Shown here: positions 1 to 64,000 of the stretch, one piece after another | How positions within the stretch are numbered: position 1 is the stretch's first letter | How the letters are laid out: every line of letters starts with the position of its first letter | Source: Desulfoglaeba alkanexedens ALDC | Lineage (GTDB): Bacteria > Desulfobacterota > Syntrophobacteria > Syntrophobacterales > DSM-9756 | Reading direction: 5' to 3' | DNA: 64,000 nucleotides | Assembly: GCF_005377625.1 (NCBI RefSeq) | Contig: NZ_CP040098.1 | Location: forward strand, 1,915,501-1,979,500 | Position numbers and translations under genes: made by a program | The notes under the pieces: model-generated | What the model saw: the letters and a program-made list of their open reading frames with translations, nothing else | What the model was told of the DNA's origin: nothing | Database searches by the model: none

Positions 1-1347
1 CTGGCGGAGGCGAAACCAGACAAGGCCGGGGCCCGGTCGCCCCTTCAGGTGCAGAGACGTCCTTTCGGACAGTTCTTCGGCCAGGGAGCCCGGACTTTCC
101 GGCAGTTGCAGCATTTCCTGGATGCGCGATCGGACGGCGGGCGGCACGTTGCGGCGGAGCAGGCCATGAGTGATCCGGTTTTGCAGCCACTGTCCGTGCT
201 GTTCCAGGCTTCGCACCACCGTTTCGGGCGGTGCGAAGAACCCCGGCTCCCGCCGCGGAACCCCTCCGTTCCGAAAGCGCTGTTCCCATTGAAGGCTCAG
301 AACATAGACCCATCGTGCGGCGCCTCGGAGGTGTTCCGGGTCCTGAAGGGACAGCATTACCTTTTCTTTCAGTTCCCCTTCAATCCAAGGCTCCAAGATC
401 CGCCGGCCCGCTTGCATCCACTCCGAGTGAAGATCCTTGAATTCCCGTTCCAGCTCCGAAAGGGCCGTTTCGAACAGCTCGAGGGTCAGGCTTTCCCGGT
501 CGAGCGCCTGCAGAAGGACGTCCACTTCGACATCCAGGTTGGCTTCCTTGATCCCCCGGATTTCCTTGGCGTCGCGTTGTTGGAAGGCGAACCGCCGAAA
601 GGCTGGAAACTGATTCCATGGGGATAGGTTACCCGGATTCTCCAGAACTTCCCTGGCGGAAACCACGAAGAGGAGCGGTTCCGAAAAGCCGTGTTCCCTG
701 AGGTGGGCCAGGAACCGGCGCGTCACCACGTCCAGGTTCCGGTAGCCGTCTTCGCCGGAGCCCCCGGCAAAGAAATGGTCGCACTTGTTCAGTACGAAGC
801 AGAAATTTTCCCGCGCCTTGGAAACGCCCTCCATGAACCGGTAAAAGAGGGCGTCCGCGTATTTTTCCGGAGAGGTGACCCAGATGACGAGATCCAAGTG
901 TTCCAGAAAGCCGAGGACCCGTTCCCTGTGTTCGCCCATGAGGCTGTCGAAATCGGGCAGGTCGCACAGGACGATCTGTCGAACGGCGTCCGCTTGGTGC
1001 GGGACGTCCACCCATGGGACGGGGCAGGAACGCACGGCTTCCGGAAGAGGCGTGCTTTCGTGCCGGTAGACGAGGACCCGGTCGGTGTGCGGGCGCCGGT
1101 GACTGGTCGAGGCGATGGGAGAGCCCGCAAGGCCGTTCATGAGCGAAGACTTTCCGACCCCGGTCCCTCCCAGAATGCCCACCACAAGCGAACGGGTTTC
1201 CAGGTTTTCGAGCCTTTTACGCAGTTCCAAAGCGGCGGCGTGGAGAGACTCCCGTTCTTCGGAAGTCAACGACAGCGATTCCCCCTCTTCGAGAAAGCGG
1301 GTGAAGCGTTCCAGGTCCGACTGGAGTCGGTGGACGGAAGCATTCAT
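1..1347 (-). CDS. Dynamin-like/YfjP-type GTPase, partial (C-terminus off the left edge)
   Basis: The reading frame stays open from an ATG at 1347 to base 1, so at least 449 residues are present and the C-terminus is missing. Seen: a P-loop GGTGVGKSS at about residues 60-68, a G3 motif DLPD at about 129-132 and a G4 motif NKCD at about 187-190, followed by a long helical region. This order is that of large membrane-remodelling or stress-type GTPases rather than small Ras-like ones. The start overlaps the stop of the upstream GTPase by four bases (ATGA), so the two are translationally coupled. The proteins share layout but not length or detail, suggesting an ancient duplication and possibly a heteromeric GTPase. 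Substrate and membrane target are unknown. Confidence 0.8.
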   Translation of the reverse strand, partial: MNASVHRLQSDLERFTRFLEEGESLSLTSEERESLHAAALELRKRLENLETRSLVVGILGGTGVGKSSLMNGLAGSPIASTSHRRPHTDRVLVYRHESTPLPEAVRSCPVPWVDVPHQADAVRQIVLCDLPDFDSLMGEHRERVLGFLEHLDLVIWVTSPEKYADALFYRFMEGVSKARENFCFVLNKCDHFFAGGSGEDGYRNLDVVTRRFLAHLREHGFSEPLLFVVSAREVLENPGNLSPWNQFPAFRRFAFQQRDAKEIRGIKEANLDVEVDVLLQALDRESLTLELFETALSELEREFKDLHSEWMQAGRRILEPWIEGELKEKVMLSLQDPEHLRGAARWVYVLSLQWEQRFRNGGVPRREPGFFAPPETVVRSLEQHGQWLQNRITHGLLRRNVPPAVRSRIQEMLQLPESPGSLAEELSERTSLHLKGRPGPGLVWFRLRQ

Positions 1348-3116
1348 GCGGTTTCAGCCTCTCGATGCCGTGCGCGGAGAGCGCTTTTCCACGATTCCAG
1401 TTGCTGCCGGGTGGACCCGTCGGTCATGAGGGACTGAAGGGCGCGCTCATACCGGTCCCGTTGTTCGCGGACCACCGAGAGCAGCCCCGCCTGGTAGCGC
1501 TCCGCCAGTTCGCGGGCGAGCCGCTGAATTTCATGGTAGGCGAACAGTTCCACGGCCCCCTTGGTGACAAACGGAGCCAGTGCCGAATCCAGCGCCACGT
1601 CCAGCCCGGAAAGTCCGCCTCCCACCACCGCTTCCAGGGATACGATCAGGATGCCCCAGAGGATGGACGTCGAATAGATTCCCCATTCCTTGCTCCTGGG
1701 AATCCCCTTGGCCAGCCGGGCGAAGGTTTCCTCCAGCCAGAGCACCAGCTCGTCCTGAGCCTTCCACACGATCTCCCGCACTTCTTCGCGGCTGAGTTCC
1801 ATCCCTGGCTGTCGCATCTTCCGGTACAGAGGGGAATCGGCGTCCGCGGGCGAGAGGTCTTCCAGAACCCTCCGGTTGAGATGATCCAGGGCCGCATGGA
1901 TGGGATGCAGGTCGATCTTGCGGCGGATCTTTTCCAGAGTCTTTTCATGGGATTCCGGAACCGCCGGCCCGCGCATTCCCAGAAGTCGAAGGGGTGCCAG
2001 GAGGATTTCCCGGACGAAACGGCGGGGCTTGGCCAGCACGTCGTACTTGGTGAAAAGTCTTCTGATCTCGGCCTGAAGATAGGCCCGGCTTTCCGCCGAA
2101 AAGCGCTTTTGCTCTTCTTCGATCAGCCGGCGGGTGGATTCGGCCAGAAGGGCGTCCAGCCGTCGCCTCCAGGATTCCGCCGCCCGATTTTCCGCATCGA
2201 GCAGGGTCAGAAGGGATTCGAGCCGTGCCGCTAGTTTTTCCGATTCCCGCCGCAGCCGACGGGTTCGATGGGCTCCGAGTCGTTCTTTCGAAAAATCCTG
2301 CAGCAACGCCTTCCTGAATTCCTGAAAGGCCGGGCTGGAGGGCAGTTCCTTCCATGGAGATCCCGGGGTGTAGGGGAGCAGCCACAGGCGGTCCGCCGAA
2401 AAGCGAACGTCTTCGGTTTCCAGCACTTCGAGGACCTCTTCCCGGGTCATCCGCTGCTCGGCTTTGTTCAAAAGCAGGTAGAAGGGCCGGCCTTCACGGG
2501 CCACCCGAACCAGGAACCGGTAAGGGACGTCGTCGGCGTACTTTTCCTGGCTCGAAACGAAAACGATGCCGTCCGAAAGGTCGTGGAGGTCTTCCGCGAT
2601 CCGCCGGTTGGCGGCTTCCACGCTGTCGAGGTCAGGGGTGTCGGCGAAGACCAGGTGGCTCAGGTCTTCCCGGTCGTGTTCCAGGAGAACGATTTCCCCG
2701 AGGCGGCCGGAGGTCGGGACTGCTTCGGCGCTTCCTGCGGCTTGCCTCACCACGGGAACGGCCGAAAAGGGGAAATGGCGTTCCACCGGGCAGTCTTTGT
2801 GAGCGTAGAGCACCGCCCCGGCCGTTTTGGGACGCTCCACCCCGGTGGCGCTCAGTTCTTCGCCGCAGATCGCATTGAAAAGCGTCGACTTTCCGGTGCC
2901 GGTCCCACCCAGAAAAGCGATCCAGAACCCCGGGAAGTCCTTCCTGTAACGAAAAACGGCGAGGCTTTTTCCCAGCTCATCCAGCCATGACTCCAGAAAT
3001 GCCGCATCGGGGGTCAACCCGGGGCATCGAACCCGCCCCACCCATTCCAGATCCGGAAGGACATCGCCGTCCAAAGACTCGGGGCGCTTCTCAGGTTGGG
3101 TCATGACGTTGGGCAT
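1344..3116 (-). CDS. Dynamin-like/YfjP-type GTPase with C-terminal hydrophobic segment
   Basis: 590 residues. Seen: P-loop GGTGTGKST at about 70-78, G3 DTPD at about 159-162, G4 NKAE at about 217-220 (the usual final Asp is Glu), then a long Arg/Glu-rich helical region and a hydrophobic, Gly-rich stretch near residues 465-510 that could insert into membrane. This is the first of two coupled GTPase genes. Its first codons overlap the end of the DUF4126 gene by 26 bases; the in-frame Met at codon 5 (MTQPEK) is an alternative start that shortens the overlap. Tandem GTPases beside a membrane protein resemble bacterial dynamin-like pairs. The biological role is inference. Confidence 0.8.
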   Translation of the reverse strand: MPNVMTQPEKRPESLDGDVLPDLEWVGRVRCPGLTPDAAFLESWLDELGKSLAVFRYRKDFPGFWIAFLGGTGTGKSTLFNAICGEELSATGVERPKTAGAVLYAHKDCPVERHFPFSAVPVVRQAAGSAEAVPTSGRLGEIVLLEHDREDLSHLVFADTPDLDSVEAANRRIAEDLHDLSDGIVFVSSQEKYADDVPYRFLVRVAREGRPFYLLLNKAEQRMTREEVLEVLETEDVRFSADRLWLLPYTPGSPWKELPSSPAFQEFRKALLQDFSKERLGAHRTRRLRRESEKLAARLESLLTLLDAENRAAESWRRRLDALLAESTRRLIEEEQKRFSAESRAYLQAEIRRLFTKYDVLAKPRRFVREILLAPLRLLGMRGPAVPESHEKTLEKIRRKIDLHPIHAALDHLNRRVLEDLSPADADSPLYRKMRQPGMELSREEVREIVWKAQDELVLWLEETFARLAKGIPRSKEWGIYSTSILWGILIVSLEAVVGGGLSGLDVALDSALAPFVTKGAVELFAYHEIQRLARELAERYQAGLLSVVREQRDRYERALQSLMTDGSTRQQLESWKSALRARHREAETA

Positions 3117-4080
3117 CGCGGGCGAGGGGCTCCTGCGGAAGGGTTTGGGCCAGAGGTTGGTACATCTGCACCAACCAGGTTTCCCCGGGGGTTCGAATCA
3201 GGCACCGGGCGAGCACCCGGCCCGGGTAGGTCCGTTGCTGCTGAATCGCCGATCGTTCGAGTTTCCTCGCCTGAAAACGGAACCGCCTTCGGTACAGCGC
3301 GTACAGGTTCGCCGTAGTGACCACCAGCTGGATGCCGGCCGCCCGCGGAACCGAAGGAATCTTCGCGGCGTAGGCCTTGGCGGTCCAGATTACCTGCTCG
3401 CCGGGATGCTTGACGTTTTCGAAGAACTGGTCCCAATGGAACGGCAGTCCGTCGGAGGCAGCCGCCGGCTCCACCGGAACCACCAGCGCTCGAATCCTGA
3501 AAAAGAGCGCTTCCAGGAGCATACGGATCGTGCGGAAAAGGAAGGGAAGCACCACCAGAATGACGGCAAGGCAGACGAGGGTGACAAAAAAGGTCCAAGT
3601 GGGGTGCGCCAGGCTGAGGTAGGCGTAACCGACGGCGGCCACGTCCTCGGTCAGGCTCAGGAGTACGTTGGAAAATGGTTCCGGGCTGGCCTGCACCAGG
3701 AGCCGTGTCCCGGCCTTGGTCACGTGAGCCGCGGCCGCCAGGCTGGCGCCCAGCAGGAACACGATGACCTCCATGGCCGGGGAAGCCTCCCCCACCTGCA
3801 TGAGCGCCAGAATGGCACCGCCCAGGGGTCGGATGAGGGTGTGGACGGTGTCCCAGAGGGTGTCCAGCCCCGGGATCTTGTCCATGAAGAATTCGATCAT
3901 GTAGAGACAAACCGCGACGAAGATGACCCCGTCGTGAGCCAGCACGTTCAGTTCCGGGGGAAGACCCTGGACGAGCCCGTGCTTGACGCACAGGCCCACC
4001 ACGGCCACGGTGGCGTAGAGATTGATCCCCGAGATGAAGGAAATCCCGAGAAGAGAACCCAGCTGCGCGATGACTTCCAT
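3091..4080 (-). CDS. DUF4126 family integral membrane protein
   Basis: 329 residues. The first ~200 are hydrophobic and match the DUF4126 pattern: a Gly-rich first helix with SGINLYATV, a loop with Asp residues before LDTLWDTVHT, then further membrane helices rich in Ala and Gly. The last ~130 residues are soluble and basic and are an extension beyond the domain as I know it. The gene leads the block transcribed into the two GTPases and overlaps the first of them. That arrangement suggests it could be a membrane partner of the GTPases. The molecular function of DUF4126 is unknown. Confidence 0.8.
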   Translation of the reverse strand: MEVIAQLGSLLGISFISGINLYATVAVVGLCVKHGLVQGLPPELNVLAHDGVIFVAVCLYMIEFFMDKIPGLDTLWDTVHTLIRPLGGAILALMQVGEASPAMEVIVFLLGASLAAAAHVTKAGTRLLVQASPEPFSNVLLSLTEDVAAVGYAYLSLAHPTWTFFVTLVCLAVILVVLPFLFRTIRMLLEALFFRIRALVVPVEPAAASDGLPFHWDQFFENVKHPGEQVIWTAKAYAAKIPSVPRAAGIQLVVTTANLYALYRRRFRFQARKLERSAIQQQRTYPGRVLARCLIRTPGETWLVQMYQPLAQTLPQEPLARDAQRHDPT

Positions 4081-4245
4081 GGGGCGGTTTCCTCGTGCGT
4101 CCGGTCACGCCAGTTTGCCGGCGGCTTGAAACCGCGTGCCTCGGCCCCGGTCTCCAAGCATTCCGGCGGGGCGCCGCAAACCATGCAGGCCGCTCTCCGC
4201 TTGGACGATGCGGGAACCGGACGTGTTCGGCCAAAGCCGTCCAAC
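4081..4245. other. Spacer without a gene
   Basis: 165 bases between the PilZ gene and the DUF4126 gene, both on the minus strand. It must hold the promoter region for the DUF4126-GTPase block unless that block is read through from the PilZ gene. I see no convincing hairpin or coding frame. Confidence 0.5.
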
Positions 4246-4716
4246 TCACGGCATCAGGTAAAAACCGAGAGTTTTTTCTGTAAACGGATCCAGGTCCACG
4301 AATTCGGCGCCCACCATATACCCGTTCACCCAGCGCACTTCCGCCAGAGCCTGGACCTTGTCGTTTCGGCTGTTCTTGAGAGGAAATTCCACTTGAACCA
4401 GATCGCCTTTCTCGAGATGATGATCGCGAAAGCTGCTGAAACGAAGGCCGCCGCAGGAAAGGTCTTCCACTGTCATGTCGAAGCAGCGGCCGTCACCGTC
4501 TTTCTTTCGGTAATGGCCGAAGATCAGGTCCGGTTTTCGATAATTCCTTCGGCCTTCGAGGATGATGGAAAACTCGCGGCTGCAGCTGCAGCGCACGCGG
4601 AGCTCCCGGCGGGAAGCCCCGATGCCGGTCGCATCGATGGTCCGGTGCTTGGCGCAACCGGGGCAGATGATTGTCGCCGTACCGTCGTTACAGACAAAAA
4701 CCTTGAGTGTTTGCAT
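4246..4716 (-). CDS. PilZ-domain protein with N-terminal cysteine pairs
   Basis: 156 residues. The C-terminal two thirds show PilZ hallmarks: a basic RRNYRKP stretch (RxxxR type, about 57-63) and an LSCGG segment matching the D/NxSxxG motif near residue 90, which together bind cyclic di-GMP in known PilZ proteins. The N-terminal part contains CPGC and a CSC cluster, possibly a small zinc ribbon. It is probably a stand-alone c-di-GMP receptor; the partner is unknown. It is divergent from the small gene on the plus strand at 4890, leaving about 170 bases for both promoters. Confidence 0.85.
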   Translation of the reverse strand: MQTLKVFVCNDGTATIICPGCAKHRTIDATGIGASRRELRVRCSCSREFSIILEGRRNYRKPDLIFGHYRKKDGDGRCFDMTVEDLSCGGLRFSSFRDHHLEKGDLVQVEFPLKNSRNDKVQALAEVRWVNGYMVGAEFVDLDPFTEKTLGFYLMP

Positions 4717-4889
4717 GGCTGGGAACTTTCACCGGTTGAGTCGTGGTTCCAAGGGCCCGAAGGCGCCGGGCGCCTTCTTTGACAGGCGCTTGAGGCCATG
4801 TCAAACGCTCTGGCCCGCGCAATATCATCGCCTGCTGAATCGGCATGAAACGCGCAAAACTGAAAAAATCGATCCGAGGAGACCGCACC

Positions 4890-5240
4890 ATGAGCCGCTG
4901 GATGCAGATCGATATCCGCCTGTTGCCCGTGTACGGGCCGGGAGGCCTGCGGAAAGTTTTCCCGAAAATCGCGGCGTTCCTCAAGGAACGCGGCTACCAA
5001 CGTTCCTTGGAACAGGAACCGTCCCTCTACCACCTGGTGGAGGTGCTCGAACGGGTCCGCAAGGACCCCAATGTGCCTTCGCCTGAGAAAGGAGATCTGG
5101 AAGCCGCCGGGTTTGATCGCCTGGTCGCAGTCCGTGATGAAGCCCGCCTGCACCTCCTGGCCCGAAGGCTGAACGAACTCGACCGCTCCCTTTACGTGCT
5201 GGAAGACCTTTTCCAGGATCTTGAACGCGATCTCAATTGA
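4890..5240 (+). CDS. Conserved-looking small protein, unknown function
   Basis: 116 residues from ATG 4890, chosen because a good ribosome site (GAGGAG, around 4876-4881) lies 8-9 bases upstream; an earlier in-frame ATG at 4845 has none. The protein is soluble and rich in Leu, Arg and Glu. A helical C-terminus (LARRLNELDRSLYVLEDLF) could form a coiled coil. The start (SRWMQIDIRLLPVYGPGGLR) looks like an ordered beta segment. I do not recognise the family. It converges on the Fur-family gene across a hairpin repeat. Confidence 0.6.
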   Translation: MSRWMQIDIRLLPVYGPGGLRKVFPKIAAFLKERGYQRSLEQEPSLYHLVEVLERVRKDPNVPSPEKGDLEAAGFDRLVAVRDEARLHLLARRLNELDRSLYVLEDLFQDLERDLN

Positions 5241-5245
5241 ACATC

Positions 5246-5313
5246 GAACATCGAACATTGGTTCCTTTTCTCCCATTCACCATTCGATGTTGGACGTTCA
5301 ATGTTCGATGTTC
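5246..5313. repeat. Hairpin of the AACATCG repeat family between convergent genes
   Basis: A perfect 15-base inverted repeat pairs 5246-5260 (GAACATCGAACATTG) with 5299-5313. The arms are built from the 7-base unit AACATCG/CGATGTT, which recurs around 32.87, 33.05, 38.63 and 38.8-39.1 kb. It lies between two convergent genes, so it may act as a two-way terminator, although there is no clean T-run. Confidence 0.7.
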
Positions 5314-5352
5314 ATTTTGTCCAGTCGATACCGGGCAAAAACAACTTAGCGC

Positions 5353-5823
5353 TTATGGGGGAAGGCTTCCGGTGTCTTCGGAACCGGAACGCTGGTTTTG
5401 GAGGCATCGGCGGCAGATGCCCTCAAATCGCACTTCCACCCTTTCCACGATTCCCGACGGTTCCGCCTGGGCCGTCAGCGTTGAAACCCGGGGCCTGTCC
5501 GGCGGAAGGCATTCCATGGCTCCGCACCGCCGGCAGAGGAAATGGGCGTGTTCTGGATGGTTCCGGTTGGGAGCGAGGCCGAAGCGGAAGGTTCTGTTTC
5601 CGGCGGTCAGGCGTTCCACCAGCCGATGGGCCACCAGCAGGTCCAGAATGCGGTAAACTGTCACCCGGTTGATGTTCCCGGCACGGCTGATCCGGTCGTA
5701 AATGTCCTGGGCCGTGAGGGGCGACGGGCTGTTTCCAACGGTTGTCAGCACGGCGAGGCGGTTCGGCGTCGGGTGGAGTCCGGACCGGCCGAGCAGGTTT
5801 GCGTAATCGCACCGGGAGCACAT
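5353..5823 (-). CDS. Fur-family metalloregulator (Zur-like by context)
   Basis: 156 residues from the ATG at 5823. The N-terminal half is a winged helix (PLTAQDIYDRI, then NRVTVYRILDLLVAHRLVER). The C-terminal half has the metal-site pattern: HPEHAHFLC followed by CRRCGAMEC and a final CRRCLQ, i.e. two CxxC pairs for the structural zinc site. It lies 32 bases downstream of znuB in the same orientation, so it is probably the last gene of the importer operon and controls it. I infer zinc rather than iron or manganese from the neighbours. No gene overlap. Confidence 0.85.
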   Translation of the reverse strand: MCSRCDYANLLGRSGLHPTPNRLAVLTTVGNSPSPLTAQDIYDRISRAGNINRVTVYRILDLLVAHRLVERLTAGNRTFRFGLAPNRNHPEHAHFLCRRCGAMECLPPDRPRVSTLTAQAEPSGIVERVEVRFEGICRRCLQNQRSGSEDTGSLPP

Positions 5824-5855
5824 GATGGTGTCCTCTATGGGTGCAGGAAAGCCGG

Positions 5856-6677
5856 TCAGGCGGCCGGCTGTCCCCGGCGCTTCCAGGCGAACGACAGAAA
5901 AAACACCGTTCCAGCCACCAAGATGATGGTCGCTCCGGATGTCAGGTCGTACCTGTAGGACAGGAAGAGCCCCGCCAAGGTGAAGCCCACGTTGAAAGCC
6001 GTGGCCCAGGCCATCATCCAGGCGAGGGAATTGGAGTGTCTTTCGGCGATATGAGGGGCGATGGTCAGCAGCGCGATCACCAGGATGAGACCCACCATGC
6101 GGATGACCACCACCACGGACAGCGCCACCAGGACCACCAGCAGGCCGTAGAGGATCGTGACGGGGATCCCGCGCACTTGCGCAAAGTCCATGTCGTAGGA
6201 GAGGGTCAGGAGATCTCCGTAAAGGGTGGTGACGATCACCAGGATGACCCCGCCCAGACCCAACATGATCCACAGATCGGACGCGGGCACGGCCAAGATG
6301 CTTCCAAACAGGTAACTCATGAGGTCCACGTTGTAGCCGGGGGTGAGGTCCAGGAGGATCACGCCGAAGGCCATGCCCAGCGCCCAGATGACGCCGATGA
6401 CCGTGTCCGCCCGGTGGCGGGACTTGAGCGTCACCGCAGCCATGACGAGGGCCACCAGAGTGGAAAACACCAGGGTGCACGGCAGCAGGGGAAGCCCGAG
6501 AAAAAAGGCGAGCCCCACACCTCCGTAGGCCGCGTGAGCGATCCCTCCGGAAAGGAAAACGATGCGGTTGACCACCACGTAGGTGCCGACGACGCCGCAG
6601 ATGAAGCTGGCGAGCAACCCGGCGAACAGCGCGTTCCGCATGAATTCGAACTGGAAACCCGCGAGAAACCCTTCCAT
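5856..6677 (-). CDS. znuB: Metal (zinc-type) ABC transporter permease
   Basis: 273 residues, almost entirely membrane helices (about eight), with the ABC-3 family pattern including the GTYVVVNRIVFLSGGIAHAA region near residues 30-50 and the LTLSYDMDFA loop. It forms the membrane channel for Zn2+ (or Mn2+) taken from the periplasmic binding protein. It follows the ATPase gene (gap about 53 bases) in the order binding protein, ATPase, permease, regulator. Confidence 0.88.
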   Translation of the reverse strand: MEGFLAGFQFEFMRNALFAGLLASFICGVVGTYVVVNRIVFLSGGIAHAAYGGVGLAFFLGLPLLPCTLVFSTLVALVMAAVTLKSRHRADTVIGVIWALGMAFGVILLDLTPGYNVDLMSYLFGSILAVPASDLWIMLGLGGVILVIVTTLYGDLLTLSYDMDFAQVRGIPVTILYGLLVVLVALSVVVVIRMVGLILVIALLTIAPHIAERHSNSLAWMMAWATAFNVGFTLAGLFLSYRYDLTSGATIILVAGTVFFLSFAWKRRGQPAA

Positions 6678-6730
6678 GCCTTCCTTTCGGTGATCTTCAC
6701 GCCGACGCTATGGCGTGGTTCCTACCGCAT

Positions 6731-7489
6731 TCACTTGTCGTGATGGGGCAGCACCCGGTGGGGCAGGTGGCCGTGAGCCAGAAGTTCCACAGGGCACCGG
6801 TAAGCCATCTGCAGCATCCCGGGAGTGACCTCCGGAGCGGCGTGGTAATAGACACGCCGGTTCACGCAGGCGACCGACTTCACGTAGCTCGAAAGCACCA
6901 TCACGTCGTGGCTCACCACCACGATGGTGACGGTTTCGTTCAATTCCTTCAGATGCTCGTAGAGCGCCGTTTGGCCTTCCGCGTCCACGCTGGCCGTCGG
7001 TTCGTCCAGGAACAACGCTTCGGGACGGCCTACCAGGGCACGGGCGATATAAACCCGCTGCCGCTGACCTCCCGACAGTTCCCCGATCCGCTGGTGTCTC
7101 AGATCCCACATTCCGAGCCATTCCAGCGCTTCACGGGCCGCGGCCAGGTCCTCCCGGGATGGGTGAGCCAGTCCGAATTTCCGGCGCTTCCGGCCCATGA
7201 GCACCACGTCCAGAACCGAAATGGGAAAATCCAGGTTGACGTGGATATTTTGAGGAACATACCCGGCGCGGTGGCGCGTTTTCCTGGGGGGGGAACCGAA
7301 GAGCCTGACCGAGCCGCGATCCGGTTCCAGCAGTCCCAGCATCAGCTTGATGAGCGTCGTCTTTCCGCCGCCGTTGGGGCCGATCACCGCCAGAAATTCG
7401 CCCGGCTCCACAGCGAAGTCCACGTCGACCAGAATCGGATAGCCGTTGATAGAAAAGGACAGATTCCGGAGTTCCGCCACAGGGGCCAT
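6731..7489 (-). CDS. znuC: Metal (zinc-type) ABC transporter ATP-binding protein
   Basis: 252 residues with a complete ABC ATPase core: Walker A GPNGGGKTT at about 37-45, signature LSGGQRQRV, Walker B ALFLDEPTASVD and the switch His in VVVSHD. It powers the ZnuB channel on the cytoplasmic face. It starts about 10 bases after the binding-protein stop codon, so it is in the same transcript. Confidence 0.9.
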   Translation of the reverse strand: MAPVAELRNLSFSINGYPILVDVDFAVEPGEFLAVIGPNGGGKTTLIKLMLGLLEPDRGSVRLFGSPPRKTRHRAGYVPQNIHVNLDFPISVLDVVLMGRKRRKFGLAHPSREDLAAAREALEWLGMWDLRHQRIGELSGGQRQRVYIARALVGRPEALFLDEPTASVDAEGQTALYEHLKELNETVTIVVVSHDVMVLSSYVKSVACVNRRVYYHAAPEVTPGMLQMAYRCPVELLAHGHLPHRVLPHHDK

Positions 7490-7499
7490 CAGGAAAACC

Positions 7500-8408
7500 T
7501 CACTTCAGGGCGGCCTGCAGTTCGATGGCGAACCGCCGCAGGTTCTCCGCCCAGTCTGCGGCCAGGGGATCCGCTTCCACCAGTCGCGCTCCCACCGCTT
7601 TCGCCACCACTTCCGCGCTCCTTGCGGAAAACTGCGGCTGAACGAAGATCACCGGGAAACCGGCTTCGCGGGAACCCCGGATCAGGTCCTGCAGCTGGGA
7701 TGCCTTGGGTTCCTTGCCTTCCACTTCCACCGAAATCTGTTCCAGGCCGTAGGCGTCTGCGAAATAACCCCACGCCGGGTGAAAAACCAGGAAGCGGTTG
7801 CCGTTTCGCTTTCTCAGCAGGGAACGGATTTCCCCGTCCAAGTCCACCAGTTCCACAATGAACCGCTTGTAGTTGGCTTCGTATTCCGCGGTGCCGTCCG
7901 GGTCCACCGCCAGTAGTCCCGTGAGGATGTGCCGCGCCTGGAGCATCACCAGCGGCGGGGAAAGCCAGATGTGCGGATCCAGGACCCCGTGCTCGTGATC
8001 TTCGCCTCGGGATTCCGCCGAACCGTCGCCGGCGTGTCGCTGATCGTAGGCGTCCCGCATGGGAAGCTTTGCAATTCCGGCATCGGTGGGTACGACGGAA
8101 AGGCTTGGATGCGTCTTACGGATTTTCGGAAGCCACGCGTCTTCAAAAGGAACGCCGATAGAAAAATAAACCGCGGCCTTGGACAGTGCCGCCATCTGCC
8201 GCGGCGTGGGTTCATAGGTGTGAGGCACCGCTCCGGGCTCCACCATCACCATCACTTCAGCCTGATTCCCTGCAATACGCTCCACGAAATACTTCTGAGG
8301 AAGGACGCTCACGCACGCTACCAACGGCTTTTCGGCCGAAGCGGGAGCTCGGAAAAACCAGGGGAGCGTGACCGCAATGGCGAAGATGAGAAGGTCGCGC
8401 CGCTTCAT
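7500..8408 (-). CDS. znuA: Periplasmic metal-binding protein of a zinc-type ABC importer
   Basis: 302 residues from ATG 8408, which has GAGAGGA just upstream; longer frames lack a signal. The N-terminus is a signal peptide (basic MKRRD, hydrophobic core, cut near ASA). It is a cluster A-I binding protein: the metal ligand region VPHTYEPTP (His), a short His/Asp-rich loop around residues 125-145 (RHAGD, EDHEHG) typical of zinc-binding ZnuA, then DPHIWLSP, and the C-terminal FVQPQFSARSAEVVAK motif. Mn2+ cannot be excluded, but the His-rich loop favours zinc. First gene of the operon. Confidence 0.88.
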   Translation of the reverse strand: MKRRDLLIFAIAVTLPWFFRAPASAEKPLVACVSVLPQKYFVERIAGNQAEVMVMVEPGAVPHTYEPTPRQMAALSKAAVYFSIGVPFEDAWLPKIRKTHPSLSVVPTDAGIAKLPMRDAYDQRHAGDGSAESRGEDHEHGVLDPHIWLSPPLVMLQARHILTGLLAVDPDGTAEYEANYKRFIVELVDLDGEIRSLLRKRNGNRFLVFHPAWGYFADAYGLEQISVEVEGKEPKASQLQDLIRGSREAGFPVIFVQPQFSARSAEVVAKAVGARLVEADPLAADWAENLRRFAIELQAALK

Positions 8409-8641
8409 GGAGTCCTCTCGTTGGGGAAAATTCCGTACCGAAGAGGGTCGATGCCTCGCATTTTCCGGCCGGGAGGCTGCTGCAAGACTGCCGGATTCGC
8501 TCGGCGCTTGCGGAAAACGGCCGCCTGTTACGCCGTAGAGAGGATCCGCTCCATGGGTTCGCGACCCGAGGAGCTCACCGTCCAGGAAGCCCGGCCTGCC
8601 CTTGATGAGCGTTCCCTGGGCTTTGGAGCGACCTCCCGGCA

Positions 8642-8664
8642 CCGATGCAACTTGTTTGCATCGG
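8642..8664. promoter_or_regulatory. 23-bp palindrome upstream of znuA, candidate Zur operator
   Basis: Arms CCGATGCAA and TTGCATCGG are perfect 9-base inverted repeats around a 5-base centre. Size and symmetry fit a Fur-family dimer site. It lies about 234 bases upstream of the znuA start, and the only other candidate function here is the repeat block that begins 28 bases away. Assignment to the Fur-family regulator at 5353-5823 is inference. Confidence 0.5.
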
Positions 8665-8691
8665 CGGAGGAGCCAAGTCAAGCGCAAAGTA

Positions 8692-8960
8692 AGGAGCCTG
8701 TCTGAGAATACCCTTCACTCTTTTGGGGATTCCCCTTGTTCCCAAGCTCCAGCTTGGGAACAAGGGGAAGGAGCGACTCATGCCCTGTAGGAGCCGGCTT
8801 GCCGGCGATCCCGATCGCGGCGAGGGCGCCGCTCCCAGAGTGGGGCACCCGTGAGAGGCCCGCCCTCGGGCCGATGGCGCGGGGCATTGGGGTTGGTTCA
8901 TCGCGGCGAGGGCGCCGCTCCCACAGATGGTTTGCATCGCGCGGCCAAGACTGCTCCCAT
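8692..8960. repeat. Block of palindromic intergenic repeats
   Basis: It begins with AGGAGCCTGTCTGAGAATA (an element end seen again, inverted, near 47165-47187). It then contains the palindrome CCCAAGCTCCAGCTTGGG (8741-8758), the REP-like GTAGGAGCCGGCTTGCCGG near 8790-8810 and two copies of GGCGAGGGCGCCGCTCCCA near 8820 and 8905. No coding frame is convincing. Confidence 0.75.
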
Positions 8961-8973
8961 ACGAACAAGGCCC

Positions 8974-10314
8974 TCATCCCCGCAGGTAGCCCCATTGCAC
9001 CAGCCGGCGGTAGCAGTACTGAGCCATGGGGCCTTTCCGGACCTTCTTAAGCACGGCGTAGTAGGCGCGTGCCGCGTCTTCGCGCCGTCCCATGGCTTCG
9101 AAATTCCGTCCCTGGTAGAAGGTGACCTGGGGCTGGCCGGGGATGAGGCGCTCCGCCGCCTTGAGGTGGGTGAGACTGCGGGTGTAGTCTTCGCTTTCGA
9201 ACGCCAGGACCCCTGCCACGTAACGGCCGTGAAAGAGATCGGGGTAGAGCGAGACGGCGCGTTCCGCGGATTGGAGGGCCTGTTCTTCCAAGCCGGCTTC
9301 GCCTTCGGCGGCGGCCCGGTAGACCCAGATGAGGGCTTCGCGGGGAGCGCGAACCGTCGCTTCTTGAAACAGCTGAAGGGCCTGCCGGGAGTCTCCGTTC
9401 TTCATGGCCGTTTTTCCCTGGTCCATCAGGGCGTAAGCGGGCTGAACCTGGCGCAGGTACGCCGTGGCCTCGCGAAACGATGCTTCCCTCAGAGCTTCGG
9501 GGGTGCGAAGTTCCGGCCCGTACAGCGACAGCCGCTGGTTGGCGTCCGCCACCCGTTCCGACGTCAGTGGATGACTGGAGAAGTAGCTTTCGAGCAGGGA
9601 CGGTTGACGGTCCATTTCATCCATAAGCAGGGCCATGGCCTGGACAAAGCCCGCCGGGTTGTAGCCCGCGCGCGCCATGTAGTCCATGCCCAGCTTGTCG
9701 GCTTCCCGCTCCTGGTCACGGCTGTACTTGGCCAGGGTCAGGTTGACACCGAGGAGTCCGACCTGTCTGATCAGGCCGCCGGCGGGGACTGCGGCGGTCT
9801 GGAGGGCCGCCATGCCCACGGCGGAAAGGAGTCCCGAAAATACCTGACGGGTATAGGTGGCCAGATGATGAAGCGCCGCCACATGGCCGATTTCATGGCC
9901 CAGAACGCCCGCCAGTTGGGCTTCGTTTTCCATCCGGGCTACCATGCCGCGGGTGATGGAAATCTTTCCGCCCGGCAGCGCGTAAGCGTTGAGGTCCGAA
10001 CTGTTCACCACGTTGAAGGCATAGGGGAGGTTCGGCCGGTGGCTCACCGCGGCCAGGCGTTGCCCTATGGAGTTCACGTAGTCCTGGAGCGCCTCGTCCT
10101 GAAAAAGGCCGTAAGACAATTGTGTGTAGAGGGGGTAGAGCTTTGTACCGGCTTCGAGTTCCTGCTGCTCGCTCATGAGCGACAGCTGGGGCGTTCCCGT
10201 AACCGGATTGGTGGCGCATGCCGCGATGCCGCCCAGGGCAAACACAAGCACCGCGATCCCAATTCGGATGCCCGAAGTGGCTTCCGCTTTCGTTGTTCCA
10301 GAAAACCGCTTCAC
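8974..10314 (-). CDS. M48-family metalloprotease with TPR region (BepA-like lipoprotein)
   Basis: 446 residues from a GTG at 10314, chosen for the strong AAGGAGG just upstream. An N-terminal membrane-lipoprotein signal ends in GIAAC, with the lipidated Cys at about 33. The zinc site is HEIGH at 140-144 with the third ligand in QEREADKLG (Glu about 204). From about residue 300 helical TPR-like repeats follow, with about 446 residues in total, close to E. coli BepA (487). It probably degrades or assists outer-membrane proteins in the periplasm. It is the last gene of the TolC-HlyD-MacB operon (44-base gap), which is a sensible place for an outer-membrane quality factor. Confidence 0.85.
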   Translation of the reverse strand: MKRFSGTTKAEATSGIRIGIAVLVFALGGIAACATNPVTGTPQLSLMSEQQELEAGTKLYPLYTQLSYGLFQDEALQDYVNSIGQRLAAVSHRPNLPYAFNVVNSSDLNAYALPGGKISITRGMVARMENEAQLAGVLGHEIGHVAALHHLATYTRQVFSGLLSAVGMAALQTAAVPAGGLIRQVGLLGVNLTLAKYSRDQEREADKLGMDYMARAGYNPAGFVQAMALLMDEMDRQPSLLESYFSSHPLTSERVADANQRLSLYGPELRTPEALREASFREATAYLRQVQPAYALMDQGKTAMKNGDSRQALQLFQEATVRAPREALIWVYRAAAEGEAGLEEQALQSAERAVSLYPDLFHGRYVAGVLAFESEDYTRSLTHLKAAERLIPGQPQVTFYQGRNFEAMGRREDAARAYYAVLKKVRKGPMAQYCYRRLVQWGYLRG

Positions 10315-10358
10315 GGAACCCTCCTTCGATGTGTACCGTCTGATCGGTTCCAAGGCGT

Positions 10359-11423
10359 TCAGGGTTTTCTCACCAGTCGGAATCCCTGGTCGTTGCTTCG
10401 CCGCTGAGGGGAACTCAGGTGGTCTCGCCCGGCACAACGGACGAACTGCGGGCGGCTGTACCAGCTTCCTCCCCGGGTCACCCGAGCCGGTGCTCGATCG
10501 GTCACCACCGGGTTTTCCCGGGAATGCCCAGCGTAGGCTTCCGGATCGTAAACGTCCCGACACCATTCCCAGACGTTTCCCAACATGTCGTACAGACCGA
10601 ACCCGTTGGGGTGAAGCCGTCCCACCGGCGCCGTGTGGACGAACCCGTCGCTGCAGGGATGAATGGTCCAGGCCGGAAATACCGCCGCCGCCGTGCGGTC
10701 CGCCGCATTGGCATAACGGCAGGCTTCGCCCAGGTCGTCCCCCCAGTGGCGTGACGTGTCGGTTCCGGCACGGCAGGCCCATTCCCATTCGGCTTCCGTG
10801 GGAAGCCGGAAGGATCCGCGGCTTTCCCGGCTGAGCCATTCCGCCATAGCCGCGGCGTCGTTCCAGGAAACGTGCACCACGGGGTGGCGTTCATCCTGTT
10901 CGAAGCCGACACGGCGCCAGGAAAAGCCGCTTCGTGTTTCCCACCGGCCGGTGTAAACCCAGGAGTAGCCGTCTTTTTCGGCTTCCGTCACGTAGCCCGA
11001 AGCTTCCGTGAAGATCTGGAACTGCGCCCGGCTGACTTCATGGCGGCCCATCCAGAAACCGTCCACGCACACCTCATGCACCGGCCCTTCGTCGGGGTCC
11101 CGCCCCTCTTCCCCGGGCGGGCTGCCCATCCGGTAGCAGCCGCCGGGGATCCAGACGAACTGCATCCCGGTCACGGGTTCAATCCAGGTCTTGAGAGTGA
11201 TGGAGGCGACTTCCGCAGGACCCCGGTCCGCGGCGCCGCCTTCGGCGGTTTGCTGTGACGTCTCCCGAGGTGGCTTGACCCTCCGCAGAAGATCCGCACT
11301 CGTTTCCAACGGCCGGCGCAGAAAGTCGAGAGAAGGCTGCCCCCGATCCATTGCCGCCCATGTCGCCGGCAGGATGCCGGCCAGGAGGATGCCGGCGAGA
11401 AACCATTTGACCCTTGATGTCAT
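10359..11423 (-). CDS. FGE/SUMF1-fold exported protein lacking the catalytic cysteines
   Basis: 354 residues. There is an N-terminal signal peptide (MTSRVKWFLAGILLAG). From about residue 80 a full formylglycine-generating-enzyme fold follows: FVWIPGGCYRMGS, GRHEVSRAQF, HPVVHVSWNDA, RLPTEAEWEWACRAG, GLYDMLGNVWEWC and VTRGGSWYSRPQF. True FGE uses two Cys just after RGGSW; here those positions are not Cys, so a ligand-binding or structural role is more likely than sulfatase maturation. It is read in the same operon as the efflux genes (36-base gap from the permease). Confidence 0.85.
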   Translation of the reverse strand: MTSRVKWFLAGILLAGILPATWAAMDRGQPSLDFLRRPLETSADLLRRVKPPRETSQQTAEGGAADRGPAEVASITLKTWIEPVTGMQFVWIPGGCYRMGSPPGEEGRDPDEGPVHEVCVDGFWMGRHEVSRAQFQIFTEASGYVTEAEKDGYSWVYTGRWETRSGFSWRRVGFEQDERHPVVHVSWNDAAAMAEWLSRESRGSFRLPTEAEWEWACRAGTDTSRHWGDDLGEACRYANAADRTAAAVFPAWTIHPCSDGFVHTAPVGRLHPNGFGLYDMLGNVWEWCRDVYDPEAYAGHSRENPVVTDRAPARVTRGGSWYSRPQFVRCAGRDHLSSPQRRSNDQGFRLVRKP

Positions 11424-11459
11424 ATCCCGACCGCGATCCCTTCGTGGGCTGTTCCTGCT

Positions 11460-12686
11460 TCATGCCGATCGGATGACGTCTACCGGCTGGACGGCCACGG
11501 CACGCCGCGAAGGGTAGATCCCGGCCATGACGCCCACGGCGACCGAGGCGACGAAGGCAAACACCAGACCGAACCAGGAAACCTGGAAGGGAAACCTGAG
11601 GATCCGAAAGAGGATCGTGCTGAAAAGGAAGCCGCAAACGATGCCCACTAAGCCGCCGCTCAGTGAAATGAACGAAGACTCCATCAGAAACTGCCAGACA
11701 ATGTCTCGTTTCCGCGACCCGACCGCCCGGCGTATGCCGATTTCCAGGCGTCGTTCGTTGACCATGAGAATCATGATGGAAAGAATACCGATGCCTCCGA
11801 TGGCAAAGGAGACCGTCGCGGAAATGCGCCCCAGCAGACGGATCATATCCGTGGCCTGGGATTTGAGCGACAGGACGTCCTTCATGTCGATGACGGTGAA
11901 GTCGTCGTCCTCTCCGGGGCTGATACGATGGCGTTTGCGCAGCAGGGCTTCGATCTCCTTGATGGCCCCGGGAATGGCTCTTTCGTCGGAAACCCGCACG
12001 TAGACGGTTGAAAGGAACGTCTGGTTGACGAACCGTTTCAAGTACGTGTTCAGCGGGACGAAGATTTGATTGTCCTGATCGAAACCGGAAATATCCGCTC
12101 CTTTTTCCTCCATGACCCCGATCACGCGGCAGGGAATGGAACGGATCAAAACCGATTCGCCGATGGGGTCACGGCTTCCAAAAAGCTTTTCCGCCACCTT
12201 GTGGCCCAGCACCGCGACCTTTCGGATGGCCGCATCGTCGGCCTCCGTGAAAAAGCTGCCGTGCTTGACGCGGAAATTGCGTATTTGCGGATAGTTGGGA
12301 GTCACGCCGGCGATGAGCGTTGCGGAGAGAGCCACGGACCCGAAGCGGACCCCGAACGTCTTACTTCCCGAAGGGGAAACGTCCTCCACGAATCTGGTCT
12401 GATGGTGAATGGCCCAGGCGTCTTCCAAGGTCAGGTTGTTCGCCTGGCTGATGAGACTCAGGCGGATGCTGAATCGGTGTACCGTGCCGCTTTGCACGAT
12501 GACCAGGTTTTCGCCCAGGGCCGCGATCTCAACCTGGGTCTTTTTGGCCATGGTACTCGAAAGATTGGAAACCACCACCAGGGAAAACGTTCCCAGAAAG
12601 ACGCCCAGCACCGCAAGGGCCGTCCGCGTTTTGAAATGGGCCAGGGAACGCCGGGCGATGGAAAGATTCAACCAGATCCGCTTCAT
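11460..12686 (-). CDS. MacB/FtsX-type ABC transporter permease, second of a pair
   Basis: 408 residues. N-terminal helix (RTALAVLGVFLGTFSLVVV), a large periplasmic MacB core domain (residues ~45-270), then three C-terminal helices with the FtsX pattern ending in AVAVQPVDVIRSA. In MacB the permease is fused to its ATPase; here it is separate and a second, similar permease lies just upstream (27-base gap), so the channel is probably a heterodimer. It belongs to a tripartite export operon; the substrate cannot be read from sequence. Confidence 0.85.
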   Translation of the reverse strand: MKRIWLNLSIARRSLAHFKTRTALAVLGVFLGTFSLVVVSNLSSTMAKKTQVEIAALGENLVIVQSGTVHRFSIRLSLISQANNLTLEDAWAIHHQTRFVEDVSPSGSKTFGVRFGSVALSATLIAGVTPNYPQIRNFRVKHGSFFTEADDAAIRKVAVLGHKVAEKLFGSRDPIGESVLIRSIPCRVIGVMEEKGADISGFDQDNQIFVPLNTYLKRFVNQTFLSTVYVRVSDERAIPGAIKEIEALLRKRHRISPGEDDDFTVIDMKDVLSLKSQATDMIRLLGRISATVSFAIGGIGILSIMILMVNERRLEIGIRRAVGSRKRDIVWQFLMESSFISLSGGLVGIVCGFLFSTILFRILRFPFQVSWFGLVFAFVASVAVGVMAGIYPSRRAVAVQPVDVIRSA

Positions 12687-12713
12687 GGCTGGTCCGGGAA
12701 CACTGCAGGGCTT

Positions 12714-13931
12714 TCAGACGTTTCGGATCGCATCGATGGGGTTCACCAGGGCGGCGCGCGAAGCCGGCTGCAGCCCGAAAATCAGGCCGATCAAAAGCGA
12801 AAGGCCGAACCCCGCGGCAAACGCCTTCCACGAAAAATACATGGGGAAATCCGCCACGAACGTGAGCAGACGCGCAGCGACCAGACCTCCGACGAAGCCG
12901 ACCACACCCCCCATGCCCGTAAGGATAACCGATTCGCCCAGGAACTGGAAAAGGATGTCCCGGCGCCTGGCTCCCACCGAACGCCGAAGGCCGATTTCCC
13001 GCCGCCGTTCGTTGACGGACAGAAGGAACAGGTTGGCGAGGACGAAGCCCGCCACCACCAGCGACATGATGCCGGTGATGCCTAGAAAAACGACTAGAGA
13101 CCCGGTGAGGGCCACCAGAAATTTCACGATTTCCCGTGGGGAGATGATTCGAAAGTCGTCGGGTTCTCCGGGCGGCGTCCGATGGCGCTCCCTCAGGAAC
13201 CGCCTCAGTTCCTCCTGGTGCCGTTCCATGTCGGCGGCGTCCAGGAAGCGGACCCGTACGGACGAAACATAGGTGGTTTCATTGAGGATCTTTCGCATGA
13301 CGGTGGTGAGCGGCATGATTATTCGGTCGTCCATGCTGTGCCCGGCGGGGCTGGTGCCTCGTTCTTCCAACACGCCCACCACGCGCACCGGAATGTTTCG
13401 GACGAAAATGTATTTTCCTACGGGGGCCACCGCGCCGAAGAGCTGTTCCACCACGTAGGTTCCAACCAGGGCGATATTTTTGAGGGTCTGGACGTCACGG
13501 TCTGTGAGGTCGGTTCCTTCGACCACGGGCCAGCTCCACATCCGGCTGTAATCGCCCGTGGATCCGACAATCGTGGTCTGGTGCTTGCGGTTTCCGTAGG
13601 AAACGGTCACCCCCCGCGTCGAACTCATGGGCACCACCAGGTAGGCCGTCGGAAAACTCTCCCGGATCGCTTCCACGTCTTCCACGGAAATGGTCTTTTC
13701 CCGGACGCCGATGGCACGGGATTCTTCGCTGCCGCCGACGATCAGCATGGAATCCGGACCGAACCGTTCCACGATCTCAAAAGCCTTGCGGTAGGCTCCT
13801 TCCGTGGCCCCCACGATGATCGTGATGGAGGCGATGCCCAGCGCGACGCTCAACAGGCAGAAAAACCCCCGAAGTTTGAAGGCGAAAACCGCCTTCAAGG
13901 ACTGGTGCAACAGAGTTCCCCACCGTTTCAT
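12714..13931 (-). CDS. MacB/FtsX-type ABC transporter permease, first of a pair
   Basis: 405 residues with the same layout as its neighbour: one N-terminal helix after [19 protein letters not shown], a periplasmic domain with the conserved VVEQLFGAVAPVGKYI segment, then three C-terminal helices with VNERRREIGLRRSVGARRRD, the cytoplasmic coupling motif of FtsX-type permeases. Start codon overlaps the stop of the ATPase gene by four bases. Together with the ATPase and adaptor it forms an inner-membrane mechanotransmission-type pump. Confidence 0.86.
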   Translation of the reverse strand: MKRWGTLLHQSLKAVFAFKLRGFFCLLSVALGIASITIIVGATEGAYRKAFEIVERFGPDSMLIVGGSEESRAIGVREKTISVEDVEAIRESFPTAYLVVPMSSTRGVTVSYGNRKHQTTIVGSTGDYSRMWSWPVVEGTDLTDRDVQTLKNIALVGTYVVEQLFGAVAPVGKYIFVRNIPVRVVGVLEERGTSPAGHSMDDRIIMPLTTVMRKILNETTYVSSVRVRFLDAADMERHQEELRRFLRERHRTPPGEPDDFRIISPREIVKFLVALTGSLVVFLGITGIMSLVVAGFVLANLFLLSVNERRREIGLRRSVGARRRDILFQFLGESVILTGMGGVVGFVGGLVAARLLTFVADFPMYFSWKAFAAGFGLSLLIGLIFGLQPASRAALVNPIDAIRNV

Positions 13932-14632
13932 GGCGCTTCGCCGGAGTTCAAGATGGTGCCGTCGCGGATCTGGATGATCCGCTGAGCGTATCCCGCCACC
14001 TTGCGGTCATGGGTGATCACCACCAGGGTTTTCCCCTGCTGGTGCATCCCGGAAAGCAGTTCCATGATTTCCGATGCGGTACGGCTGTCCAGCGCCCCCG
14101 TGGGTTCGTCGGCCAGGATCAGCTCCGGGTCGTTCATGAGCGCGCGCGCGATGGCGACCCGTTGCTGCTGGCCGCCGGACAGCCGGGCCGGCTTGAAGTC
14201 GGCCCGATCCTTCAGGCCTACCAGCTCCAGGAGCTCCAGGGCTCTTTCCCGGAACCCGTCGCGGCGCCGTTCCAGGTAGAGCGTGGGCAGCAGTACGTTT
14301 TCGAGGGCTGTAGCGTAGGCAAGCAGGTTGAAGCTCTGAAAGACAAACCCCAGGTGTTCGCTCCGCATCATGGACAGTTCGTCATCGGAAAACGCGCTTA
14401 CGTCCGTTCCGGCAAGCACGTAGCGCCCGGACGTGGCCACGTCGAGGCATCCTAGGATGTTCATGAGCGTCGTCTTGCCGGATCCGGACGGGCCCATGAC
14501 GGCGACGAATTCCCCGGGCTCGATCCGCAGGTCGATGCCCTTGAGGACTTCCACCTCCAGGTCGGCTATCAGGTAAGTCTTTCGGACGTTTTCCATCAGG
14601 CACAGGGTCATGGCGATGCCATCCGGCTGCAA
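13928..14632 (-). CDS. ABC transporter ATP-binding protein (LolD/MacB type)
   Basis: 234 residues. Complete ATPase: Walker [11 protein letters not shown] near residue 47, signature [15 protein letters not shown], Walker [13 protein letters not shown], switch His in VITHD. The [12 protein letters not shown]-loop is the MacB/LolD form. The start is uncertain: ATG 14632, 14611 or 14596 are all in frame and none has a clear ribosome site. It lies 136 bases after the adaptor gene and overlaps the first permease gene. Confidence 0.87.
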
Positions 14633-14768
14633 TCAGAGTCGCAAAGGCGGTGGACGACGGCCGCATCCGACGGCCGCTGTTCCGATTTCAGGATGGGAAC
14701 GTTTCGCCGGCCGCGCCGGCCTCCGCCCGTCGCCGGCGTCGGGTCGGCTGATTCCATCACGTGTCGAC

Positions 14769-15956
14769 TCATCGCCTGCCGGGGGCCGACGGCGGAAGGA
14801 CCAGCCGTGTGGCCACCGTGTCCCCTTCCTTCACGCCCGAGAGTATCTCCGTCCGGTCTTCGCCTCGGACGCCCACCGTGACTTCCTGCTTTTCCACGCT
14901 GCGGGGCCCCAGGACGCGATAGACGACCTGTCTGCCGTTTTCATATTTCACGGCGGCGTTGGAGACCGTGAGAACGCCTTCTTTGCGCGAAAGGATGATC
15001 TTGCAGTACGTGGTCATTTCGGGGCGAAGCATCAGCGCGTCTTCTTTCGGTACTTTCACAATGGCCAAGTAATAGACGATGTTGTCGCGAACCGTCGGCT
15101 GCGTGTAAATCTTTTCGATCACTCCGTGAAAGACTCTGCCGGGATGGGTGTCCACCGAATACTCCACCGAAACTCCGAGGCGCACGCGCCCCACGTCCGT
15201 TTCGTCCACATAGATCTGCATCTCCAGAAGCGTCGGATCCATGACGGTGACCAGGTTCGCCACCTGGAGTCCCGTTACGATGGTTTCGCCCTTTTGGGCG
15301 GTGACTTCCGTCACCACGCCCCCGATGGGCGCGAGAACCCGCGTGTAGGAAAGCCGAATCTCCTGCTGGGCGATCTGAGCTTCGATTTCTTCGATCCGGG
15401 CCTTGGCGATTTCGCGCTCCGTGCGATATTCGTCCAGCAGCGCCTTCAACGTGGCGTCCGCCGCCTCAAACTCGCTCTTCGCCCGGTCTACGGCATCTTG
15501 GGTCGTGAATTCCTGTTCGATAAGGGCCTTTTCGCGTGAATAATCGACTCGGGCGAATTCGAGCCTGGCGCGGGCTTCACGGATGCGTTCCGGAAAGGTG
15601 GTTTCCACCTGGTCCAGCGTGGACCGGGCGGCTTCCAAGGCGGCGCGCTCGCCGGCCAGGGCCTTTTGGATTTCCCGGTCGTCGATCCGGGCGACAAGGT
15701 CCCCCGGTTGCACTTCATCGCCCACCTTCACCGGCATGTCGTGGATTTCGCCGGTGGCCCGGGCCCCGATCTTGACCAAGGCGCCCACCTGCGGCTTGAT
15801 GATTCCGGTGGCCACCAATACATCCCGAATGTCCGCCAGGGCCGCACGGTCCGTTTCAACCACCTCGATCCGGGATTTCCGGGAACGATTCTGATAGGCC
15901 CACCAGCCGGCGCCTCCGACGGCGATCACGAGCAACACGGCGATCCAGCGTTTCAC
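14769..15956 (-). CDS. HlyD/MacA-type periplasmic adaptor subunit
   Basis: 395 residues starting at GTG 15956, overlapping the TolC-like stop (GTGA). One N-terminal membrane anchor (WIAVLLVIAVGGAGWWAY), then the lipoyl half-motif with PVKVGDEVQPGDLVARID, a coiled-coil hairpin of about 100 residues (ALEAARSTLDQVETTF and following), the second lipoyl half (LAPIGGVVTEVTAQKGET), and beta-barrel and membrane-proximal domains ending VKEGDTVATRLV. It joins the MacB-type pump to the outer-membrane channel. Confidence 0.88.
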   Translation of the reverse strand: MKRWIAVLLVIAVGGAGWWAYQNRSRKSRIEVVETDRAALADIRDVLVATGIIKPQVGALVKIGARATGEIHDMPVKVGDEVQPGDLVARIDDREIQKALAGERAALEAARSTLDQVETTFPERIREARARLEFARVDYSREKALIEQEFTTQDAVDRAKSEFEAADATLKALLDEYRTEREIAKARIEEIEAQIAQQEIRLSYTRVLAPIGGVVTEVTAQKGETIVTGLQVANLVTVMDPTLLEMQIYVDETDVGRVRLGVSVEYSVDTHPGRVFHGVIEKIYTQPTVRDNIVYYLAIVKVPKEDALMLRPEMTTYCKIILSRKEGVLTVSNAAVKYENGRQVVYRVLGPRSVEKQEVTVGVRGEDRTEILSGVKEGDTVATRLVLPPSAPGRR

Positions 15957-17263
15957 GGTGCGGAGGCTCCTTCAAAGCTCAACGGGTCGAACAGGAAGAT
16001 TCCAGCGGCCCGCTCCAGTTGCGCCCATGAAACCCAGACGTTGCGCCTGGAATCGACCAGCTGTTCCCGAGCCGTGGCGAGGGCGCTTTCCGCCTGGACG
16101 AGCGACAGGATGTCCCCCTTTCCCACCTTGTACTCTCCAAAGGCCTGCCGGTAGTTGTGTTCGGCCTGCCGGAGCTGTTCTTCGGCGGTACGGACGTTGC
16201 GCATGGCCGTCACGACGTCTTCGTAGCGATTGTTCACTTCCACCCGTACCTGGCGCTTCAATTCTTCGAAGCGTGCTTCCGATGCGGCTACCTGGTGGCC
16301 TGCCGAGAGGCGGTTGGTGAACTTGTTCCATTCGAATAAGTTCCAGCGGGCGACGAGCCCGACACTGGTTTGCTCATTGGAAAGGCCGCCGAATTGGGTG
16401 CTTTCCGTCTCCGAATAAGCCACCTGAGCTTCCAGAGCCGGGAGGAAAGGGCTCAGGGTTTTCGCCTTCTCGGCCTCCGCGATCTGGATGTCCTGTTCCG
16501 CCTGCTGCACCATCGGCCGCTTCAAGGCGACCTGGGTGTAAAATGCCCGTTCGGCAAGCGTCCCGTCGGGATCCAGCGAGCCTTCCAAGTCGAAAGAGGT
16601 TTCCAGGGGGCGGCCCGCCAGGGAGTTCAACGTGGCCAGCGACTTGTTCAGCTCCCCTTCCGCCTGGATTTTCTGAAATCGGGCCTGCTCCAGGCGAACC
16701 GAGGCCTGGAGTACGTCGGAACGCTTGGCTACCCCGAATCGGAACCGCCCTTCCGCCACGTCCAGGACCGTCTGAGCATCCTGCACCTGGAGTATGCGTT
16801 GATCGAGAATGTCGTTCTGTGCAAGGGTGTCGTAGAAGGCCACCTTCACGTCCCTTTCCACATCCAGGAAGACCTTGCGAAGCTCCTCCTGGTCCGAATC
16901 CAGGCGGATCGAAGCGATCTTCCGGTCCGCACGGCGAATCCCTCCGTCGTAGAGGGTATAATTCACGGCGGCGGTTCCCTGTTCGGTGTGGTAGCTGTCC
17001 TCCTGTGAATCCACGGAATCGGCCGTTCCCGTAAGGTCCAGGGAAGGAAGGTAGGGCGAAAGGGACCCGGATTTGAGCGCTTTGCTGGAATCGATCTGCC
17101 TGCGGGCGGCTGCGATGGAAGGCAGCTTCCCGAGCGCCGCCTCGACGGCTTCCCGGAGTGTCAACGCCGGTGCCTGGAACCCCCAGCCCAGCACCAACAA
17201 AAAAAGGAGCACTGCGGCGGCTTGCGCTTTTCGCCGTCTCCAATGCCGCCTCTTGGGATTCAT
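15953..17263 (-). CDS. TolC-family outer-membrane efflux protein
   Basis: 436 residues from ATG 17263, preferred over a TTG 13 codons upstream because it leads directly into a signal peptide (basic KRRHWRRRK, hydrophobic core, cut after APA). Two TolC repeats are visible: LREAVEAAL near the start and long amphipathic helices with LDVAEGRFRFGVAKRSDVLQ, and the second half with FGEYKVGKGDILSLVQAESAL. First gene of the seven-gene operon down to 8974, so it is the export duct for the MacB-type pump. Confidence 0.88.
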   Translation of the reverse strand: MNPKRRHWRRRKAQAAAVLLFLLVLGWGFQAPALTLREAVEAALGKLPSIAAARRQIDSSKALKSGSLSPYLPSLDLTGTADSVDSQEDSYHTEQGTAAVNYTLYDGGIRRADRKIASIRLDSDQEELRKVFLDVERDVKVAFYDTLAQNDILDQRILQVQDAQTVLDVAEGRFRFGVAKRSDVLQASVRLEQARFQKIQAEGELNKSLATLNSLAGRPLETSFDLEGSLDPDGTLAERAFYTQVALKRPMVQQAEQDIQIAEAEKAKTLSPFLPALEAQVAYSETESTQFGGLSNEQTSVGLVARWNLFEWNKFTNRLSAGHQVAASEARFEELKRQVRVEVNNRYEDVVTAMRNVRTAEEQLRQAEHNYRQAFGEYKVGKGDILSLVQAESALATAREQLVDSRRNVWVSWAQLERAAGIFLFDPLSFEGASAP

Positions 17264-17792
17264 TCGAACGCTCGCCTTGTAGAAGCGGGAACCATGGACC
17301 AAACACGCCTTGACGATCGGACCCTCACATCGAAGCCGTTTTCCGGGGCTGCTCCCGCCGTTCGGGCCGGACAGGCGTCCGTCAGCGATTATGCCATGAA
17401 AAACCGAGAGGAAAAAGACCTATCCCCGTGACCGGATCGGCGGGACGGCGCTTCGGCGCGGCCACCCGCTGACCCGGTTACGAAAGAGGCCTTCGAGGCT
17501 TGCGGTGAAGACTGCACGCAAACCGGTTTGACGCCGGGTTGACCAGTATGCAGCAGTCTTTAGTGGGTAAACATAAGCCATGATCTTTGCTACAGACTTG
17601 GTAATCAAGTTCTCCTCGCCCCCAAGCTCCGGCTTGGGAACGGCCTCATGGGAATCGAAGCTGGAGCTTCTGCACAGCTGTGTTCCCAAGCTGGAGCTTG
17701 GGAACAAGGGAAAATCGGCATTCCCGGACAGGCTCCTAGAACCCTTGCAGGACCCGTTATCGGAATCGCCCTGCCGGTGGGCACCCGGGTCT
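17264..17792. other. Spacer: operon promoter region plus repeat
   Basis: 529 bases without a convincing gene. The right part of the TolC-operon promoter must lie here. From about 17570 to 17736 it is repeat DNA (listed separately). Reading frames through it mirror repeats and look non-coding. Confidence 0.6.
17570..17736 (+). repeat. Dispersed repeat with three-hairpin core
   Basis: Core at 17619-17708: a palindrome variant CCCAAGCTCCGGCTTGGG, an AAGCTGGAGCTT hairpin and the palindrome CCCAAGCTGGAGCTTGGG (17685-17702). It is followed by the element end ATCGGCATTCCCGGACAGG to CTCCTAG near 17736. The left flank (TAAGCCATGATCTTTGCT) matches the inverted flank of the repeat near 20440. Confidence 0.75.
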
Positions 17793-18650
17793 CTATTTCG
17801 CGTATTCGTAGAAACCCTTTCCGCTCTTCCTCCCCAGATACCCCGCTCGAACCATCTTTCGAAGCAGCGGGGCGGGCCGGTACTTGGCTTCGCCGAGCTC
17901 CCGGTGGAGTCCTTCCAGGACGAAGAGCAGGGTGTCGAGGCCCACCATGTCGGCAAGGGCCAGCGGACCGATGGGATGATTGGCACCAAGGGTCATGGCG
18001 CGATCGATGTCTTCCGCCGAAGCGATCCCTTCCGAATAGACGAAGATCGCCTCGTTGACCATGGGGCATAGGATCCGGTTAACGGCGAAGCCCGGAGCTT
18101 CCTTCACTTCCACCGGGATCTTGCCGACGGCCTCCACGACGGCCTTGGCGCTTTCGAAGGTCTCATCGTCGGTCAGGAAGCCTCGAATGAGTTCGACGAG
18201 CTTCATGACCGGTACGGGATTGAAGAAATGCATGCCGATGACCTTCTGCGGCCGCCGGGTCACCGAGGCCATTTCCGTGATGGACAGCCCCGACGTGTTG
18301 GACGCGAAAATGGTCTGCGGCGGGCAGAGTTCGTCCAGTTCCCTGAAGACGGTTTTCTTCACGTCCATGTTCTCGATCACTGCTTCAATGACCAGGTCCG
18401 CGTCGGCGGCTGCCTGTTTGAGATCCACCGTGCCCTTGATGCGCTGTATCACGGCGTCCGCCGTGTTCCGGTCCATCTTCCCCTTGGAAACCGCCCGGTC
18501 CAGGTTCTTCTTGATTCCATCCAGCCCGGCCCGAACGAAGCGGTCTTCGATGTCCCGAAGGCTCACGGAATATCCCGCTTCGGCCAACGCCTGGGCGATT
18601 CCGGCACCCATGATTCCAGCTCCCAACACGCAGACTTTCCTGATTTCCAT
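17793..18650 (-). CDS. hbd: 3-hydroxyacyl-CoA (3-hydroxybutyryl-CoA) dehydrogenase
   Basis: 285 residues from ATG 18650, with AGGAGG upstream; the longer frame is repeat-free but unlike the family. NAD-binding Rossmann motif GAGIMGAGIA at about 9-18. Catalytic region SNTSGLSITEMA and the active-site IGMHFFNPVPVMKLVELI (His about 140). C-terminal dimer domain with NRILCPMVNEA, ANHPIGPLALADMVGLD and GRKSGKGFYEY. It oxidises (S)-3-hydroxyacyl-CoA with NAD+ in butyrate/fatty-acid-type metabolism. It is alone apart from a truncated TetR gene just upstream. Confidence 0.9.
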   Translation of the reverse strand: MEIRKVCVLGAGIMGAGIAQALAEAGYSVSLRDIEDRFVRAGLDGIKKNLDRAVSKGKMDRNTADAVIQRIKGTVDLKQAAADADLVIEAVIENMDVKKTVFRELDELCPPQTIFASNTSGLSITEMASVTRRPQKVIGMHFFNPVPVMKLVELIRGFLTDDETFESAKAVVEAVGKIPVEVKEAPGFAVNRILCPMVNEAIFVYSEGIASAEDIDRAMTLGANHPIGPLALADMVGLDTLLFVLEGLHRELGEAKYRPAPLLRKMVRAGYLGRKSGKGFYEYAK

Positions 18651-18673
18651 GCCAAGACCTCCTTTTCTTGAAA

Positions 18674-18883
18674 TCAACGAAAAACGCCAGTATCGAGCAG
18701 TGCTTCCTTCGAATGGAAACGATCGAAGACGGCCCCGGTGGTCATGCGGACACCGCGGGCGATATCGCTCACAGTCATCCTGTGATAACCGTGTCGGGCA
18801 AAAAGCTTTGCGGCGACGGAAAGGATGCGCCGCCGGGTTTTGCGCGCCTGCCGTTCTTTTCTGGATGGACCTTTCTCCCACAT
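18674..18883 (-). pseudogene. Truncated TetR-family regulator (DNA-binding domain only)
   Basis: 69 residues from ATG 18883. It contains a clear TetR helix-turn-helix: RRRILSVAAKLFARHGYHRM, then TVSDIARGVRMTTGAVFDRF and HSKEALLD. It stops right after this, so the whole ligand-binding domain (about 120-140 residues in family members) is missing. The next gene, hbd, starts 24 bases downstream, so the rest was deleted rather than frameshifted. A fragment of this size could still bind DNA weakly but cannot dimerise in the usual way. Confidence 0.7.
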
Positions 18884-19394
18884 GCGCGCTTCATAGCACG
18901 TAGTGGGTACTATGTCCAGTTCCGTCATTTCCTGTGTGCGAAGGTCCACCTCGGTGGGCTCCGGAATCTCGGACTTTTCCGCCGGACCGGCGTGACAATC
19001 CCTTCCCGCGAGGGTTCGGTGGTTCGCCGGCTTGTAGGGAGAAAAGTAACTGCGTCGTCGTGCGGCGGGGTGGGTAGGAGCTGAAGATGCACATGCAGCC
19101 CGTAGGATAATGACAAACACGATTCGGCCGTATGCAGCGAATCCACGGATTTTTATATGAAAATAGAAAATTCACCAATAATGTCGATTGGTTATTGTGC
19201 CACGTTTTTGGGCTCTACCCCACTGCCCCCTATCCCGAATTTTCATGCTTCGTTGTGACCCCACGGGGTCATGGGGATGATTGAGAAGATAGAGCGGGTG
19301 TCCCAGTCATTCTGAACCGCGCCCACGGCCGGATAGCCCTAAGCAGTAGCATGCGCGGGTTCCAAAACGCCCCAGCACCCCCTGATCGGTTCAC
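18884..19394. other. Spacer without a recognisable gene
   Basis: 511 bases. Upstream in frame of the TetR fragment the sequence is open but low in information and not TetR-like. Around 19165-19250 it is locally AT-richer. No tRNA, palindromic repeat of the local families or strong promoter stands out. Confidence 0.5.
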
Positions 19395-20210
19395 CTACGC
19401 GAGCGTTCCAGGCCGGGGCCAGGCCAAAAAGCGCACCCCCAGTTTCTTGAAATCGCGAAACGACATCCCCTGGCGAATCGCTTCGAACACCGGCCCCGGA
19501 GAAACGACCCGGCAGCCGGCCAGAATGTCCGCCCCGTGGGAAAAAAGCACTGGTGAGAGCGGCGTGGTGGGACCGATGACGATTGTGAAGGCCTGGGGGG
19601 CTTTTTCCAGATAGGCGGCCATGGCGCGGGTAATGAGGGTGGTGCCGGTGAGGCCGAGGACACGGCAGCGGCTCAGGATCTCGTCCCACAGGGCCGGGGA
19701 CGTACGGCCGGGGATGTCCCGCAGTTCGAACAGATGCAGGGTTTGCACCTCTTTTCGCAACCAATCGGTGAAGGGAAACTCCCCCACCAGAACCGTTTCT
19801 CCGTGCTTGCCTCTTTCGGCCATGATCGTCGAGGCTTCCAGGTTGGGGAGATCCGGCGGGGGGACGAGGCCGGCGTTCAACGCGGCGGCGCCGAGGCTGA
19901 TGGCAAAGGCACTGGCGGATTTCAGGAGTTCCGCCGCCCGGGCCAGGGGCGTGCCGGGGAGTTCATCCAGCAGGCGCCACTCTTCGGCCGTGACCGCGGC
20001 GCCCAGGGTGGAGGCCAGCCCCACGCATTCGATCCCGTTGTCTTCAGCCCGGATGCCGATGAAGTGGGAACCCACCGCTACCTCGGAGATCACGGCTTCG
20101 GGGTGTTGGATGCTTTCGATCAGCTCACTGATCAATTTCAACTCCCGGCTTGGGGCGGGTCTCTGTGAGGGCAGGAAGTTCTGGTCTTGGTGCGTACAAT
20201 TGGTCTTCAT
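19395..20210 (-). CDS. DUF364/DUF4213 protein (putative heavy-metal chelation domain)
   Basis: 271 residues. The N-terminal part (VGSHFIGIRAEDNGIECVGLASTL) matches the DUF4213 pattern. The C-terminal half has DUF364 features: VLVGEFPFTDWLR, LGLTGTTLITRAMAAYL, and the end VSPGPVFEAIRQGMSFRDF. This family occurs with metal uptake and may bind metal chelates in the cytoplasm. It is last in the FecBCD-type cluster, separated from the ATPase gene by repeat DNA. The biochemical role is unproven. Confidence 0.75.
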   Translation of the reverse strand: MKTNCTHQDQNFLPSQRPAPSRELKLISELIESIQHPEAVISEVAVGSHFIGIRAEDNGIECVGLASTLGAAVTAEEWRLLDELPGTPLARAAELLKSASAFAISLGAAALNAGLVPPPDLPNLEASTIMAERGKHGETVLVGEFPFTDWLRKEVQTLHLFELRDIPGRTSPALWDEILSRCRVLGLTGTTLITRAMAAYLEKAPQAFTIVIGPTTPLSPVLFSHGADILAGCRVVSPGPVFEAIRQGMSFRDFKKLGVRFLAWPRPGTLA

Positions 20211-20292
20211 GATTGATCCTCTTTTGAAGTAACTAAAGTGACAAGTGACTAAAAGTGACTAAAGTACAGGTCAACAAAATAAAATGTTCATT

Positions 20293-20460
20293 CTTGTTCC
20301 CAAGCTCCAGCTTGGGAACACAACTGTGTAGAAGCTCCAGCTTCGATTCCCATGAGGCCGTTTCCAAACCAGAGCTTGGGAACGAGAGGAAGCGCTCATC
20401 CCTTTAGCTGGGCTACCGAGTCTGGAGCAAAGATCATGGCTTATACTCACTCACTGAAGA
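20293..20460 (-). repeat. Dispersed repeat with three-hairpin core, inverted relative to 17570-17736
   Basis: Core at 20293-20383 on the minus strand, including CCCAAGCTCCAGCTTGGG at 20299-20316. The outer flank near 20420-20445 matches, inverted, the flank at 17570-17605. The two copies thus bracket hbd, the TetR fragment and the DUF364 gene. The spacer 20211-20534 contains nothing else that I can support. Confidence 0.75.
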
Positions 20461-20534
20461 CCGCAAACCTTGAACCTTGACCCCGCACCCTGCAACAGGC
20501 CGCAGGTGCTTTGTTTTGCCGAGGGGCATGGGGC

Positions 20535-21362
20535 TCAGGTCCAGCGCAAGCCCGGCGCCGTCTCGGGCTTTCCGTCATCCATGCCTTGGCCGGGGGTGCA
20601 GGGAGCGAAGAGCGGCGTGCCGCCCTTCACGTCCACCCGGCGGGTGGGCGTTTGGTACAGGCGGCCGACCATCCGGGCCGTCATCACGGTCTCTGTTGGG
20701 CCGCTGGCCAGCACCCGCCCCTGCGAGAGCATGGTCACCGTGTCGGCATACCGGGCCGTCAGATTCGGATCGTGCATCGATGCCACCACCCGGGTCCCCT
20801 TTTCCTGGCACAACCGCTTGATTTTTTCCAGCAGGCGGTACTGGTTGTTGAAGTCCAGGTGGTTGGTGGGCTCATCGAGGAGCAGGGTGTTCTGTGCCTG
20901 GAGAATCGCCCGGGCCAGCAGGGCGATGCGCCGCTCTCCCCCCGAGATGCGGTTGAAATTGCGCTCGGCCAGGGCTTCGGCTTCCAGTTCGGCCAGCACC
21001 TGGTGGGCGGCCAGGTAGTCTTCCGGCCCGGGCCGCTGAGCAAAGCGAAAGGTGGCGGTGCGCCCCATCACTACCACGTCCAGAACCCGGAACGGAAAGA
21101 TGTCGGCGTGCTCTTGAGGCACCAGGCTCACCCGTTGGGCGATCTCCGCCCGGGGCGCCGCGGCCAGATCCAGCCCGTCGATGGTCACGGTTCCTTGCTG
21201 GGGGCGCAGCAATCCGGCCAGGCAGTAAATCAAGGTGGTTTTCCCCGACCCGTTGCGGCCCAGCAGCACGCGGAACTCGCCGGCCTGGACCTCGAGATCC
21301 ACCGCCGAAAGAACGGGGACGCGGTTGTAGGCGAAATGCAGATGGCGGCACACCAGGCTCAC
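20535..21362 (-). CDS. FecE/FepC-type ABC ATP-binding protein
   Basis: 275 residues from GTG 21362, overlapping the permease stop. Walker A LLGRNGSGKTT near residue 33, signature ISGGERRIA, Walker B TLLLDEPTNHLD and the switch His in ASMHD. Order and motifs are those of siderophore, haem, cobalamin or metal-chelate importers. It would drive uptake through the FecCD-type permease. The last ~35 residues (VDVKGGTPLF and on) are a tail of the kind seen in haem or molybdate-type ATPases. Confidence 0.87.
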   Translation of the reverse strand: MSLVCRHLHFAYNRVPVLSAVDLEVQAGEFRVLLGRNGSGKTTLIYCLAGLLRPQQGTVTIDGLDLAAAPRAEIAQRVSLVPQEHADIFPFRVLDVVVMGRTATFRFAQRPGPEDYLAAHQVLAELEAEALAERNFNRISGGERRIALLARAILQAQNTLLLDEPTNHLDFNNQYRLLEKIKRLCQEKGTRVVASMHDPNLTARYADTVTMLSQGRVLASGPTETVMTARMVGRLYQTPTRRVDVKGGTPLFAPCTPGQGMDDGKPETAPGLRWT

Positions 21363-22423
21363 GACCAGCCACTCCCCCGGTTGCGGTACAGCAGGTAGGC
21401 AAACAGGGGCGCGCCGATGAAGGCGGTCACCACGCTGATGGGCAGTTCGGCCATGGTGAGGGAGCGGGCCGCCGTGTCGGCCAGAAGGAGGAAGATGCCG
21501 CCGGAGAGCACCGCCACCGGCAGCATCTGCTCATGGTTGGGGCCCACCAGGGTGCGGGCGATGTGCGGCATGACCAGCCCCACCCAGCAGACCTGGCCGC
21601 AGACCGCCACCGACACGGAAACCACCATGGAACTCAAGAAAATGAAGACCAGGCGGTAGAGCATCGGATTGAGGCCGAGGCTCTTGGCCTGGAGGTCGCC
21701 CAGCGACAGGATGTTGAGCTTGTAGCGCATCAGGTGGATCAGGACCAGGCTGCCGACCATGATCGGAGCGGCGATGAGCAGGTCGCCCCACTGCCCCCGG
21801 CTCATGCTGCCCATCATCCAGAACACGATGGCCGGCAGTTCGTTGTACGGGTCCGAGAGGTATTTGAGCAGGGTGATGGACGAGTTGAAAACCGACAGCA
21901 CCACCAGCCCGGCCAGCACCAGCACCAGCATGGGCCGCACGGCCACCAATCGGGCGATGAGCAGGGCCATGCCCACCGCCGCCAAGCCGAAGACAAAGGC
22001 CAGGGACTGAACCACCAGCCAACTGCTGCCGGCGATGAGCAGCCCCAGGGCGGCGCCGAAGGTGGCGCCGGCCGAAACGCCTAAAATCTCCGGAGAAACC
22101 AAAGGGTTGCGAAACAGTCCCTGGTATACGGCGCCCGCCGCCGAGAGGCTCATGCCCACCAGGACGGTGAGTAGGGCCCGGGGGATGCGAACCAGGCCGA
22201 AGACCAGTGCTTTTCCGGTGATTTCTTCGCCGGCGCCGTTTCCCAGCCAGGACTGGACGATGGCGCCCAGCTCGCCCGGGGCGATGGGGACCCAGCCGAT
22301 CCAGAGGGAAAGCCACAGCATGGCCACCAGCCCTATGGCCAGGCCGGCGTTCAGGCGAGCCGCGCGGGCGCAGGGATTCCAAGTGGTGTTTGTCGGGTGG
22401 GATGGTTGCACCAGGGGCTCCAA
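21359..22423 (-). CDS. FecCD-family ABC transporter permease
   Basis: 354 residues, about ten membrane helices. The N-terminal part ends the first helix at LSLWIGWVPI. Family motifs: LVRIPRALLTVLVGMSLSAA, GAVYQGLFRNPLVSPEILGV and the C-terminal GLVMPHIARTLVGPNHEQML coupling region. The TTG at 22423 is the first start; a GTG at 22411 preceded by GGAG is an equally good alternative. It forms the homodimeric channel with the ATPase above. Confidence 0.87.
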   Translation of the reverse strand: MEPLVQPSHPTNTTWNPCARAARLNAGLAIGLVAMLWLSLWIGWVPIAPGELGAIVQSWLGNGAGEEITGKALVFGLVRIPRALLTVLVGMSLSAAGAVYQGLFRNPLVSPEILGVSAGATFGAALGLLIAGSSWLVVQSLAFVFGLAAVGMALLIARLVAVRPMLVLVLAGLVVLSVFNSSITLLKYLSDPYNELPAIVFWMMGSMSRGQWGDLLIAAPIMVGSLVLIHLMRYKLNILSLGDLQAKSLGLNPMLYRLVFIFLSSMVVSVSVAVCGQVCWVGLVMPHIARTLVGPNHEQMLPVAVLSGGIFLLLADTAARSLTMAELPISVVTAFIGAPLFAYLLYRNRGSGWS

Positions 22424-22435
22424 TGGTTCAGGCCG

Positions 22436-23452
22436 TCATTGCGGCAGCCGTCCGCCCAGTTCGGTAAAGGACTTACCGAACAGGGCCAGGTGGAAGCGGT
22501 CGATTTCGGCCGCCAGGTCAACATCGGCGAATTGCTCCGGATAACACGTTCGCGCCAACCACAGAACTCCTAGGGCCGAAAGGGGCGAAGGGAAATCCCA
22601 GGGGGCAATGTTGGACGGAAACCGGTAAATGCGGCCCGCGGCCACGGCCGACACGCGGGCGAATTGGGGCTCCTCCAGTTTTTCGAGGCCGCGCTGGGCG
22701 CCGTGGCCCGAAACCAGGACCAGGTCCGGGTTCCAGGCGATGAACTGTTCGGGGGAGATTTCCCGGAAGTAGCCGCTGAGGGCGTGCCCGGCATTGATGC
22801 CGCCGGCCATGGTGACCATCTCGTCCTGCAGCAGATCTCCGGAGGCGGTGAAAAAGAGACCCTGGGGCGCGGCGTAGTAGACGATCTTGCGGCGGTCCGG
22901 CGCGATGGAGGCCACCCGCTGTTCGACCAATTCCAGAACGCGGCGGCAGGCGGCGATGGGCTGTTCCGCTTTTTCCGGGACCCCGGCGGCCTCGGCGATG
23001 AGGCGCAAGGTGGCGTAGAGGGAATCGATTTTCTCCGGCAGAATCACGATGGCCGCCACGCCGTGGTCCACCAGGCGGTCGGCGATGGCGACCCCGTCCT
23101 TCTGGGCGAAGAGAATGACCAGGTCGGGCTTGACGGCCAGGATGGCCTCAAAGTTCAGGCCGGTGGACTTTTGACCCACCGCGGGCAGATCCGCCAGGGC
23201 CGGTGCCACGCCCAAAAAGAGGGGATCCCGGCGGGAGCTGGTGTCGATGCCCACCAGGCGCCCCTGGAGCCCCAGGGCCGTCACGCACAGCGAGGCCGGC
23301 TTGAAGGTCGTCACGATGCGCCGGGCCTCGAGCGGCACGCGGACGCCGCGGCCGACCATGTCGGTGAGAATTCGGTCCTCGGCGCCGGCACCGGCGGCCA
23401 GGATCATGCTGAGAGATAACAAAACAGATACTATTGTGATCTGGCGCTTCAT
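22436..23452 (-). CDS. FecB/BtuF-type periplasmic substrate-binding protein
   Basis: 338 residues from ATG 23452, with AAAGAGGAA just upstream and an immediate signal peptide (MKRQITIVSVLLSLSMIL, cut near AGA). Class III binding-protein pattern: RIVTTFKPASLCVTALGL, VGQKSTGLNFEAILAVKPDL, a long backbone helix, then AWNPDLVLVSGHGAQ and FPSNIAPWDFPSPLS. It presents a metal chelate, corrinoid or similar ligand to the permease. The upstream resB-like frame runs into it without a stop (see that entry), but the signal and ribosome site argue for independent translation. Confidence 0.85.
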   Translation of the reverse strand: MKRQITIVSVLLSLSMILAAGAGAEDRILTDMVGRGVRVPLEARRIVTTFKPASLCVTALGLQGRLVGIDTSSRRDPLFLGVAPALADLPAVGQKSTGLNFEAILAVKPDLVILFAQKDGVAIADRLVDHGVAAIVILPEKIDSLYATLRLIAEAAGVPEKAEQPIAACRRVLELVEQRVASIAPDRRKIVYYAAPQGLFFTASGDLLQDEMVTMAGGINAGHALSGYFREISPEQFIAWNPDLVLVSGHGAQRGLEKLEEPQFARVSAVAAGRIYRFPSNIAPWDFPSPLSALGVLWLARTCYPEQFADVDLAAEIDRFHLALFGKSFTELGGRLPQ

Positions 23453-24376
23453 TTCGGTTCCTCTTTCTTTTTGTCCCAGGTACGGATGGGGAAAACGTAG
23501 CGGTTGAGCAGGTCCATCTCCGCGTGCAGGTTGCTTCTGATTGGCGGGCTTGGACTTGAAAAGAAAATACCCGATCATCAGCGCCATGATCAGGGTCAAG
23601 CCGAGAATGATCACCGCCAGGCCGGGATCTGAAACGATGATCAGCAGCGGTTGACCCGCGCTCGCTTCCTGGGCTTCGGCGGAAGCCGGCCCCGGCCGGC
23701 GGGCCGGTGGAGACCCGGCGGGCATCGGTTTATTGTGCACCTTTTCTCCTTGAGAGGCTTTGTCGATGAGCAAAAAACGTCCATCGATGAAAACCGGCCG
23801 GCCATATTGGAGCCGCCGGGTTTGCCCGCCGGGGCATGCCAGCGTCACGGCGGTCTGACGCAGCCGCCCGCCCAGGGCCGATGATTCGGGATAGAATTCA
23901 TCCCGGATGCCCGCCACCCGGCAGGCGGGAACCTCCGGCGACACGGCGATGGGGCTGTCGGCTGTCAAGGGGACGCGCTGCCATCGGCCCATGGTGAAAG
24001 TCGCCAGGTGGCCGAGCATGATCGTGATGAACAGGAAATGAACCAGCGAAGGCGTCAGCAGATAAAAAAACCGCCCCCGCGCCATGTTTCGGCGCCGGCC
24101 GACGAGCCGCAAAATACGGTTGGCGGCGCAGATGAAGGTGTTGATGCCCAGCAGGGCCATTATGGCGAAGAGCATCGGTATCCACCAGACCAACGCCGGC
24201 CGGGATGCCCACTGGACCGGCAGCCAGTCCTGGATCCGCATGTGGTTCAAAGCCATGAACAGCGAGACATGATCCTCGGCATAAAATGAGCCCGTCAGGA
24301 GTGTAGCCGATGCCGCCATCAGCAGGAGCACCGCCAGGCGGATGTCGCTCAGAGCATTCCAGGTGGTTTTCAGCAC
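23449..24376 (-). pseudogene. ResB/Ccs1-like membrane protein with a probable frameshift
   Basis: GTG start at 24376, right behind the ccsA-like stop and with GGAGG in the end of that gene. The protein has ResB architecture: two N-terminal helices (LAVLLLMAASATLLTGSF and the one after PALVWWIP), a third (TPSLVHFLFITIMLGHLA), a periplasmic domain, and a last helix (LAVIILGLTLIMALMIGYF). After that helix the frame continues into the binding protein with no stop. In the next frame a plausible tail follows (HAEMDLLNRYVFPIRTWDKK) and ends in a TGA that overlaps the next ATG. I infer a one-base insertion or two-base loss near 23531-23570. It may be a real mutation or a sequencing error. Confidence 0.65.
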
Positions 24377-24378
24377 TG

Positions 24379-25125
24379 TCAGCCTCCCACCCGCAGATGG
24401 CGCACTTCGTGAGGGTAGTTGCCGTAGCTGATATACAGCACCAGCAACCCCCCGGCGACGGCGAGAAGTGCGCTTTTGGGTTTCCACTTCGGGACGAATT
24501 GAAGGTGCAAGGTGGCGGCGAAGAAGGTCCAGATGGCCGCGGAACTCAGGTGACGGGAATTCCAACTGAAGGTGTTGCCCCAGCCGATAAAACACCAGAG
24601 CGCGCCGGTCATCTGAGCCACAGTGTAGAGGCTGAACCCCCAGACCAGCCAGGTATAATAGGCGTGTGGGTGGCCTTTGCCCGCCAGGCTCAGGACCGCC
24701 ATCCAGGCGGCGGCGTAAAACAGCGCATGGGCCATGGACTCGGAAAGGAAAAACAGGGCGGCCCAGACGGATTCGCGCTTGGGACTCGGTGGAATTATCC
24801 CCTTGCTGTAAAAAAGACAGAAGAGGGAAAAGGCGGTCACCAGGCCCAGCAAACCGCCCATGGGGGCCTTGGGGAAAGCAAATGAGCGCACCATGGCGAT
24901 CAAGGCCAGACACCAGGGAAGCAAAAACGGGCCTTCCACGATGGGATGCACCACAAAGACGCCTCCGAGCCACCCGCGGCCGATGAGGTAAAGGCTTTGC
25001 AGGATGAACCCGATGGCCAGCGCCCCGGCAGCAGGGCGGCGCCGGTGAAACACCGCCAATCCCCAAGCAATGCCATAGAGCCCTATGGCGGCATACAACC
25101 AGGCGTGAACTCCGGTGGTTAACAT
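24379..25125 (-). CDS. CcsA/ResC-like cytochrome c biogenesis membrane protein
   Basis: 248 residues, about seven to eight helices. It contains a variant of the haem-handling WWD signature: WGNTFSWNSRHLSSAAIW near residue 185, in which WD is replaced by WN. Together with the ResB-like protein it would form a system II cytochrome c synthase-like pair that carries haem to the outside. Start ATG 25125 chosen; the upstream codons overlap an older fragment. It is unusual to find such a pair inside a TonB/FecBCD uptake operon. Confidence 0.75.
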   Translation of the reverse strand: MLTTGVHAWLYAAIGLYGIAWGLAVFHRRRPAAGALAIGFILQSLYLIGRGWLGGVFVVHPIVEGPFLLPWCLALIAMVRSFAFPKAPMGGLLGLVTAFSLFCLFYSKGIIPPSPKRESVWAALFFLSESMAHALFYAAAWMAVLSLAGKGHPHAYYTWLVWGFSLYTVAQMTGALWCFIGWGNTFSWNSRHLSSAAIWTFFAATLHLQFVPKWKPKSALLAVAGGLLVLYISYGNYPHEVRHLRVGG

Positions 25126-25127
25126 CG

Positions 25128-25601
25128 TCAACTCTCGATTTCGGCTTGGTGGATCCAGATCACATGGGCCAGGCCCCACATGGCACGATCCGAAAAATAG
25201 TCCGCGGTGGGCGCCAGCATATATCCTTCGGCCGGCGGCCGGCCGTCGATGCAGTCTACGATCCTCATGGTCTTGCCGTCAGGGGTGGCAAAGAGGAAGA
25301 AATCATCCGGTCCGGCCTCCGGGAAGTTGGTGTTCAAGAAAGCGCGCAGTTCGAATCCTTCGGCCCGGACGATGTCGTCGAACCCGTGGCCGTGACCGAT
25401 ACGGATCCAGCGGGGCGCCACGGCGCGGGCGACGGTTTCGAACCGCGCGGCAAAACGGCTTCGGTGGTCACTTCGGAATGACACGGAACAAACGTTCGGA
25501 ATCGCACGCAAAAAATCTTGGGAATGACACGGCAAGGCATCGTTATCCCGCCAAGTCTGAGCCCGGAATGGCAACAGACCATCCAATTCCTGTACCCCCA
25601 T
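25128..25601 (-). pseudogene. Fragment of an unrecognised exported/redox protein
   Basis: The last ~100 residues look genuinely coding (RIGHGHGFDDIVRAEGFEL, DDFFLFATPDGKTMRIVDCI, YFSDRAMWGLAHVIWIHQ). The first ~55 residues are read from repeat-like DNA containing copies of a short CATTCC-type sequence. I therefore see a 5' truncated gene. The C-terminal part faintly resembles the oxidoreductase molybdopterin-binding (sulfite-oxidase-like) fold, but I am not sure. It lies directly upstream of ccsA and was probably part of the same operon. Confidence 0.5.
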
Positions 25602-25675
25602 GGCAATGTTCTGCCTCCCGCATCGGGAGACAGCGCATCAAGCGGGCGCCGTTTGCGTTAACGGATCGGCTTCCT

Positions 25676-27280
25676 CTACATCCTGTAGGTCAATCCCAGC
25701 CACATGCTCATGCCGGGGGCCGGATAGCCGCTCACCGGTTCGTAGTCTTCGTCGAACAGGTTGTCGACGGCCAGAAAGGCCTCCATGTGATCGGAGACGA
25801 ACGGCTGGGTGACCTTGATGTTGCACAGGTTGTAGCTTTCGTTTTCCACCACGTCGAGGTCGGGTTCCTCGGGGGTCGGCAGTTGCCGGTAGGATTCACC
25901 CATGTAGAGTAGGGTCAGGTTCAGCTTGGTGCCGAGGGTCGGCACGATGTACTGGACGCCGAGATTGAAAGTGTATTCCGGAACCCCGAGTACTTCGCCG
26001 GTAACCCGGCCCGGGCTCTTGTTCTCGGCGTCGTTGTACGAGTAGCCCAGCTTGAAGCTCAGGTCCTTCATCGGCGTGACCACCGCGTTGACCTCCACGC
26101 CCTTGAGCTCTATTTCACCATAGTTGATGTATTGGGCGTAGGGGTTCAATTCCGGCGGGACGTCGCGGGCAATGAAATCCGATATCTCGTGGAAAAACGG
26201 CGCCACTTCCACGTTGAGTAGATCATTGTAGCGCCAAGCGACCCCAGCGGTGTAATTGACGGCGGTTTCTGCCTCGAGGTCCAGGTTGGGGACATCCCCG
26301 GCGTAGATCTGGTTCAGGGTGGGGAAACGGGTTTTCTTGGCCACCGAGGCAAACAGCTTGGTGCTGTCGCAGGCCTGGTAGGTCACGCCGACCATGGGGT
26401 TGAACTCGTCGCTGGTGTCCGGAGTTCCCGAATCGACGATGTTTCCGTCGTTTTCGATGTCTTCTTCCGCCTTGCTGACGTCATACCGGTCATAGCTGAC
26501 ACCGATGACGACGGAGAGCTTGTTATCGAGGAGCCTCATTTCGTTTTCGAAACCTGCTGATCCGGTATAGGAGATGCTTTCGGCAAACGGCAGGCTTTCA
26601 AGATCTCGCTGCTCGTGGGCATCGCGCTTGTAGTGCAGCGAAAACCGCAACGCGTCCCAGTCCACCGGACGGTATTCGCCCAGCAACATGCCGCCCAAGA
26701 TATCGTCTTTGTACGTGCTGACGGCCACTACTTCCGAGTAGGTCTGATCCGAGTAGGAGGTGTAGTCGTCTTCGTGATCGTGGTAGTAGAGCTTCGCCTG
26801 CAAGTCGAACTTTTCCGAAAAGGCATGCATGGCGCTCAGATCCACGCCCCAGTCGTCGTAGGCGGTGATCCGGTCGAACTGGGTAAAGTCGGAAAATACG
26901 TTGACCCGGTCCAGGTTGGGCGCATCCCCCTTCTCACTGCTGATGTAGTGGAAATTGACATAGATTTCGCTTTTATCCGATGGTTCGAAACCTACCTTGC
27001 CCCAGAAATTGTCGGTCTGGTAATCCGAGTTTTCCCGCTCGCCGCCGTCCTCGATGATACGGGTATCCAGGACCTTCCGGCCGGCGGTGACCCGCCCTTC
27101 CCTTGGTTCGAAATCATCGGGCAGATCCCAGGAATCCCATTCCCGATGGGAATAGCTGAGCCAGTAGTTGAGATTGCCCACTTTTCTCCCGTGAGACAGG
27201 GACGCCTTGTAGGCGTCATCCAGGCCGTCGAGGCCGTATTCCACCGTTGCCGACAGGTGCGGCGTCTCGGTGGGTTCCTT
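25676..27280 (-). pseudogene. TonB-dependent receptor lacking signal peptide and plug (5' truncated)
   Basis: The frame is open from 27280 (just after an in-frame TGA at 27281-27283) to the stop at 25676, about 530 residues. All of it is beta-barrel: alternating aromatic strands (LNYWLSYSHREWDSWDL, AKLYYHDHEDDYTSYSD), the FASVAKKTRFPTLNQIYAGD receptor motif and a C-terminal strand ending in aromatic/Met (MSMWLGLTYRM). The first residues (ETPHLSATVEYGLDG) correspond to the point just after the plug in BtuB/CirA-like receptors. The signal peptide, TonB box and plug (about 150 residues) are absent, so it should not reach the outer membrane. The best in-frame start is a GTG at 27244. Confidence 0.75.
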
Positions 27281-27283
27281 TCA

Positions 27284-27644
27284 CGCTAGGCGGGCAGCAT
27301 GTAAGCGATGATCGGGCGCGTCAGGTGTTTGGTGGCGGAATGTATGGAAGTCCGCGCTGTGTTAACCAGGGAGACATGTCCGGTAAGGGCTTGTCCAAAA
27401 ACAAGCTCATGCTATTCGGGCTCTGAGGTTCCTGTCAAACTTTCACCCGGCAGGTGTACCCATGAAGAGAATCGCAATTGAACAATCTCCTGAATCCATG
27501 AGGTGTTGTTGTCAGCAGACTTTACACCAGAGAGAACATGTGGCAGATTACTCCCGCGAACATCCGGCTCGCCGCCTGCGGGCGGTTTGGTGTCCGTGCG
27601 GTTCACCAATCGATTTTTTTTTACATGGAAGGAGGAGGAACACC
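27284..27644. other. Spacer upstream of the truncated TonB receptor
   Basis: 361 bases without a gene. I looked for a cobalamin or other riboswitch that would explain TonB regulation and saw none. The missing plug sequence is not here either. The right end carries the GGAGGAGG ribosome site of the CGGC gene and a T9 run near 27614-27622. Confidence 0.5.
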
Positions 27645-27989
27645 ATGAAGAAAGTGGCGATTGTCGGCTGCGGCGCTTACATGGAAAAAGGTTACGGTTG
27701 TCCCGGCGAATGGCGGTGTTTGAAGGCGGCGGCTCTGGGCGAGGGCACCTTCAAGGAGCCGTCGCAGGTGACGGCCTTCATCCGGTGCGAATGTCCGGGA
27801 AGGACGGTGGTCCCCAACGTGGGGATGGCCATGAAACTTTCGGAAATCAAGCCGGACGCCATCTACCTCAGTTCCTGTCTGGTCAATGCCAAACCTTCGT
27901 GTCCCTACACTACTCCGGAAGACCTGGCGCAGATGCTTCAAAGCAAGACCGGCATTCCGGTCATCTTAGGGACCCACGATTATCACTGA
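27645..27989 (+). CDS. CGGC-domain protein
   Basis: 114 residues from ATG 27645 with GGAGGAGG upstream. It begins with a beta strand and Cys motif KKVAIVGCGAYM, has GCPGEWRCLKAA, then FIRCECPGR, YLSSCLVNAKPSCPY and ends LGTHDYH. This matches the CGGC domain, a small cysteine-rich putative metal-binding family of anaerobes. It stands alone on the plus strand between minus-strand blocks. Function unknown. Confidence 0.8.
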   Translation: MKKVAIVGCGAYMEKGYGCPGEWRCLKAAALGEGTFKEPSQVTAFIRCECPGRTVVPNVGMAMKLSEIKPDAIYLSSCLVNAKPSCPYTTPEDLAQMLQSKTGIPVILGTHDYH

Positions 27990-28110
27990 CGGAACTCCGG
28001 AACGGTAACCCCCGCGGCCCGGCGAAGGGCCCCTTGCCGGCGACAGGTGCAGACCGTTGGAGTCCGGCCGGACCCGCGGGGGAGGCGTTCCGGGGGCCGA
28101 CGCCCGAAGT

Positions 28111-28782
28111 TCAGGAGGCTGTTTCGGCTGGTTCCATGAGTTCCTTCAACGCCTTCACGTTGGCTTCGATGCTCCGTCCTCCGAACACGGCGGAGCCGGC
28201 CACGAAGATGTCCACGCCCGCCGCCACAAGTTCGGGGATGGTTCGGGTGTTGACCCCCCCATCCACTTCGATGAGGACCGGCAGGTTCCGTTCGTCGATC
28301 CAGCGGCGCAGCGCGCGGATCTTGGGAAGAACCGACGGAATGAAGCTCTGGCCTCCGAAGCCGGGGTTGACCGTCATGAGCAGCACCATGTCCACGTGTT
28401 CCAGGATGGGTTCCACCCAGGCGAGGGGCGTTGCGGGGTTCACGGAGACAGTCGCCCTTTTCCCCAGTTCCTTGATCTGTTGGACGGCCCGATGCAGGTG
28501 CGGAGTGGCTTCCACGTGGACTCCGATCCAGTCGGCGCCGGCCCTGGCGAAGGCTTCCAGGTATCGGTCGGGGGCTTCGATCATGAGGTGTACGTCTAGG
28601 GGCAGCATGGTGGCTGCGCGTGCAGCGCGGACCACGTCGGGACCGATGGTGATGTTGGGCACGAAATGTCCGTCCATGACGTCCACGTGAATCCAGTCGG
28701 CTCCGGCTCGTTCCGCGGCGCGGATGTCTTCGGCGAGCTTCCCGAAATCAGCGGACAGGATGGAAGCGGAAAGTCGTTTCAT
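28111..28782 (-). CDS. rpe: Ribulose-phosphate 3-epimerase
   Basis: 223 residues, full length. TIM-barrel motifs: [12 protein letters not shown] at the start, [20 protein letters not shown] (metal His and catalytic Asp), [26 protein letters not shown] and EVDGGVN. It interconverts ribulose 5-phosphate and xylulose 5-phosphate in the pentose phosphate pathway. Its start overlaps the rsmB stop by four bases, so they are co-expressed. Confidence 0.95.
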
Positions 28783-30137
28783 GGGATGTCCTCAATGTTT
28801 CGCCAGCAGGCGATGAAGAAGCCGTCCACGTCGTGCCGGTGGGGGAGGGTTTTCAGGTACGGCCCTTCGGCCAGGTTCCGGCAGGTTTCGGGAAGCTTTG
28901 CCGCGGCCGGTTCCGGGATCCACCCCGTTTGCGAGGCCGTGAAATCCTCGGCCACATCTTCATTTTCGGCTGCAAAGACGGTGCAGGTGGCGTACGTCAA
29001 TGTCCCGCCTCTTTTAACAAAGCGGGCGGCCTGCCGCAAGAGGGCCTTCTGGGTCCGGGAGAAGCGGTGAGGGTCCTTCGGATGGCGCCGCCACTTGATA
29101 TCGGGGTTGCGCCGGAGCACGCCGAAGCCGGTGCAGGGGGCATCCAGAAGGACACGGTCGAAAAGGCCCGTATCGCTGGGGCTAAGCCCAAGCGCATCCG
29201 CCGCGATGGTCCGAACTATGGCGATTCCCTGGCGCTCGATGTTCCGGCGAAGATCTTCCAGCTTCCAGGCCGCCTGGTCCACCGAAACGATTTCCCCCCG
29301 GTTTTCCATTAGAGCCGCCAGATGCGCGGTCTTTCCTCCGAAGCCGGCACAGAGGTCGAGTATCCGTTCGCCGGGTTTCGGACCGACCGCCAGGGAAACC
29401 AGCTGGGACGCTTCGTCCTGGATCTGAAACCAGCCAAGTTTGTGGGTTTCGGTTTGCGTGATGTCCATGCGGGGGCTGCGTACCCGCACGGCGTTTTCGA
29501 GAAGCGGCGACGGCCGGGCCTCGATGCCTTCGCTGTGCAGCCGGGCGAGGACTTTTTCGACAGAGGCTTTCAGCGGGTTGACGCGGAGAACCAGGGGAGC
29601 CACGGTATTGCCGGCGTGGCAGAAGGCCCGGGTTTCCTCGGGGCCCCATTCAGCGAGCAGGTGCCGGACCAACCATTCCGGGTGGGAGGTGGTGACGGCC
29701 AGGTGGCATACCGGGTTCTCCCGGGCCGAAGGAAAATCCCAGTCGGGATGGCGCCGGACGGCCTCTCTAAGGAGCGCGTTCACGAATCCCACCACGTGCC
29801 GGGGCAGGGCCGCCTTCGCCGACTTCACCGCTTCGTTCACGGCGGCGTGGGCCGGGACGCGGTCCAGGAGGGTCACCTGGTAGAGGGCCAGCCGGAGAAG
29901 GATGCGGACGGCGGCGTCGATCTTGGAGGGCTTCATGCCGGCCAGGGTGTCGATGTACCAGTCGAGCCGGCCCTGCCAGCGCAGCACGCCGTAGACCAGT
30001 TCGGTGAGCAGGGCCCGGTCCCGGGGATCGAGCCCGGCATGGCGATCGATGGCGGTCCGGATCAGCCGATCCGGGTGAACGGGGGCGCGGTCCAGCTGAA
30101 GAAGGATCTGGTAGGCCAGGGTTCGCGCCGTGATCAT
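28779..30137 (-). CDS. rsmB: 16S rRNA (cytosine-967-C5)-methyltransferase RsmB
   Basis: 452 residues. An N-terminal NusB-like helical domain ([33 protein letters not shown]) is followed by a SAM-dependent methyltransferase: [14 protein letters not shown] (SAM site), [21 protein letters not shown] and the catalytic [13 protein letters not shown]. Both cysteines of the m5C mechanism are present. It overlaps the DUF116 gene by four bases and is followed by rpe. Confidence 0.94.
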
Positions 30138-30946
30138 GAAGAGCTCCGGCGCCCGGCCTTGACACTCTCCAGAACGGCCACCACCTGGTCCATGGACACG
30201 CGCGTATCCAGGCAGGGACCGTTGGGGCGCTGGTTGAAGATCCCATAGACCGGAAGCGGTGTCGTATCCCGGATGCCGCTCACCAGGTCCCGTTCACACG
30301 CTACGGCGACGATCAAATCGGGGCGCTTTTCCACGACGATCCGACGCGCGATGGTGCCCCCGGTGGCCACGGCCAGGTCCACCCCGTAACGCTCGGAAAC
30401 CTCGATCAATGCGGTGATGGGACATTTCCCGCAGCGCTTGCAATTGTTCACATTGTAGGTGATCTTCACCGGGCATTGAGAATATTGAAGGCAGTGAGGT
30501 ATGAGAAGCAGAATACGCCGGGGTGTGCGGCCGTCGGTGACCTGAGCCATGACCAGCTGGTTGTTCACCGCCACAAAGGCGTGCTGCACCGTTTCCCTGG
30601 AGATTCCGAAAACCCGGCCGATTTGCACCAGCACCGGGAGCAGACCCTTGATGGCGAGGCTTCGAAGTCCGCGTGAAAAGGGGACGTCGCGCCCCCGAAG
30701 CGCCGCAGCGATAAAAAGAAAGATGGCCGCCAGGACGGCGACGGCCGCCGTTCCCGTAAGCAGCGCGAACACGGCCGGAAGCCGGGGATGGATCCCCTGA
30801 AAACCGAAATACGGGATGAAGAAAAAAAGGACCAGAAAGGCGGTGACGGCGAAGGCGGTGCATACCAGCAGGAAAATGAGAATCGCCTTGTCCGAAAAGC
30901 GGGTCGTTCCCTCACCGGCCGCTTCTGACCTGACCTGATCCGGCAT
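30134..30946 (-). CDS. DUF116 family membrane protein
   Basis: 270 residues. Two N-terminal helices (FLLVCTAFAVTAFLVLFFF and AVAVLAAIFLFIAAAL). The soluble part has the family signature: LLLIPHCLQYSQCPVKITY, NVNNCKRCGKCPITAL with four Cys, VATGGTIARRIVVEKRPDLI and AVACERDLVSGI. The cysteines suggest a metal or Fe-S site. This gene is regularly next to fmt/def/rsmB in Deltaproteobacteria, as here. Function unknown; the position hints at a link to translation or formyl-group metabolism, which is only inference. Confidence 0.88.
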   Translation of the reverse strand: MPDQVRSEAAGEGTTRFSDKAILIFLLVCTAFAVTAFLVLFFFIPYFGFQGIHPRLPAVFALLTGTAAVAVLAAIFLFIAAALRGRDVPFSRGLRSLAIKGLLPVLVQIGRVFGISRETVQHAFVAVNNQLVMAQVTDGRTPRRILLLIPHCLQYSQCPVKITYNVNNCKRCGKCPITALIEVSERYGVDLAVATGGTIARRIVVEKRPDLIVAVACERDLVSGIRDTTPLPVYGIFNQRPNGPCLDTRVSMDQVVAVLESVKAGRRSSS

Positions 30947-30968
30947 GGGTTCCAGCTGCCTCTTGGTT

Positions 30969-31946
30969 TTACTCCAGTCGTGAACCGCGCGGGATTGGAT
31001 ACCCTCGGAGGAACGCTCCCGCCTCCAACACCCGCTTTCCTTCCAACTGAAGATCTCCGATGGTCAGTGCCTGCCCGTCGCCGGCCAGCACCACCAGCCC
31101 TGCCTCCGTGGCTCCCAGCACCTCCCCCGCCCGTCCCTCGCTTTTCCACGGAAGGAGACCGGCCGAAAAGCACTTGAGTCGCTTCCCCGCATGGCGGGTG
31201 ACCGCTCCGGGCCAAGGATCGAAGGCTCGGATCCGGTTGACGATGGCGCTGGCGGGATCTTGCCATGCGATAATGAGTTCATCCTTGTGGATGGGAGGCG
31301 CCGCCGTGGCCAGGCGGTTGTCCTGCGGTTCCGGCTGAATCTTTTTCGCGTGCCATGCGGCGAGGGTTTCCACGAGAAGCTCGGCGCCGACTTGAGCCAG
31401 ACGGTCGTGAAGGGAACCGAAGGTTTCGGTGTCGCCGATGGGAACCTTCTTTCGAGCGAGCACGGGTCCCGTGTCCATGCCGGCGTCCATGAGCATAATG
31501 GAAACCCCCGTTACGGTTTCCCCGGCGAGCAGGGTCCGCTGGATGGGGGCGGCGCCGCGGTGCCGGGGCAGGAGTGACGGGTGGGCGTTCACGGCGCCCA
31601 GAGGGAAAGCGTCAAGCAGCCGTTTGGGAAGCAGTTGGCCATAGGCCACAAGCACCAGGCAATCGGCGCCGAAGGACGTCAGGTAAGCCACCACCTCGGG
31701 GGAACGGATCTTCTCCGGCTGGTAGACTTTGAGCCCCAGGGTCTCGGCCAGCACCTTCACGGGAGGCGGTGTCGGAATCTTTCCTCGCCCTCGGGGCCGG
31801 TCCGGCTGGGTGACCACCAGCGGCACAGGTGCTCCGGCTTCAACGAGCTTTTCCAGGTAAGGGCAGGCGAAATCCGGGGTCCCGAGAAAAAGGAGGCGGG
31901 GAAGCGATGGGTTCAGCCCTGTGCCTCCTTCAATCTCTTTTTCCAT
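30969..31946 (-). CDS. fmt: Methionyl-tRNA formyltransferase
   Basis: 325 residues. N-terminal formyltransferase domain with LFLGTPDFACPYLEKL, VNAHPSLLPRHRGAAPIQ (catalytic Asn/His and the SLLPxxRG motif), SIMLMDAGMDTGPVL. The C-terminal tRNA-binding domain begins near residue 210. It formylates Met-tRNAi from 10-formyl-THF. The nominal ATG overlaps def by 34 bases; a GTG or later Leu start would shorten this, but the N-terminal residues MEKEIEGGTGLNPSLPR are not conserved in the family, so the true start may be slightly downstream. Confidence 0.94.
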   Translation of the reverse strand: MEKEIEGGTGLNPSLPRLLFLGTPDFACPYLEKLVEAGAPVPLVVTQPDRPRGRGKIPTPPPVKVLAETLGLKVYQPEKIRSPEVVAYLTSFGADCLVLVAYGQLLPKRLLDAFPLGAVNAHPSLLPRHRGAAPIQRTLLAGETVTGVSIMLMDAGMDTGPVLARKKVPIGDTETFGSLHDRLAQVGAELLVETLAAWHAKKIQPEPQDNRLATAAPPIHKDELIIAWQDPASAIVNRIRAFDPWPGAVTRHAGKRLKCFSAGLLPWKSEGRAGEVLGATEAGLVVLAGDGQALTIGDLQLEGKRVLEAGAFLRGYPIPRGSRLE

Positions 31947-32425
31947 CTGCGCTTGAACATGTCTCTCTTGATCGGGTTCAAAAGGTCGATGAAAAGGCGG
32001 CCTTCCAAGTGGTCGATTTCGTGCTGCAGGGCGACCGCAAGGAGTCCCGAGGCGTGGATTTCGCGCGGGTTGCCGTCCGGATCCCGACCTCGGACCGTAA
32101 CGGTTTCAAAACGCTTCACCGGCGAAAAATAATCGGGAACACTAAGGCAACCCTCTTCCCACACCACTTCACCTTCAGCCTTGACGATTTCCGGGTTAAC
32201 CAAAGTAATGAGGCCATGGTCGTCATCTTCGCGCTGAAGGTCCACCAGGATGACTCGCAGCGCCTCTCCCACCTGGTTGGCCGCCAGACCGATGCCTGGA
32301 GCGTCGTACATGGTTTCCGCCATGTTGTTGATGAGTCGCCGGACGGACCGGTCCACGGTGTCGATGGGTCGCGCCTTTTCGCGCAGTACTTTATCCGGGT
32401 ACACACGTATTTCGAGCAGGGCCAT
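31913..32425 (-). CDS. def: Peptide deformylase
   Basis: 170 residues from ATG 32425; an earlier in-frame Met is not family-like. All three motifs are present: GIGLAANQVG, EEGCLSVPDY and QHEIDHLEG, giving the Cys and two His metal ligands and the catalytic Glu. It removes the formyl group from new proteins. It is followed by, and overlaps, fmt, so formylation and deformylation genes are coupled. Confidence 0.95.
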   Translation of the reverse strand: MALLEIRVYPDKVLREKARPIDTVDRSVRRLINNMAETMYDAPGIGLAANQVGEALRVILVDLQREDDDHGLITLVNPEIVKAEGEVVWEEGCLSVPDYFSPVKRFETVTVRGRDPDGNPREIHASGLLAVALQHEIDHLEGRLFIDLLNPIKRDMFKRRWKKRLKEAQG

Positions 32426-32499
32426 GATGGCATCTCCCAAACAATCCAAAATGTTCAAAAACAACAATTATTATAAACCCTCAAGGTCGCCTTTTCAAC

Positions 32500-32798
32500 C
32501 CGCGTCGGGATCCGCGCGCGGCGGGGGCGCCGCTCCTACAAGAAATCATGCCCTGTAGGAGCCGGCTTGCCGGCGACCTTAAGGAGCGATTCACGCCCTG
32601 TAAGACGGGGTTTCCCGGCGACCCTGATCGCGGCCAAGGCCGTTCCTAAGCCAGAGTTTGGGAATGAGGGGGAAATTCAATTTCCCCTCCCCTTGTGGGA
32701 GGGGATTAAGGGGAGGGGAATGTAACTGATTGACATACGTTAATTTTCTCACCCTCACCCCAACCCTCTCCCATCAAGGGAGAGGGGGATTTTCTGAC

Positions 32799-32812
<14 letters not shown>
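32500..32812. repeat. Composite palindromic repeat block upstream of def
   Basis: It starts with REP-like GGCGGGGGCGCCGCTCCTA and GTAGGAGCCGGCTTGCCGG. From about 32641 it holds a G/C-rich module with hairpins (CCCCTTGTGGGAGGGG, CCTCTCCC..GGGAGAGG) and a unique middle TGACATACGTTAATTTTCTC. The same ~160-base module occurs inverted at about 51650-51806, inside the element that splits the methylase. Confidence 0.75.
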
Positions 32813-33102
<290 letters not shown>

Positions 33103-33127
33103 CTCCATGAATGGTTTGGACAAGCGC

Positions 33128-35587
33128 TTACAGCCCCGAGTGAGGATCGCGGTCCACCACCAGCGCCACACGCCTGAGGATGGAAAGACGGCGGCTTTCG
33201 GCGAGCACTCTCTCGACGAACGCCTGGAGATGGCGGTTGGTCCAGGCTTTGCCGTAAAGGTGGCGGCGGTACCGGTTCTTGAGCCGGTAGATCGGAGCGG
33301 GGGCCGGCCCCAGCAGGGCCACCGGAACATTCTCTTCTTTCAGTTCGTCCGCCGCCGCCCGGCACACGGCGTGGAAACGGTCCATGGCTTCACGGGTGAG
33401 CGTTTCGTCGGCACCGGAAAGGAGGAACCTCACAAACCTCGTGAACGGGGGGTACTGCAGCGATTCGCGCGCTTTGAGCTCCTCTTCGCAGAAACGGAGG
33501 TAATCCATGTTCCGGACGGCCTGGATTGTGTAATGGTCGGGGTTGAAGGTTTGGACGAGGACTTCCCCCGGCTGGTCGCCCCGTCCTGCACGCCCGGCCA
33601 CCTGGAGGAGCAGTTGGACGGTGATTTCGCCGGCCCTGAAATCCGCGATCTGAAGCGCTGTGTCCGCGCTGATGACGCCCACCAGGGTGATGTTTTCGAA
33701 ATCATGGCCTTTGGCCACCATCTGAGTGCCGATGAGCACGTCGGCGCGCCGATGGCGGACGTCGTTCAGCAGTTCCACCAGGCGCTTCGGGTGGCTTGCG
33801 GAGTCGCGATCGATCCTTGCAATCCTTGCCCCAGGAAACAGTTTCCCCACCTCTTCCGCGACTCTTTCCGTTCCGAAACCGAACGGGATGAGGGCGTGTT
33901 CGCCGCACCGAGGGCAGGCTTCCGGGACGTCGGCTTCGTACCCGCAGTAGTGGCAGCGCAGGGTATCGTCCTGCTGGTGGTAGGTAAGGCTCACCGAACA
34001 GTGCGGGCACTGGTGAACCGTCCCGCAGACCCGGCACAGGTAGAAGGTGGCGAATCCACGCCGGTTCAGAAAAAGGAGAACCTGGTTGCCGTCCGCCAGG
34101 GTCTTTTCGACGGCGGCCTGAAGCGGTCGCGAAAGCACGCGGAAAGGACCTCGTTCCCGGCGCATGTCGATGATTTCGATGCGAGGAAGAGGGCGGTCTT
34201 CGATGCGTTGAAGGAGCGAAAGAAACCGGCAGCGGCCCCGGTGCACCAGGCGAATCGACTGGAGCGACGGGGTGGCCGAACCCAGAAGCACGGGAATACC
34301 GAGAAAACGGGCGCGGACCAGCGCCACATCGCGGGCGTGGTAGCGGAGGCGGTCTTCCTGCTTGTAGGAGCCGTCGTGTTCTTCGTCCACCACGATGAGC
34401 CCCAGGCGTGGAAGCGGGCTGAAAACCGCGGATCGTACTCCGAGCGTTACGGAACTTTCCCCGTCCACGATCTTCCGCCACTGGTCGTCCCGGGCTCCAG
34501 GCGAAAGCCCGCTGTGCCAGACCGCCAGCCGCGAACCGAACCGTCGGCGGAAGAGGGCTTCCAACTGGGTGCTCAGGGCGATTTCGGGAACCAGCACCAG
34601 GGCGGTCTTTCCGACTTCGAGGGTCCGCTGCACCAGGTGCAGGTAGATTTCCGTCTTTCCGCTTCCCGTGACGCCGTAGAGCAGAAAAGGCTGAAAGCGC
34701 CCGTTTTCGATGAAGGGGCCGATGGCACCGACCACCGCCTGCTGATCGGTGGTGAGCGCCGGAGGCTCGCAGGCCGGAAGCGTCTGAGCATAGGGCGATT
34801 CCCGGATTTCCCGGGCGGCTTCCATGCACACGAAGCCTTCCCGTTGGAGGCGCCGCGCCCAGTAGTCGGCGGTTTTCAGGCTCCGGCGGAGATCCCTCAA
34901 AGCAAGAGCGCCGCCCGCATCTTCAAGCAGCCGGACAAGCCGCCGCAGGTGGGCACTCCGCCGCAGCCGGTCGTCAGGCGGCGTCTCCACCAGGCGCACC
35001 GTCTTCAGCGTCTTCTGCCGCAGGTCGGAAGACGGCCAGACGTAGACTCTTTCCACCCAGCCTTCGCGCTCCAGCCGTTTGAACGCCCTGGTTTCGATGT
35101 CGTCCCGAGGGCAGGCCTCCATCGGTTCACCGGTCTCCGGAAAACCGGGGTCGAACCAAGGCTCCAGCCGCTTTCTTCCCCGTCGTTCCCGTTCCAGCAC
35201 GGCCTTGCCGGCGCCGGTAAGTCGGTAGCGGACCTCGGGCTGCAGCTGGAATCCCGGCGGCAACGTGCTGCGAATGATCTCGCCCAGCGGATAAAAATAA
35301 TAGCGGGAGATCCAGCGGCAGAGATGCAAAACGTCTCCGGGCACTACGGGCCGCGGGTCGAGCACGGCTTTCACACTCTTGAAGCGGATCGAACCCTCCA
35401 GCGGCGGGGGAGTGCCCTGAAGGGCGAGAACCAGGCCCACGGTTTCACGCCGGCCCAGAGGCACCAAGACGCGCACGCCGGGTTGGACGTCGTGGAGCAG
35501 TTCCCCGGGGACCCGGTAGTGGAGGTTTTTCGAAATGGCGGTGAAGGGAGCGATTTCGGCGTAGGTCTCCGAAGCGGCGGCGGTCAT
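33128..35587 (-). CDS. priA: Primosomal replication restart helicase PriA
   Basis: 819 residues, full length. N-terminal DNA-binding domain (VPGELLHDVQPGVRVLVPLG), Walker A GVTGSGKTEIYLH, DEEH box VVDEEHDGSYK, an eight-Cys zinc module inserted in the helicase (CRVCGTVHQCPHC, LRCHYCGYEADVPEACPRC), then LIGTQMVAKGHDF and QVAGRAGRG. It reloads the replisome at stalled forks. Start overlaps the M23 peptidase stop by four bases. Confidence 0.95.
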   Translation of the reverse strand: MTAAASETYAEIAPFTAISKNLHYRVPGELLHDVQPGVRVLVPLGRRETVGLVLALQGTPPPLEGSIRFKSVKAVLDPRPVVPGDVLHLCRWISRYYFYPLGEIIRSTLPPGFQLQPEVRYRLTGAGKAVLERERRGRKRLEPWFDPGFPETGEPMEACPRDDIETRAFKRLEREGWVERVYVWPSSDLRQKTLKTVRLVETPPDDRLRRSAHLRRLVRLLEDAGGALALRDLRRSLKTADYWARRLQREGFVCMEAAREIRESPYAQTLPACEPPALTTDQQAVVGAIGPFIENGRFQPFLLYGVTGSGKTEIYLHLVQRTLEVGKTALVLVPEIALSTQLEALFRRRFGSRLAVWHSGLSPGARDDQWRKIVDGESSVTLGVRSAVFSPLPRLGLIVVDEEHDGSYKQEDRLRYHARDVALVRARFLGIPVLLGSATPSLQSIRLVHRGRCRFLSLLQRIEDRPLPRIEIIDMRRERGPFRVLSRPLQAAVEKTLADGNQVLLFLNRRGFATFYLCRVCGTVHQCPHCSVSLTYHQQDDTLRCHYCGYEADVPEACPRCGEHALIPFGFGTERVAEEVGKLFPGARIARIDRDSASHPKRLVELLNDVRHRRADVLIGTQMVAKGHDFENITLVGVISADTALQIADFRAGEITVQLLLQVAGRAGRGDQPGEVLVQTFNPDHYTIQAVRNMDYLRFCEEELKARESLQYPPFTRFVRFLLSGADETLTREAMDRFHAVCRAAADELKEENVPVALLGPAPAPIYRLKNRYRRHLYGKAWTNRHLQAFVERVLAESRRLSILRRVALVVDRDPHSGL

Positions 35588-36933
35588 GGTGCGCCGGATT
35601 CCTTGGTATCCGCTTGAGCGACGCCGACGTCCTGGAGGGCCGCAAGATAGGTTTCGCGGACCTTGAGAAAATCCGCCTTGATTTTCGCCGGTACAGACCG
35701 GGCATGGGGGAACGCCGTCTTTAAAAAGTTGATGGGTTTTCCGTTCTCATAGAAGCGGAAATCCAGGTGGGGGCCGGTGGACAACCCCGAAGATCCCACA
35801 TAGCCGATCACGTCGCCCTGGCGGACCTGGCGCCCCACCGAAAGGCCTTCGGCATAACGGGAAAGATGTCCGTAGGTGGTCTTGTACTTGGCTCCGTGTT
35901 GGATCTCAACATACCGGCCGAACCCGCCCTTCCATCCCTTGAAGACGATCTTGCCGTCTCCCAGCGCGCTGACCGGCGTTCCCGTCGGGGCGGCGTAGTC
36001 GATGCCCAGGTGCGGCCTGAAGATCTTGAGTACCGGATGGAATCGGCGGTAGGTGAAGGTGGAACTGATCCGCCGATAGCTCAAGGGGGCCTTGAGAAAC
36101 ATCTTCCGCAGCGAGTCGCCGTCCGCGTCGAAGTAGTCGCTGTAGCCGTCCGGGAGGGTGTAATGGAACGCTTCGAAGCGCCGGCCGTTCACCGTCATGA
36201 CGGCGGCGAGGATCGGGCCCGCCTGGACGCGCTTTCCGTTTTTCACCTCCTGTCGGAAATACACGGCGAACGTGTCCCCCCGGCGAAGATCCGTATTGAA
36301 GTCGATGTCGTAGGCGAAAAGATCCGCCAGTTCCATGATGAGTGGGGGCGGAACACCGGCTTCCAGGCAGGATCCATATAAGCTTTCGGAGATGGCTCCT
36401 GTCGCCGACTGTGTGATCGAAATGGTCTGGGGGGTCTTTTTCTGGGATTCCCAGGTTTCGCCTTGCTTTCGAAAGACGAAGGTGGAACCGTCGGCCGCTT
36501 GGTAAATGAGCTTGACCGGTCGATCTTCGTCTCTAGGCGTGTAGAAGACCAGTTCCTCGCCCGGCTGAATCTTTTCCAGCTGCGGGAAATCAGCGCATTC
36601 CTTCTGCCATTCCACGGCGCAATCGGCCGAGAGGTTCAGCGACGAAAGGATCCCGGAGAAACTCTCACCCTTTTGAACAACGTGGTGGGTGATACTGAAT
36701 TGCTCACTATATTGACGCCGTAGTTCGAAGGTGTCCGGATAGTCGAGGTGTTGGCTTTTGACTTCCGGTCCCAAAGGGGGCATTTCGGGAGGGTGCGCCA
36801 AGTTCTGCCAGCTCACCACGACGGCCACGGCGAAAAACACCCACACCCCCAGGCGCACGCCCATGGAACGCCTTCTTTGGGGGCCGAACGTAGCCTTGCC
36901 CAACCCGGTTCTGAAACGCTGCGTCTTCTTCAT
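35584..36933 (-). CDS. M23 (LytM-type) murein endopeptidase, MepM-like
   Basis: 449 residues. N-terminal anchor/signal helix (RLGVWVFFAVAVVVSW near 27-42). Then a LysM-like or coiled region (VVQKGESFSGILSSLN), an OPA-like middle domain, and a C-terminal M23 domain: HLGIDYAAPTGTPV (HxxxD zinc ligands), YGHLSRYAEGLSVG and GPHLDFRFYENG (HxH-type end). It cuts peptidoglycan cross-links in the periplasm. First gene of a two-gene operon with priA. Confidence 0.9.
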   Translation of the reverse strand: MKKTQRFRTGLGKATFGPQRRRSMGVRLGVWVFFAVAVVVSWQNLAHPPEMPPLGPEVKSQHLDYPDTFELRRQYSEQFSITHHVVQKGESFSGILSSLNLSADCAVEWQKECADFPQLEKIQPGEELVFYTPRDEDRPVKLIYQAADGSTFVFRKQGETWESQKKTPQTISITQSATGAISESLYGSCLEAGVPPPLIMELADLFAYDIDFNTDLRRGDTFAVYFRQEVKNGKRVQAGPILAAVMTVNGRRFEAFHYTLPDGYSDYFDADGDSLRKMFLKAPLSYRRISSTFTYRRFHPVLKIFRPHLGIDYAAPTGTPVSALGDGKIVFKGWKGGFGRYVEIQHGAKYKTTYGHLSRYAEGLSVGRQVRQGDVIGYVGSSGLSTGPHLDFRFYENGKPINFLKTAFPHARSVPAKIKADFLKVRETYLAALQDVGVAQADTKESGAP

Positions 36934-37093
36934 CGGGATCGTTTGTTAGCACAGACGTTTTTTCAGGTCAAAGCCAAATCTGTCGCAGATAAAGAAACGA
37001 TCGGCATCCAGAAGGATTTCGGGGGATCTATGCCAGGGGCATGGGGCCCTCCGGCCTTCTTCGCCCGACGTTAAAACGGCTCAAAAAACTTTA

Positions 37094-37172
37094 TTTTATG
37101 CGGGTTTTTTGATGATTTAATGCTTGCCATGGGTGAGGTGATCGGTATAGTTACTTCGTTTTATGCGGGTTT
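37094..37172 (+). repeat. Two direct copies of TTTTATGCGGGTTT around the HU promoter
   Basis: Exact 14-base direct repeats at 37094-37107 and 37159-37172, 65 bases apart. The promoter -35/-10 lies between them. They could be paired binding sites for a regulator of the HU gene or a residue of duplication. Confidence 0.6.
37124..37151 (+). promoter_or_regulatory. Sigma-70-type promoter of the HU gene
   Basis: TTGCCA (37124-37129), 16-base spacer, TATAGT (37146-37151). The gene starts about 120 bases downstream. Both boxes are close to consensus, as expected for an abundant protein. Confidence 0.65.
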
Positions 37173-37270
37173 ACAGGCGCCAGACCGAAAAATGCGTGCA
37201 GGTGGGGCGGCCTGAAAGAGGGTGGCAAAGGGGCGAAAATGATCCAGTTGAGAACAAGGAGGAGGAAATC

Positions 37271-37543
37271 ATGACCAAGGCTGATTTGGTTGCCAGAATG
37301 GCCGATGACGCCGGCATCACGAAAGCCGCGGCGGAAAAGGCGTTCAACAGTTTCGTGGACGCGGTGGCCGAGAGCCTCGCCAAGGGCGACAAGGTTACCC
37401 TCGTAGGCTTCGGCACCTTCAGTGTTTCCGAAAGGGGTCAACGTGAAGGCCGGAATCCCAGGACCGGTGAAACCATCACTATTTCGGCAAGCAAAGTGGT
37501 CAAGTTCAAGGCCGGCAGCAAGCTCAAAGATTCCATTCAGTAA
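37271..37543 (+). CDS. hup: HU-family nucleoid DNA-binding protein
   Basis: 90 residues from ATG 37271 with AGGAGGAAATC upstream. Complete HU/IHF fold: [41 protein letters not shown] (DNA-intercalating arm with the conserved Pro), [18 protein letters not shown]. It packages and bends DNA. A stem (GGATTCCGGCTC pairing GAGCCGGATCC) around 37556-37594 follows the stop but lacks a T-run. Confidence 0.95.
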
Positions 37544-37642
37544 AGAGGGGAAGGGATTCCGGCTCTGCTTGTCGTGTGCGGCTGAGCCGGATCCTTGTCG
37601 CTTCCCGGCGCCTCATCTGTTTCTGCAGCCGTTGTTCCCGCC

Positions 37643-38419
37643 ATGCCGGTCGCCTCGCCGCCCGATCGGGCGCTCATCGACCCCAAAAGGGGTAAGTCTG
37701 AAAGGCCGCTGCCCGAGCGGGCGCTATTCGTTTTCACTCCGGAAGATCTGAAAGACGCGCTCAGGAGCCTGACCTTTTCCGGCGCTCGGTCCCGGCAGGC
37801 GGCCGGGAGCCGAAGACACCGGAAGGTCTTCTTGTGCGGGGTCACTGAGGGCATCTTCGGCGGCGTTCCGATCGCCGTCGCCGGGCCGATGCTTGGAGCG
37901 CCCCAGGCCGTGTTGGTCCTGGAAAAGCTCATCGCGCTGGGTGTGCGGCGGTGCTTTGCGCTGGGTTGGTGCGGGTCGCTGAATCCAACCGTTCGCATCG
38001 GCGACGTGGTGGTGCCCCGTTGGGCTTGGTCGGAAGAAGGAACCTCCGCTCATTACCCCCTGGCGGAACGGCCTGTAGCGGACCCGCAGCTGGTCCAAAC
38101 CGTTCTGACGGGACTGCGCGGTTGCGAAGGATTGACCGTGCACGAAGGCCCCGTCTGGACCACGGACGCTCCCTACAGGGAGACCGAGGCGAAGGTGCTC
38201 CACTATCGGGACAAAGGGGCTCTGGGCGTGGAAATGGAGACCTCGGCCCTGTTCACCGTGGCCGCCTATCGCGGGATCGCTCTGGCCGTGGTTCTGGTAG
38301 TCTCGGACGATCTTTCGCGGATGGAATGGCGCCACGGTTATCGAGACCCTCGCTTTCGGGCCGTGAGGGCTTCCCTCCCGGAACGGCTGCTCCAGCTGCT
38401 TACGCGATCTTCCCCCTGA
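37643..38419 (+). CDS. Nucleoside/purine phosphorylase family protein (PNP_UDP_1)
   Basis: 258 residues from ATG 37643 (a TTG at 37595 would add 16). Family motifs: VPIAVAGPMLGAPQAV, CFALGWCGSLNPTVRIGDVV, DKGALGVEMETSALFTVAAY (ribose-binding Met/Glu pair), VVLVVSDDLS (catalytic Asp). It cleaves a nucleoside, or 5'-methylthioadenosine/S-adenosylhomocysteine-like substrate, at the N-glycosidic bond. Substrate not decided from sequence. The N-terminal 40 residues are Pro/Ala-rich and may be non-conserved. Confidence 0.8.
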   Translation: MPVASPPDRALIDPKRGKSERPLPERALFVFTPEDLKDALRSLTFSGARSRQAAGSRRHRKVFLCGVTEGIFGGVPIAVAGPMLGAPQAVLVLEKLIALGVRRCFALGWCGSLNPTVRIGDVVVPRWAWSEEGTSAHYPLAERPVADPQLVQTVLTGLRGCEGLTVHEGPVWTTDAPYRETEAKVLHYRDKGALGVEMETSALFTVAAYRGIALAVVLVVSDDLSRMEWRHGYRDPRFRAVRASLPERLLQLLTRSSP

Positions 38420-38607
38420 GCGCGTTCTCGTTCCGGCGCACAACGAGGCGGGGGCATTTCAATCCAATTGCGGATTTCAGATTTGGGATTGTGGATCTTC
38501 AGAGTCCAAAGTTCTGGCAGCGTTCTAAAGTGGAGACCTTAGACCACTTCCGTCACCGGGAACCCGCTTTGGCGGATGGCGGCCGTCACCACGTTCATGT
38601 CATGGAC

Positions 38608-38918
38608 GTTTCGGGATCCATGGTGAATGGGAAATGAACATCGAACATTGAACGTCCAACATCGAATGGTGAAAGGGAAAAAAGGAACTTAGGGAGACCC
38701 AGAGATGGTTCGAACTTATTCAGCGTGTACCACTAATCAAAAAACCCGAACTACCCCTCGTTCCCAAGCTGGAGCTTGGGAACAAGAAGCAACCCGGTTT
38801 TTTTCATTCGATGTTCAACGTTCGATGTTCGATGTTCGACGTTCATCTTTAAAAACAACCCACGGCATAAATGCAACCCGGTTTTCCCCTCGTACCCAAG
38901 CTGGAGCTTGGGAACAAG
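38608..38918 (+). repeat. 311-bp repeat, inverted copy of 32799-33102
   Basis: Begins GTTTCGGGATCCATGG and ends AACAAG. It carries AACATCG units, a unique middle (AACTTATTCAGCGTGTACCA), palindromes at 38763-38780 and 38895-38912, and CGATGTT units in between. The seven extra bases relative to the partner equal one CGATGTT unit. The pair encloses priA, the M23 gene, HU and the phosphorylase. Confidence 0.8.
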
Positions 38919-39177
38919 AAGCAACCCGGTTTTTTTCATTCGATGTTCAACGTTCGATGTTCGACGTTCATCTTTAAAAACAACCCACGGCATAAATGCA
39001 ACCCGGCTTTCCCCTCGTACCCAAGCTGGAGCTTGGGAACAAGAAGCAACCCGGTTTTTTTCATTCGATGTTCAACGTTCGATGTTCGATGTTCGACGTT
39101 CATCTTTAAAAACAACCCACGGCATAAATGCAACCCGGTTTTCCCCTCGTACCCAAGCTGGAGCTTGGGAACAAGAA
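38763..39177 (+). repeat. Tandem array, 125/132-bp period, with a 7-bp sub-repeat
   Basis: The palindrome CCCAAGCTGGAGCTTGGG starts at 38763, 38895, 39020 and 39152, giving periods of 132, 125 and 132. Units are otherwise nearly identical: AGAAGCAACCCGG, a T7 run, a CGATGTT stretch, CATCTTTAAAAACAACCC, GGCATAAATGCAACCCGG and TTTCCCCTCGTAC. The period difference is exactly one copy of the CGATGTT unit. There are no unique spacers, so it is not a CRISPR array. Confidence 0.85.
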
Positions 39178-39255
39178 GAATAGGAGCCTGGGTCATGGGG
39201 TGGATCGTAGGGGCGGGTTTGAAACCCGTCCCTACTTTGGACTGTACAGATATGA

Positions 39256-41307
<2,052 letters not shown>

Positions 41308-41437
41308 GCGGGGAGCACGGGGCGGTGCCGAACTTGCGGGCCCTCGCGAGCGGTTGCGGCTTCACGCCGGCTTGCGGGGGTTGACTCTTGGAGCAGGTGT
41401 GACGGTCCGCCGGCTGAAGGAAGGAGGGATGGATACG

Positions 41438-41725
41438 ATGAGCCAGAAGAAGCGTGTCCACGTGTGGATTACGGGAAGAGTCCAGGGGGTGTTCTTCCGC
41501 GCCTATACCCGCGATGCAGCCCGATCCTTCAATGTGGGAGGCTGGGTCCGAAACCTCCCCGACGGCCGCGTGGAAGCCGTGTTCGAAGGAGAGGCGCCGG
41601 CGGTGGAGGCGATGGTCGAATGGTGCCGCACCGGAAGCCCGCTCAGCCGGGTGGATGATGTGAGGGTCGTGGAAGAACCGTTCGAAGGGAAGTTCAGCGG
41701 TTTTGAAATCCGCTACGGGAGGTAA
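41438..41725 (+). CDS. acyP: Acylphosphatase
   Basis: 95 residues from ATG 41438; AAGGAGG at 41421-41427 is ten bases upstream. An ATG at 41429 is also in frame but sits too close to that site. Catalytic loop GRVQGVFFRAYTRDAA with the phosphate-binding Arg, and NVGGWVRNLPDGRVEAVFEG with the catalytic Asn. It hydrolyses acyl phosphates. It precedes a small membrane protein gene by four bases. Confidence 0.93.
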   Translation: MSQKKRVHVWITGRVQGVFFRAYTRDAARSFNVGGWVRNLPDGRVEAVFEGEAPAVEAMVEWCRTGSPLSRVDDVRVVEEPFEGKFSGFEIRYGR

Positions 41726-41728
41726 CCC

Positions 41729-42067
41729 ATGGACGTCGGCGGCGCCTGGGAAACATTCATCGCTTTTCTTCGAGAGTACAATGTGAGGAAGATCGCCGAG
41801 GTTTCTCGGGCAATCGATTGGAGTGCGTGGCTGAAGGAGCCCTTTTTCTGGATCGGGGTCGTGGTGTTCCTGGGGGTGGTTCTCTGGAAGAAAGCCTTCA
41901 AGATGCTCCTGCTGCCTTTGTCCGTAGCGGCCCTGATTGTTCTGGTCCAATGCACCATGCCCGAAAGCGGTGAAGACATTTCGCTCGGCAAACTGGTTCC
42001 CTTTCTCGGAGGGTGCGTGGTGATCATTGCGCTGAACCTCTACTGCTTCATCGTCCGCCACGATTAG
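41729..42067 (+). CDS. Small two-to-three-helix membrane protein, unknown function
   Basis: 112 residues with helices at about 40-58 (FFWIGVVVFLGVVLW), 61-76 (MLLLPLSVAALIVLVQ) and 88-108 (LVPFLGGCVVIIALNLYCFI). The N-terminal 35 residues are amphipathic (ETFIAFLREYNVRKIAEV). It starts three bases after the acyP stop and is probably cotranscribed. I do not recognise the family. Confidence 0.7.
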   Translation: MDVGGAWETFIAFLREYNVRKIAEVSRAIDWSAWLKEPFFWIGVVVFLGVVLWKKAFKMLLLPLSVAALIVLVQCTMPESGEDISLGKLVPFLGGCVVIIALNLYCFIVRHD

Positions 42068-42154
42068 AAGCGCTCCAATCCTCCCGGTGCCCGCCTCTGG
42101 AGCGGGATGCCCGCCCGGAAGCCGCCGGTTTCCCCTCTCCGCCCCCTCTGTTCT

Positions 42155-43279
42155 TCATGGCCGGTACGTGACGGCCAGTTCGTTGAGCCGGTCCGAAAGC
42201 GTCCGGTACGTGACGTGAAGATTCCTCTCACGGCGGACAAAGTCCGCCGCCCTTCGTCCCATTTCCCGCCGCGCCGCCGAGTCCTCCAGAAGCGAGCGCA
42301 CGGCTTGGGAAAAGGCCGTCTCGTCTTCTTGGGGCAGCAGGAACCCCGTCACTTGGTGCTCAACGACCTGTGAGACCCCTTCGTTCCGAAGCGCAACGAC
42401 GGGACAGCCGCAGGACTGCGCTTCCAGGTAAACCATGCCGAGCGATTCCCCGATACCGGGAAAGACGAAGAGATCCGCTGCCGAGTAGTATTTGAAGAGT
42501 TCCCTTCTTGGGATCTTTCCCGCGAACAGGACCTTTCCGGGAAGGAGTTCCTCGGCCTCCTTGCGAAGCTCGGCTTCCATCGGGCCGTCACCCGCAATGA
42601 CAAGCCGGAAACGGTTGTGCCCGCGTCCCAGGCGGTTCATAGATCGCAGCAGGAAATCCAAGCTCCGAAACTTCACGCCGGGTCGAAACCGGGCCGCGCA
42701 AAACAGCAGGGGCTCTCCCGGTTGGATGCCCCACGTGCTGCGGACCCGCCGCCCCGCCTCTTCGTCCCGGGTGAACGCCTCCGGAAAAATCCCCGGCGGA
42801 AGGTAGGTGAGCGACATGGGCGAAAGGATGCGGTCAAGTCCCCGGACGTCTTTCCGGTTGTTGGTGAAGGCGTGGCAGGCGCGGCGGAGGGCCGCACGGT
42901 TCAGGTAAAAGCCCGGGCGGGTGCGCGGGTCCCGGCGGCGCTTGGTGCTGTAGATGGGCTGGAACAGAACGTAGGGGATCCGGAGCAGGCGAGTCACCGC
43001 GGGGCCGATGACGTCGGGCGCCTTGTAGTAGGTATGGTAGGTGAGCCAAAGGTCCGGCTTCCACGACGCAGACCGTGCCAGGGTTCGGGCCGTGGCCGCC
43101 GCCGCGCGGATCCATCCCGCCGGGTGCTCCCAGAACCACCGGGAACGGAAACGAGCCCATTCCCGGCAATCGTGGCCCAGCCGGTTCAGGGCTTCATGAA
43201 TGCCTTGAGCGATGGCCAGGTCTCCGGAGGGGTCGGGATGGTCCAGCGGCTTATTGGGGCAGTAAAAGGCGATATTCAC
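42155..43279 (-). CDS. Family-4-type glycosyltransferase
   Basis: 374 residues. Rossmann start MNIAFYCPNKPLDHPDPSGD; the C-terminal GT4 domain has FRLVIAGDGPMEAELRK, LFAGKIPRRELFKYYSAAD and the nucleotide-sugar EX7E motif region (FPGIGESLGMVYLEAQSCGC). It follows two other glycosyltransferases and overlaps the one upstream by four bases. It probably adds a sugar to a cell-surface glycan or glycolipid. The exact sugar is unknown. Confidence 0.87.
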   Translation of the reverse strand: MNIAFYCPNKPLDHPDPSGDLAIAQGIHEALNRLGHDCREWARFRSRWFWEHPAGWIRAAAATARTLARSASWKPDLWLTYHTYYKAPDVIGPAVTRLLRIPYVLFQPIYSTKRRRDPRTRPGFYLNRAALRRACHAFTNNRKDVRGLDRILSPMSLTYLPPGIFPEAFTRDEEAGRRVRSTWGIQPGEPLLFCAARFRPGVKFRSLDFLLRSMNRLGRGHNRFRLVIAGDGPMEAELRKEAEELLPGKVLFAGKIPRRELFKYYSAADLFVFPGIGESLGMVYLEAQSCGCPVVALRNEGVSQVVEHQVTGFLLPQEDETAFSQAVRSLLEDSAARREMGRRAADFVRRERNLHVTYRTLSDRLNELAVTYRP

Positions 43280-44526
43280 GGCGGCGACAAGGCTTCCCGG
43301 AAAAGGGCGTGGAGCTGACCGATGCAGTTACGGTTATCGAAAACCAACTCGACTTTCTTTCGAGCTTCCCGGAGCTGTCCCTCGAACCGTTCCCGGTGAA
43401 GGAGCACCTCGGCGAGTGCCCAGGCCAGCGCTTCGGGGTTTTCCGGCTCCACCAGTGTTCCCGTGCGTCCGTCCTCCACCAGTTCGGGAATGGCTGATAC
43501 GCGCGTCGAAACCACCGGGACGCCCACCGCCATGGCTTCGGCGATGACGTTCGGAATGCCGTCCCGATCTCCGTTGGGTGCCACTTTGCACGCGAGGGCA
43601 AAGCAATGCGCCTCACGATAATGGTGGATCACGTCTTCATGGGGAAGGGTGCCCAGAAACCGAACGCGGCGCGAAAGCCCCAGGTTTTCGGCAAGAGCAT
43701 GAATGCGGTTTTCGTCTTCCCCCGTTCCGATATGAAAAAACTCGAAATCGATTCCCAGCCTGTCCAGGATCTTGAGCGCCGCCAGAAGATCGTCGTAGCC
43801 CTTCTTGGGAACCAGGCGGCCCACGGAAAGTATCCGAAAGGGCGGCGCCTTGCGCGGGGATGCCCCGTACCGGAAGAAATCCAGGTCGATCCCGTGGTAG
43901 ATGGTGTGGATGGGGGTTTCTCGGCCGGCGAGTTCTTTGAGGTAGGCCGCATTGTAAGCCGTGCAGGTGACCACGAACCGGGCCTTAGCGATCTTTCGGC
44001 GGAGTTGGTCGGGTTCCGACGTGTAGATGTCCTTGGCGTGAGCCGTGAAGCTGAAAGGGAGCCCCGTAAGTTCGGACGCGAAGAGGGCGACCGAGGTGGG
44101 GGTGTGGCAGAAATGGGCATGCAGGTGGCCCACCTGACTGTCTGTGAGCCGCAGGGCGGCCAAGTGACCCGCCTGGAGGAAGTGGCGGACGGTCGCGCCC
44201 TTACGGCGCCGGAAGGCCCGGTGCAGGGCGGATACAAAGCACCGCAGGTAGCGGCTTGGCTGTCTCCGGGCCAGGTCCAGGTTGGAGGCGACCAGAGTTT
44301 TCCAGTGGGGGAGAACGTATTCCGGAAGGTAGGTGACCGGAGCCCGGATTCGGGAAACATATCGGTGAGTGAAGTCTTCACGCGGCCGGCGCAGTGAAAA
44401 GATCTGGATGGGAACGCCCCGCGATTCCAGCAGAAGGAATTCCGTGCTGATAAAGCTTTCCGAAATGCGGGGATAGCCCTTGAGGACCATGCCCAATTGT
44501 TTTCGACTTTCGGTGCCTTTGCTCAT
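43276..44526 (-). CDS. Family-4-type glycosyltransferase (colanic-acid-like)
   Basis: 416 residues from ATG 44526, which overlaps the preceding stop by four bases. N-terminal domain GMVLKGYPRISESFISTEF, typical of the WcaL/AmsK-like branch, with VGHLHAHFCHTPTSVALFAS and FSFTAHAKDIYTS. C-terminal domain HTIYHGIDLDFF, ILSVGRLVPKKGYDDLLAAL and GDRDGIPNVIAEAMAVGVPV. Middle gene of a three-glycosyltransferase block. Confidence 0.87.
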   Translation of the reverse strand: MSKGTESRKQLGMVLKGYPRISESFISTEFLLLESRGVPIQIFSLRRPREDFTHRYVSRIRAPVTYLPEYVLPHWKTLVASNLDLARRQPSRYLRCFVSALHRAFRRRKGATVRHFLQAGHLAALRLTDSQVGHLHAHFCHTPTSVALFASELTGLPFSFTAHAKDIYTSEPDQLRRKIAKARFVVTCTAYNAAYLKELAGRETPIHTIYHGIDLDFFRYGASPRKAPPFRILSVGRLVPKKGYDDLLAALKILDRLGIDFEFFHIGTGEDENRIHALAENLGLSRRVRFLGTLPHEDVIHHYREAHCFALACKVAPNGDRDGIPNVIAEAMAVGVPVVSTRVSAIPELVEDGRTGTLVEPENPEALAWALAEVLLHRERFEGQLREARKKVELVFDNRNCIGQLHALFREALSPP

Positions 44527-45755
44527 ACCCGCTTGTGATCCAGTATGCGCCGGCGGATGACGTCCAGGGCGGTGAACGGAAAATGCTCCGCGCGTTCCAC
44601 CAGTTCCGAAGCGTTTTCCAGCAGGTGCATGATTTTCTTCCAGACGGCTTCCGGCGTCAGTTCTTTCGGGTGAAGATAGTCGCAGTACCCCTTGGAACAG
44701 AGGACCTGGGCGCGGATCAGCTGTTCTTCGCGCGGGACCGTCCTGGGGATGATGAGAAACGGTTTGCACTGGCTGATGATTTCACAAACCGTGTTATAGC
44801 CGCCCATGCTCACTACGACCTGCGCCGAACCGATGAGTGCTTCCATATAGCGATGAAACTTCAGGGTGACGAATCCCATGGCCCGGCACCGGCGGTGGAC
44901 TTCCTTGAAATGGAGGTTCGACAGGAATGGCCCCGTGACCACCACAACCCTGGTGTCCGCTGGAAGCTTTCGGCGTTCGAAGGCCTCGAGGAAGGTATTC
45001 AGCACGGGAAACCCGTCGCCGCCGCCTCCCGTGGTGAGGAGCACCATGCGCTCTTCCGGTGCGATCCCCAGTTCTTTCTTGACCCCCGCCACTTCACCCG
45101 GGGAAGGAATCTGGCGTGGGATATAACCGGTGAAATGGACCTTGGCCGCCACAGAGTCGGGAATCCTGTATTCCTTTATCGAATCGTAGAAATCCTGATG
45201 GCCGTAGATCCAGATCTCGTCGTAGAGAGATTCCATGGCCTCGTAGATGCCCTTGCTCTCCCAGTCTTCGATGGTGGACGCGGAGCTGTCCATGATGTCG
45301 CGCAAACCCAGGATGGAAGTGCATTGAGGCCGTGAAGCCTTGAGCCAATTGAGCGTGTCCACCACTTCGCGTTTGAGGCCCAGGGGGGCCTTGTCCACGA
45401 TGAAATAGTCCGGCTGAAAGGCGATCGCGGTGCTCAAGATGATCCCTTTGCGGATCTCCAGCACTTCGGTGGCTTCCAGCTTCATGGAAAGCGGCAGGTA
45501 CTCCTCGTTGGTGACCTTGATCATGCCGGGAATCCGGACGAAGTCCACCCGGCGCGGGATGTTGAAGCGGCCGACCAAGGGGGAACCGGTGAGAATGAGG
45601 ATGTTGGCGGGGGATTTGCGGAGGCTTCGAGCGATGGCGAGGGTTCTTCTGATGTGTCCCAGACCGAAGGTGTCGTGGGAGTACATCAAGATCCTGTAGA
45701 GATTGGGAGCCTTCAAGCTCTCTCCGCTCCAGGGTCCCCTCGCAGGGGTGTTCAC
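44523..45755 (-). CDS. Family-28-like (MurG-type) glycosyltransferase
   Basis: 410 residues. Starts YRILMYSHDTFGLGHIRRTL, the GHxxR donor-loop type of family 28; then ILILTGSPLVGRFNIP and a C-terminal lobe with LLTTGGGGDGFPVL, VVVSMGGYNTVCEIISQCKP and IPRTVPREEQLIRAQVL. It transfers a sugar from a nucleotide sugar, likely to a lipid-linked acceptor. First gene of the glycosyltransferase block, with no obvious polymerase or flippase nearby. Confidence 0.82.
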   Translation of the reverse strand: MNTPARGPWSGESLKAPNLYRILMYSHDTFGLGHIRRTLAIARSLRKSPANILILTGSPLVGRFNIPRRVDFVRIPGMIKVTNEEYLPLSMKLEATEVLEIRKGIILSTAIAFQPDYFIVDKAPLGLKREVVDTLNWLKASRPQCTSILGLRDIMDSSASTIEDWESKGIYEAMESLYDEIWIYGHQDFYDSIKEYRIPDSVAAKVHFTGYIPRQIPSPGEVAGVKKELGIAPEERMVLLTTGGGGDGFPVLNTFLEAFERRKLPADTRVVVVTGPFLSNLHFKEVHRRCRAMGFVTLKFHRYMEALIGSAQVVVSMGGYNTVCEIISQCKPFLIIPRTVPREEQLIRAQVLCSKGYCDYLHPKELTPEAVWKKIMHLLENASELVERAEHFPFTALDVIRRRILDHKRV

Positions 45756-46079
45756 TTCCGGGTTCTACGCGGTCCCGCCGATTCATCCGCTGGATGGAAC
45801 GTCATCTTATGGTGAACGAGGTTGAATCGCAATACCGATTTGCCCGCCAACGCCTCACGATGTCCCGCCTTGCCGCTGACGCTCCCTTCTGTTAAGAGTC
45901 TTTTACCTGGATGGAACGATTTTCTACCGAAACCGTTGCAGCATATGCGGTCTCAAGCTCTCTTCAAGGGGTGCTGCGGGTCGGGTTGAGGCGCATCGAG
46001 ATGGCACAGGTTCAAGCACGACGGCATCCAGGGATCGGCTTGTTCGGGTTTGATGTGTTCCAAACCAAAGGAGGACGAA
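45756..46079. other. Spacer without a recognisable gene
   Basis: 324 bases between divergent genes. It should hold promoters for the glycosyltransferase block and the small gene at 46080. I see an AGGAGG ribosome site at the right end but no clean -10/-35 pair and no repeat of the local families. Confidence 0.5.
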
Positions 46080-46334
46080 ATGAACGTAGATGCCAAGTCT
46101 CTGGAAAACAAACTGCGTGAACTTCACCCCGAAATCGGCCGTCACGGCCTGAACCTGGCGCTCGCCTTCGACAGTAACAAGGACGCCTGGATCGTCACCC
46201 TCCAAAAGGATGAACATAAGCTCTCCACTCACCTGGAACGAAAAGACGCCGAAGCCTGCCTGGAAGGCGTCCAGTGCGTCTATCTCGGTGTGCAGATCGC
46301 CCAGTTCATCAAGAACTTCGAAACCGGTTCCTAG
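46080..46334 (+). CDS. Small protein, unknown function
   Basis: 84 residues from ATG 46080 with AGGAGG nine bases upstream. Soluble alpha/beta pattern: KLRELHPEIGRHGLNLALAF, then DAWIVTLQKDEHKLSTHLE (beta hairpin) and helix EACLEGVQCVYLGVQIAQF. I do not recognise it. Its last codons and stop are taken from the end of the repeat element that begins at 46331, which may have trimmed the original C-terminus. Confidence 0.65.
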   Translation: MNVDAKSLENKLRELHPEIGRHGLNLALAFDSNKDAWIVTLQKDEHKLSTHLERKDAEACLEGVQCVYLGVQIAQFIKNFETGS

Positions 46335-46511
46335 GGGCCTGTCCGAGAATGCCGATCTTTCCACCTTGTTCCCAAGCTCCAGCTTGGGAACACAACTGTG
46401 CCGAAGCTCCAGCTTCGATTCCCATGAGGCCGTTCCTAAGCCAGAGCTTGGGAACGAGGGGCATTGCGTTGCCCCGAAGGGTTGATTCTGTGTTCTCGGA
46501 CAGCCTCCTAG
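46331..46511. repeat. MITE-like element with inverted ends CTAGGRGSCTGTCCGAGAA
   Basis: Left end CTAGGGGCCTGTCCGAGAA (46331-46349) and right end TTCTCGGACAGCCTCCTAG (46493-46511) are inverted copies with two mismatches. Inside is the three-hairpin core (46365-46455, minus orientation) with CCCAAGCTCCAGCTTGGG at 46371-46388. One such end also closes the repeats at 17736 and 56242. I see no clear target duplication. Confidence 0.75.
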
Positions 46512-46762
46512 GGGTGGGGCCGGTTGGAATCCCCCGTAGGGGACCGCACAGCCCTCCGGGGGAGTCACTTCGCCATCTTGAGGACCCTCTGAATAATACC
46601 GTGTTCACTCCCTTCTTGAATTGAAGCAGAACATCTCGGCGGCATGATGTCAACGAAGGATCTCTCGGTCACTTCGTGACTGGAGATACATGCGTGGGCC
46701 GGAGTGGAAACGGGGTTCCATTTTGGCTCTTTCGGGCGGTTTTTGCGCCTCTCGGTTTTTCC

Positions 46763-46792
46763 TTGACGGTCCGCGAATCCGCGGGGTACAAG
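46763..46792 (+). promoter_or_regulatory. Promoter of the tRNA-Thr gene
   Basis: TTGACG (46763-46768), 18-base spacer, TACAAG (46787-46792), then a GC-rich discriminator before the tRNA at 46809. Position and spacing fit a stable-RNA promoter. Confidence 0.55.
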
Positions 46793-46808
46793 GTCGGGCG
46801 GTCGTTTT

Positions 46809-46883
46809 GCCGGCGTAGCTCAGGGGTAGAGCAGCTGATTCGTAATCAGCAGGTCGCGGGTTCGAATCCCATCGCCGGCTCCA
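46809..46883 (+). tRNA. tRNA-Thr (anticodon CGT)
   Basis: Seven-base acceptor stem GCCGGCG/CGCCGGC, D arm with GTAGCTCAGGGGTAGAGC, anticodon stem GCTGA/TCAGC enclosing loop TTCGTAA (anticodon CGT, reads ACG), T arm with GGGTTCGAATCCC, and an encoded CCA at 46881-46883. All arms pair. Confidence 0.95.
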
Positions 46884-46893
46884 GGAAAATCAA

Positions 46894-46924
46894 GGGGTTA
46901 GGTCGAAAGGCCGAACCCCTTTTT
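46894..46924 (+). terminator. Rho-independent terminator after the tRNA
   Basis: Stem GGGGTT with AACCCC, inner pairs GGTC/GGCC around a GAAA loop, then T5 (46920-46924). It ends the tRNA transcript 11 bases beyond CCA. Confidence 0.85.
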
Positions 46925-46969
46925 CGTTTCCAGGCTACATTCAGCCTGCAAATCGGGCTCGCTAAACAA

Positions 46970-47187
46970 GCTCATGAAAGTCGGGCCTTGCGGTTCCTTG
47001 TTCCTGTAGGAGCGGCCTTGCCCGCGACCCGTAAAACCGGCAATACGCCGTTGACCCTGGTCGCCGGCAAGCCGGCTCCAACAGGGCATGAGTCGCTCCT
47101 CAAGTGCCGTTCGCGAACCGCCCCTACGCGAAAAAACGGACACTCAGTCTCCAGAAGAATAAAGGGTATTCTCAGACAGCGCCTGAC
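46970..47187. repeat. REP-like repeats and an element end
   Basis: GTAGGAGCGGCCTTGCCCGCG near 47006 and its relative CGCCGGCAAGCCGGCTCC near 47061 form imperfect hairpins. The right end TATTCTCAGACAGCGCCTG mirrors the left end of the block at 8692. Confidence 0.65.
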
Positions 47188-47196
47188 CTGTTCCCG

Positions 47197-47268
47197 CGCT
47201 GGAAGCTGCGACGCTTCGCCGATGTAGACGGCGAAATTCTATTCCGCCTGTCCGCGGACGCCGCCTGA
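47197..47268 (+). pseudogene. Short coding remnant, shared with 55915-55985
   Basis: The frame RWKLRRFADVDGEILFRLS..A ends at TGA 47266-47268. A second copy, RWKMRRFAEVGSEILFRRA, lies in the same orientation near 55.92 kb. Neither copy is a whole gene. They bracket the accessory stretch. Family not recognised. Confidence 0.5.
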
Positions 47269-47287
47269 GACAGGGCTAAAAATATCG

Positions 47288-47488
47288 ATGGCTTCGGTGG
47301 GCGGCCCTGCGAGCCGTCTTCCGGCCATCGAACGGCTGGAGATGTTTCATCCCGGCGGCCCCTGCCTTTACCGCCGTGTTCTGGTCCCTATCCGGACAAA
47401 GGGAACCGTGCTCCCAGCCTTGCTCTATGTGGTGAGGGATCGCTGGACTGGGGACGGTAAAGAGCTAACCGGTGGAATCTGGCGCTGA
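47288..47488 (+). pseudogene. Fragment resembling a gamma-glutamylcyclotransferase-like C-terminus
   Basis: 66-residue frame with IERLEMFHPGG, LYRRVLVPIRT and LPALLYVVRDRW, which looks like the LxxLExxxpxxYRRxxVxV core of GGCT/AIG2-like proteins. The usual N-terminal VYGTLR-type motif is absent, so this is a truncated relic if the resemblance holds. Confidence 0.4.
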
Positions 47489-47646
47489 AGCCCCGGTAGC
47501 TGGTCGCCACCTGGAGCAATGTACGCAGCAGATTCCGGGTATTCCAGCAGTTTGTCCTTGACTGGAATGGACAGGTTTCGGAAGTTTATGTTTGGTTTCG
47601 TTGGCATACACAGGCAGTGATTCAGACAACTGACGAGAGGATTGAA

Positions 47647-48006
47647 ATGGAAGCTTCCGAACGCTGGGTTGGCGTCGACGATGTGGCCGCCCACCTTGGG
47701 GTGGCCAAGGACTCGATTTATAGATGGATCGATGAACGGGGGCTCCCTGCTCACCGCGTGGGACGGCTCTTTCGTTTCAAACTATCCGAAATTGACGAGT
47801 GGGTGCGCCAAGACAACGAGCGAGAGAAGACTCCAAATTCCATCCAAAGCCGACCCTCATCGAAAAGGCCCAACTCGCGGGTCTTACCGACGAACTCGAT
47901 CCGAATATCCGCCGGCAGAGCGAGATCGCCGCAGAAGACAAGGTCATTGAAGCGCTGGTCGCGGAGGGCTTTCCCCAAGACCGAATCGAGCGGGTCGGCC
48001 ATCTGA
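47647..48006 (+). CDS. Excisionase/MerR-type helix-turn-helix protein
   Basis: 119 residues from ATG 47647 with GAGAGGA upstream (a GTG at 47617 is also in frame). Residues 5-60 are a classic excisionase-type DNA-binding domain: WVGVDDVAAHLGVAKDSIYR, WIDERGLPAHRVGRLFRFKL, SEIDEWVR. The remaining ~55 residues overlap the DUF3883 frame and look non-native, so the original protein probably ended, or joined something else, near codon 60. It may once have regulated the island. Confidence 0.7.
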   Translation: MEASERWVGVDDVAAHLGVAKDSIYRWIDERGLPAHRVGRLFRFKLSEIDEWVRQDNEREKTPNSIQSRPSSKRPNSRVLPTNSIRISAGRARSPQKTRSLKRWSRRAFPKTESSGSAI

Positions 48007-48323
48007 AGTTGGGGTTCGACATCCGCGCCCACAGAATCGCAGATGAAGCCACCGGCGAGGTCTTCGTCAAGAGAATCGAGGTCAAAGGCCGCCTGCGGGG
48101 GCAACCGGTCAGGCTTACCACCAACGAGTGGTACAAGGCCCAGCAACTGGCCGAAACCTACTGGCTCTATGTGGTCTGGGACCCCCGGAGTGATTCTCCT
48201 GAAATCGTGCGCATCCATAATCCTGCTGCCAAGCTCGACCACGCCAAACGGGAGACCGTGGCGGCGAGGTTTTATGAAATACCGGCAGATGCGATAGTGT
48301 CAGCAGTGGAAAGCGGGATGTGA
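47799..48323 (+). pseudogene. DUF3883 C-terminal remnant of a large helicase-type protein
   Basis: Frame of 174 residues. From about residue 20 it reads FHPKPTLIEKAQLAGLTDEL, then the DUF3883 core: FVKRIEVKGRLRGQPVRLTT, NEWYKAQQLAETYWLYVVWD and the C-terminal IHNPAAKLDHAKRETVAARF. In the families I know this domain ends SNF2-type helicases of about 1000 residues. No helicase motifs precede it here; the excisionase-like domain does, in another frame. I infer a large deletion that removed the helicase. Confidence 0.7.
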
Positions 48324-48325
48324 CG

Positions 48326-49663
48326 ATGCCGAAACATATCCACGAGATTAGAGATCCGATTCACGTGTTTGTCAGGTTGGACAACCCAGAACGCGAGGTA
48401 CTTAACTCAAGACCTTTTCAGCGGTTGCGCCATATTCACCAGTTGGCGCTGACGTATCTCGTTTATCCTGGCGCAACACATAAACGATTTGAGCACTCCC
48501 TCGGTGTTATGGAGCTCGCAAGCCGCGTTTTCGATGTTGTTACAAACCCAGACAAGGTCTCAGACGAAATCCGAAGTCATCTCGTACCGTTGGGGAAGGC
48601 AGATTCCGACGCATTACGCTACTGGCGCAGGGTTCTGCGCATGGCGGCACTTTGCCACGACATCGGTCACATGCCTTTTTCCCATGCCGCAGAGGATTTG
48701 CTCCCTGAAGGCTGGGACCACGAACGAGTTACCAGAGAGATCATCGCCAGCGAAGAGATGAGGCAGATTTGGGAAAACATGACCCCGCCGCTTCGGCAAG
48801 AGGACATCATCAAGCTTGCGGTGGGCCCCAAAAAGGCGAAAGATTTCCAATTCTCGGACTGGGAAGCCATTCTTTCGGAGATCATTGTCGGGGACGCCTT
48901 TGGAGTGGACCGCATGGATTACCTCCTGCGCGATTCTCACCACCTAGGCGTCGCGTATGGCAAGTTCGACCACTATCGCCTCATAGATACTCTTCAAATT
49001 CTTCCTACACCTTCGGCGGACGACGTGGACGGACCTGGGGAACCGACCTTAGGTGTAGATGAAGGGGGTATCTAATCTGCAGAGGCTTTAATGGTCGCTC
49101 GGTACTTCATGTATTCCCAAGTCTACTTTCACCCTGTTCGCAGGATCTACGACATCCATTTGAAGGACTTTCTCAAGGACTGGCTTCCCGGTGGCGTGTT
49201 CTCCACGAATATCGGGCAGTTTTTATCGATTACGGACAACGAAGTCAATGCTGCGCTCCTCGAGGCGGCCTTTGACTCTGAAACGCCGTGTCATTCTCAT
49301 GCCAGACGAATTGTGCGGCGCGAACATTTCAAACGCTTGTACGAAAGGAACCCGAACGACGTGGAAATAAACCCGGAAGCCGGCCGGGCGACCTTCGACG
49401 CTTTAAGTCGGCAGTTCGGAGCCGACGTGTTCCGGCACGATCGCTATTCCCAGAAGGGCGGCTCGCCCGATTTCCCCGTGCGTATGCGCGATCGCCGCGT
49501 CGTCTCGTCGCTCGCTGTCTCAGGAGTCCTTAACAATGTACCGGTGCTCTCAGTGGATTACGTCTTTGCACAACGAAATATTCTCGACCAGGCGGAAAAC
49601 TGGCTCAAGGAAAATCGGAATAGAATCATTGAGCCTCAAAAGGAGGATGTTGACAATGGATAG
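48326..49663 (+). pseudogene. HD-domain phosphohydrolase (YwfO/SAMHD1-like), split by an in-frame TAA
   Basis: Two frames in the same phase: 48326-49075 and from 49091 to 49663. The HD motifs are intact in the first part: HKRFEHSLGVMELASRVF, MAALCHDIGHMPFSH and GVDRMDYLLRDSHHLGVAYG. The stop TAA at 49073-49075 falls within GVDEGGI-stop-SAEALMVARYFMYSQ, where relatives usually have Gln or His/Ala before AEALL, so CAA to TAA is the simplest change. The second part (QVYFHPVRRIYDIHLKDFL) is otherwise normal. Intact members hydrolyse (d)NTPs. GTG 48320 is an alternative start. Reading through or repair would give about 445 residues. Confidence 0.8.
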
Positions 49664-50201
49664 ACTGAAGCGAGCCGCGCTGATGACGCGGTTGTTGCAG
49701 AACCTGAAGGATAAGGGGAGCTGGTGCGGGGAGACGCATACCCAAAAGGCGACCTTCTTTGTGCAGCATCTTATGGATGTCCCCTTGGGGTTCGAGTTCA
49801 TCTTGTACAAGCACGGCCCGTTTTCGTTCGACCTACGCGATGAACTCACGAGTCTACGGGCGGATAGGCTGATTCGGCTGGTTCCGCGCTGGCCTTATGG
49901 CCCTACCATCATGCCAACCGAGTTGGCCAAAAAGCTTCAGAACAACTATCAGCGGACACTTGGATTATATGAAAACAAGATTGCCTATGTGGCCGACAAA
50001 CTTGGTGCCAAAGGTGTTGCTGACCTGGAACGTTTGGCCACAGCGTTTTATGTCACCAGGCAGCAGTGGGCAGGCGATCCACCCGAAAAAAGGGCAGCCA
50101 AACTGTCGGAGATCAAGCCGCATATTTCAGCCGACCAGGCGCTGGCGGCCATTCGTGAAGTGGATCAGATGATCGAGGAATCGCAAAAAATCCTGCATTG
50201 A
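49656..50201 (+). CDS. YwgA-like protein (Panacea/DUF4065-type fold)
   Basis: 181 residues from ATG 49656 with AGGAGGATG upstream, overlapping the HD gene by eight bases. Features: ETHTQKATFFVQHLMDVPLG, FEFILYKHGPFSFDLRDELT, a pattern of the YwgA and Panacea group. In Bacillus subtilis ywfO (HD) and ywgA are neighbours, as I recall, so the HD-YwgA pair is probably an old functional module. Intact here, unlike its neighbours. Confidence 0.65.
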   Translation: MDRLKRAALMTRLLQNLKDKGSWCGETHTQKATFFVQHLMDVPLGFEFILYKHGPFSFDLRDELTSLRADRLIRLVPRWPYGPTIMPTELAKKLQNNYQRTLGLYENKIAYVADKLGAKGVADLERLATAFYVTRQQWAGDPPEKRAAKLSEIKPHISADQALAAIREVDQMIEESQKILH

Positions 50202-50303
50202 CAAGGAGACACCGGATTGACCACCGACTCATAGAAGATTTTCTCTCCTGCCTGCCGCGAAAGTGAAGCGCGGCGCAGGTAAGGGCGGCGAAAGAGATGG
50301 ACC

Positions 50304-52651
50304 ATGAACGATAGGCGCTTGATCGAGGATTTCCTGCCGATACAAGCCATTTCGGCAAAAGCAAGCCGGGAGAAATCCGTCCGCAAGGGGCACATTTCGA
50401 CCCTTCACCTCTGGTGGGCGCGGCGGCCCCTGGTGGCGTGACGGGCTGCAGTGTACGGGGCTTTGGTGCCGGTGGCACGGTTCATCCCGGAAAACGGTCC
50501 GGACAACAAGAAACAGAGCCTGGGCAGGGCCAACGCGGCCAAGTTCATCGAGCGGCTCTTCAAGTATCCGGGCAACCCTGCCGTCATCAAGGAAGCCCAG
50601 AGGCACATCCTCGAAGCCCATGCCGAGCGTTTGACCAGAGAGACGGGCAAGACTGTTACGGTCGAGGATATCGAGGCGGGACAAGCGCCCCGCCCGAAGG
50701 TGCTGGATATGTTCGCTGGCGGCGGGGCCATTCCAATTGAAGGTGCCCGACTGGGATGTGAGTCACATGCCCTGGACCTCAATCCGGTCGCCTATCTCAT
50801 CGAATTGTGCACCGTCACCTTCCCGCAGCAGTTCGGAGCGGAGCTGGCCGACGACATTGAGAAGTGGGGCAAAACCATTCTGAAGCGGACGCAAGAGGCT
50901 GTGTCCGACGTTCTTGCACGCATACCGGTTGCACGGAAGCAACCGAAGGCGATCCAAAGAACCCTTAGGGATGGAAATGAAACGCCAGCCGACGATTATT
51001 GTGTCGTCGCCTACTATTGGACGCGGACCATCCCATGTCCAAATCCGCAGTGCAAAGGAACCGTACCGCTCTATCGACAGACCTGGTTGAGGAACAAATC
51101 CTCCGGTTACGTGGCCTTGAAGCCGGTACCGGACATGGGCAGACGCATCATGCGTTTTCAGGTGGTCGAAGCTCGGTCCGCATCGGCGCTCGGCTTTGAT
51201 CCGTCCACCGGGAGCGCGGGATCATCCACGGCATGCCCCTTCTGCCAAACCGCTCTTGATGGTCCCTATGTCCGCAGGTATGGCGACGAGAAAGGCTTCG
51301 GCCAGCAGCTCATGTGCGTGATTGCGCTCAATCCCGACGGCCCAGGGAAGTTCTATCTTGTCGATGAATCCCTTGCGGCCATAGAGGCCGAGCATCAGGC
51401 CATGTCCGAACACCGCGCGGCGGAGATCGAGCGCGAGCTTGGGCCGAGCAGCCTTGATGAGGAGATTCCCCCGACCGGTAACGCCGGGCTTGCCACAGGG
51501 AACAGCTATCTTTACGGCAGGGTGAGGATCTTTTAGAACGACATCCAGGGTGACCCTCTGAGGTAGATCCAGATGGCCTTGAAGCAGCAAGCGCATCAGC
51601 TTCGTTTGCCCTCGTTCCCAAGCTGGAGCTTGGGAACAAGGTGGAAGGTACAGCTTGGGAACAAGGTCAAAAAATCCCCTCTCCCTTGATGGGAGAGGGT
51701 TGGGGTGAAGGTGAGAAAATTAACGTATGTCAATCAGTTACATTCCCCTCCCCTTAATCCCCTCCCACAAGGGGAGGGGAAATAGAATTCCCCTCGTTCC
51801 CAAGCTATGGCTTGGGAACGGCCTCACGGAAGCTGGAGCTTCTGCACAGTTGTGTTCCCAAGCTGGAGCTTGGGAACAAGAAGCAAAAGATCTGCACCCT
51901 TTACGGCATCCGGACGTTCCGTCAGGCGTTCACTCCGCGCCAAAGGTACATCTTGTTGACCATGGCCCGGGAAGTGCGCCGTGCCTACCAAGAAATGCTT
52001 GACCAAGGAGTGGAGCCGGAACGGGCCGGGGCCATCACGACATACATGGGTGTCTGGTTAAGCCGTTTGACTGATCGATGCAATGGGTTGGCCAGATGGA
52101 ATAACCTCTGGGAGAAGATTGAAAGTCTTACTTGAATAAAAGCCATTTTGATGACATGGCATTGCCCTGAAGTCAATATTTTTGAGGGTGGCTCAGGTGA
52201 TGCTCTCAGCCAGCTCGCGTTCATGACTTCCGCCGTGCGCCGCGAAGGCCAATTTAGTAACCCGTCAGTAGTGATGCGCGGTTCCGCCGCCGAGCTACCA
52301 TATGACAACGGCATCTTCGATGCGGTAATCACCGACCCGCCCTATTACCACAATGAAAGCTACTCAGAGCTTTCCGATGTCTGTTACGTCTGGCTGCGGC
52401 CGACCATCGGTTTTCTCTACCCCGAGCATTTCGCCGGCCAACTGACGCCGAAGAAAAAGGAATGCGTCGCCGCAGCTTATCGCCAGGGCGGAAAGCAGCA
52501 GGCGCGGGACTATTACGAGGACACCCTGTTTCAGTCTTTGCGAGAAGCCCATCGCGTCACAAAACCTGGTGGCATCCTGATCGTCGTGTATGCCCATAAG
52601 ACCACCCTCGGATGGGCGATTCTTGTGGATGCGCTTCGGCGTGCCGGATAA
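50304..52651 (+). pseudogene. DUF1156 DNA methyltransferase, disrupted by two stops and an inserted element
   Basis: Starts [20 protein letters not shown]. Continuous homology through [14 protein letters not shown], then TGA (50439-50441), VPVARFIPENGPDNKKQSLG, the SAM-site region VLDMFAGGGAIPIEGARLG, and zinc-type CPNPQCKG/CPFCQTAL. At 51520-51899 it is interrupted by an element; without it the frame reads NSYLYGIRTFRQAFTPRQRY. A second TGA is at 52133-52135 (ESLT-stop-IKAILMTW). Then the catalytic DPPY motif: FDAVITDPPYYHNESYSELS and VTKPGGILIVVYAHKTT. It stops at 52651 after VDALRRAG, short of the family C-terminus. Members methylate adenine in phage-defence loci. A duplicated N-terminal snippet (HRLIEDFLSC) precedes it near 50219. 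Confidence 0.85.
51520..51899 (-). mobile_element. 380-bp non-autonomous element in the methylase, 9-bp target duplication
   Basis: Ends GGGTGAGGATCTTTT and AAAAGATCTGCACCC are inverted (14 of 15 match). It is flanked by exact copies of TTTACGGCA at 51511-51519 and 51900-51908. On the minus strand the content is: end, three-hairpin core (51796-51880), G/C-rich module also at 32.65-32.81 kb, a palindrome (51617-51634), and a ~90-base terminal part (GCTGATGCGCTTGCTGCTTC to GTCGTTCTAAAAGATC) shared with 58978-59175. No transposase gene is inside. Confidence 0.92.
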
Positions 52652-52686
52652 ACAACGGCCTTGTGCAGGAAGAGCAACTGGGAAGA

Positions 52687-53001
52687 ATGTTCGCCATCCG
52701 TGTCGGGCAAACCTTTCCCGTCGCACGAAATGCTTATGAGCCGCAGATCAGAGAGTGGGAGCCGATCATTGATAAAATCGCCGATCTTTTCATGGCCCTT
52801 GTCCCGGCGTCGCGGTTCATTCCGGAAAACGGACCGGACAACAAGAAACAGAGTCTGGGCATGGCCAATGCGGCCAAGTTCTTCGAGCGGCTCTGCAAAT
52901 TCATGCTAAGCACCATACAAACGGCGGCGGGAAGACTGGGACAACCGGTCAGCCGTTTGTCCGCCCGAAAGGAGTGTGCGACCACATTGAAAATCTGCTG
53001 A
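52687..53001 (+). pseudogene. Second DUF1156-methylase fragment
   Basis: 104-residue frame containing ALVPASRFIPENGPDNKKQS, then LGMANAAKFFERLCKF, clearly paralogous to the N-terminal part of the methylase (ALVPVARFIPENGPDNKKQS at 50456). The start (MFAIRVGQTFPVARNAYEPQ) and the end are unrelated. So at least two methylase copies existed and recombined. Confidence 0.6.
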
Positions 53002-53044
53002 ACTCGATCGAGGAAATATTATTTGATGAATCCCGTTTGCTGTT

Positions 53045-53698
53045 TCAGGCCGGCTGGCGGCAGCTCTCCCCCAGTCTTTGTCCCGCTGTCCGCAACCGCG
53101 CCGTCAGCTCGGCTTCCGCCTCGACATGCTTGAACATCTCCGGGGTAATTTCGGTAAACTGCGCAAACTCTTCGGGTGACATCCAGCGGGCCGGTCCGCC
53201 GTACTGGCAGGTGGTGCCGTAGCCACAGATGAAGCAGGGGGGATTCATGGTGTTGTAGAAGATTTGGTCGACAATCTCGAAGTTGAAGTAGCTTTTCAGA
53301 TGATAGGCGACATCCCTGGCAACAACCTCCGCCTCGTCGCCGCCGACCGCCAGCGCCACGGCGGGCATGCCCATGGTCTGGGGGTCGACGTGGCGCAGGG
53401 GAAACAGCCGCTCCAGAAAGTTGTGGGTGAAGCCGTTGGCCTTGCGAAAGTAGACCGTCGCGCCGACCACAATGCCATCGGCCTTGCTGATTTCCTCATA
53501 GAGGGGCTGCATATCATCCGGCAGTACACACCGGCTGTCTTTGGCGCACTTAACGCAGCCGATGCACGGCCTGATGTTCAGTTTCGCCAGGTCATAAATC
53601 TTATAGGGGTGGCCGGACGCTTCGAGGACCAGCTCAACCATTTTGCGGGTATTGCTCCCCGGCTTTGGACTGCCATTGAAGCCGATCAGCATGGTCAT
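53045..53698 (-). CDS. Flavodoxin-like NAD(P)H-dependent FMN reductase family (iron-sulfur type)
   Basis: 217 residues. FMN-binding loop GFNGSPKPGSNTRKMVEL, a ferredoxin-like Cys cluster CIGCVKCAKDSRC, VVGATVYFRKANGFTHNFLE and a C-terminal Cys set (CFICGYGTTCQYGG). This is the iron-sulfur flavoprotein branch, which in anaerobes reduces oxygen species or quinones. Same strand as the Crp-like gene upstream. Confidence 0.85.
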   Translation of the reverse strand: MTMLIGFNGSPKPGSNTRKMVELVLEASGHPYKIYDLAKLNIRPCIGCVKCAKDSRCVLPDDMQPLYEEISKADGIVVGATVYFRKANGFTHNFLERLFPLRHVDPQTMGMPAVALAVGGDEAEVVARDVAYHLKSYFNFEIVDQIFYNTMNPPCFICGYGTTCQYGGPARWMSPEEFAQFTEITPEMFKHVEAEAELTARLRTAGQRLGESCRQPA

Positions 53699-53769
53699 CC
53701 TCCTCTCATAAAAGATCGTTCTGAAAGCGGGATACCTTCATCCGCCAGCCGACAAGTACCCCGCACCCG

Positions 53770-54477
53770 TCAAGCAAGTTCCTCGTCGAGGGTGACTACC
53801 AGCGCCTGGCCGGTCTGGATGATCCGGCCGGCATTTTTCAGATGTTTCATCGCCCGGGTGATGCTGACCCGATGCGCCCCCACGAGAAAACCCAGGTCCT
53901 CGTGGGTCAGGGGAAAATGAATCTCGTAGCCGTTGGCGACCGCGGTGCCATGTTCGCGGGCCACGGTAACCAGGACGCGGTAGAGGCGTTTTTCCAGGGT
54001 TGAAAACGAAAAACTGTCGGCCCGGTCGGTCAGCCACCGGATGCGGGCGCTCAGGTTTCTGATAACCTGCAGGCCGATGTTGGGCCGCTCCAGAACGAGG
54101 GCCTCAAAGCGCTCCTTGGTAAACCCACAGACCAGGGTCTTCTCCAGGCAGACGGCGCTCACCGGATAGGACGTTTCCTCGGCAAGCATCTGCTCACCGA
54201 AGAAATCGCCCCGCTGCCGCAAATCAAGGGTTATCTCGGTGCCATCTTCATGCACCTTGCTGAGCTTGACCCGGCCGGCCTTGATCAGGAACATGTGGCG
54301 GGCCGGATCGCCCTGAAAAAAGATCGGCTTCCTGGCTGCCAGCAGCTGCCGTTCCGCCGCCTCCACCAGGGCCTCGATATCCTCGCCAGCCAAATGCTCG
54401 AACAGCCAGAGGCTGCCGATACACTCCGGACTGAGAAGCATATCCTTGCCGGCCAATTCCTCGCATAGACAACCCAT
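53770..54477 (-). CDS. Crp/Fnr-family transcriptional regulator
   Basis: 235 residues from ATG 54477, with GGAGAAGG upstream; longer frames lack a ribosome site. cNMP-binding-like beta roll (PIFFQGDPARHMFLIKAGRV, DFFGEQMLAEETSYPVSAVC), a long dimer helix (LVLERPNIGLQVIRNLSARI) and a C-terminal winged helix (PLTHEDLGFLVGAHRVSITR). Early Cys residues (MGCLCEE) do not match the FNR 4Fe-4S spacing. It may control the surrounding genes in response to redox or another signal. Confidence 0.87.
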   Translation of the reverse strand: MGCLCEELAGKDMLLSPECIGSLWLFEHLAGEDIEALVEAAERQLLAARKPIFFQGDPARHMFLIKAGRVKLSKVHEDGTEITLDLRQRGDFFGEQMLAEETSYPVSAVCLEKTLVCGFTKERFEALVLERPNIGLQVIRNLSARIRWLTDRADSFSFSTLEKRLYRVLVTVAREHGTAVANGYEIHFPLTHEDLGFLVGAHRVSITRAMKHLKNAGRIIQTGQALVVTLDEELA

Positions 54478-54549
54478 GGCGCCTTCTCCACTTGGGGACC
54501 GGGACAAACGGCAGACCGTACCGTCAGCCTTAGACTAGTCGAGCGCGGA

Positions 54550-55131
54550 TCATTCGGTAAGCACTTTCCCGGCGCCGCAGCCGGTGATCTCCCGCAGCCG
54601 GTCGCAGAATTCTGTCAATTCGATCAGCTGGATCTCGACCGGCACCTGGACCAGGTCGAAGAAGGCGATGATTTCCTCATCGGTGAGCGAATTGAGACCG
54701 ACATCCAGCACCAGGATGCGATCGTAGCGGCCCAGCTGCATGCGGGCGTCGATTTCATTCCAGCCCATCGCCGCCATGATAGCCGGCCAAACACGAACCC
54801 AGGCCGGGGTCATGAGCATGGTGCGGTTCTTTTCCAGTTCGCCGATCCGGTCGCCCACCAGCCAGGCAATGCAGTTCTTATAGGGAGACGCGATTATCCC
54901 GAGATTACCGGCCAGGGCCGTCAAATCCGGATGACAGCCGCCGCCGAACAGCAACTGCACCGGTCCGCCGGATGCCTTGGCCGTGTCGATGGCCGCCCGC
55001 AGCTCCGCCGCCAAGCGATCGAGATCGGCATGCAGGGCGGCATCCAGCCAGATGATGTGAACGTCGTGATCCGCTCCGAGACAGGCCTGCAGTTCATCTT
55101 CGAAGATGCGGCAGGCAACCAGTGTTTTCAT
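54550..55131 (-). CDS. DUF1638 family protein
   Basis: 193 residues. Family pattern: LVACRIFEDELQACLG at the start, VHIIWLDAALHADLD, VQLLFGGGCHPDLTALAG, KNCIAWLVGDRIGELEKNRT and the middle AWVRVWPAIMAAMGWNEIDA. DUF1638 is found with corrinoid or methyltransferase genes of anaerobes. Function unknown. It lies between the Crp-like gene and the 50-residue CxxC protein, all on the minus strand. Confidence 0.82.
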   Translation of the reverse strand: MKTLVACRIFEDELQACLGADHDVHIIWLDAALHADLDRLAAELRAAIDTAKASGGPVQLLFGGGCHPDLTALAGNLGIIASPYKNCIAWLVGDRIGELEKNRTMLMTPAWVRVWPAIMAAMGWNEIDARMQLGRYDRILVLDVGLNSLTDEEIIAFFDLVQVPVEIQLIELTEFCDRLREITGCGAGKVLTE

Positions 55132-55262
55132 ATTTCACCTCGTAATCACTGTTCCGCGGCGCCCGGACGCAACCCACCGGATTGTCGGGGTCTCGGTCGA
55201 GAGACCGGCTGCCTGGCGCGACAGCAATCGCCGGACGACAGACAGCCGGTTCTGCAAAGCGG

Positions 55263-55415
55263 TTAATCCTTGTTCCTGGTGGCCGCAGCTTCCTTCTCGG
55301 ATACCGGCTTGTCTTCCGCCAGAACCGCCTTTTTGCCGCACAGATCGCACCGGCCATCTGTTGTAATACATGGCTGCCGGGGTGCCTCGCCGCCACACAG
55401 GCCGCATTTTGCCAT
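55263..55415 (-). CDS. 50-residue CxxC zinc-ribbon-like protein
   Basis: Short gene from ATG 55415 to TAA 55263-55265. It has AKCGLCGG and, after a third Cys, CDLCGKKA: two CxxC pairs, a likely zinc ribbon. A lysine/alanine-rich tail follows (EKEAAATRNKD). The upstream AAGGAGGTGA is a perfect anti-ribosomal match with good spacing, strong support that this tiny frame is translated. It heads the DUF1638-Crp-flavoprotein group. Confidence 0.75.
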   Translation of the reverse strand: MAKCGLCGGEAPRQPCITTDGRCDLCGKKAVLAEDKPVSEKEAAATRNKD

Positions 55416-56118
55416 ATCGTCTCACCTCCTTTTCGACATTCGGTTCATCTTGATGGTGAAAGAAATATAACTAATGGGGCAACCCGTTTCTGTAGCACCG
55501 GCTACAAAAGATTCTCTGGCAATGGTTTTTTTATCGACGACATCCTCGCGGCGGTGAAGACCGTCAATCATCACGCCCTGGACCATAAGTACAACCAAGC
55601 GACTCCGACAAAGGTATCGGACCGCCAGAAAGAGCTTTGTCGTTTGAGCAAGTGCGATGATCAGAACATCCAGTAGATGGCAGATACTTACATCGCCTGG
55701 ATCGAAAAAATCCAGTTGGCTGCCGTTGACCGTGTTTTTGAGTAAATGGAATCTCTGGGGATTAAAGCGGGGGTTGCCACACCCGAAGATGTGGCGCGGC
55801 TCTATCTCAACAAGCAGTCCTATCCGACCAAAGCCGACTGTGATGTCGAATTACAGACGCAAGGTGGCGGAACTGGACCGCAGGACGGCGGGCAAGGAAG
55901 AACGCAGCCGCTTCCGGCGTTGGAAGATGCGGCGTTTCGCCGAGGTGGGCAGCGAGATTCTGTTCCGCCGGGCCGCGAACGTCGCCTGCGACGGGGCCAG
56001 GGATATGGAGCGGTTCAAGACCCGGCTCCGACGCTGCCGGGGCTTGAACCGGGGTCTGAAGGGACTACCCTTTCAGGTAGACGTGTCGCTTGCCGCCGCG
56101 GGTCGCCACGTTCCCCTC
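55416..56118. other. Spacer with decayed coding pieces
   Basis: About 700 bases. Short protein-like pieces occur in the plus direction: DDILAAVKTVNHHALDHKYN near 55.54 kb, MADTYIAWIEKIQLAAVDRV ending at TAA 55743, ATPEDVARLYLNKQSYPT near 55.79 kb and RWKMRRFAEVGSEILFRRA near 55.92 kb. They lie in different frames and none is a whole gene. I take them as relics of one or two deleted genes. Confidence 0.5.
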
Positions 56119-56242
56119 GTTCCCAAGCTCTGGCTTGGGAACGGCCTCAGGGGAATCGAAGCTGGAGCTTCTGCACCGTTGTGTTCACAAGCTGGAGCTT
56201 GGGAACAAGGTTGAAATCGGCATTCTCGGACAGCCTCCTAGA
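56119..56242 (+). repeat. Dispersed repeat with three-hairpin core
   Basis: Core at 56119-56209 in plus orientation (variant palindromes CCCAAGCTCTGGCTTGGG and ACAAGCTGGAGCTTGGGA), then GAAATCGGCATTCTCGGACA to CTCCTAG at 56242, the same end as at 17736 and, inverted, at 46331. Confidence 0.75.
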
Positions 56243-56425
56243 CGGAACGGAGCGTAGTGCCAAAAACTTCCAATTGGGTCGTATGTCATTGACATCACAG
56301 ATATACTTTTTTGCCACTGTCAAAGATGAGTTAAACCGACAAGAACGAATCAACGGGGCCGCCTTGGACCACGCTCAGGGTTTTCATCATGGCCGAAATC
56401 GGATGACCCGGGGGATGTACGGGGG

Positions 56426-56456
56426 TCGTCAACCGAGCATTTATTCAGGTTGACAA
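56426..56456 (+). promoter_or_regulatory. BirA-type operator of the biotin operon
   Basis: Half-sites TCGTCAACC (56426-56434) and GGTTGACAA (56448-56456) are inverted with one mismatch across 13 bases. This is the known bacterial BirA pattern (TTGTAAACC, spacer, GGTTTACAA), with a slightly short spacer. The right half overlaps the -35 box, so repressor binding would block the promoter. Confidence 0.75.
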
Positions 56457-56478
56457 CACATGCGGCTCCTGCTATGAG
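56450..56478 (+). promoter_or_regulatory. Sigma-70-type promoter of the biotin operon
   Basis: Perfect -35 TTGACA (56450-56455), 17-base spacer, -10 TATGAG (56473-56478). The bioA start codon follows about 75 bases downstream. Confidence 0.72.
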
Positions 56479-56553
56479 CAGTCGCGTGGAAGCTGGGAAC
56501 GCGATCCGGCTTCCGGCAATCGTCTCAATCGTAAAATCAGCCTTGGAGCTCCC

Positions 56554-57941
56554 ATGGATCCCATCTCCCCGCGAACGCGGCAACTGGAAGAAGACGACAA
56601 GAAATACCTGTGGCACCCTTTCACCCAAATGAGCGACTGGATTCAGGAAGAAATCGTCATCATCGAGGAGGGAGACGGCTGCTGGCTCAAGGACGTGGAT
56701 GGCAGGCGGTACCTGGACGGCGTGTCGTCCCTGTGGACCAACGTCCATGGGCATCGAAAGGAACCCCTGGATCGGGCTCTCAAGGACCAGGTGGACAAGA
56801 TCGCGCACTCCACCCTCCTGGGTCTGACCAACGTTCCCGCCATCCAACTGGCCAAAGAACTCATCGAAATCGCTCCCCAGGGCCTGACCCGGGTCTTTTA
56901 TTCGGACAGCGGTTCCACCGCCGTCGAGATCGCCCTGAAAATGGCCTTTCAGTATCACCAGCAGTGTCCCCGGGGATACCCCTCGAAAACCCGATACGTC
57001 TGTTTGTCCAATTCCTACCACGGCGATACGATCGGTTCGGTGAGCGTGGGGGGATCGACCTGTTCCATTCCATGTACCGGAAGCTGCTTTTCCCCGCCTA
57101 CCGCGCTCCTTCCCCTTTCTGCTACCGGTGTTCCCTGGGCAAGTCCCCCGGTTCGTGCTCCATGGACTGCCTCCTGGAAATGGAGAAAATCCTCCGGCAG
57201 CACGCTCATGAGATCGCCGCGGTGGTCGTCGAGCCCTTGGTCCAGGGGGCTGCGGGCATCCTGGTGCATCCTCGAGGCTACCTGCGTGGGGTACGGGAAC
57301 TGTGCACCCGCTACGGGGTCTTCATGATTGCCGATGAAGTCGCCGTGGGCTTTGGAAAGACGGGAACGATGTTCGCTTGCGAACAGGAAGGGGTGACGCC
57401 GGACTTCATGGCCCTGGCCAAGGGCCTTTCCGGGGGCTACCTGCCCCTGGCGGCGACTCTGGCAAGAGAAGAAATCTACGAAGGGTTCCTTGGGGAATAC
57501 GAAGAATTCAAGACCTTCTTTCACGGCCATACCTTCACGGGAAACCCACTGGGATGCGCGGTGGCCCTGGCCGGCCTGGAAGTTTTCCGCCGAGAGAACG
57601 TGCTGGATTCCCTCCAGGGGAAAATCTCCCACCTGGCGCAAAACCTCGAGGCCTTCCGTTCCCTCTCTCATGTGGGAGACGTGCGCCAGTGCGGGATCAT
57701 GGTAGGGATCGAGCTGGTAGCCGACAAGGCAACCAAGGAACCTTACCCGCCTGAGCAAAGGATGGGCCACCGGGTGATCCTCGAAGCGAGGAAACGGGGA
57801 GTCATCATTCGCCCCCTGGGGGACGTCGTGGTGCTCATGCCCCCTCTTGCCATCTCCAGGGAAGAGATCGACACCCTCTGCGCCGTTGTATATGAGTCGG
57901 TTCGAGCGGCCACGGAACCGAGGGGAGAAAAAGGACTGTGA
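56554..57941 (+). pseudogene. bioA: bioA, adenosylmethionine-8-amino-7-oxononanoate aminotransferase, frameshifted in a G run
   Basis: ATG 56554 with GGAG five bases upstream. The first part ends its homology at [18 protein letters not shown] in frame 1. The rest ([20 protein letters not shown] onward) continues in another frame to the stop at 57941. The break is at six G, 57048-57053: one more G restores VGGIDLF. PLP enzyme motifs are present on both sides: [49 protein letters not shown] and the PLP lysine in LAKGLSGGYLPL. It makes 7,8-diaminopelargonate with SAM. It is either a real frameshift, slippage-tolerant, or a sequencing error; a functional enzyme would be about 463 residues. Confidence 0.88.
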
Positions 57942-58231
57942 AGGAAGAGGTTCGGACCGGCAGTCTTCGTTTTGACTCCACAGACCCCATCTATGCCGAG
58001 CATTTCCCGGATCGACCCGTGGTACCCGGGAGCCTGGTGGTGGGGGCTTTCCTGGAGATCGCGGGGGGTATGGGTTTCCTGGGCTCGGAAGTCGTCGTCG
58101 AGAATTTTCGATTTCGGGAATTTGTCGCCCCCGGTCTTTACGATTACCGGGTGGAGATCCGCGGGGATACCTTGCGTTGTTTTCTGTCCTCCGAGGACAA
58201 GAATCTGGTGACGGGATCGCTGAAAAGATGA
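57938..58231 (+). CDS. FabZ-like 3-hydroxyacyl-ACP dehydratase of the biotin operon
   Basis: 97 residues starting at GTG 57938, overlapping the bioA stop. It is a short hotdog protein: the active-site stretch YAEHFPDRPVVPGSLVVGAF aligns with the FabZ GHFPGxPVxPG motif (His) and is followed by the FLEIAGG helix carrying the Glu. About 45 residues shorter than FabZ. Likely dehydrates the 3-hydroxy intermediate while pimeloyl-type chains are built on the ACP in this operon. Confidence 0.75.
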   Translation: MKEEVRTGSLRFDSTDPIYAEHFPDRPVVPGSLVVGAFLEIAGGMGFLGSEVVVENFRFREFVAPGLYDYRVEIRGDTLRCFLSSEDKNLVTGSLKR

Positions 58232-58974
58232 CCTTGGAATACTCCGGGACCCTGGCCCTGATCCTGGGCGGTTCCTGTGAGCTGGCCCTGCAGCTGGCAA
58301 GGGCCATGATCGGCGACTCGCTTCGGCCGATCCTCACCTATCGAAACGAGGCGGGTCGGGATCGCATCGTCCGCGGACTCGAGGACCTCCCCGGCCGCTA
58401 TGACTCACGCCGCCTGGACTTGGCCGACAGAACAACCCTCGAGGCGCTTTTGGATTCATGGGGGGAGGCCCCGTTGGACTTCACCGTGGATTTTGCCCAC
58501 GGCGACTATGAGCAGCTGGTGGCGGCGGCGGACGACGATATCGTAGAACATTATTTCAGAGAGAACGTGTCTTCAAGGGCTTGTTTCCTCAAAAGGGCGG
58601 CCAGGATTATGTTGCGCCGCAGGAAGGGAAGAATGGTCTTCGTGTCCTCCGGGGCCGCCGAAAATCCCAACCGGGGACAGGGATTCTACGCGGCGTCCAA
58701 GCTGGCGTGCGAAGCCCTGTATCGCAGCGTGGGGCTCGAACTGGCAAGACGCGGCGTCACCACGGTGATCCTCAGGCCGGGGTACGTCCGCGCAGGCAGA
58801 GGCAGGGCCTACCTGGAAAGGGAAGGAAATCAAGTTTCGCGGAAAATCCCCACGGGAAAGGCATTGGAAGGAGAAGAAGTTGCACGAACTATTCTCTTTC
58901 TCCTTTCAAACCATGCTCGAAACCTGAATGCCACCGTTGTAACCATGGATGGCGGACTCTCGTCCGGAAAGTGA
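58228..58974 (+). CDS. FabG-like short-chain dehydrogenase (3-ketoacyl-ACP reductase) of the biotin operon
   Basis: 248 residues from ATG 58228, overlapping the previous stop (ATGA). Nucleotide loop LILGGSCELALQLARAM is a loose version of the SDR Gly motif. Catalytic parts: VFVSSGAAENPN (Ser), FYAASKLACEAL (YxxxK) and IGxxP-like VILRPGYVRAG. It probably reduces a 3-keto group on the operon's ACP. The stop is within the target duplication of the mobile element that follows. Confidence 0.8.
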   Translation: MTLEYSGTLALILGGSCELALQLARAMIGDSLRPILTYRNEAGRDRIVRGLEDLPGRYDSRRLDLADRTTLEALLDSWGEAPLDFTVDFAHGDYEQLVAAADDDIVEHYFRENVSSRACFLKRAARIMLRRRKGRMVFVSSGAAENPNRGQGFYAASKLACEALYRSVGLELARRGVTTVILRPGYVRAGRGRAYLEREGNQVSRKIPTGKALEGEEVARTILFLLSNHARNLNATVVTMDGGLSSGK

Positions 58975-58977
58975 AAA

Positions 58978-59175
58978 GGGTGCAGATCTTTTGCTTCTTG
59001 TTCCCAAGCTCCAGCTTGGGAACACAACTGTGCAGAAGCTCCAGCTTCGGTGGGGCCGTTCCCAAGCTGGAGCTTGGGAACGAGGGGAAACGGAGCTGAT
59101 GCGCTTGCTGCTTCAGGGCCATCTGGATCTACCTCAGAGGCTCACCCTGTATGTCGTTCTAAAAGATCCGCACCC
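58978..59175 (+). mobile_element. 198-bp non-autonomous element in the biotin operon
   Basis: Ends GGGTGCAGATCTTTT (58978-58992) and AAAAGATCCGCACCC (59161-59175) are inverted with one mismatch. Flanks AAGTGAAAA (58969-58977) and AAGTAAAAA (59176-59184) match in 8 of 9. It holds the three-hairpin core (58997-59081) and the same ~90-base right end as the element at 51520-51899, which is inverted relative to it. No transposase. Confidence 0.9.
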
Positions 59176-59194
59176 AAGTAAAAAGGAAGCGTGC

Positions 59195-59641
59195 ATGGAA
59201 CTCTTCGAATCGATTCAAGGGATACTCACCGAGATTCTGGACTTGGAAGATACGGAACTGACCCCCGAAACCTACCTCATACGCGACCTGGGTGCAGAAT
59301 CCATCGACCTTATCGAGATCGCGGTAGCCATGAGCTACCGCTTCAAAATCCAGGTGGAAGACGACGAGGCGTTTCTCAAGAACTTTCGCCTCCACCTGAT
59401 GGAAGCCCAACAGAAGGACCTTAAGCCGGCGGACTACCTGGCCGAAAAGTATCCCTTCCTGTCCCGGGATCGAGTTGAAGAGATCATCTCGGACCTCGAG
59501 CGGGGCCCCGCGGTCAAGCTCAAAGACCTGATCTGCTATGTGGCTTATCGCTTACACGGCGCCCCGGCGGACGAACGCGACCCGCTCCTGCCTCTCCTTT
59601 CGGCGCAAGTCGGGAGTCGGACTGCAGCGGGGTCCCGTTAG
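59195..59641 (+). CDS. Acyl carrier protein of the biotin operon, with long C-terminal extension
   Basis: 148 residues from ATG 59195 with AAAAGGAAG upstream, 19 bases after the mobile element. Residues 1-75 are an ACP: LTPETYLIRDLGAESIDLIE with the phosphopantetheine Ser at 36 (ESI instead of DSL). The rest (KDLKPADYLAEKYPFLSRDR and on) roughly doubles the usual length (about 80). A private ACP would hold pimeloyl intermediates apart from general fatty-acid synthesis. Confidence 0.8.
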   Translation: MELFESIQGILTEILDLEDTELTPETYLIRDLGAESIDLIEIAVAMSYRFKIQVEDDEAFLKNFRLHLMEAQQKDLKPADYLAEKYPFLSRDRVEEIISDLERGPAVKLKDLICYVAYRLHGAPADERDPLLPLLSAQVGSRTAAGSR

Positions 59642-59649
59642 ATCGTCCT

Positions 59650-60882
59650 ATGTCCGGGAAACGACGCGTCGTCATCAGTTCTTCCGGCGTTATTTCCTCC
59701 CTTGGAGACACCCCCGGCCGGATTCTCGAGAGCCTCAAGGAAGGCAGGGTCGGTTTTCGGCGATCGAGCGCAGACCCGCAGGTCGCGGTCTGCCCCGTGG
59801 AGGGCTTTCGTCCCAAGTCTTTTCTGGGACCCTGCAAAGACAGCCGGTACCTCCACCGGGGAGCTCTTTTTGCCGCGGCTGCGGCCATGATTGCCGTTCG
59901 CGAGTGCGGGATCGCCGGCGAGGAACGCTCGGGAGCAGGGCTCTTTGTGGGGGTGGGTCCGAACCTGGATATCGGCGGCGAATTCCCGTCGGTTGCGGAA
60001 GGAAAGCTGGACCGGCCCGATCTCCAAGCCCTTTGGATTTTGCGGTTCCTGCCCAATACGGCCGCCTCCGTCATTTCGAAGCTGGCTCAAATCCACGGCG
60101 AGAATCTTACCGTCACCACCGCCTGTGCAGCGTCTCTCCAGGCCATCGGCGAAGGATTTCGGCGTATTCGAGAGGGACACCTGGATCTTGCCTTTGCCGG
60201 TGGGGGCGACTCTCGATTAAGCCCCGGAGGAATTCTCGCCTACAAGAAGGCCCACGCGCTGTGTGTCGGGGCCTTTCCCCCGGACCGGGCCATGCGCCCC
60301 TTCGATGCGGATCGAGCCGGCTTCGTTCCGGGAGAGGGCGGGGCCTTCTTCCTCCTTGAGGAACTGGAACACGCCAGGAGGAGGAATGCGCCGATACTGG
60401 CGGAGGTTTGCGGCTACGGGAGTTCCCTGGACGGCTACAGCATGACGGCGCCGGACAGGGAAGGGAAAGGGGCAAGAAGAGCCGTGCAGAAGGCATTACG
60501 GGAAGCCCGGGTTGCGCCGTCTGAAATCGACGTGGTCTTTTCCCACGGGACCTCGACGCCCCTCAACGACGAAGTGGAAGCACGGCTCATCGAAGAACTG
60601 TACCCCGAGGGTTCGCCTCCCATCGTGGCCTTGAAGTCCTGGATCGGCCACCTTGCATCGGCCTGCGGCGCCCTCGAACTCGGGATCGCCCTCCATTGCA
60701 TGCGGGATGGCTACCTTCCCGGGATTCGCAACCTCCGGGCCCCCTGCAACCCCCGGGTCCGATTTCTAGACCTCGAAGTAAGCCTGTCCTGTCGAACGGC
60801 AATCATCCAGAACTTCGGATTCGGGGGACAGAACGCAGCCCTGGTGATCCGGCGCTACGAGCCCCATGCCCGAGGAGAATAG
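59650..60882 (+). CDS. Beta-ketoacyl-ACP synthase (KAS I/II type) of the biotin operon
   Basis: 410 residues. Thiolase fold with catalytic Cys in TVTTACAASLQAIGEG (Cys about 159), His in VVFSHGTSTPLNDE (His about 299), Lys and His in ALKSWIGHLASACGALELGI (about 329 and 334). All three groups (C, H, H plus Lys) are intact, so it should extend acyl chains. It starts eight bases after the ACP gene and is the condensing enzyme of this private elongation set. Confidence 0.87.
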   Translation: MSGKRRVVISSSGVISSLGDTPGRILESLKEGRVGFRRSSADPQVAVCPVEGFRPKSFLGPCKDSRYLHRGALFAAAAAMIAVRECGIAGEERSGAGLFVGVGPNLDIGGEFPSVAEGKLDRPDLQALWILRFLPNTAASVISKLAQIHGENLTVTTACAASLQAIGEGFRRIREGHLDLAFAGGGDSRLSPGGILAYKKAHALCVGAFPPDRAMRPFDADRAGFVPGEGGAFFLLEELEHARRRNAPILAEVCGYGSSLDGYSMTAPDREGKGARRAVQKALREARVAPSEIDVVFSHGTSTPLNDEVEARLIEELYPEGSPPIVALKSWIGHLASACGALELGIALHCMRDGYLPGIRNLRAPCNPRVRFLDLEVSLSCRTAIIQNFGFGGQNAALVIRRYEPHARGE

Positions 60883-60887
60883 AGACC

Positions 60888-61340
60888 GTGGAGAACCCCC
60901 TGGTGATTCGGTCAATGCAGACGGGCTTTGTCCTCCTGGATCGAATCCTAGAGGTCGACGCCCGGAAAATCGTCGGGGAAAAGACCTTCCACGGTGCCTC
61001 CGCCTATCTGGGGATTGAAGCCCTGGCGCAGCTGGGGGCCTATCATGTGCGGTTCCTGAACGATTTCAGGAAACACGCCTTCCTGCTGAAGATCCAGTCC
61101 TGCACAATCCCGACGGGCTCAACCATCCGGGGCTCCTATCGTCTTTTCGGCGAACTGCGAGCCGGCAGCGCTCATTCGTATGCTCATCATCTCGAGGCCC
61201 GGAGGGATGACCTGGTTGTCTGGGGGGGAGACTTTCTCTTTTCCACTGTCGCATACGACCATCGTTTCAAGAAAGACCTTCTTCAAACTCATTACGGAAA
61301 GATCTTTTCATGTTTGCGAAGCGATATGAAAACCGGCTGA
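60888..61340 (+). CDS. Hotdog-fold protein of the biotin operon (FabZ/FabA-like)
   Basis: 150 residues from GTG 60888 with GAGGAG upstream; an ATG ten codons on (MQTGFVLLD) is possible. Hotdog pattern: FVLLDRILEVDARKIVGEKT, then YLGIEALAQLGAYHVRFLND with Glu/Gln-rich central helix, and a beta strand GSTIRGSYRLFGELRAGS. It may be the second dehydratase or a thioesterase. It overlaps bioF by 31 bases. Confidence 0.65.
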   Translation: MENPLVIRSMQTGFVLLDRILEVDARKIVGEKTFHGASAYLGIEALAQLGAYHVRFLNDFRKHAFLLKIQSCTIPTGSTIRGSYRLFGELRAGSAHSYAHHLEARRDDLVVWGGDFLFSTVAYDHRFKKDLLQTHYGKIFSCLRSDMKTG

Positions 61341-62464
61341 ATCTACAAAAGAAATCAGGGCTTTATCGAGACCCTCCCGAATTCGACGGCAGAGAGGACC
61401 GATTCCTTCTGCTGGGTGGAAAGAAAGTCCTGAACTTCGCCTCCAACGACTACCTGGGACTGAGCACCACGGAAATCGCCGGAACACAGGTCGCCGAGAA
61501 TTTTCGGAAATTCGGTTCTTCGTCCTCTTCTTCCCGCCTGGTTTCGGGCCATTACTCCGTCATCAACCGGGCGGAGGAAGCCTATGCCTCCTATTTCGGG
61601 TACGAAGCGGCGGTGTTTTTCCCCAGCGGCTACCAGGCCAACTTGGGAATCCTGTCCACTTTGTTCGAAAAAGGAGATACCATCGTTTTCGACAAGCACA
61701 TCCATGCCAGCAGCGTGAAAGGGATGACCCTCAGCGGAGCCGCCTTTTACGGCTACAACCACAATTCCATGGATCACCTGGCCAAAAGACTCGAGAGCTG
61801 CGGCCATCCGCAGGTCGCGGTCCTCACAGAGTCTCTTTTCAGCATGGACGGCGATCTTTTGAACGTCGCCGGCCTGGGCCGACTCAAGGAAAAATACGGG
61901 TTTATCGCGGTGGTGGACGAGGCCCATTCCTTCGGTGCCCTGGGCCCCCGGGGCAAGGGCATTGCCCGGGAGGTGGCCGACGTTGCCCTGGGGACCTTCG
62001 GCAAGGCCTTCGCATTGTTCGGGGCGTTCGTGCTCCTTCCCCGGCTGTTCAAGGACTATCTTTTCAACTTCTGCTCCCCGTTTATCTACACCACGACTCT
62101 TCCCGAGGCTCACGCCGCCTCGGCCCTGGACCTCCTCGACATCGTCGAAAAGAGCGAAGACAGAAGGTCCCACCTCGCCGATATGAGCCGACTCATGCGA
62201 CGGAGACTCCGTGAGGAGGGTTTCAAAGTCTCCGGGGACGCCCACATCCTGGCCCTCGAGATCGGAGACGAAAACAAGGCGGTCCGGGTGTCCCGAAAGC
62301 TCCTCGAAAACGGGATCTACGCTCTTCCGGCGCGGTACCCGACGGTGCCCTTGAAACAGGCCATTATCCGGATCGGAATGACGGCCCTGCACCGGGAAGA
62401 GGACATCCGGCTGTTTGTGGACACAGTGAGGAGAATCTGCGATGAGCTCGAATCAAGAACCTGA
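61310..62464 (+). CDS. bioF: 8-amino-7-oxononanoate synthase
   Basis: 384 residues. PLP fold type I: FASNDYLGLS, GSSSSSSRLVSGHYSVINRA, VVDEAHSFGALGPRGKG (Asp/His) and GTFGKAFALFGAFV with the PLP Lys. It joins pimeloyl thioester and L-alanine to make KAPA. Its start lies inside the preceding gene and its end overlaps bioD by 23 bases, so translation is coupled. Confidence 0.93.
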   Translation: MFAKRYENRLNLQKKSGLYRDPPEFDGREDRFLLLGGKKVLNFASNDYLGLSTTEIAGTQVAENFRKFGSSSSSSRLVSGHYSVINRAEEAYASYFGYEAAVFFPSGYQANLGILSTLFEKGDTIVFDKHIHASSVKGMTLSGAAFYGYNHNSMDHLAKRLESCGHPQVAVLTESLFSMDGDLLNVAGLGRLKEKYGFIAVVDEAHSFGALGPRGKGIAREVADVALGTFGKAFALFGAFVLLPRLFKDYLFNFCSPFIYTTTLPEAHAASALDLLDIVEKSEDRRSHLADMSRLMRRRLREEGFKVSGDAHILALEIGDENKAVRVSRKLLENGIYALPARYPTVPLKQAIIRIGMTALHREEDIRLFVDTVRRICDELESRT

Positions 62465-63164
62465 AATTCTCTTCGTGGTGGGGACGGACACGGGTATCGG
62501 CAAGACCGTCCTATCCCTGCTTCTCATGCAGTTTTTCTTTGCCAAAGGTCTCAAACCCTTCTACCTCAAACCCGTCCAGACGGGATGCCGCGACCCTTAC
62601 GACACCGACAGCGACGCACGGTTCGTCTACAAACACGTGGAGGCTCTCCGGAGTCGCGACCCGGCCGAATCGGTGATTTATTGCTTCCGGGAGCCCAAGG
62701 CGCCCTACTTTGCCGCCCGCAACGAAGAATGCACCATCGATCCCCGGGTGATTCGAAAGGTGGTGGAGGAAAAACGGCTTGATCACTCCCCGTTGGTGCT
62801 CGAGGCGGCAGGTGGGATCCTGGTTCCCATGACCTCCACCCAACATGGGATCGACCTGGCGGCCGAAACGGGTGCCCGGCCCGTCCTCGCCGCCCGATCC
62901 GCCCTGGGAACCATCAATCACACGCTCCTTACCCTTGAGGTCCTTCGAGCCAGGAACCTCGAGCCCTTGGGCATTGTGTTCATCGACCCCTTCGACCCCT
63001 GCACCCCCAGGGACCTGGTCGAGGAAAACATGGAAGCCGTCCGGGATTTCGGCGGGATCCGCGTGGCGGGAGTCATTCCCCGGATTCCGGATTTCTCGAA
63101 CCCGCCGGGGGAGTGCTTCGAAATCCTGAGACGCATGTTTACCCGGGAACGGTTCTCGCCTTGA
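62442..63164 (+). CDS. bioD: Dethiobiotin synthetase
   Basis: 240 residues. P-loop VVGTDTGIGKTVLSLLL near residues 10-26, KPVQTGCRDPYDTDSDARF, LVLEAAGGILVPMTSTQHG (Mg-binding Glu/Thr region). It closes the ureido ring using CO2 and ATP. Last recognisable gene of the operon; bioB is not in the window. Confidence 0.93.
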   Translation: MSSNQEPEILFVVGTDTGIGKTVLSLLLMQFFFAKGLKPFYLKPVQTGCRDPYDTDSDARFVYKHVEALRSRDPAESVIYCFREPKAPYFAARNEECTIDPRVIRKVVEEKRLDHSPLVLEAAGGILVPMTSTQHGIDLAAETGARPVLAARSALGTINHTLLTLEVLRARNLEPLGIVFIDPFDPCTPRDLVEENMEAVRDFGGIRVAGVIPRIPDFSNPPGECFEILRRMFTRERFSP

Positions 63165-63475
63165 TCCCCCGCCCGCCCCAGCCTGTGACCCGTGGGCGGA
63201 TAGAGATTTCCGCCCCCGGCGGGGAGCAGCCCTTAAGGCCTTGAAATCGCCCAACGAAAGGAGACCATCGTGCCCCTCAAACCGGCTTCCGATGAACCCC
63301 CCGCCAGAGTCCGTCCGCCCCGGTGCGCAACCCGTATATCCTGAACTTCTCCAAGGCCTCTCTGCCTATGATGATGGAACACTCATTCCAGGATAAATTA
63401 TTGTAAAAGGTGGAAGGGCGAGCTCGACCGCCTCATCCTTCGAAGTGTTTTTTCGCCAGTACAGAGAGTATGTTT
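63165..63475. other. Spacer after the biotin operon with a possible decayed small gene
   Basis: 311 bases. GAAAGGAGACCATC before GTG 63270 looks like a ribosome site and start, but the frame ends after about 26 codons; nearby frames have pieces such as RNPYILNFSKASLPMMM. No terminator with a T-run is obvious. It may be the relic of a ninth operon gene. Confidence 0.4.
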
Positions 63476-64000
63476 TCATTGGAAAACCTTTTCCGTAGCC
63501 GGGGAGCTCTCGGGAACATACACGACATATCGGTCCAACTCCGCTTCCGTATCCTGCGTTTGAACGTGTACCGATAGAAGCAGGGATTCGAGAGCATCCC
63601 TGGAAATCTGGAGACTGTAGACGAGCGCCTCGCGCAAAGAGGCCCCTAAAGAAACCAGTTCCGCAATCATCAGGCTGTGCCTTATGGAAACGCTGACACC
63701 GGCTTGCTCATTGGTCCTGATATGGTTGATCACATTCAAGATCCGGTCTGCTCCGGACTCCGATAATCCCGTCTTTCTCACCAAGACCTGCTTTTCAACT
63801 TCATGAGGCAAGTACTCGAGCTGAATATAATAGAACCGGTCCCTCAGAGCCGCGTCGATCTCCTCGACCCCGGTAAACTTCTCTCCCTCGTTCATGGTGG
63901 CGAAGAATATAACTCCGGGCGCCACCTTTACGGTTCCCAGCTCATCGATCCAGATGCTGCGATCCTCGGAAAGCACGGAAAAAAGCTCGTTCAAGGCATG
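63476..64000 (-). CDS. MoxR/CbbQ-type AAA+ ATPase, partial (N-terminus off the right edge)
   Basis: The frame is open to base 64000, so only the C-terminal ~175 residues are present. HALNELFSVLSEDRSIWIDE contains the end of the Walker B/pre-sensor region; VIFFATMNEGEKFTGVEEID and AALRDRFYYIQLEYLP carry sensor 1 and the arginine-finger region of the AAA_5 group. Such ATPases assemble or load cofactors into protein complexes, usually with a von-Willebrand-domain partner. Confidence 0.75.
   Translation of the reverse strand, partial: HALNELFSVLSEDRSIWIDELGTVKVAPGVIFFATMNEGEKFTGVEEIDAALRDRFYYIQLEYLPHEVEKQVLVRKTGLSESGADRILNVINHIRTNEQAGVSVSIRHSLMIAELVSLGASLREALVYSLQISRDALESLLLSVHVQTQDTEAELDRYVVYVPESSPATEKVFQ

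Follow-up and report, generated by a model that had tools for sequence, protein, structure and literature searches.

A BirA-type operator with a 13-base spacer at the promoter of a probably imported bioA-fab-bioF-bioD operon in Desulfoglaeba alkanexedens

We analysed a stretch of 64,000 nucleotides from the genome of Desulfoglaeba alkanexedens ALDC (the window; positions are counted from its first base). Near its end lies an operon of the Desulfovibrio bio-fab type, with bioA, bioF and bioD, an acyl carrier protein (ACP) gene, a KAS gene, a reductase gene and FabZ-like genes in one row, preceded by an inverted repeat and a promoter. The features are as follows.

56333–63356, + strand: block acquired by horizontal transfer (operon, promoter and operator), delimited by similarity to contig C516 of genome G016
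56426–56434, + strand: left half-site of the BirA operator, TCGTCAACC, read in the sequence; the sister operon of G016 has the same half, and equivalents occur at 20 related sites
56435–56447, + strand: spacer GAGCATTTATTCA, 13 bases; the closest copy (G016) has 14 bases, CAAACATTTATTCG
56448–56456, + strand: right half-site of the BirA operator, GGTTGACAA, read in the sequence and compared with related sites
56450–56455, + strand: -35 hexamer TTGACA, within the right half-site; the same in four relatives carrying the operon
56470–56478, + strand: extended -10, TGC plus TATGAG (4/6), the hexamer at 56473–56478; TGn is equally placed in G016, G023, G024 and G033
56545–56548, + strand: likely ribosome-binding site GGAG before the bioA ATG at 56554, read in the sequence
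56554–57941, + strand: bioA, one base short near 57055, in a run of six G, when compared with the intact gene of the sister operon; TIGR00508 positions 1–146 match in one frame and 144–418 in another
57938–58231, + strand: first FabZ-like hotdog protein, keeping the His of HFPxxPVxPG and lacking the FabZ Glu (PF07977, 25.9 bits)
58228–58974, + strand: FabG-like SDR reductase
58980–59176, no strand: stretch of about 196 bp that carries REP-like palindromes and is lacking in the sister operon; the gap between two alignment blocks to G016
59195–59641, + strand: ACP with a C-terminal extension (PF00550)
59650–60882, + strand: FabF-like KAS (PF00109/PF02801)
60915–61340 (start may be 60888), + strand: second FabZ-like hotdog protein, keeping E..AQ and lacking the HFP motif; AlphaFold2 pLDDT 85, best Foldseek matches FabZ, E 1.7e-6
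61310–62464, + strand: bioF (TIGR00858, 327.6 bits)
62442–63164, + strand: bioD (TIGR00347, above cut-off)

BirA-type half-sites facing each other across 13 bases, as claimed in the initial annotation, are present exactly at 56426–56456, about 100 bp upstream of bioA. They match 15 of the 16 fixed positions of TTGTnAACC / GGTTnACAA, and the inverted repeat reaches 10 nt per arm with 90% complementarity. The spacer is N13, against N14/15 in the published consensus. When the whole 3,365,583-bp genome was searched for GTCAACC-N10..18-GGTTGAC, this operator was the single match; in the 864 kb of the same genome that were scanned by score, it alone reached at least 14/16 with spacers of N13–N16. 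In 100 order-1 shuffles of the region upstream of bioA, its score was never attained. No BirA site was found upstream of the genome's own bioB or its own birA, and an Rfam search of 50000–64000 returned no RNA element. This bioB (L003) stands alone, and bioB likewise stands alone and siteless in G016 and G015.

Because GGTTGACAA contains TTGACA, the overlap of operator and -35 follows in part from the letters of the half-site. TATGAG follows TTGACA at a distance of 17 bases. The earlier description of this promoter as near-consensus fits the perfect -35 and does not fit the -10, which, though extended by TGC, is weak (4/6, without the usual last T); for that reason a plain sigma-70 pattern scan did not report the bioA promoter. 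The same scan found no promoter within the operon. TTGACA-N17 ending in TGn recurs at the equivalent position in every one of the five operons that were compared, those of the window, G016, G023, G024 and G033 (4,990,251 bp), the last of which we take to be S. fumaroxidans MPOB.

All eight downstream genes of the initial annotation are there, with the qualification that bioA is frameshifted and the repeat stretch breaks the row. We infer one transcript for all of them, including those past the repeats. No open frame in the operon other than that of bioA is broken. A genome search found no second bioA: outside the operon, the sole further match over E 1e-40 (G000:176263-177387) scored 253 bits, below the family cut-off. 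The REP-like palindrome GTTCCCAAGCTCNRGCTTGGGAAC occurs, with up to two mismatches, at no fewer than 567 places genome-wide, and its clusters in the window lie at 56110–56215, just outside the acquired block, and at 58980–59100, inside the operon.

The two hotdog proteins appear complementary, with the His in the first and the Glu in the second, an arrangement largely kept in relatives. In the first protein the FabZ His is kept, and the Glu place is E in only two of the 14 relatives where the stretch can be aligned; in the second, across 10 aligned relatives, the Glu of E..AQ is kept and there is no HFP motif. The second protein has no Pfam match, and its predicted fold is FabZ-like. The active site of FabZ sits between two subunits. 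With active-site halves that complement each other, the pair may thus assemble into a functional, heterodimeric dehydratase. In other operons of the same kind, a nitroreductase-like gene separates ACP from KAS (L039:3343-3987, L041:4390-5040). It is missing from the operon of the window, G016 and G015, so that the enoyl-reduction step there would need another enzyme; the best match in the window's own genome is 28% identical.

Same-type half-sites precede bioA or bioB at 20 places in relatives, some of them between divergent bioA/bioD or bio/birA genes, and conservation upstream of bioA, on which the initial annotation had staked its proposal, is therefore borne out. Spacers were N14 at 10 places, N15 at 10 and N13 at none, in a tally that takes in one weak member (G005, 12/16) and one site, G028, for which N14 and N15 matches score equally and the choice is uncertain, and that is still compatible with an N13 frequency of up to 14%. 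Only sites adjoining biotin genes were counted, because the bare pattern also arises by chance: in 56 genomes it matched 71 times and its reversed control 41 times. An N12 match in G043 was taken as chance, lying inside aspS; G044 and G049 hold N12 matches nearly identical to it. Two sites from the same family as the window genome were found, before bioB in G005 and G006, both with N15. The orthologous site before bioA in G016 has identical half-sites and N14.

The spacer is thus shorter than usual, as first proposed, falling below the N14 or N15 of every relative checked; by alignment, it is a private one-base change relative to the N14 of the closest copy. Judged from these comparisons, the N13 site is a BirA operator by descent, because relatives have sites of this type ahead of bioA or bioB and the -35/TGn layout is conserved. 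The orthologous G016 site, with N14, shows this descent; the present site is a variant.

Exactly one protein in the genome exceeds the BPL_LplA_LipB cut-off, a BirA of 332 aa encoded at L002:1216-2211, far from the operon. It has the N-terminal helix-turn-helix (HTH) of group II BirA proteins (HTH_11, 57 bits), the DNA-binding domain that the earlier proposal needed; birA_ligase is matched above cut-off, and the match to birA_repr_reg is weak. Residues 13 to 314 align with the S. aureus BirA structures and residues 16 to 323 with that of E. coli.

The operon's closest copy is found in G016, a genome from another family within the same taxonomic order. Nucleotide identity to G016:C516 is 91.5% at 56333–58980 and 59176–63174 and 92.7% at 63234–63356, and the 21-kb contig has no further match in the window. 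LigA, encoded in the same window, is only 64% identical in amino acids to its G016 counterpart and 64–70% to those of most same-family genomes; BirA and BioB are 54% and 43% identical to the G016 proteins. At E 1e-60, bioF was absent from all seven same-family genomes. Between G016 and its congener G015, operon identity is 79–82%. In both of these the operon adjoins sat and qmo genes, which is not so in the window genome, where the apr/qmo region lies at 2.07 Mb, 100 kb from the operon, and is 71–80% identical to that of G016 over the aligning parts. The block thus has similarity far above background, a patchy distribution and a different location. Contamination as the source of the G016 contig was ruled out, the gene neighbourhood being the same in G015.

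The simplest reading of these comparisons is that the operon was acquired recently, with its operator, from a G016-like donor of another family, because the block is 91.5–92.7% identical where LigA and BirA are far lower, same-family genomes lack a close bioF, and even the congener's operon is more distant. The distribution suggests that transfer was into the window lineage. Relative to G016, the operator has a spacer one base shorter, the loss being alignable to CCC in G016, and an additional base immediately flanking the left half-site on its outer side. In all genes tested, both bioA halves included, dN/dS against G016 was 0.11–0.20, with the reductase at 0.20. This shows purifying selection, so the bioA break, if real, would be recent. 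The import, the private N13, the frameshift and the repeat in the gene row had all been overlooked in the initial annotation.

Our preferred reading, to which we give a probability of about 85%, is that a BirA operator overlaps the -35 of the single identified promoter of the bioA-fab-bioF-bioD operon, and that the block was imported and is now read by the resident BirA. Operator, promoter and genes would have arrived in a single block, the donor being a relative of the G016 lineage, and come under the sole BirA of the new host. With biotin plentiful, BirA carrying biotinyl-AMP would dimerise on both half-sites and block access of RNA polymerase to TTGACA, by analogy with work on E. coli and B. 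subtilis (PMC4016012); with biotin scarce, the operon would be transcribed from about 7 bases past 56478. Binding and repression by BirA at this operator are presumed. Three points weigh against the preferred reading: the N13 spacer, which matches neither the published N14/15 nor any of the 20 related sites; the weak -10; and the lack of a site at the genome's own bioB and birA. The N13 site may bind BirA less well, and weakened yet remaining repression seems most likely.

It is unlikely, although a serious contender, that the N13 and the bioA frameshift are both assembly errors located in or beside base runs, and that the site is in truth N14 and bioA intact. The bioA break does fall within a run of six G, and the lost spacer base can be placed in the sister CCC. 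Elsewhere in the same assembly, however, we found 0 frameshifts in 103 orthologues (113.6 kb of coding sequence), using a detector whose recovery of planted deletions is about two thirds; this makes two errors within 7 kb unusual and argues against general assembly noise without being decisive.

We find it rather improbable that the operator is a decaying relic, poorly read by the resident BirA, in which the spacer loss ended control and left the operon constitutive or on its way to being lost. N13 occurs nowhere else among the sites surveyed, the two same-family sites before bioB have N15, and the same operon holds both the bioA frameshift and the repeat stretch. Against decay stand the purifying selection on all genes tested, the lack of any other broken frame and the two intact half-sites. 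A chance inverted repeat, or a site of some other regulator, is very hard to credit: the bare pattern has its background, and some matches sit inside unrelated genes such as aspS, but orthologous operons keep the place before bioA, and the operator is unique in the genome. Returning to the imported operator read by the resident BirA, we put forward a further scenario only tentatively, namely that the operon brought its own operator along when it moved between families, and that the change from N14 to N13, a spacing shorter than at any other BirA site in the survey, later re-tuned or mis-tuned it to the resident repressor, control being still at work or the operon constitutive.

The idea that fab-like genes serve biotin synthesis under BirA control, as the initial annotation supposed, is not new. 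For delta-proteobacteria, BirA sites of the form TTGTcAACC-[N14]-GGTTgACAA and the fab-like genes in operons of this kind have been on record since 2004 (PMC545781), and the fab-like biotin genes of D. vulgaris were found in 2023, by mutant fitness, to be required for growth without biotin; related clusters occur in Syntrophobacter (PMC10102598). Control of all eight genes here is more properly called presumptive, because the operon is imported, its spacer changed, its bioA frameshifted and its row interrupted by a repeat. Since regulator, type of site and fab-like gene function had all been established before, the operator by itself changes little; what makes it a variant is its N13 spacer, against N14/15 in the literature. 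The locus is of value as a small natural test of vitamin-operon control after a move between families, combining half-sites from the donor, a resident repressor that shares only 54% identity with its donor counterpart, and a spacer shortened by one base.

Among known systems, the BirA/bioO pairs of E. coli and B. subtilis likewise combine a bifunctional ligase/repressor with an inverted repeat at a biotin promoter; their half-sites differ in letters and spacing, and they have been tested in vitro, whereas the window site is predicted from its sequence. BirA sites in Geobacter and Desulfuromonas (PMC545781, Table 1) resemble the operator in having half-sites TTGTcAACC / GGTTgACAA before biotin genes, and differ in their N14 spacer, against N13 here, and in the genes that follow. 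Desulfovibrio vulgaris DVU2558-2565 (PMC545781, PMC10102598) is alike in bioA/F/D, ACP, KAS, 3-oxoacyl reductase, two FabZ-like genes and a predicted BirA site; it has a divergent birA, and bioB in the cluster, whereas in the window genome both genes are located elsewhere and lack a site. Closest in layout is the Syntrophobacter-type cluster (PMC10102598; G033), which has the same gene order and a site with TTGACA in its right half, and which is set apart from the window, G016 and G015 by the nitroreductase-like gene between its ACP and KAS genes.
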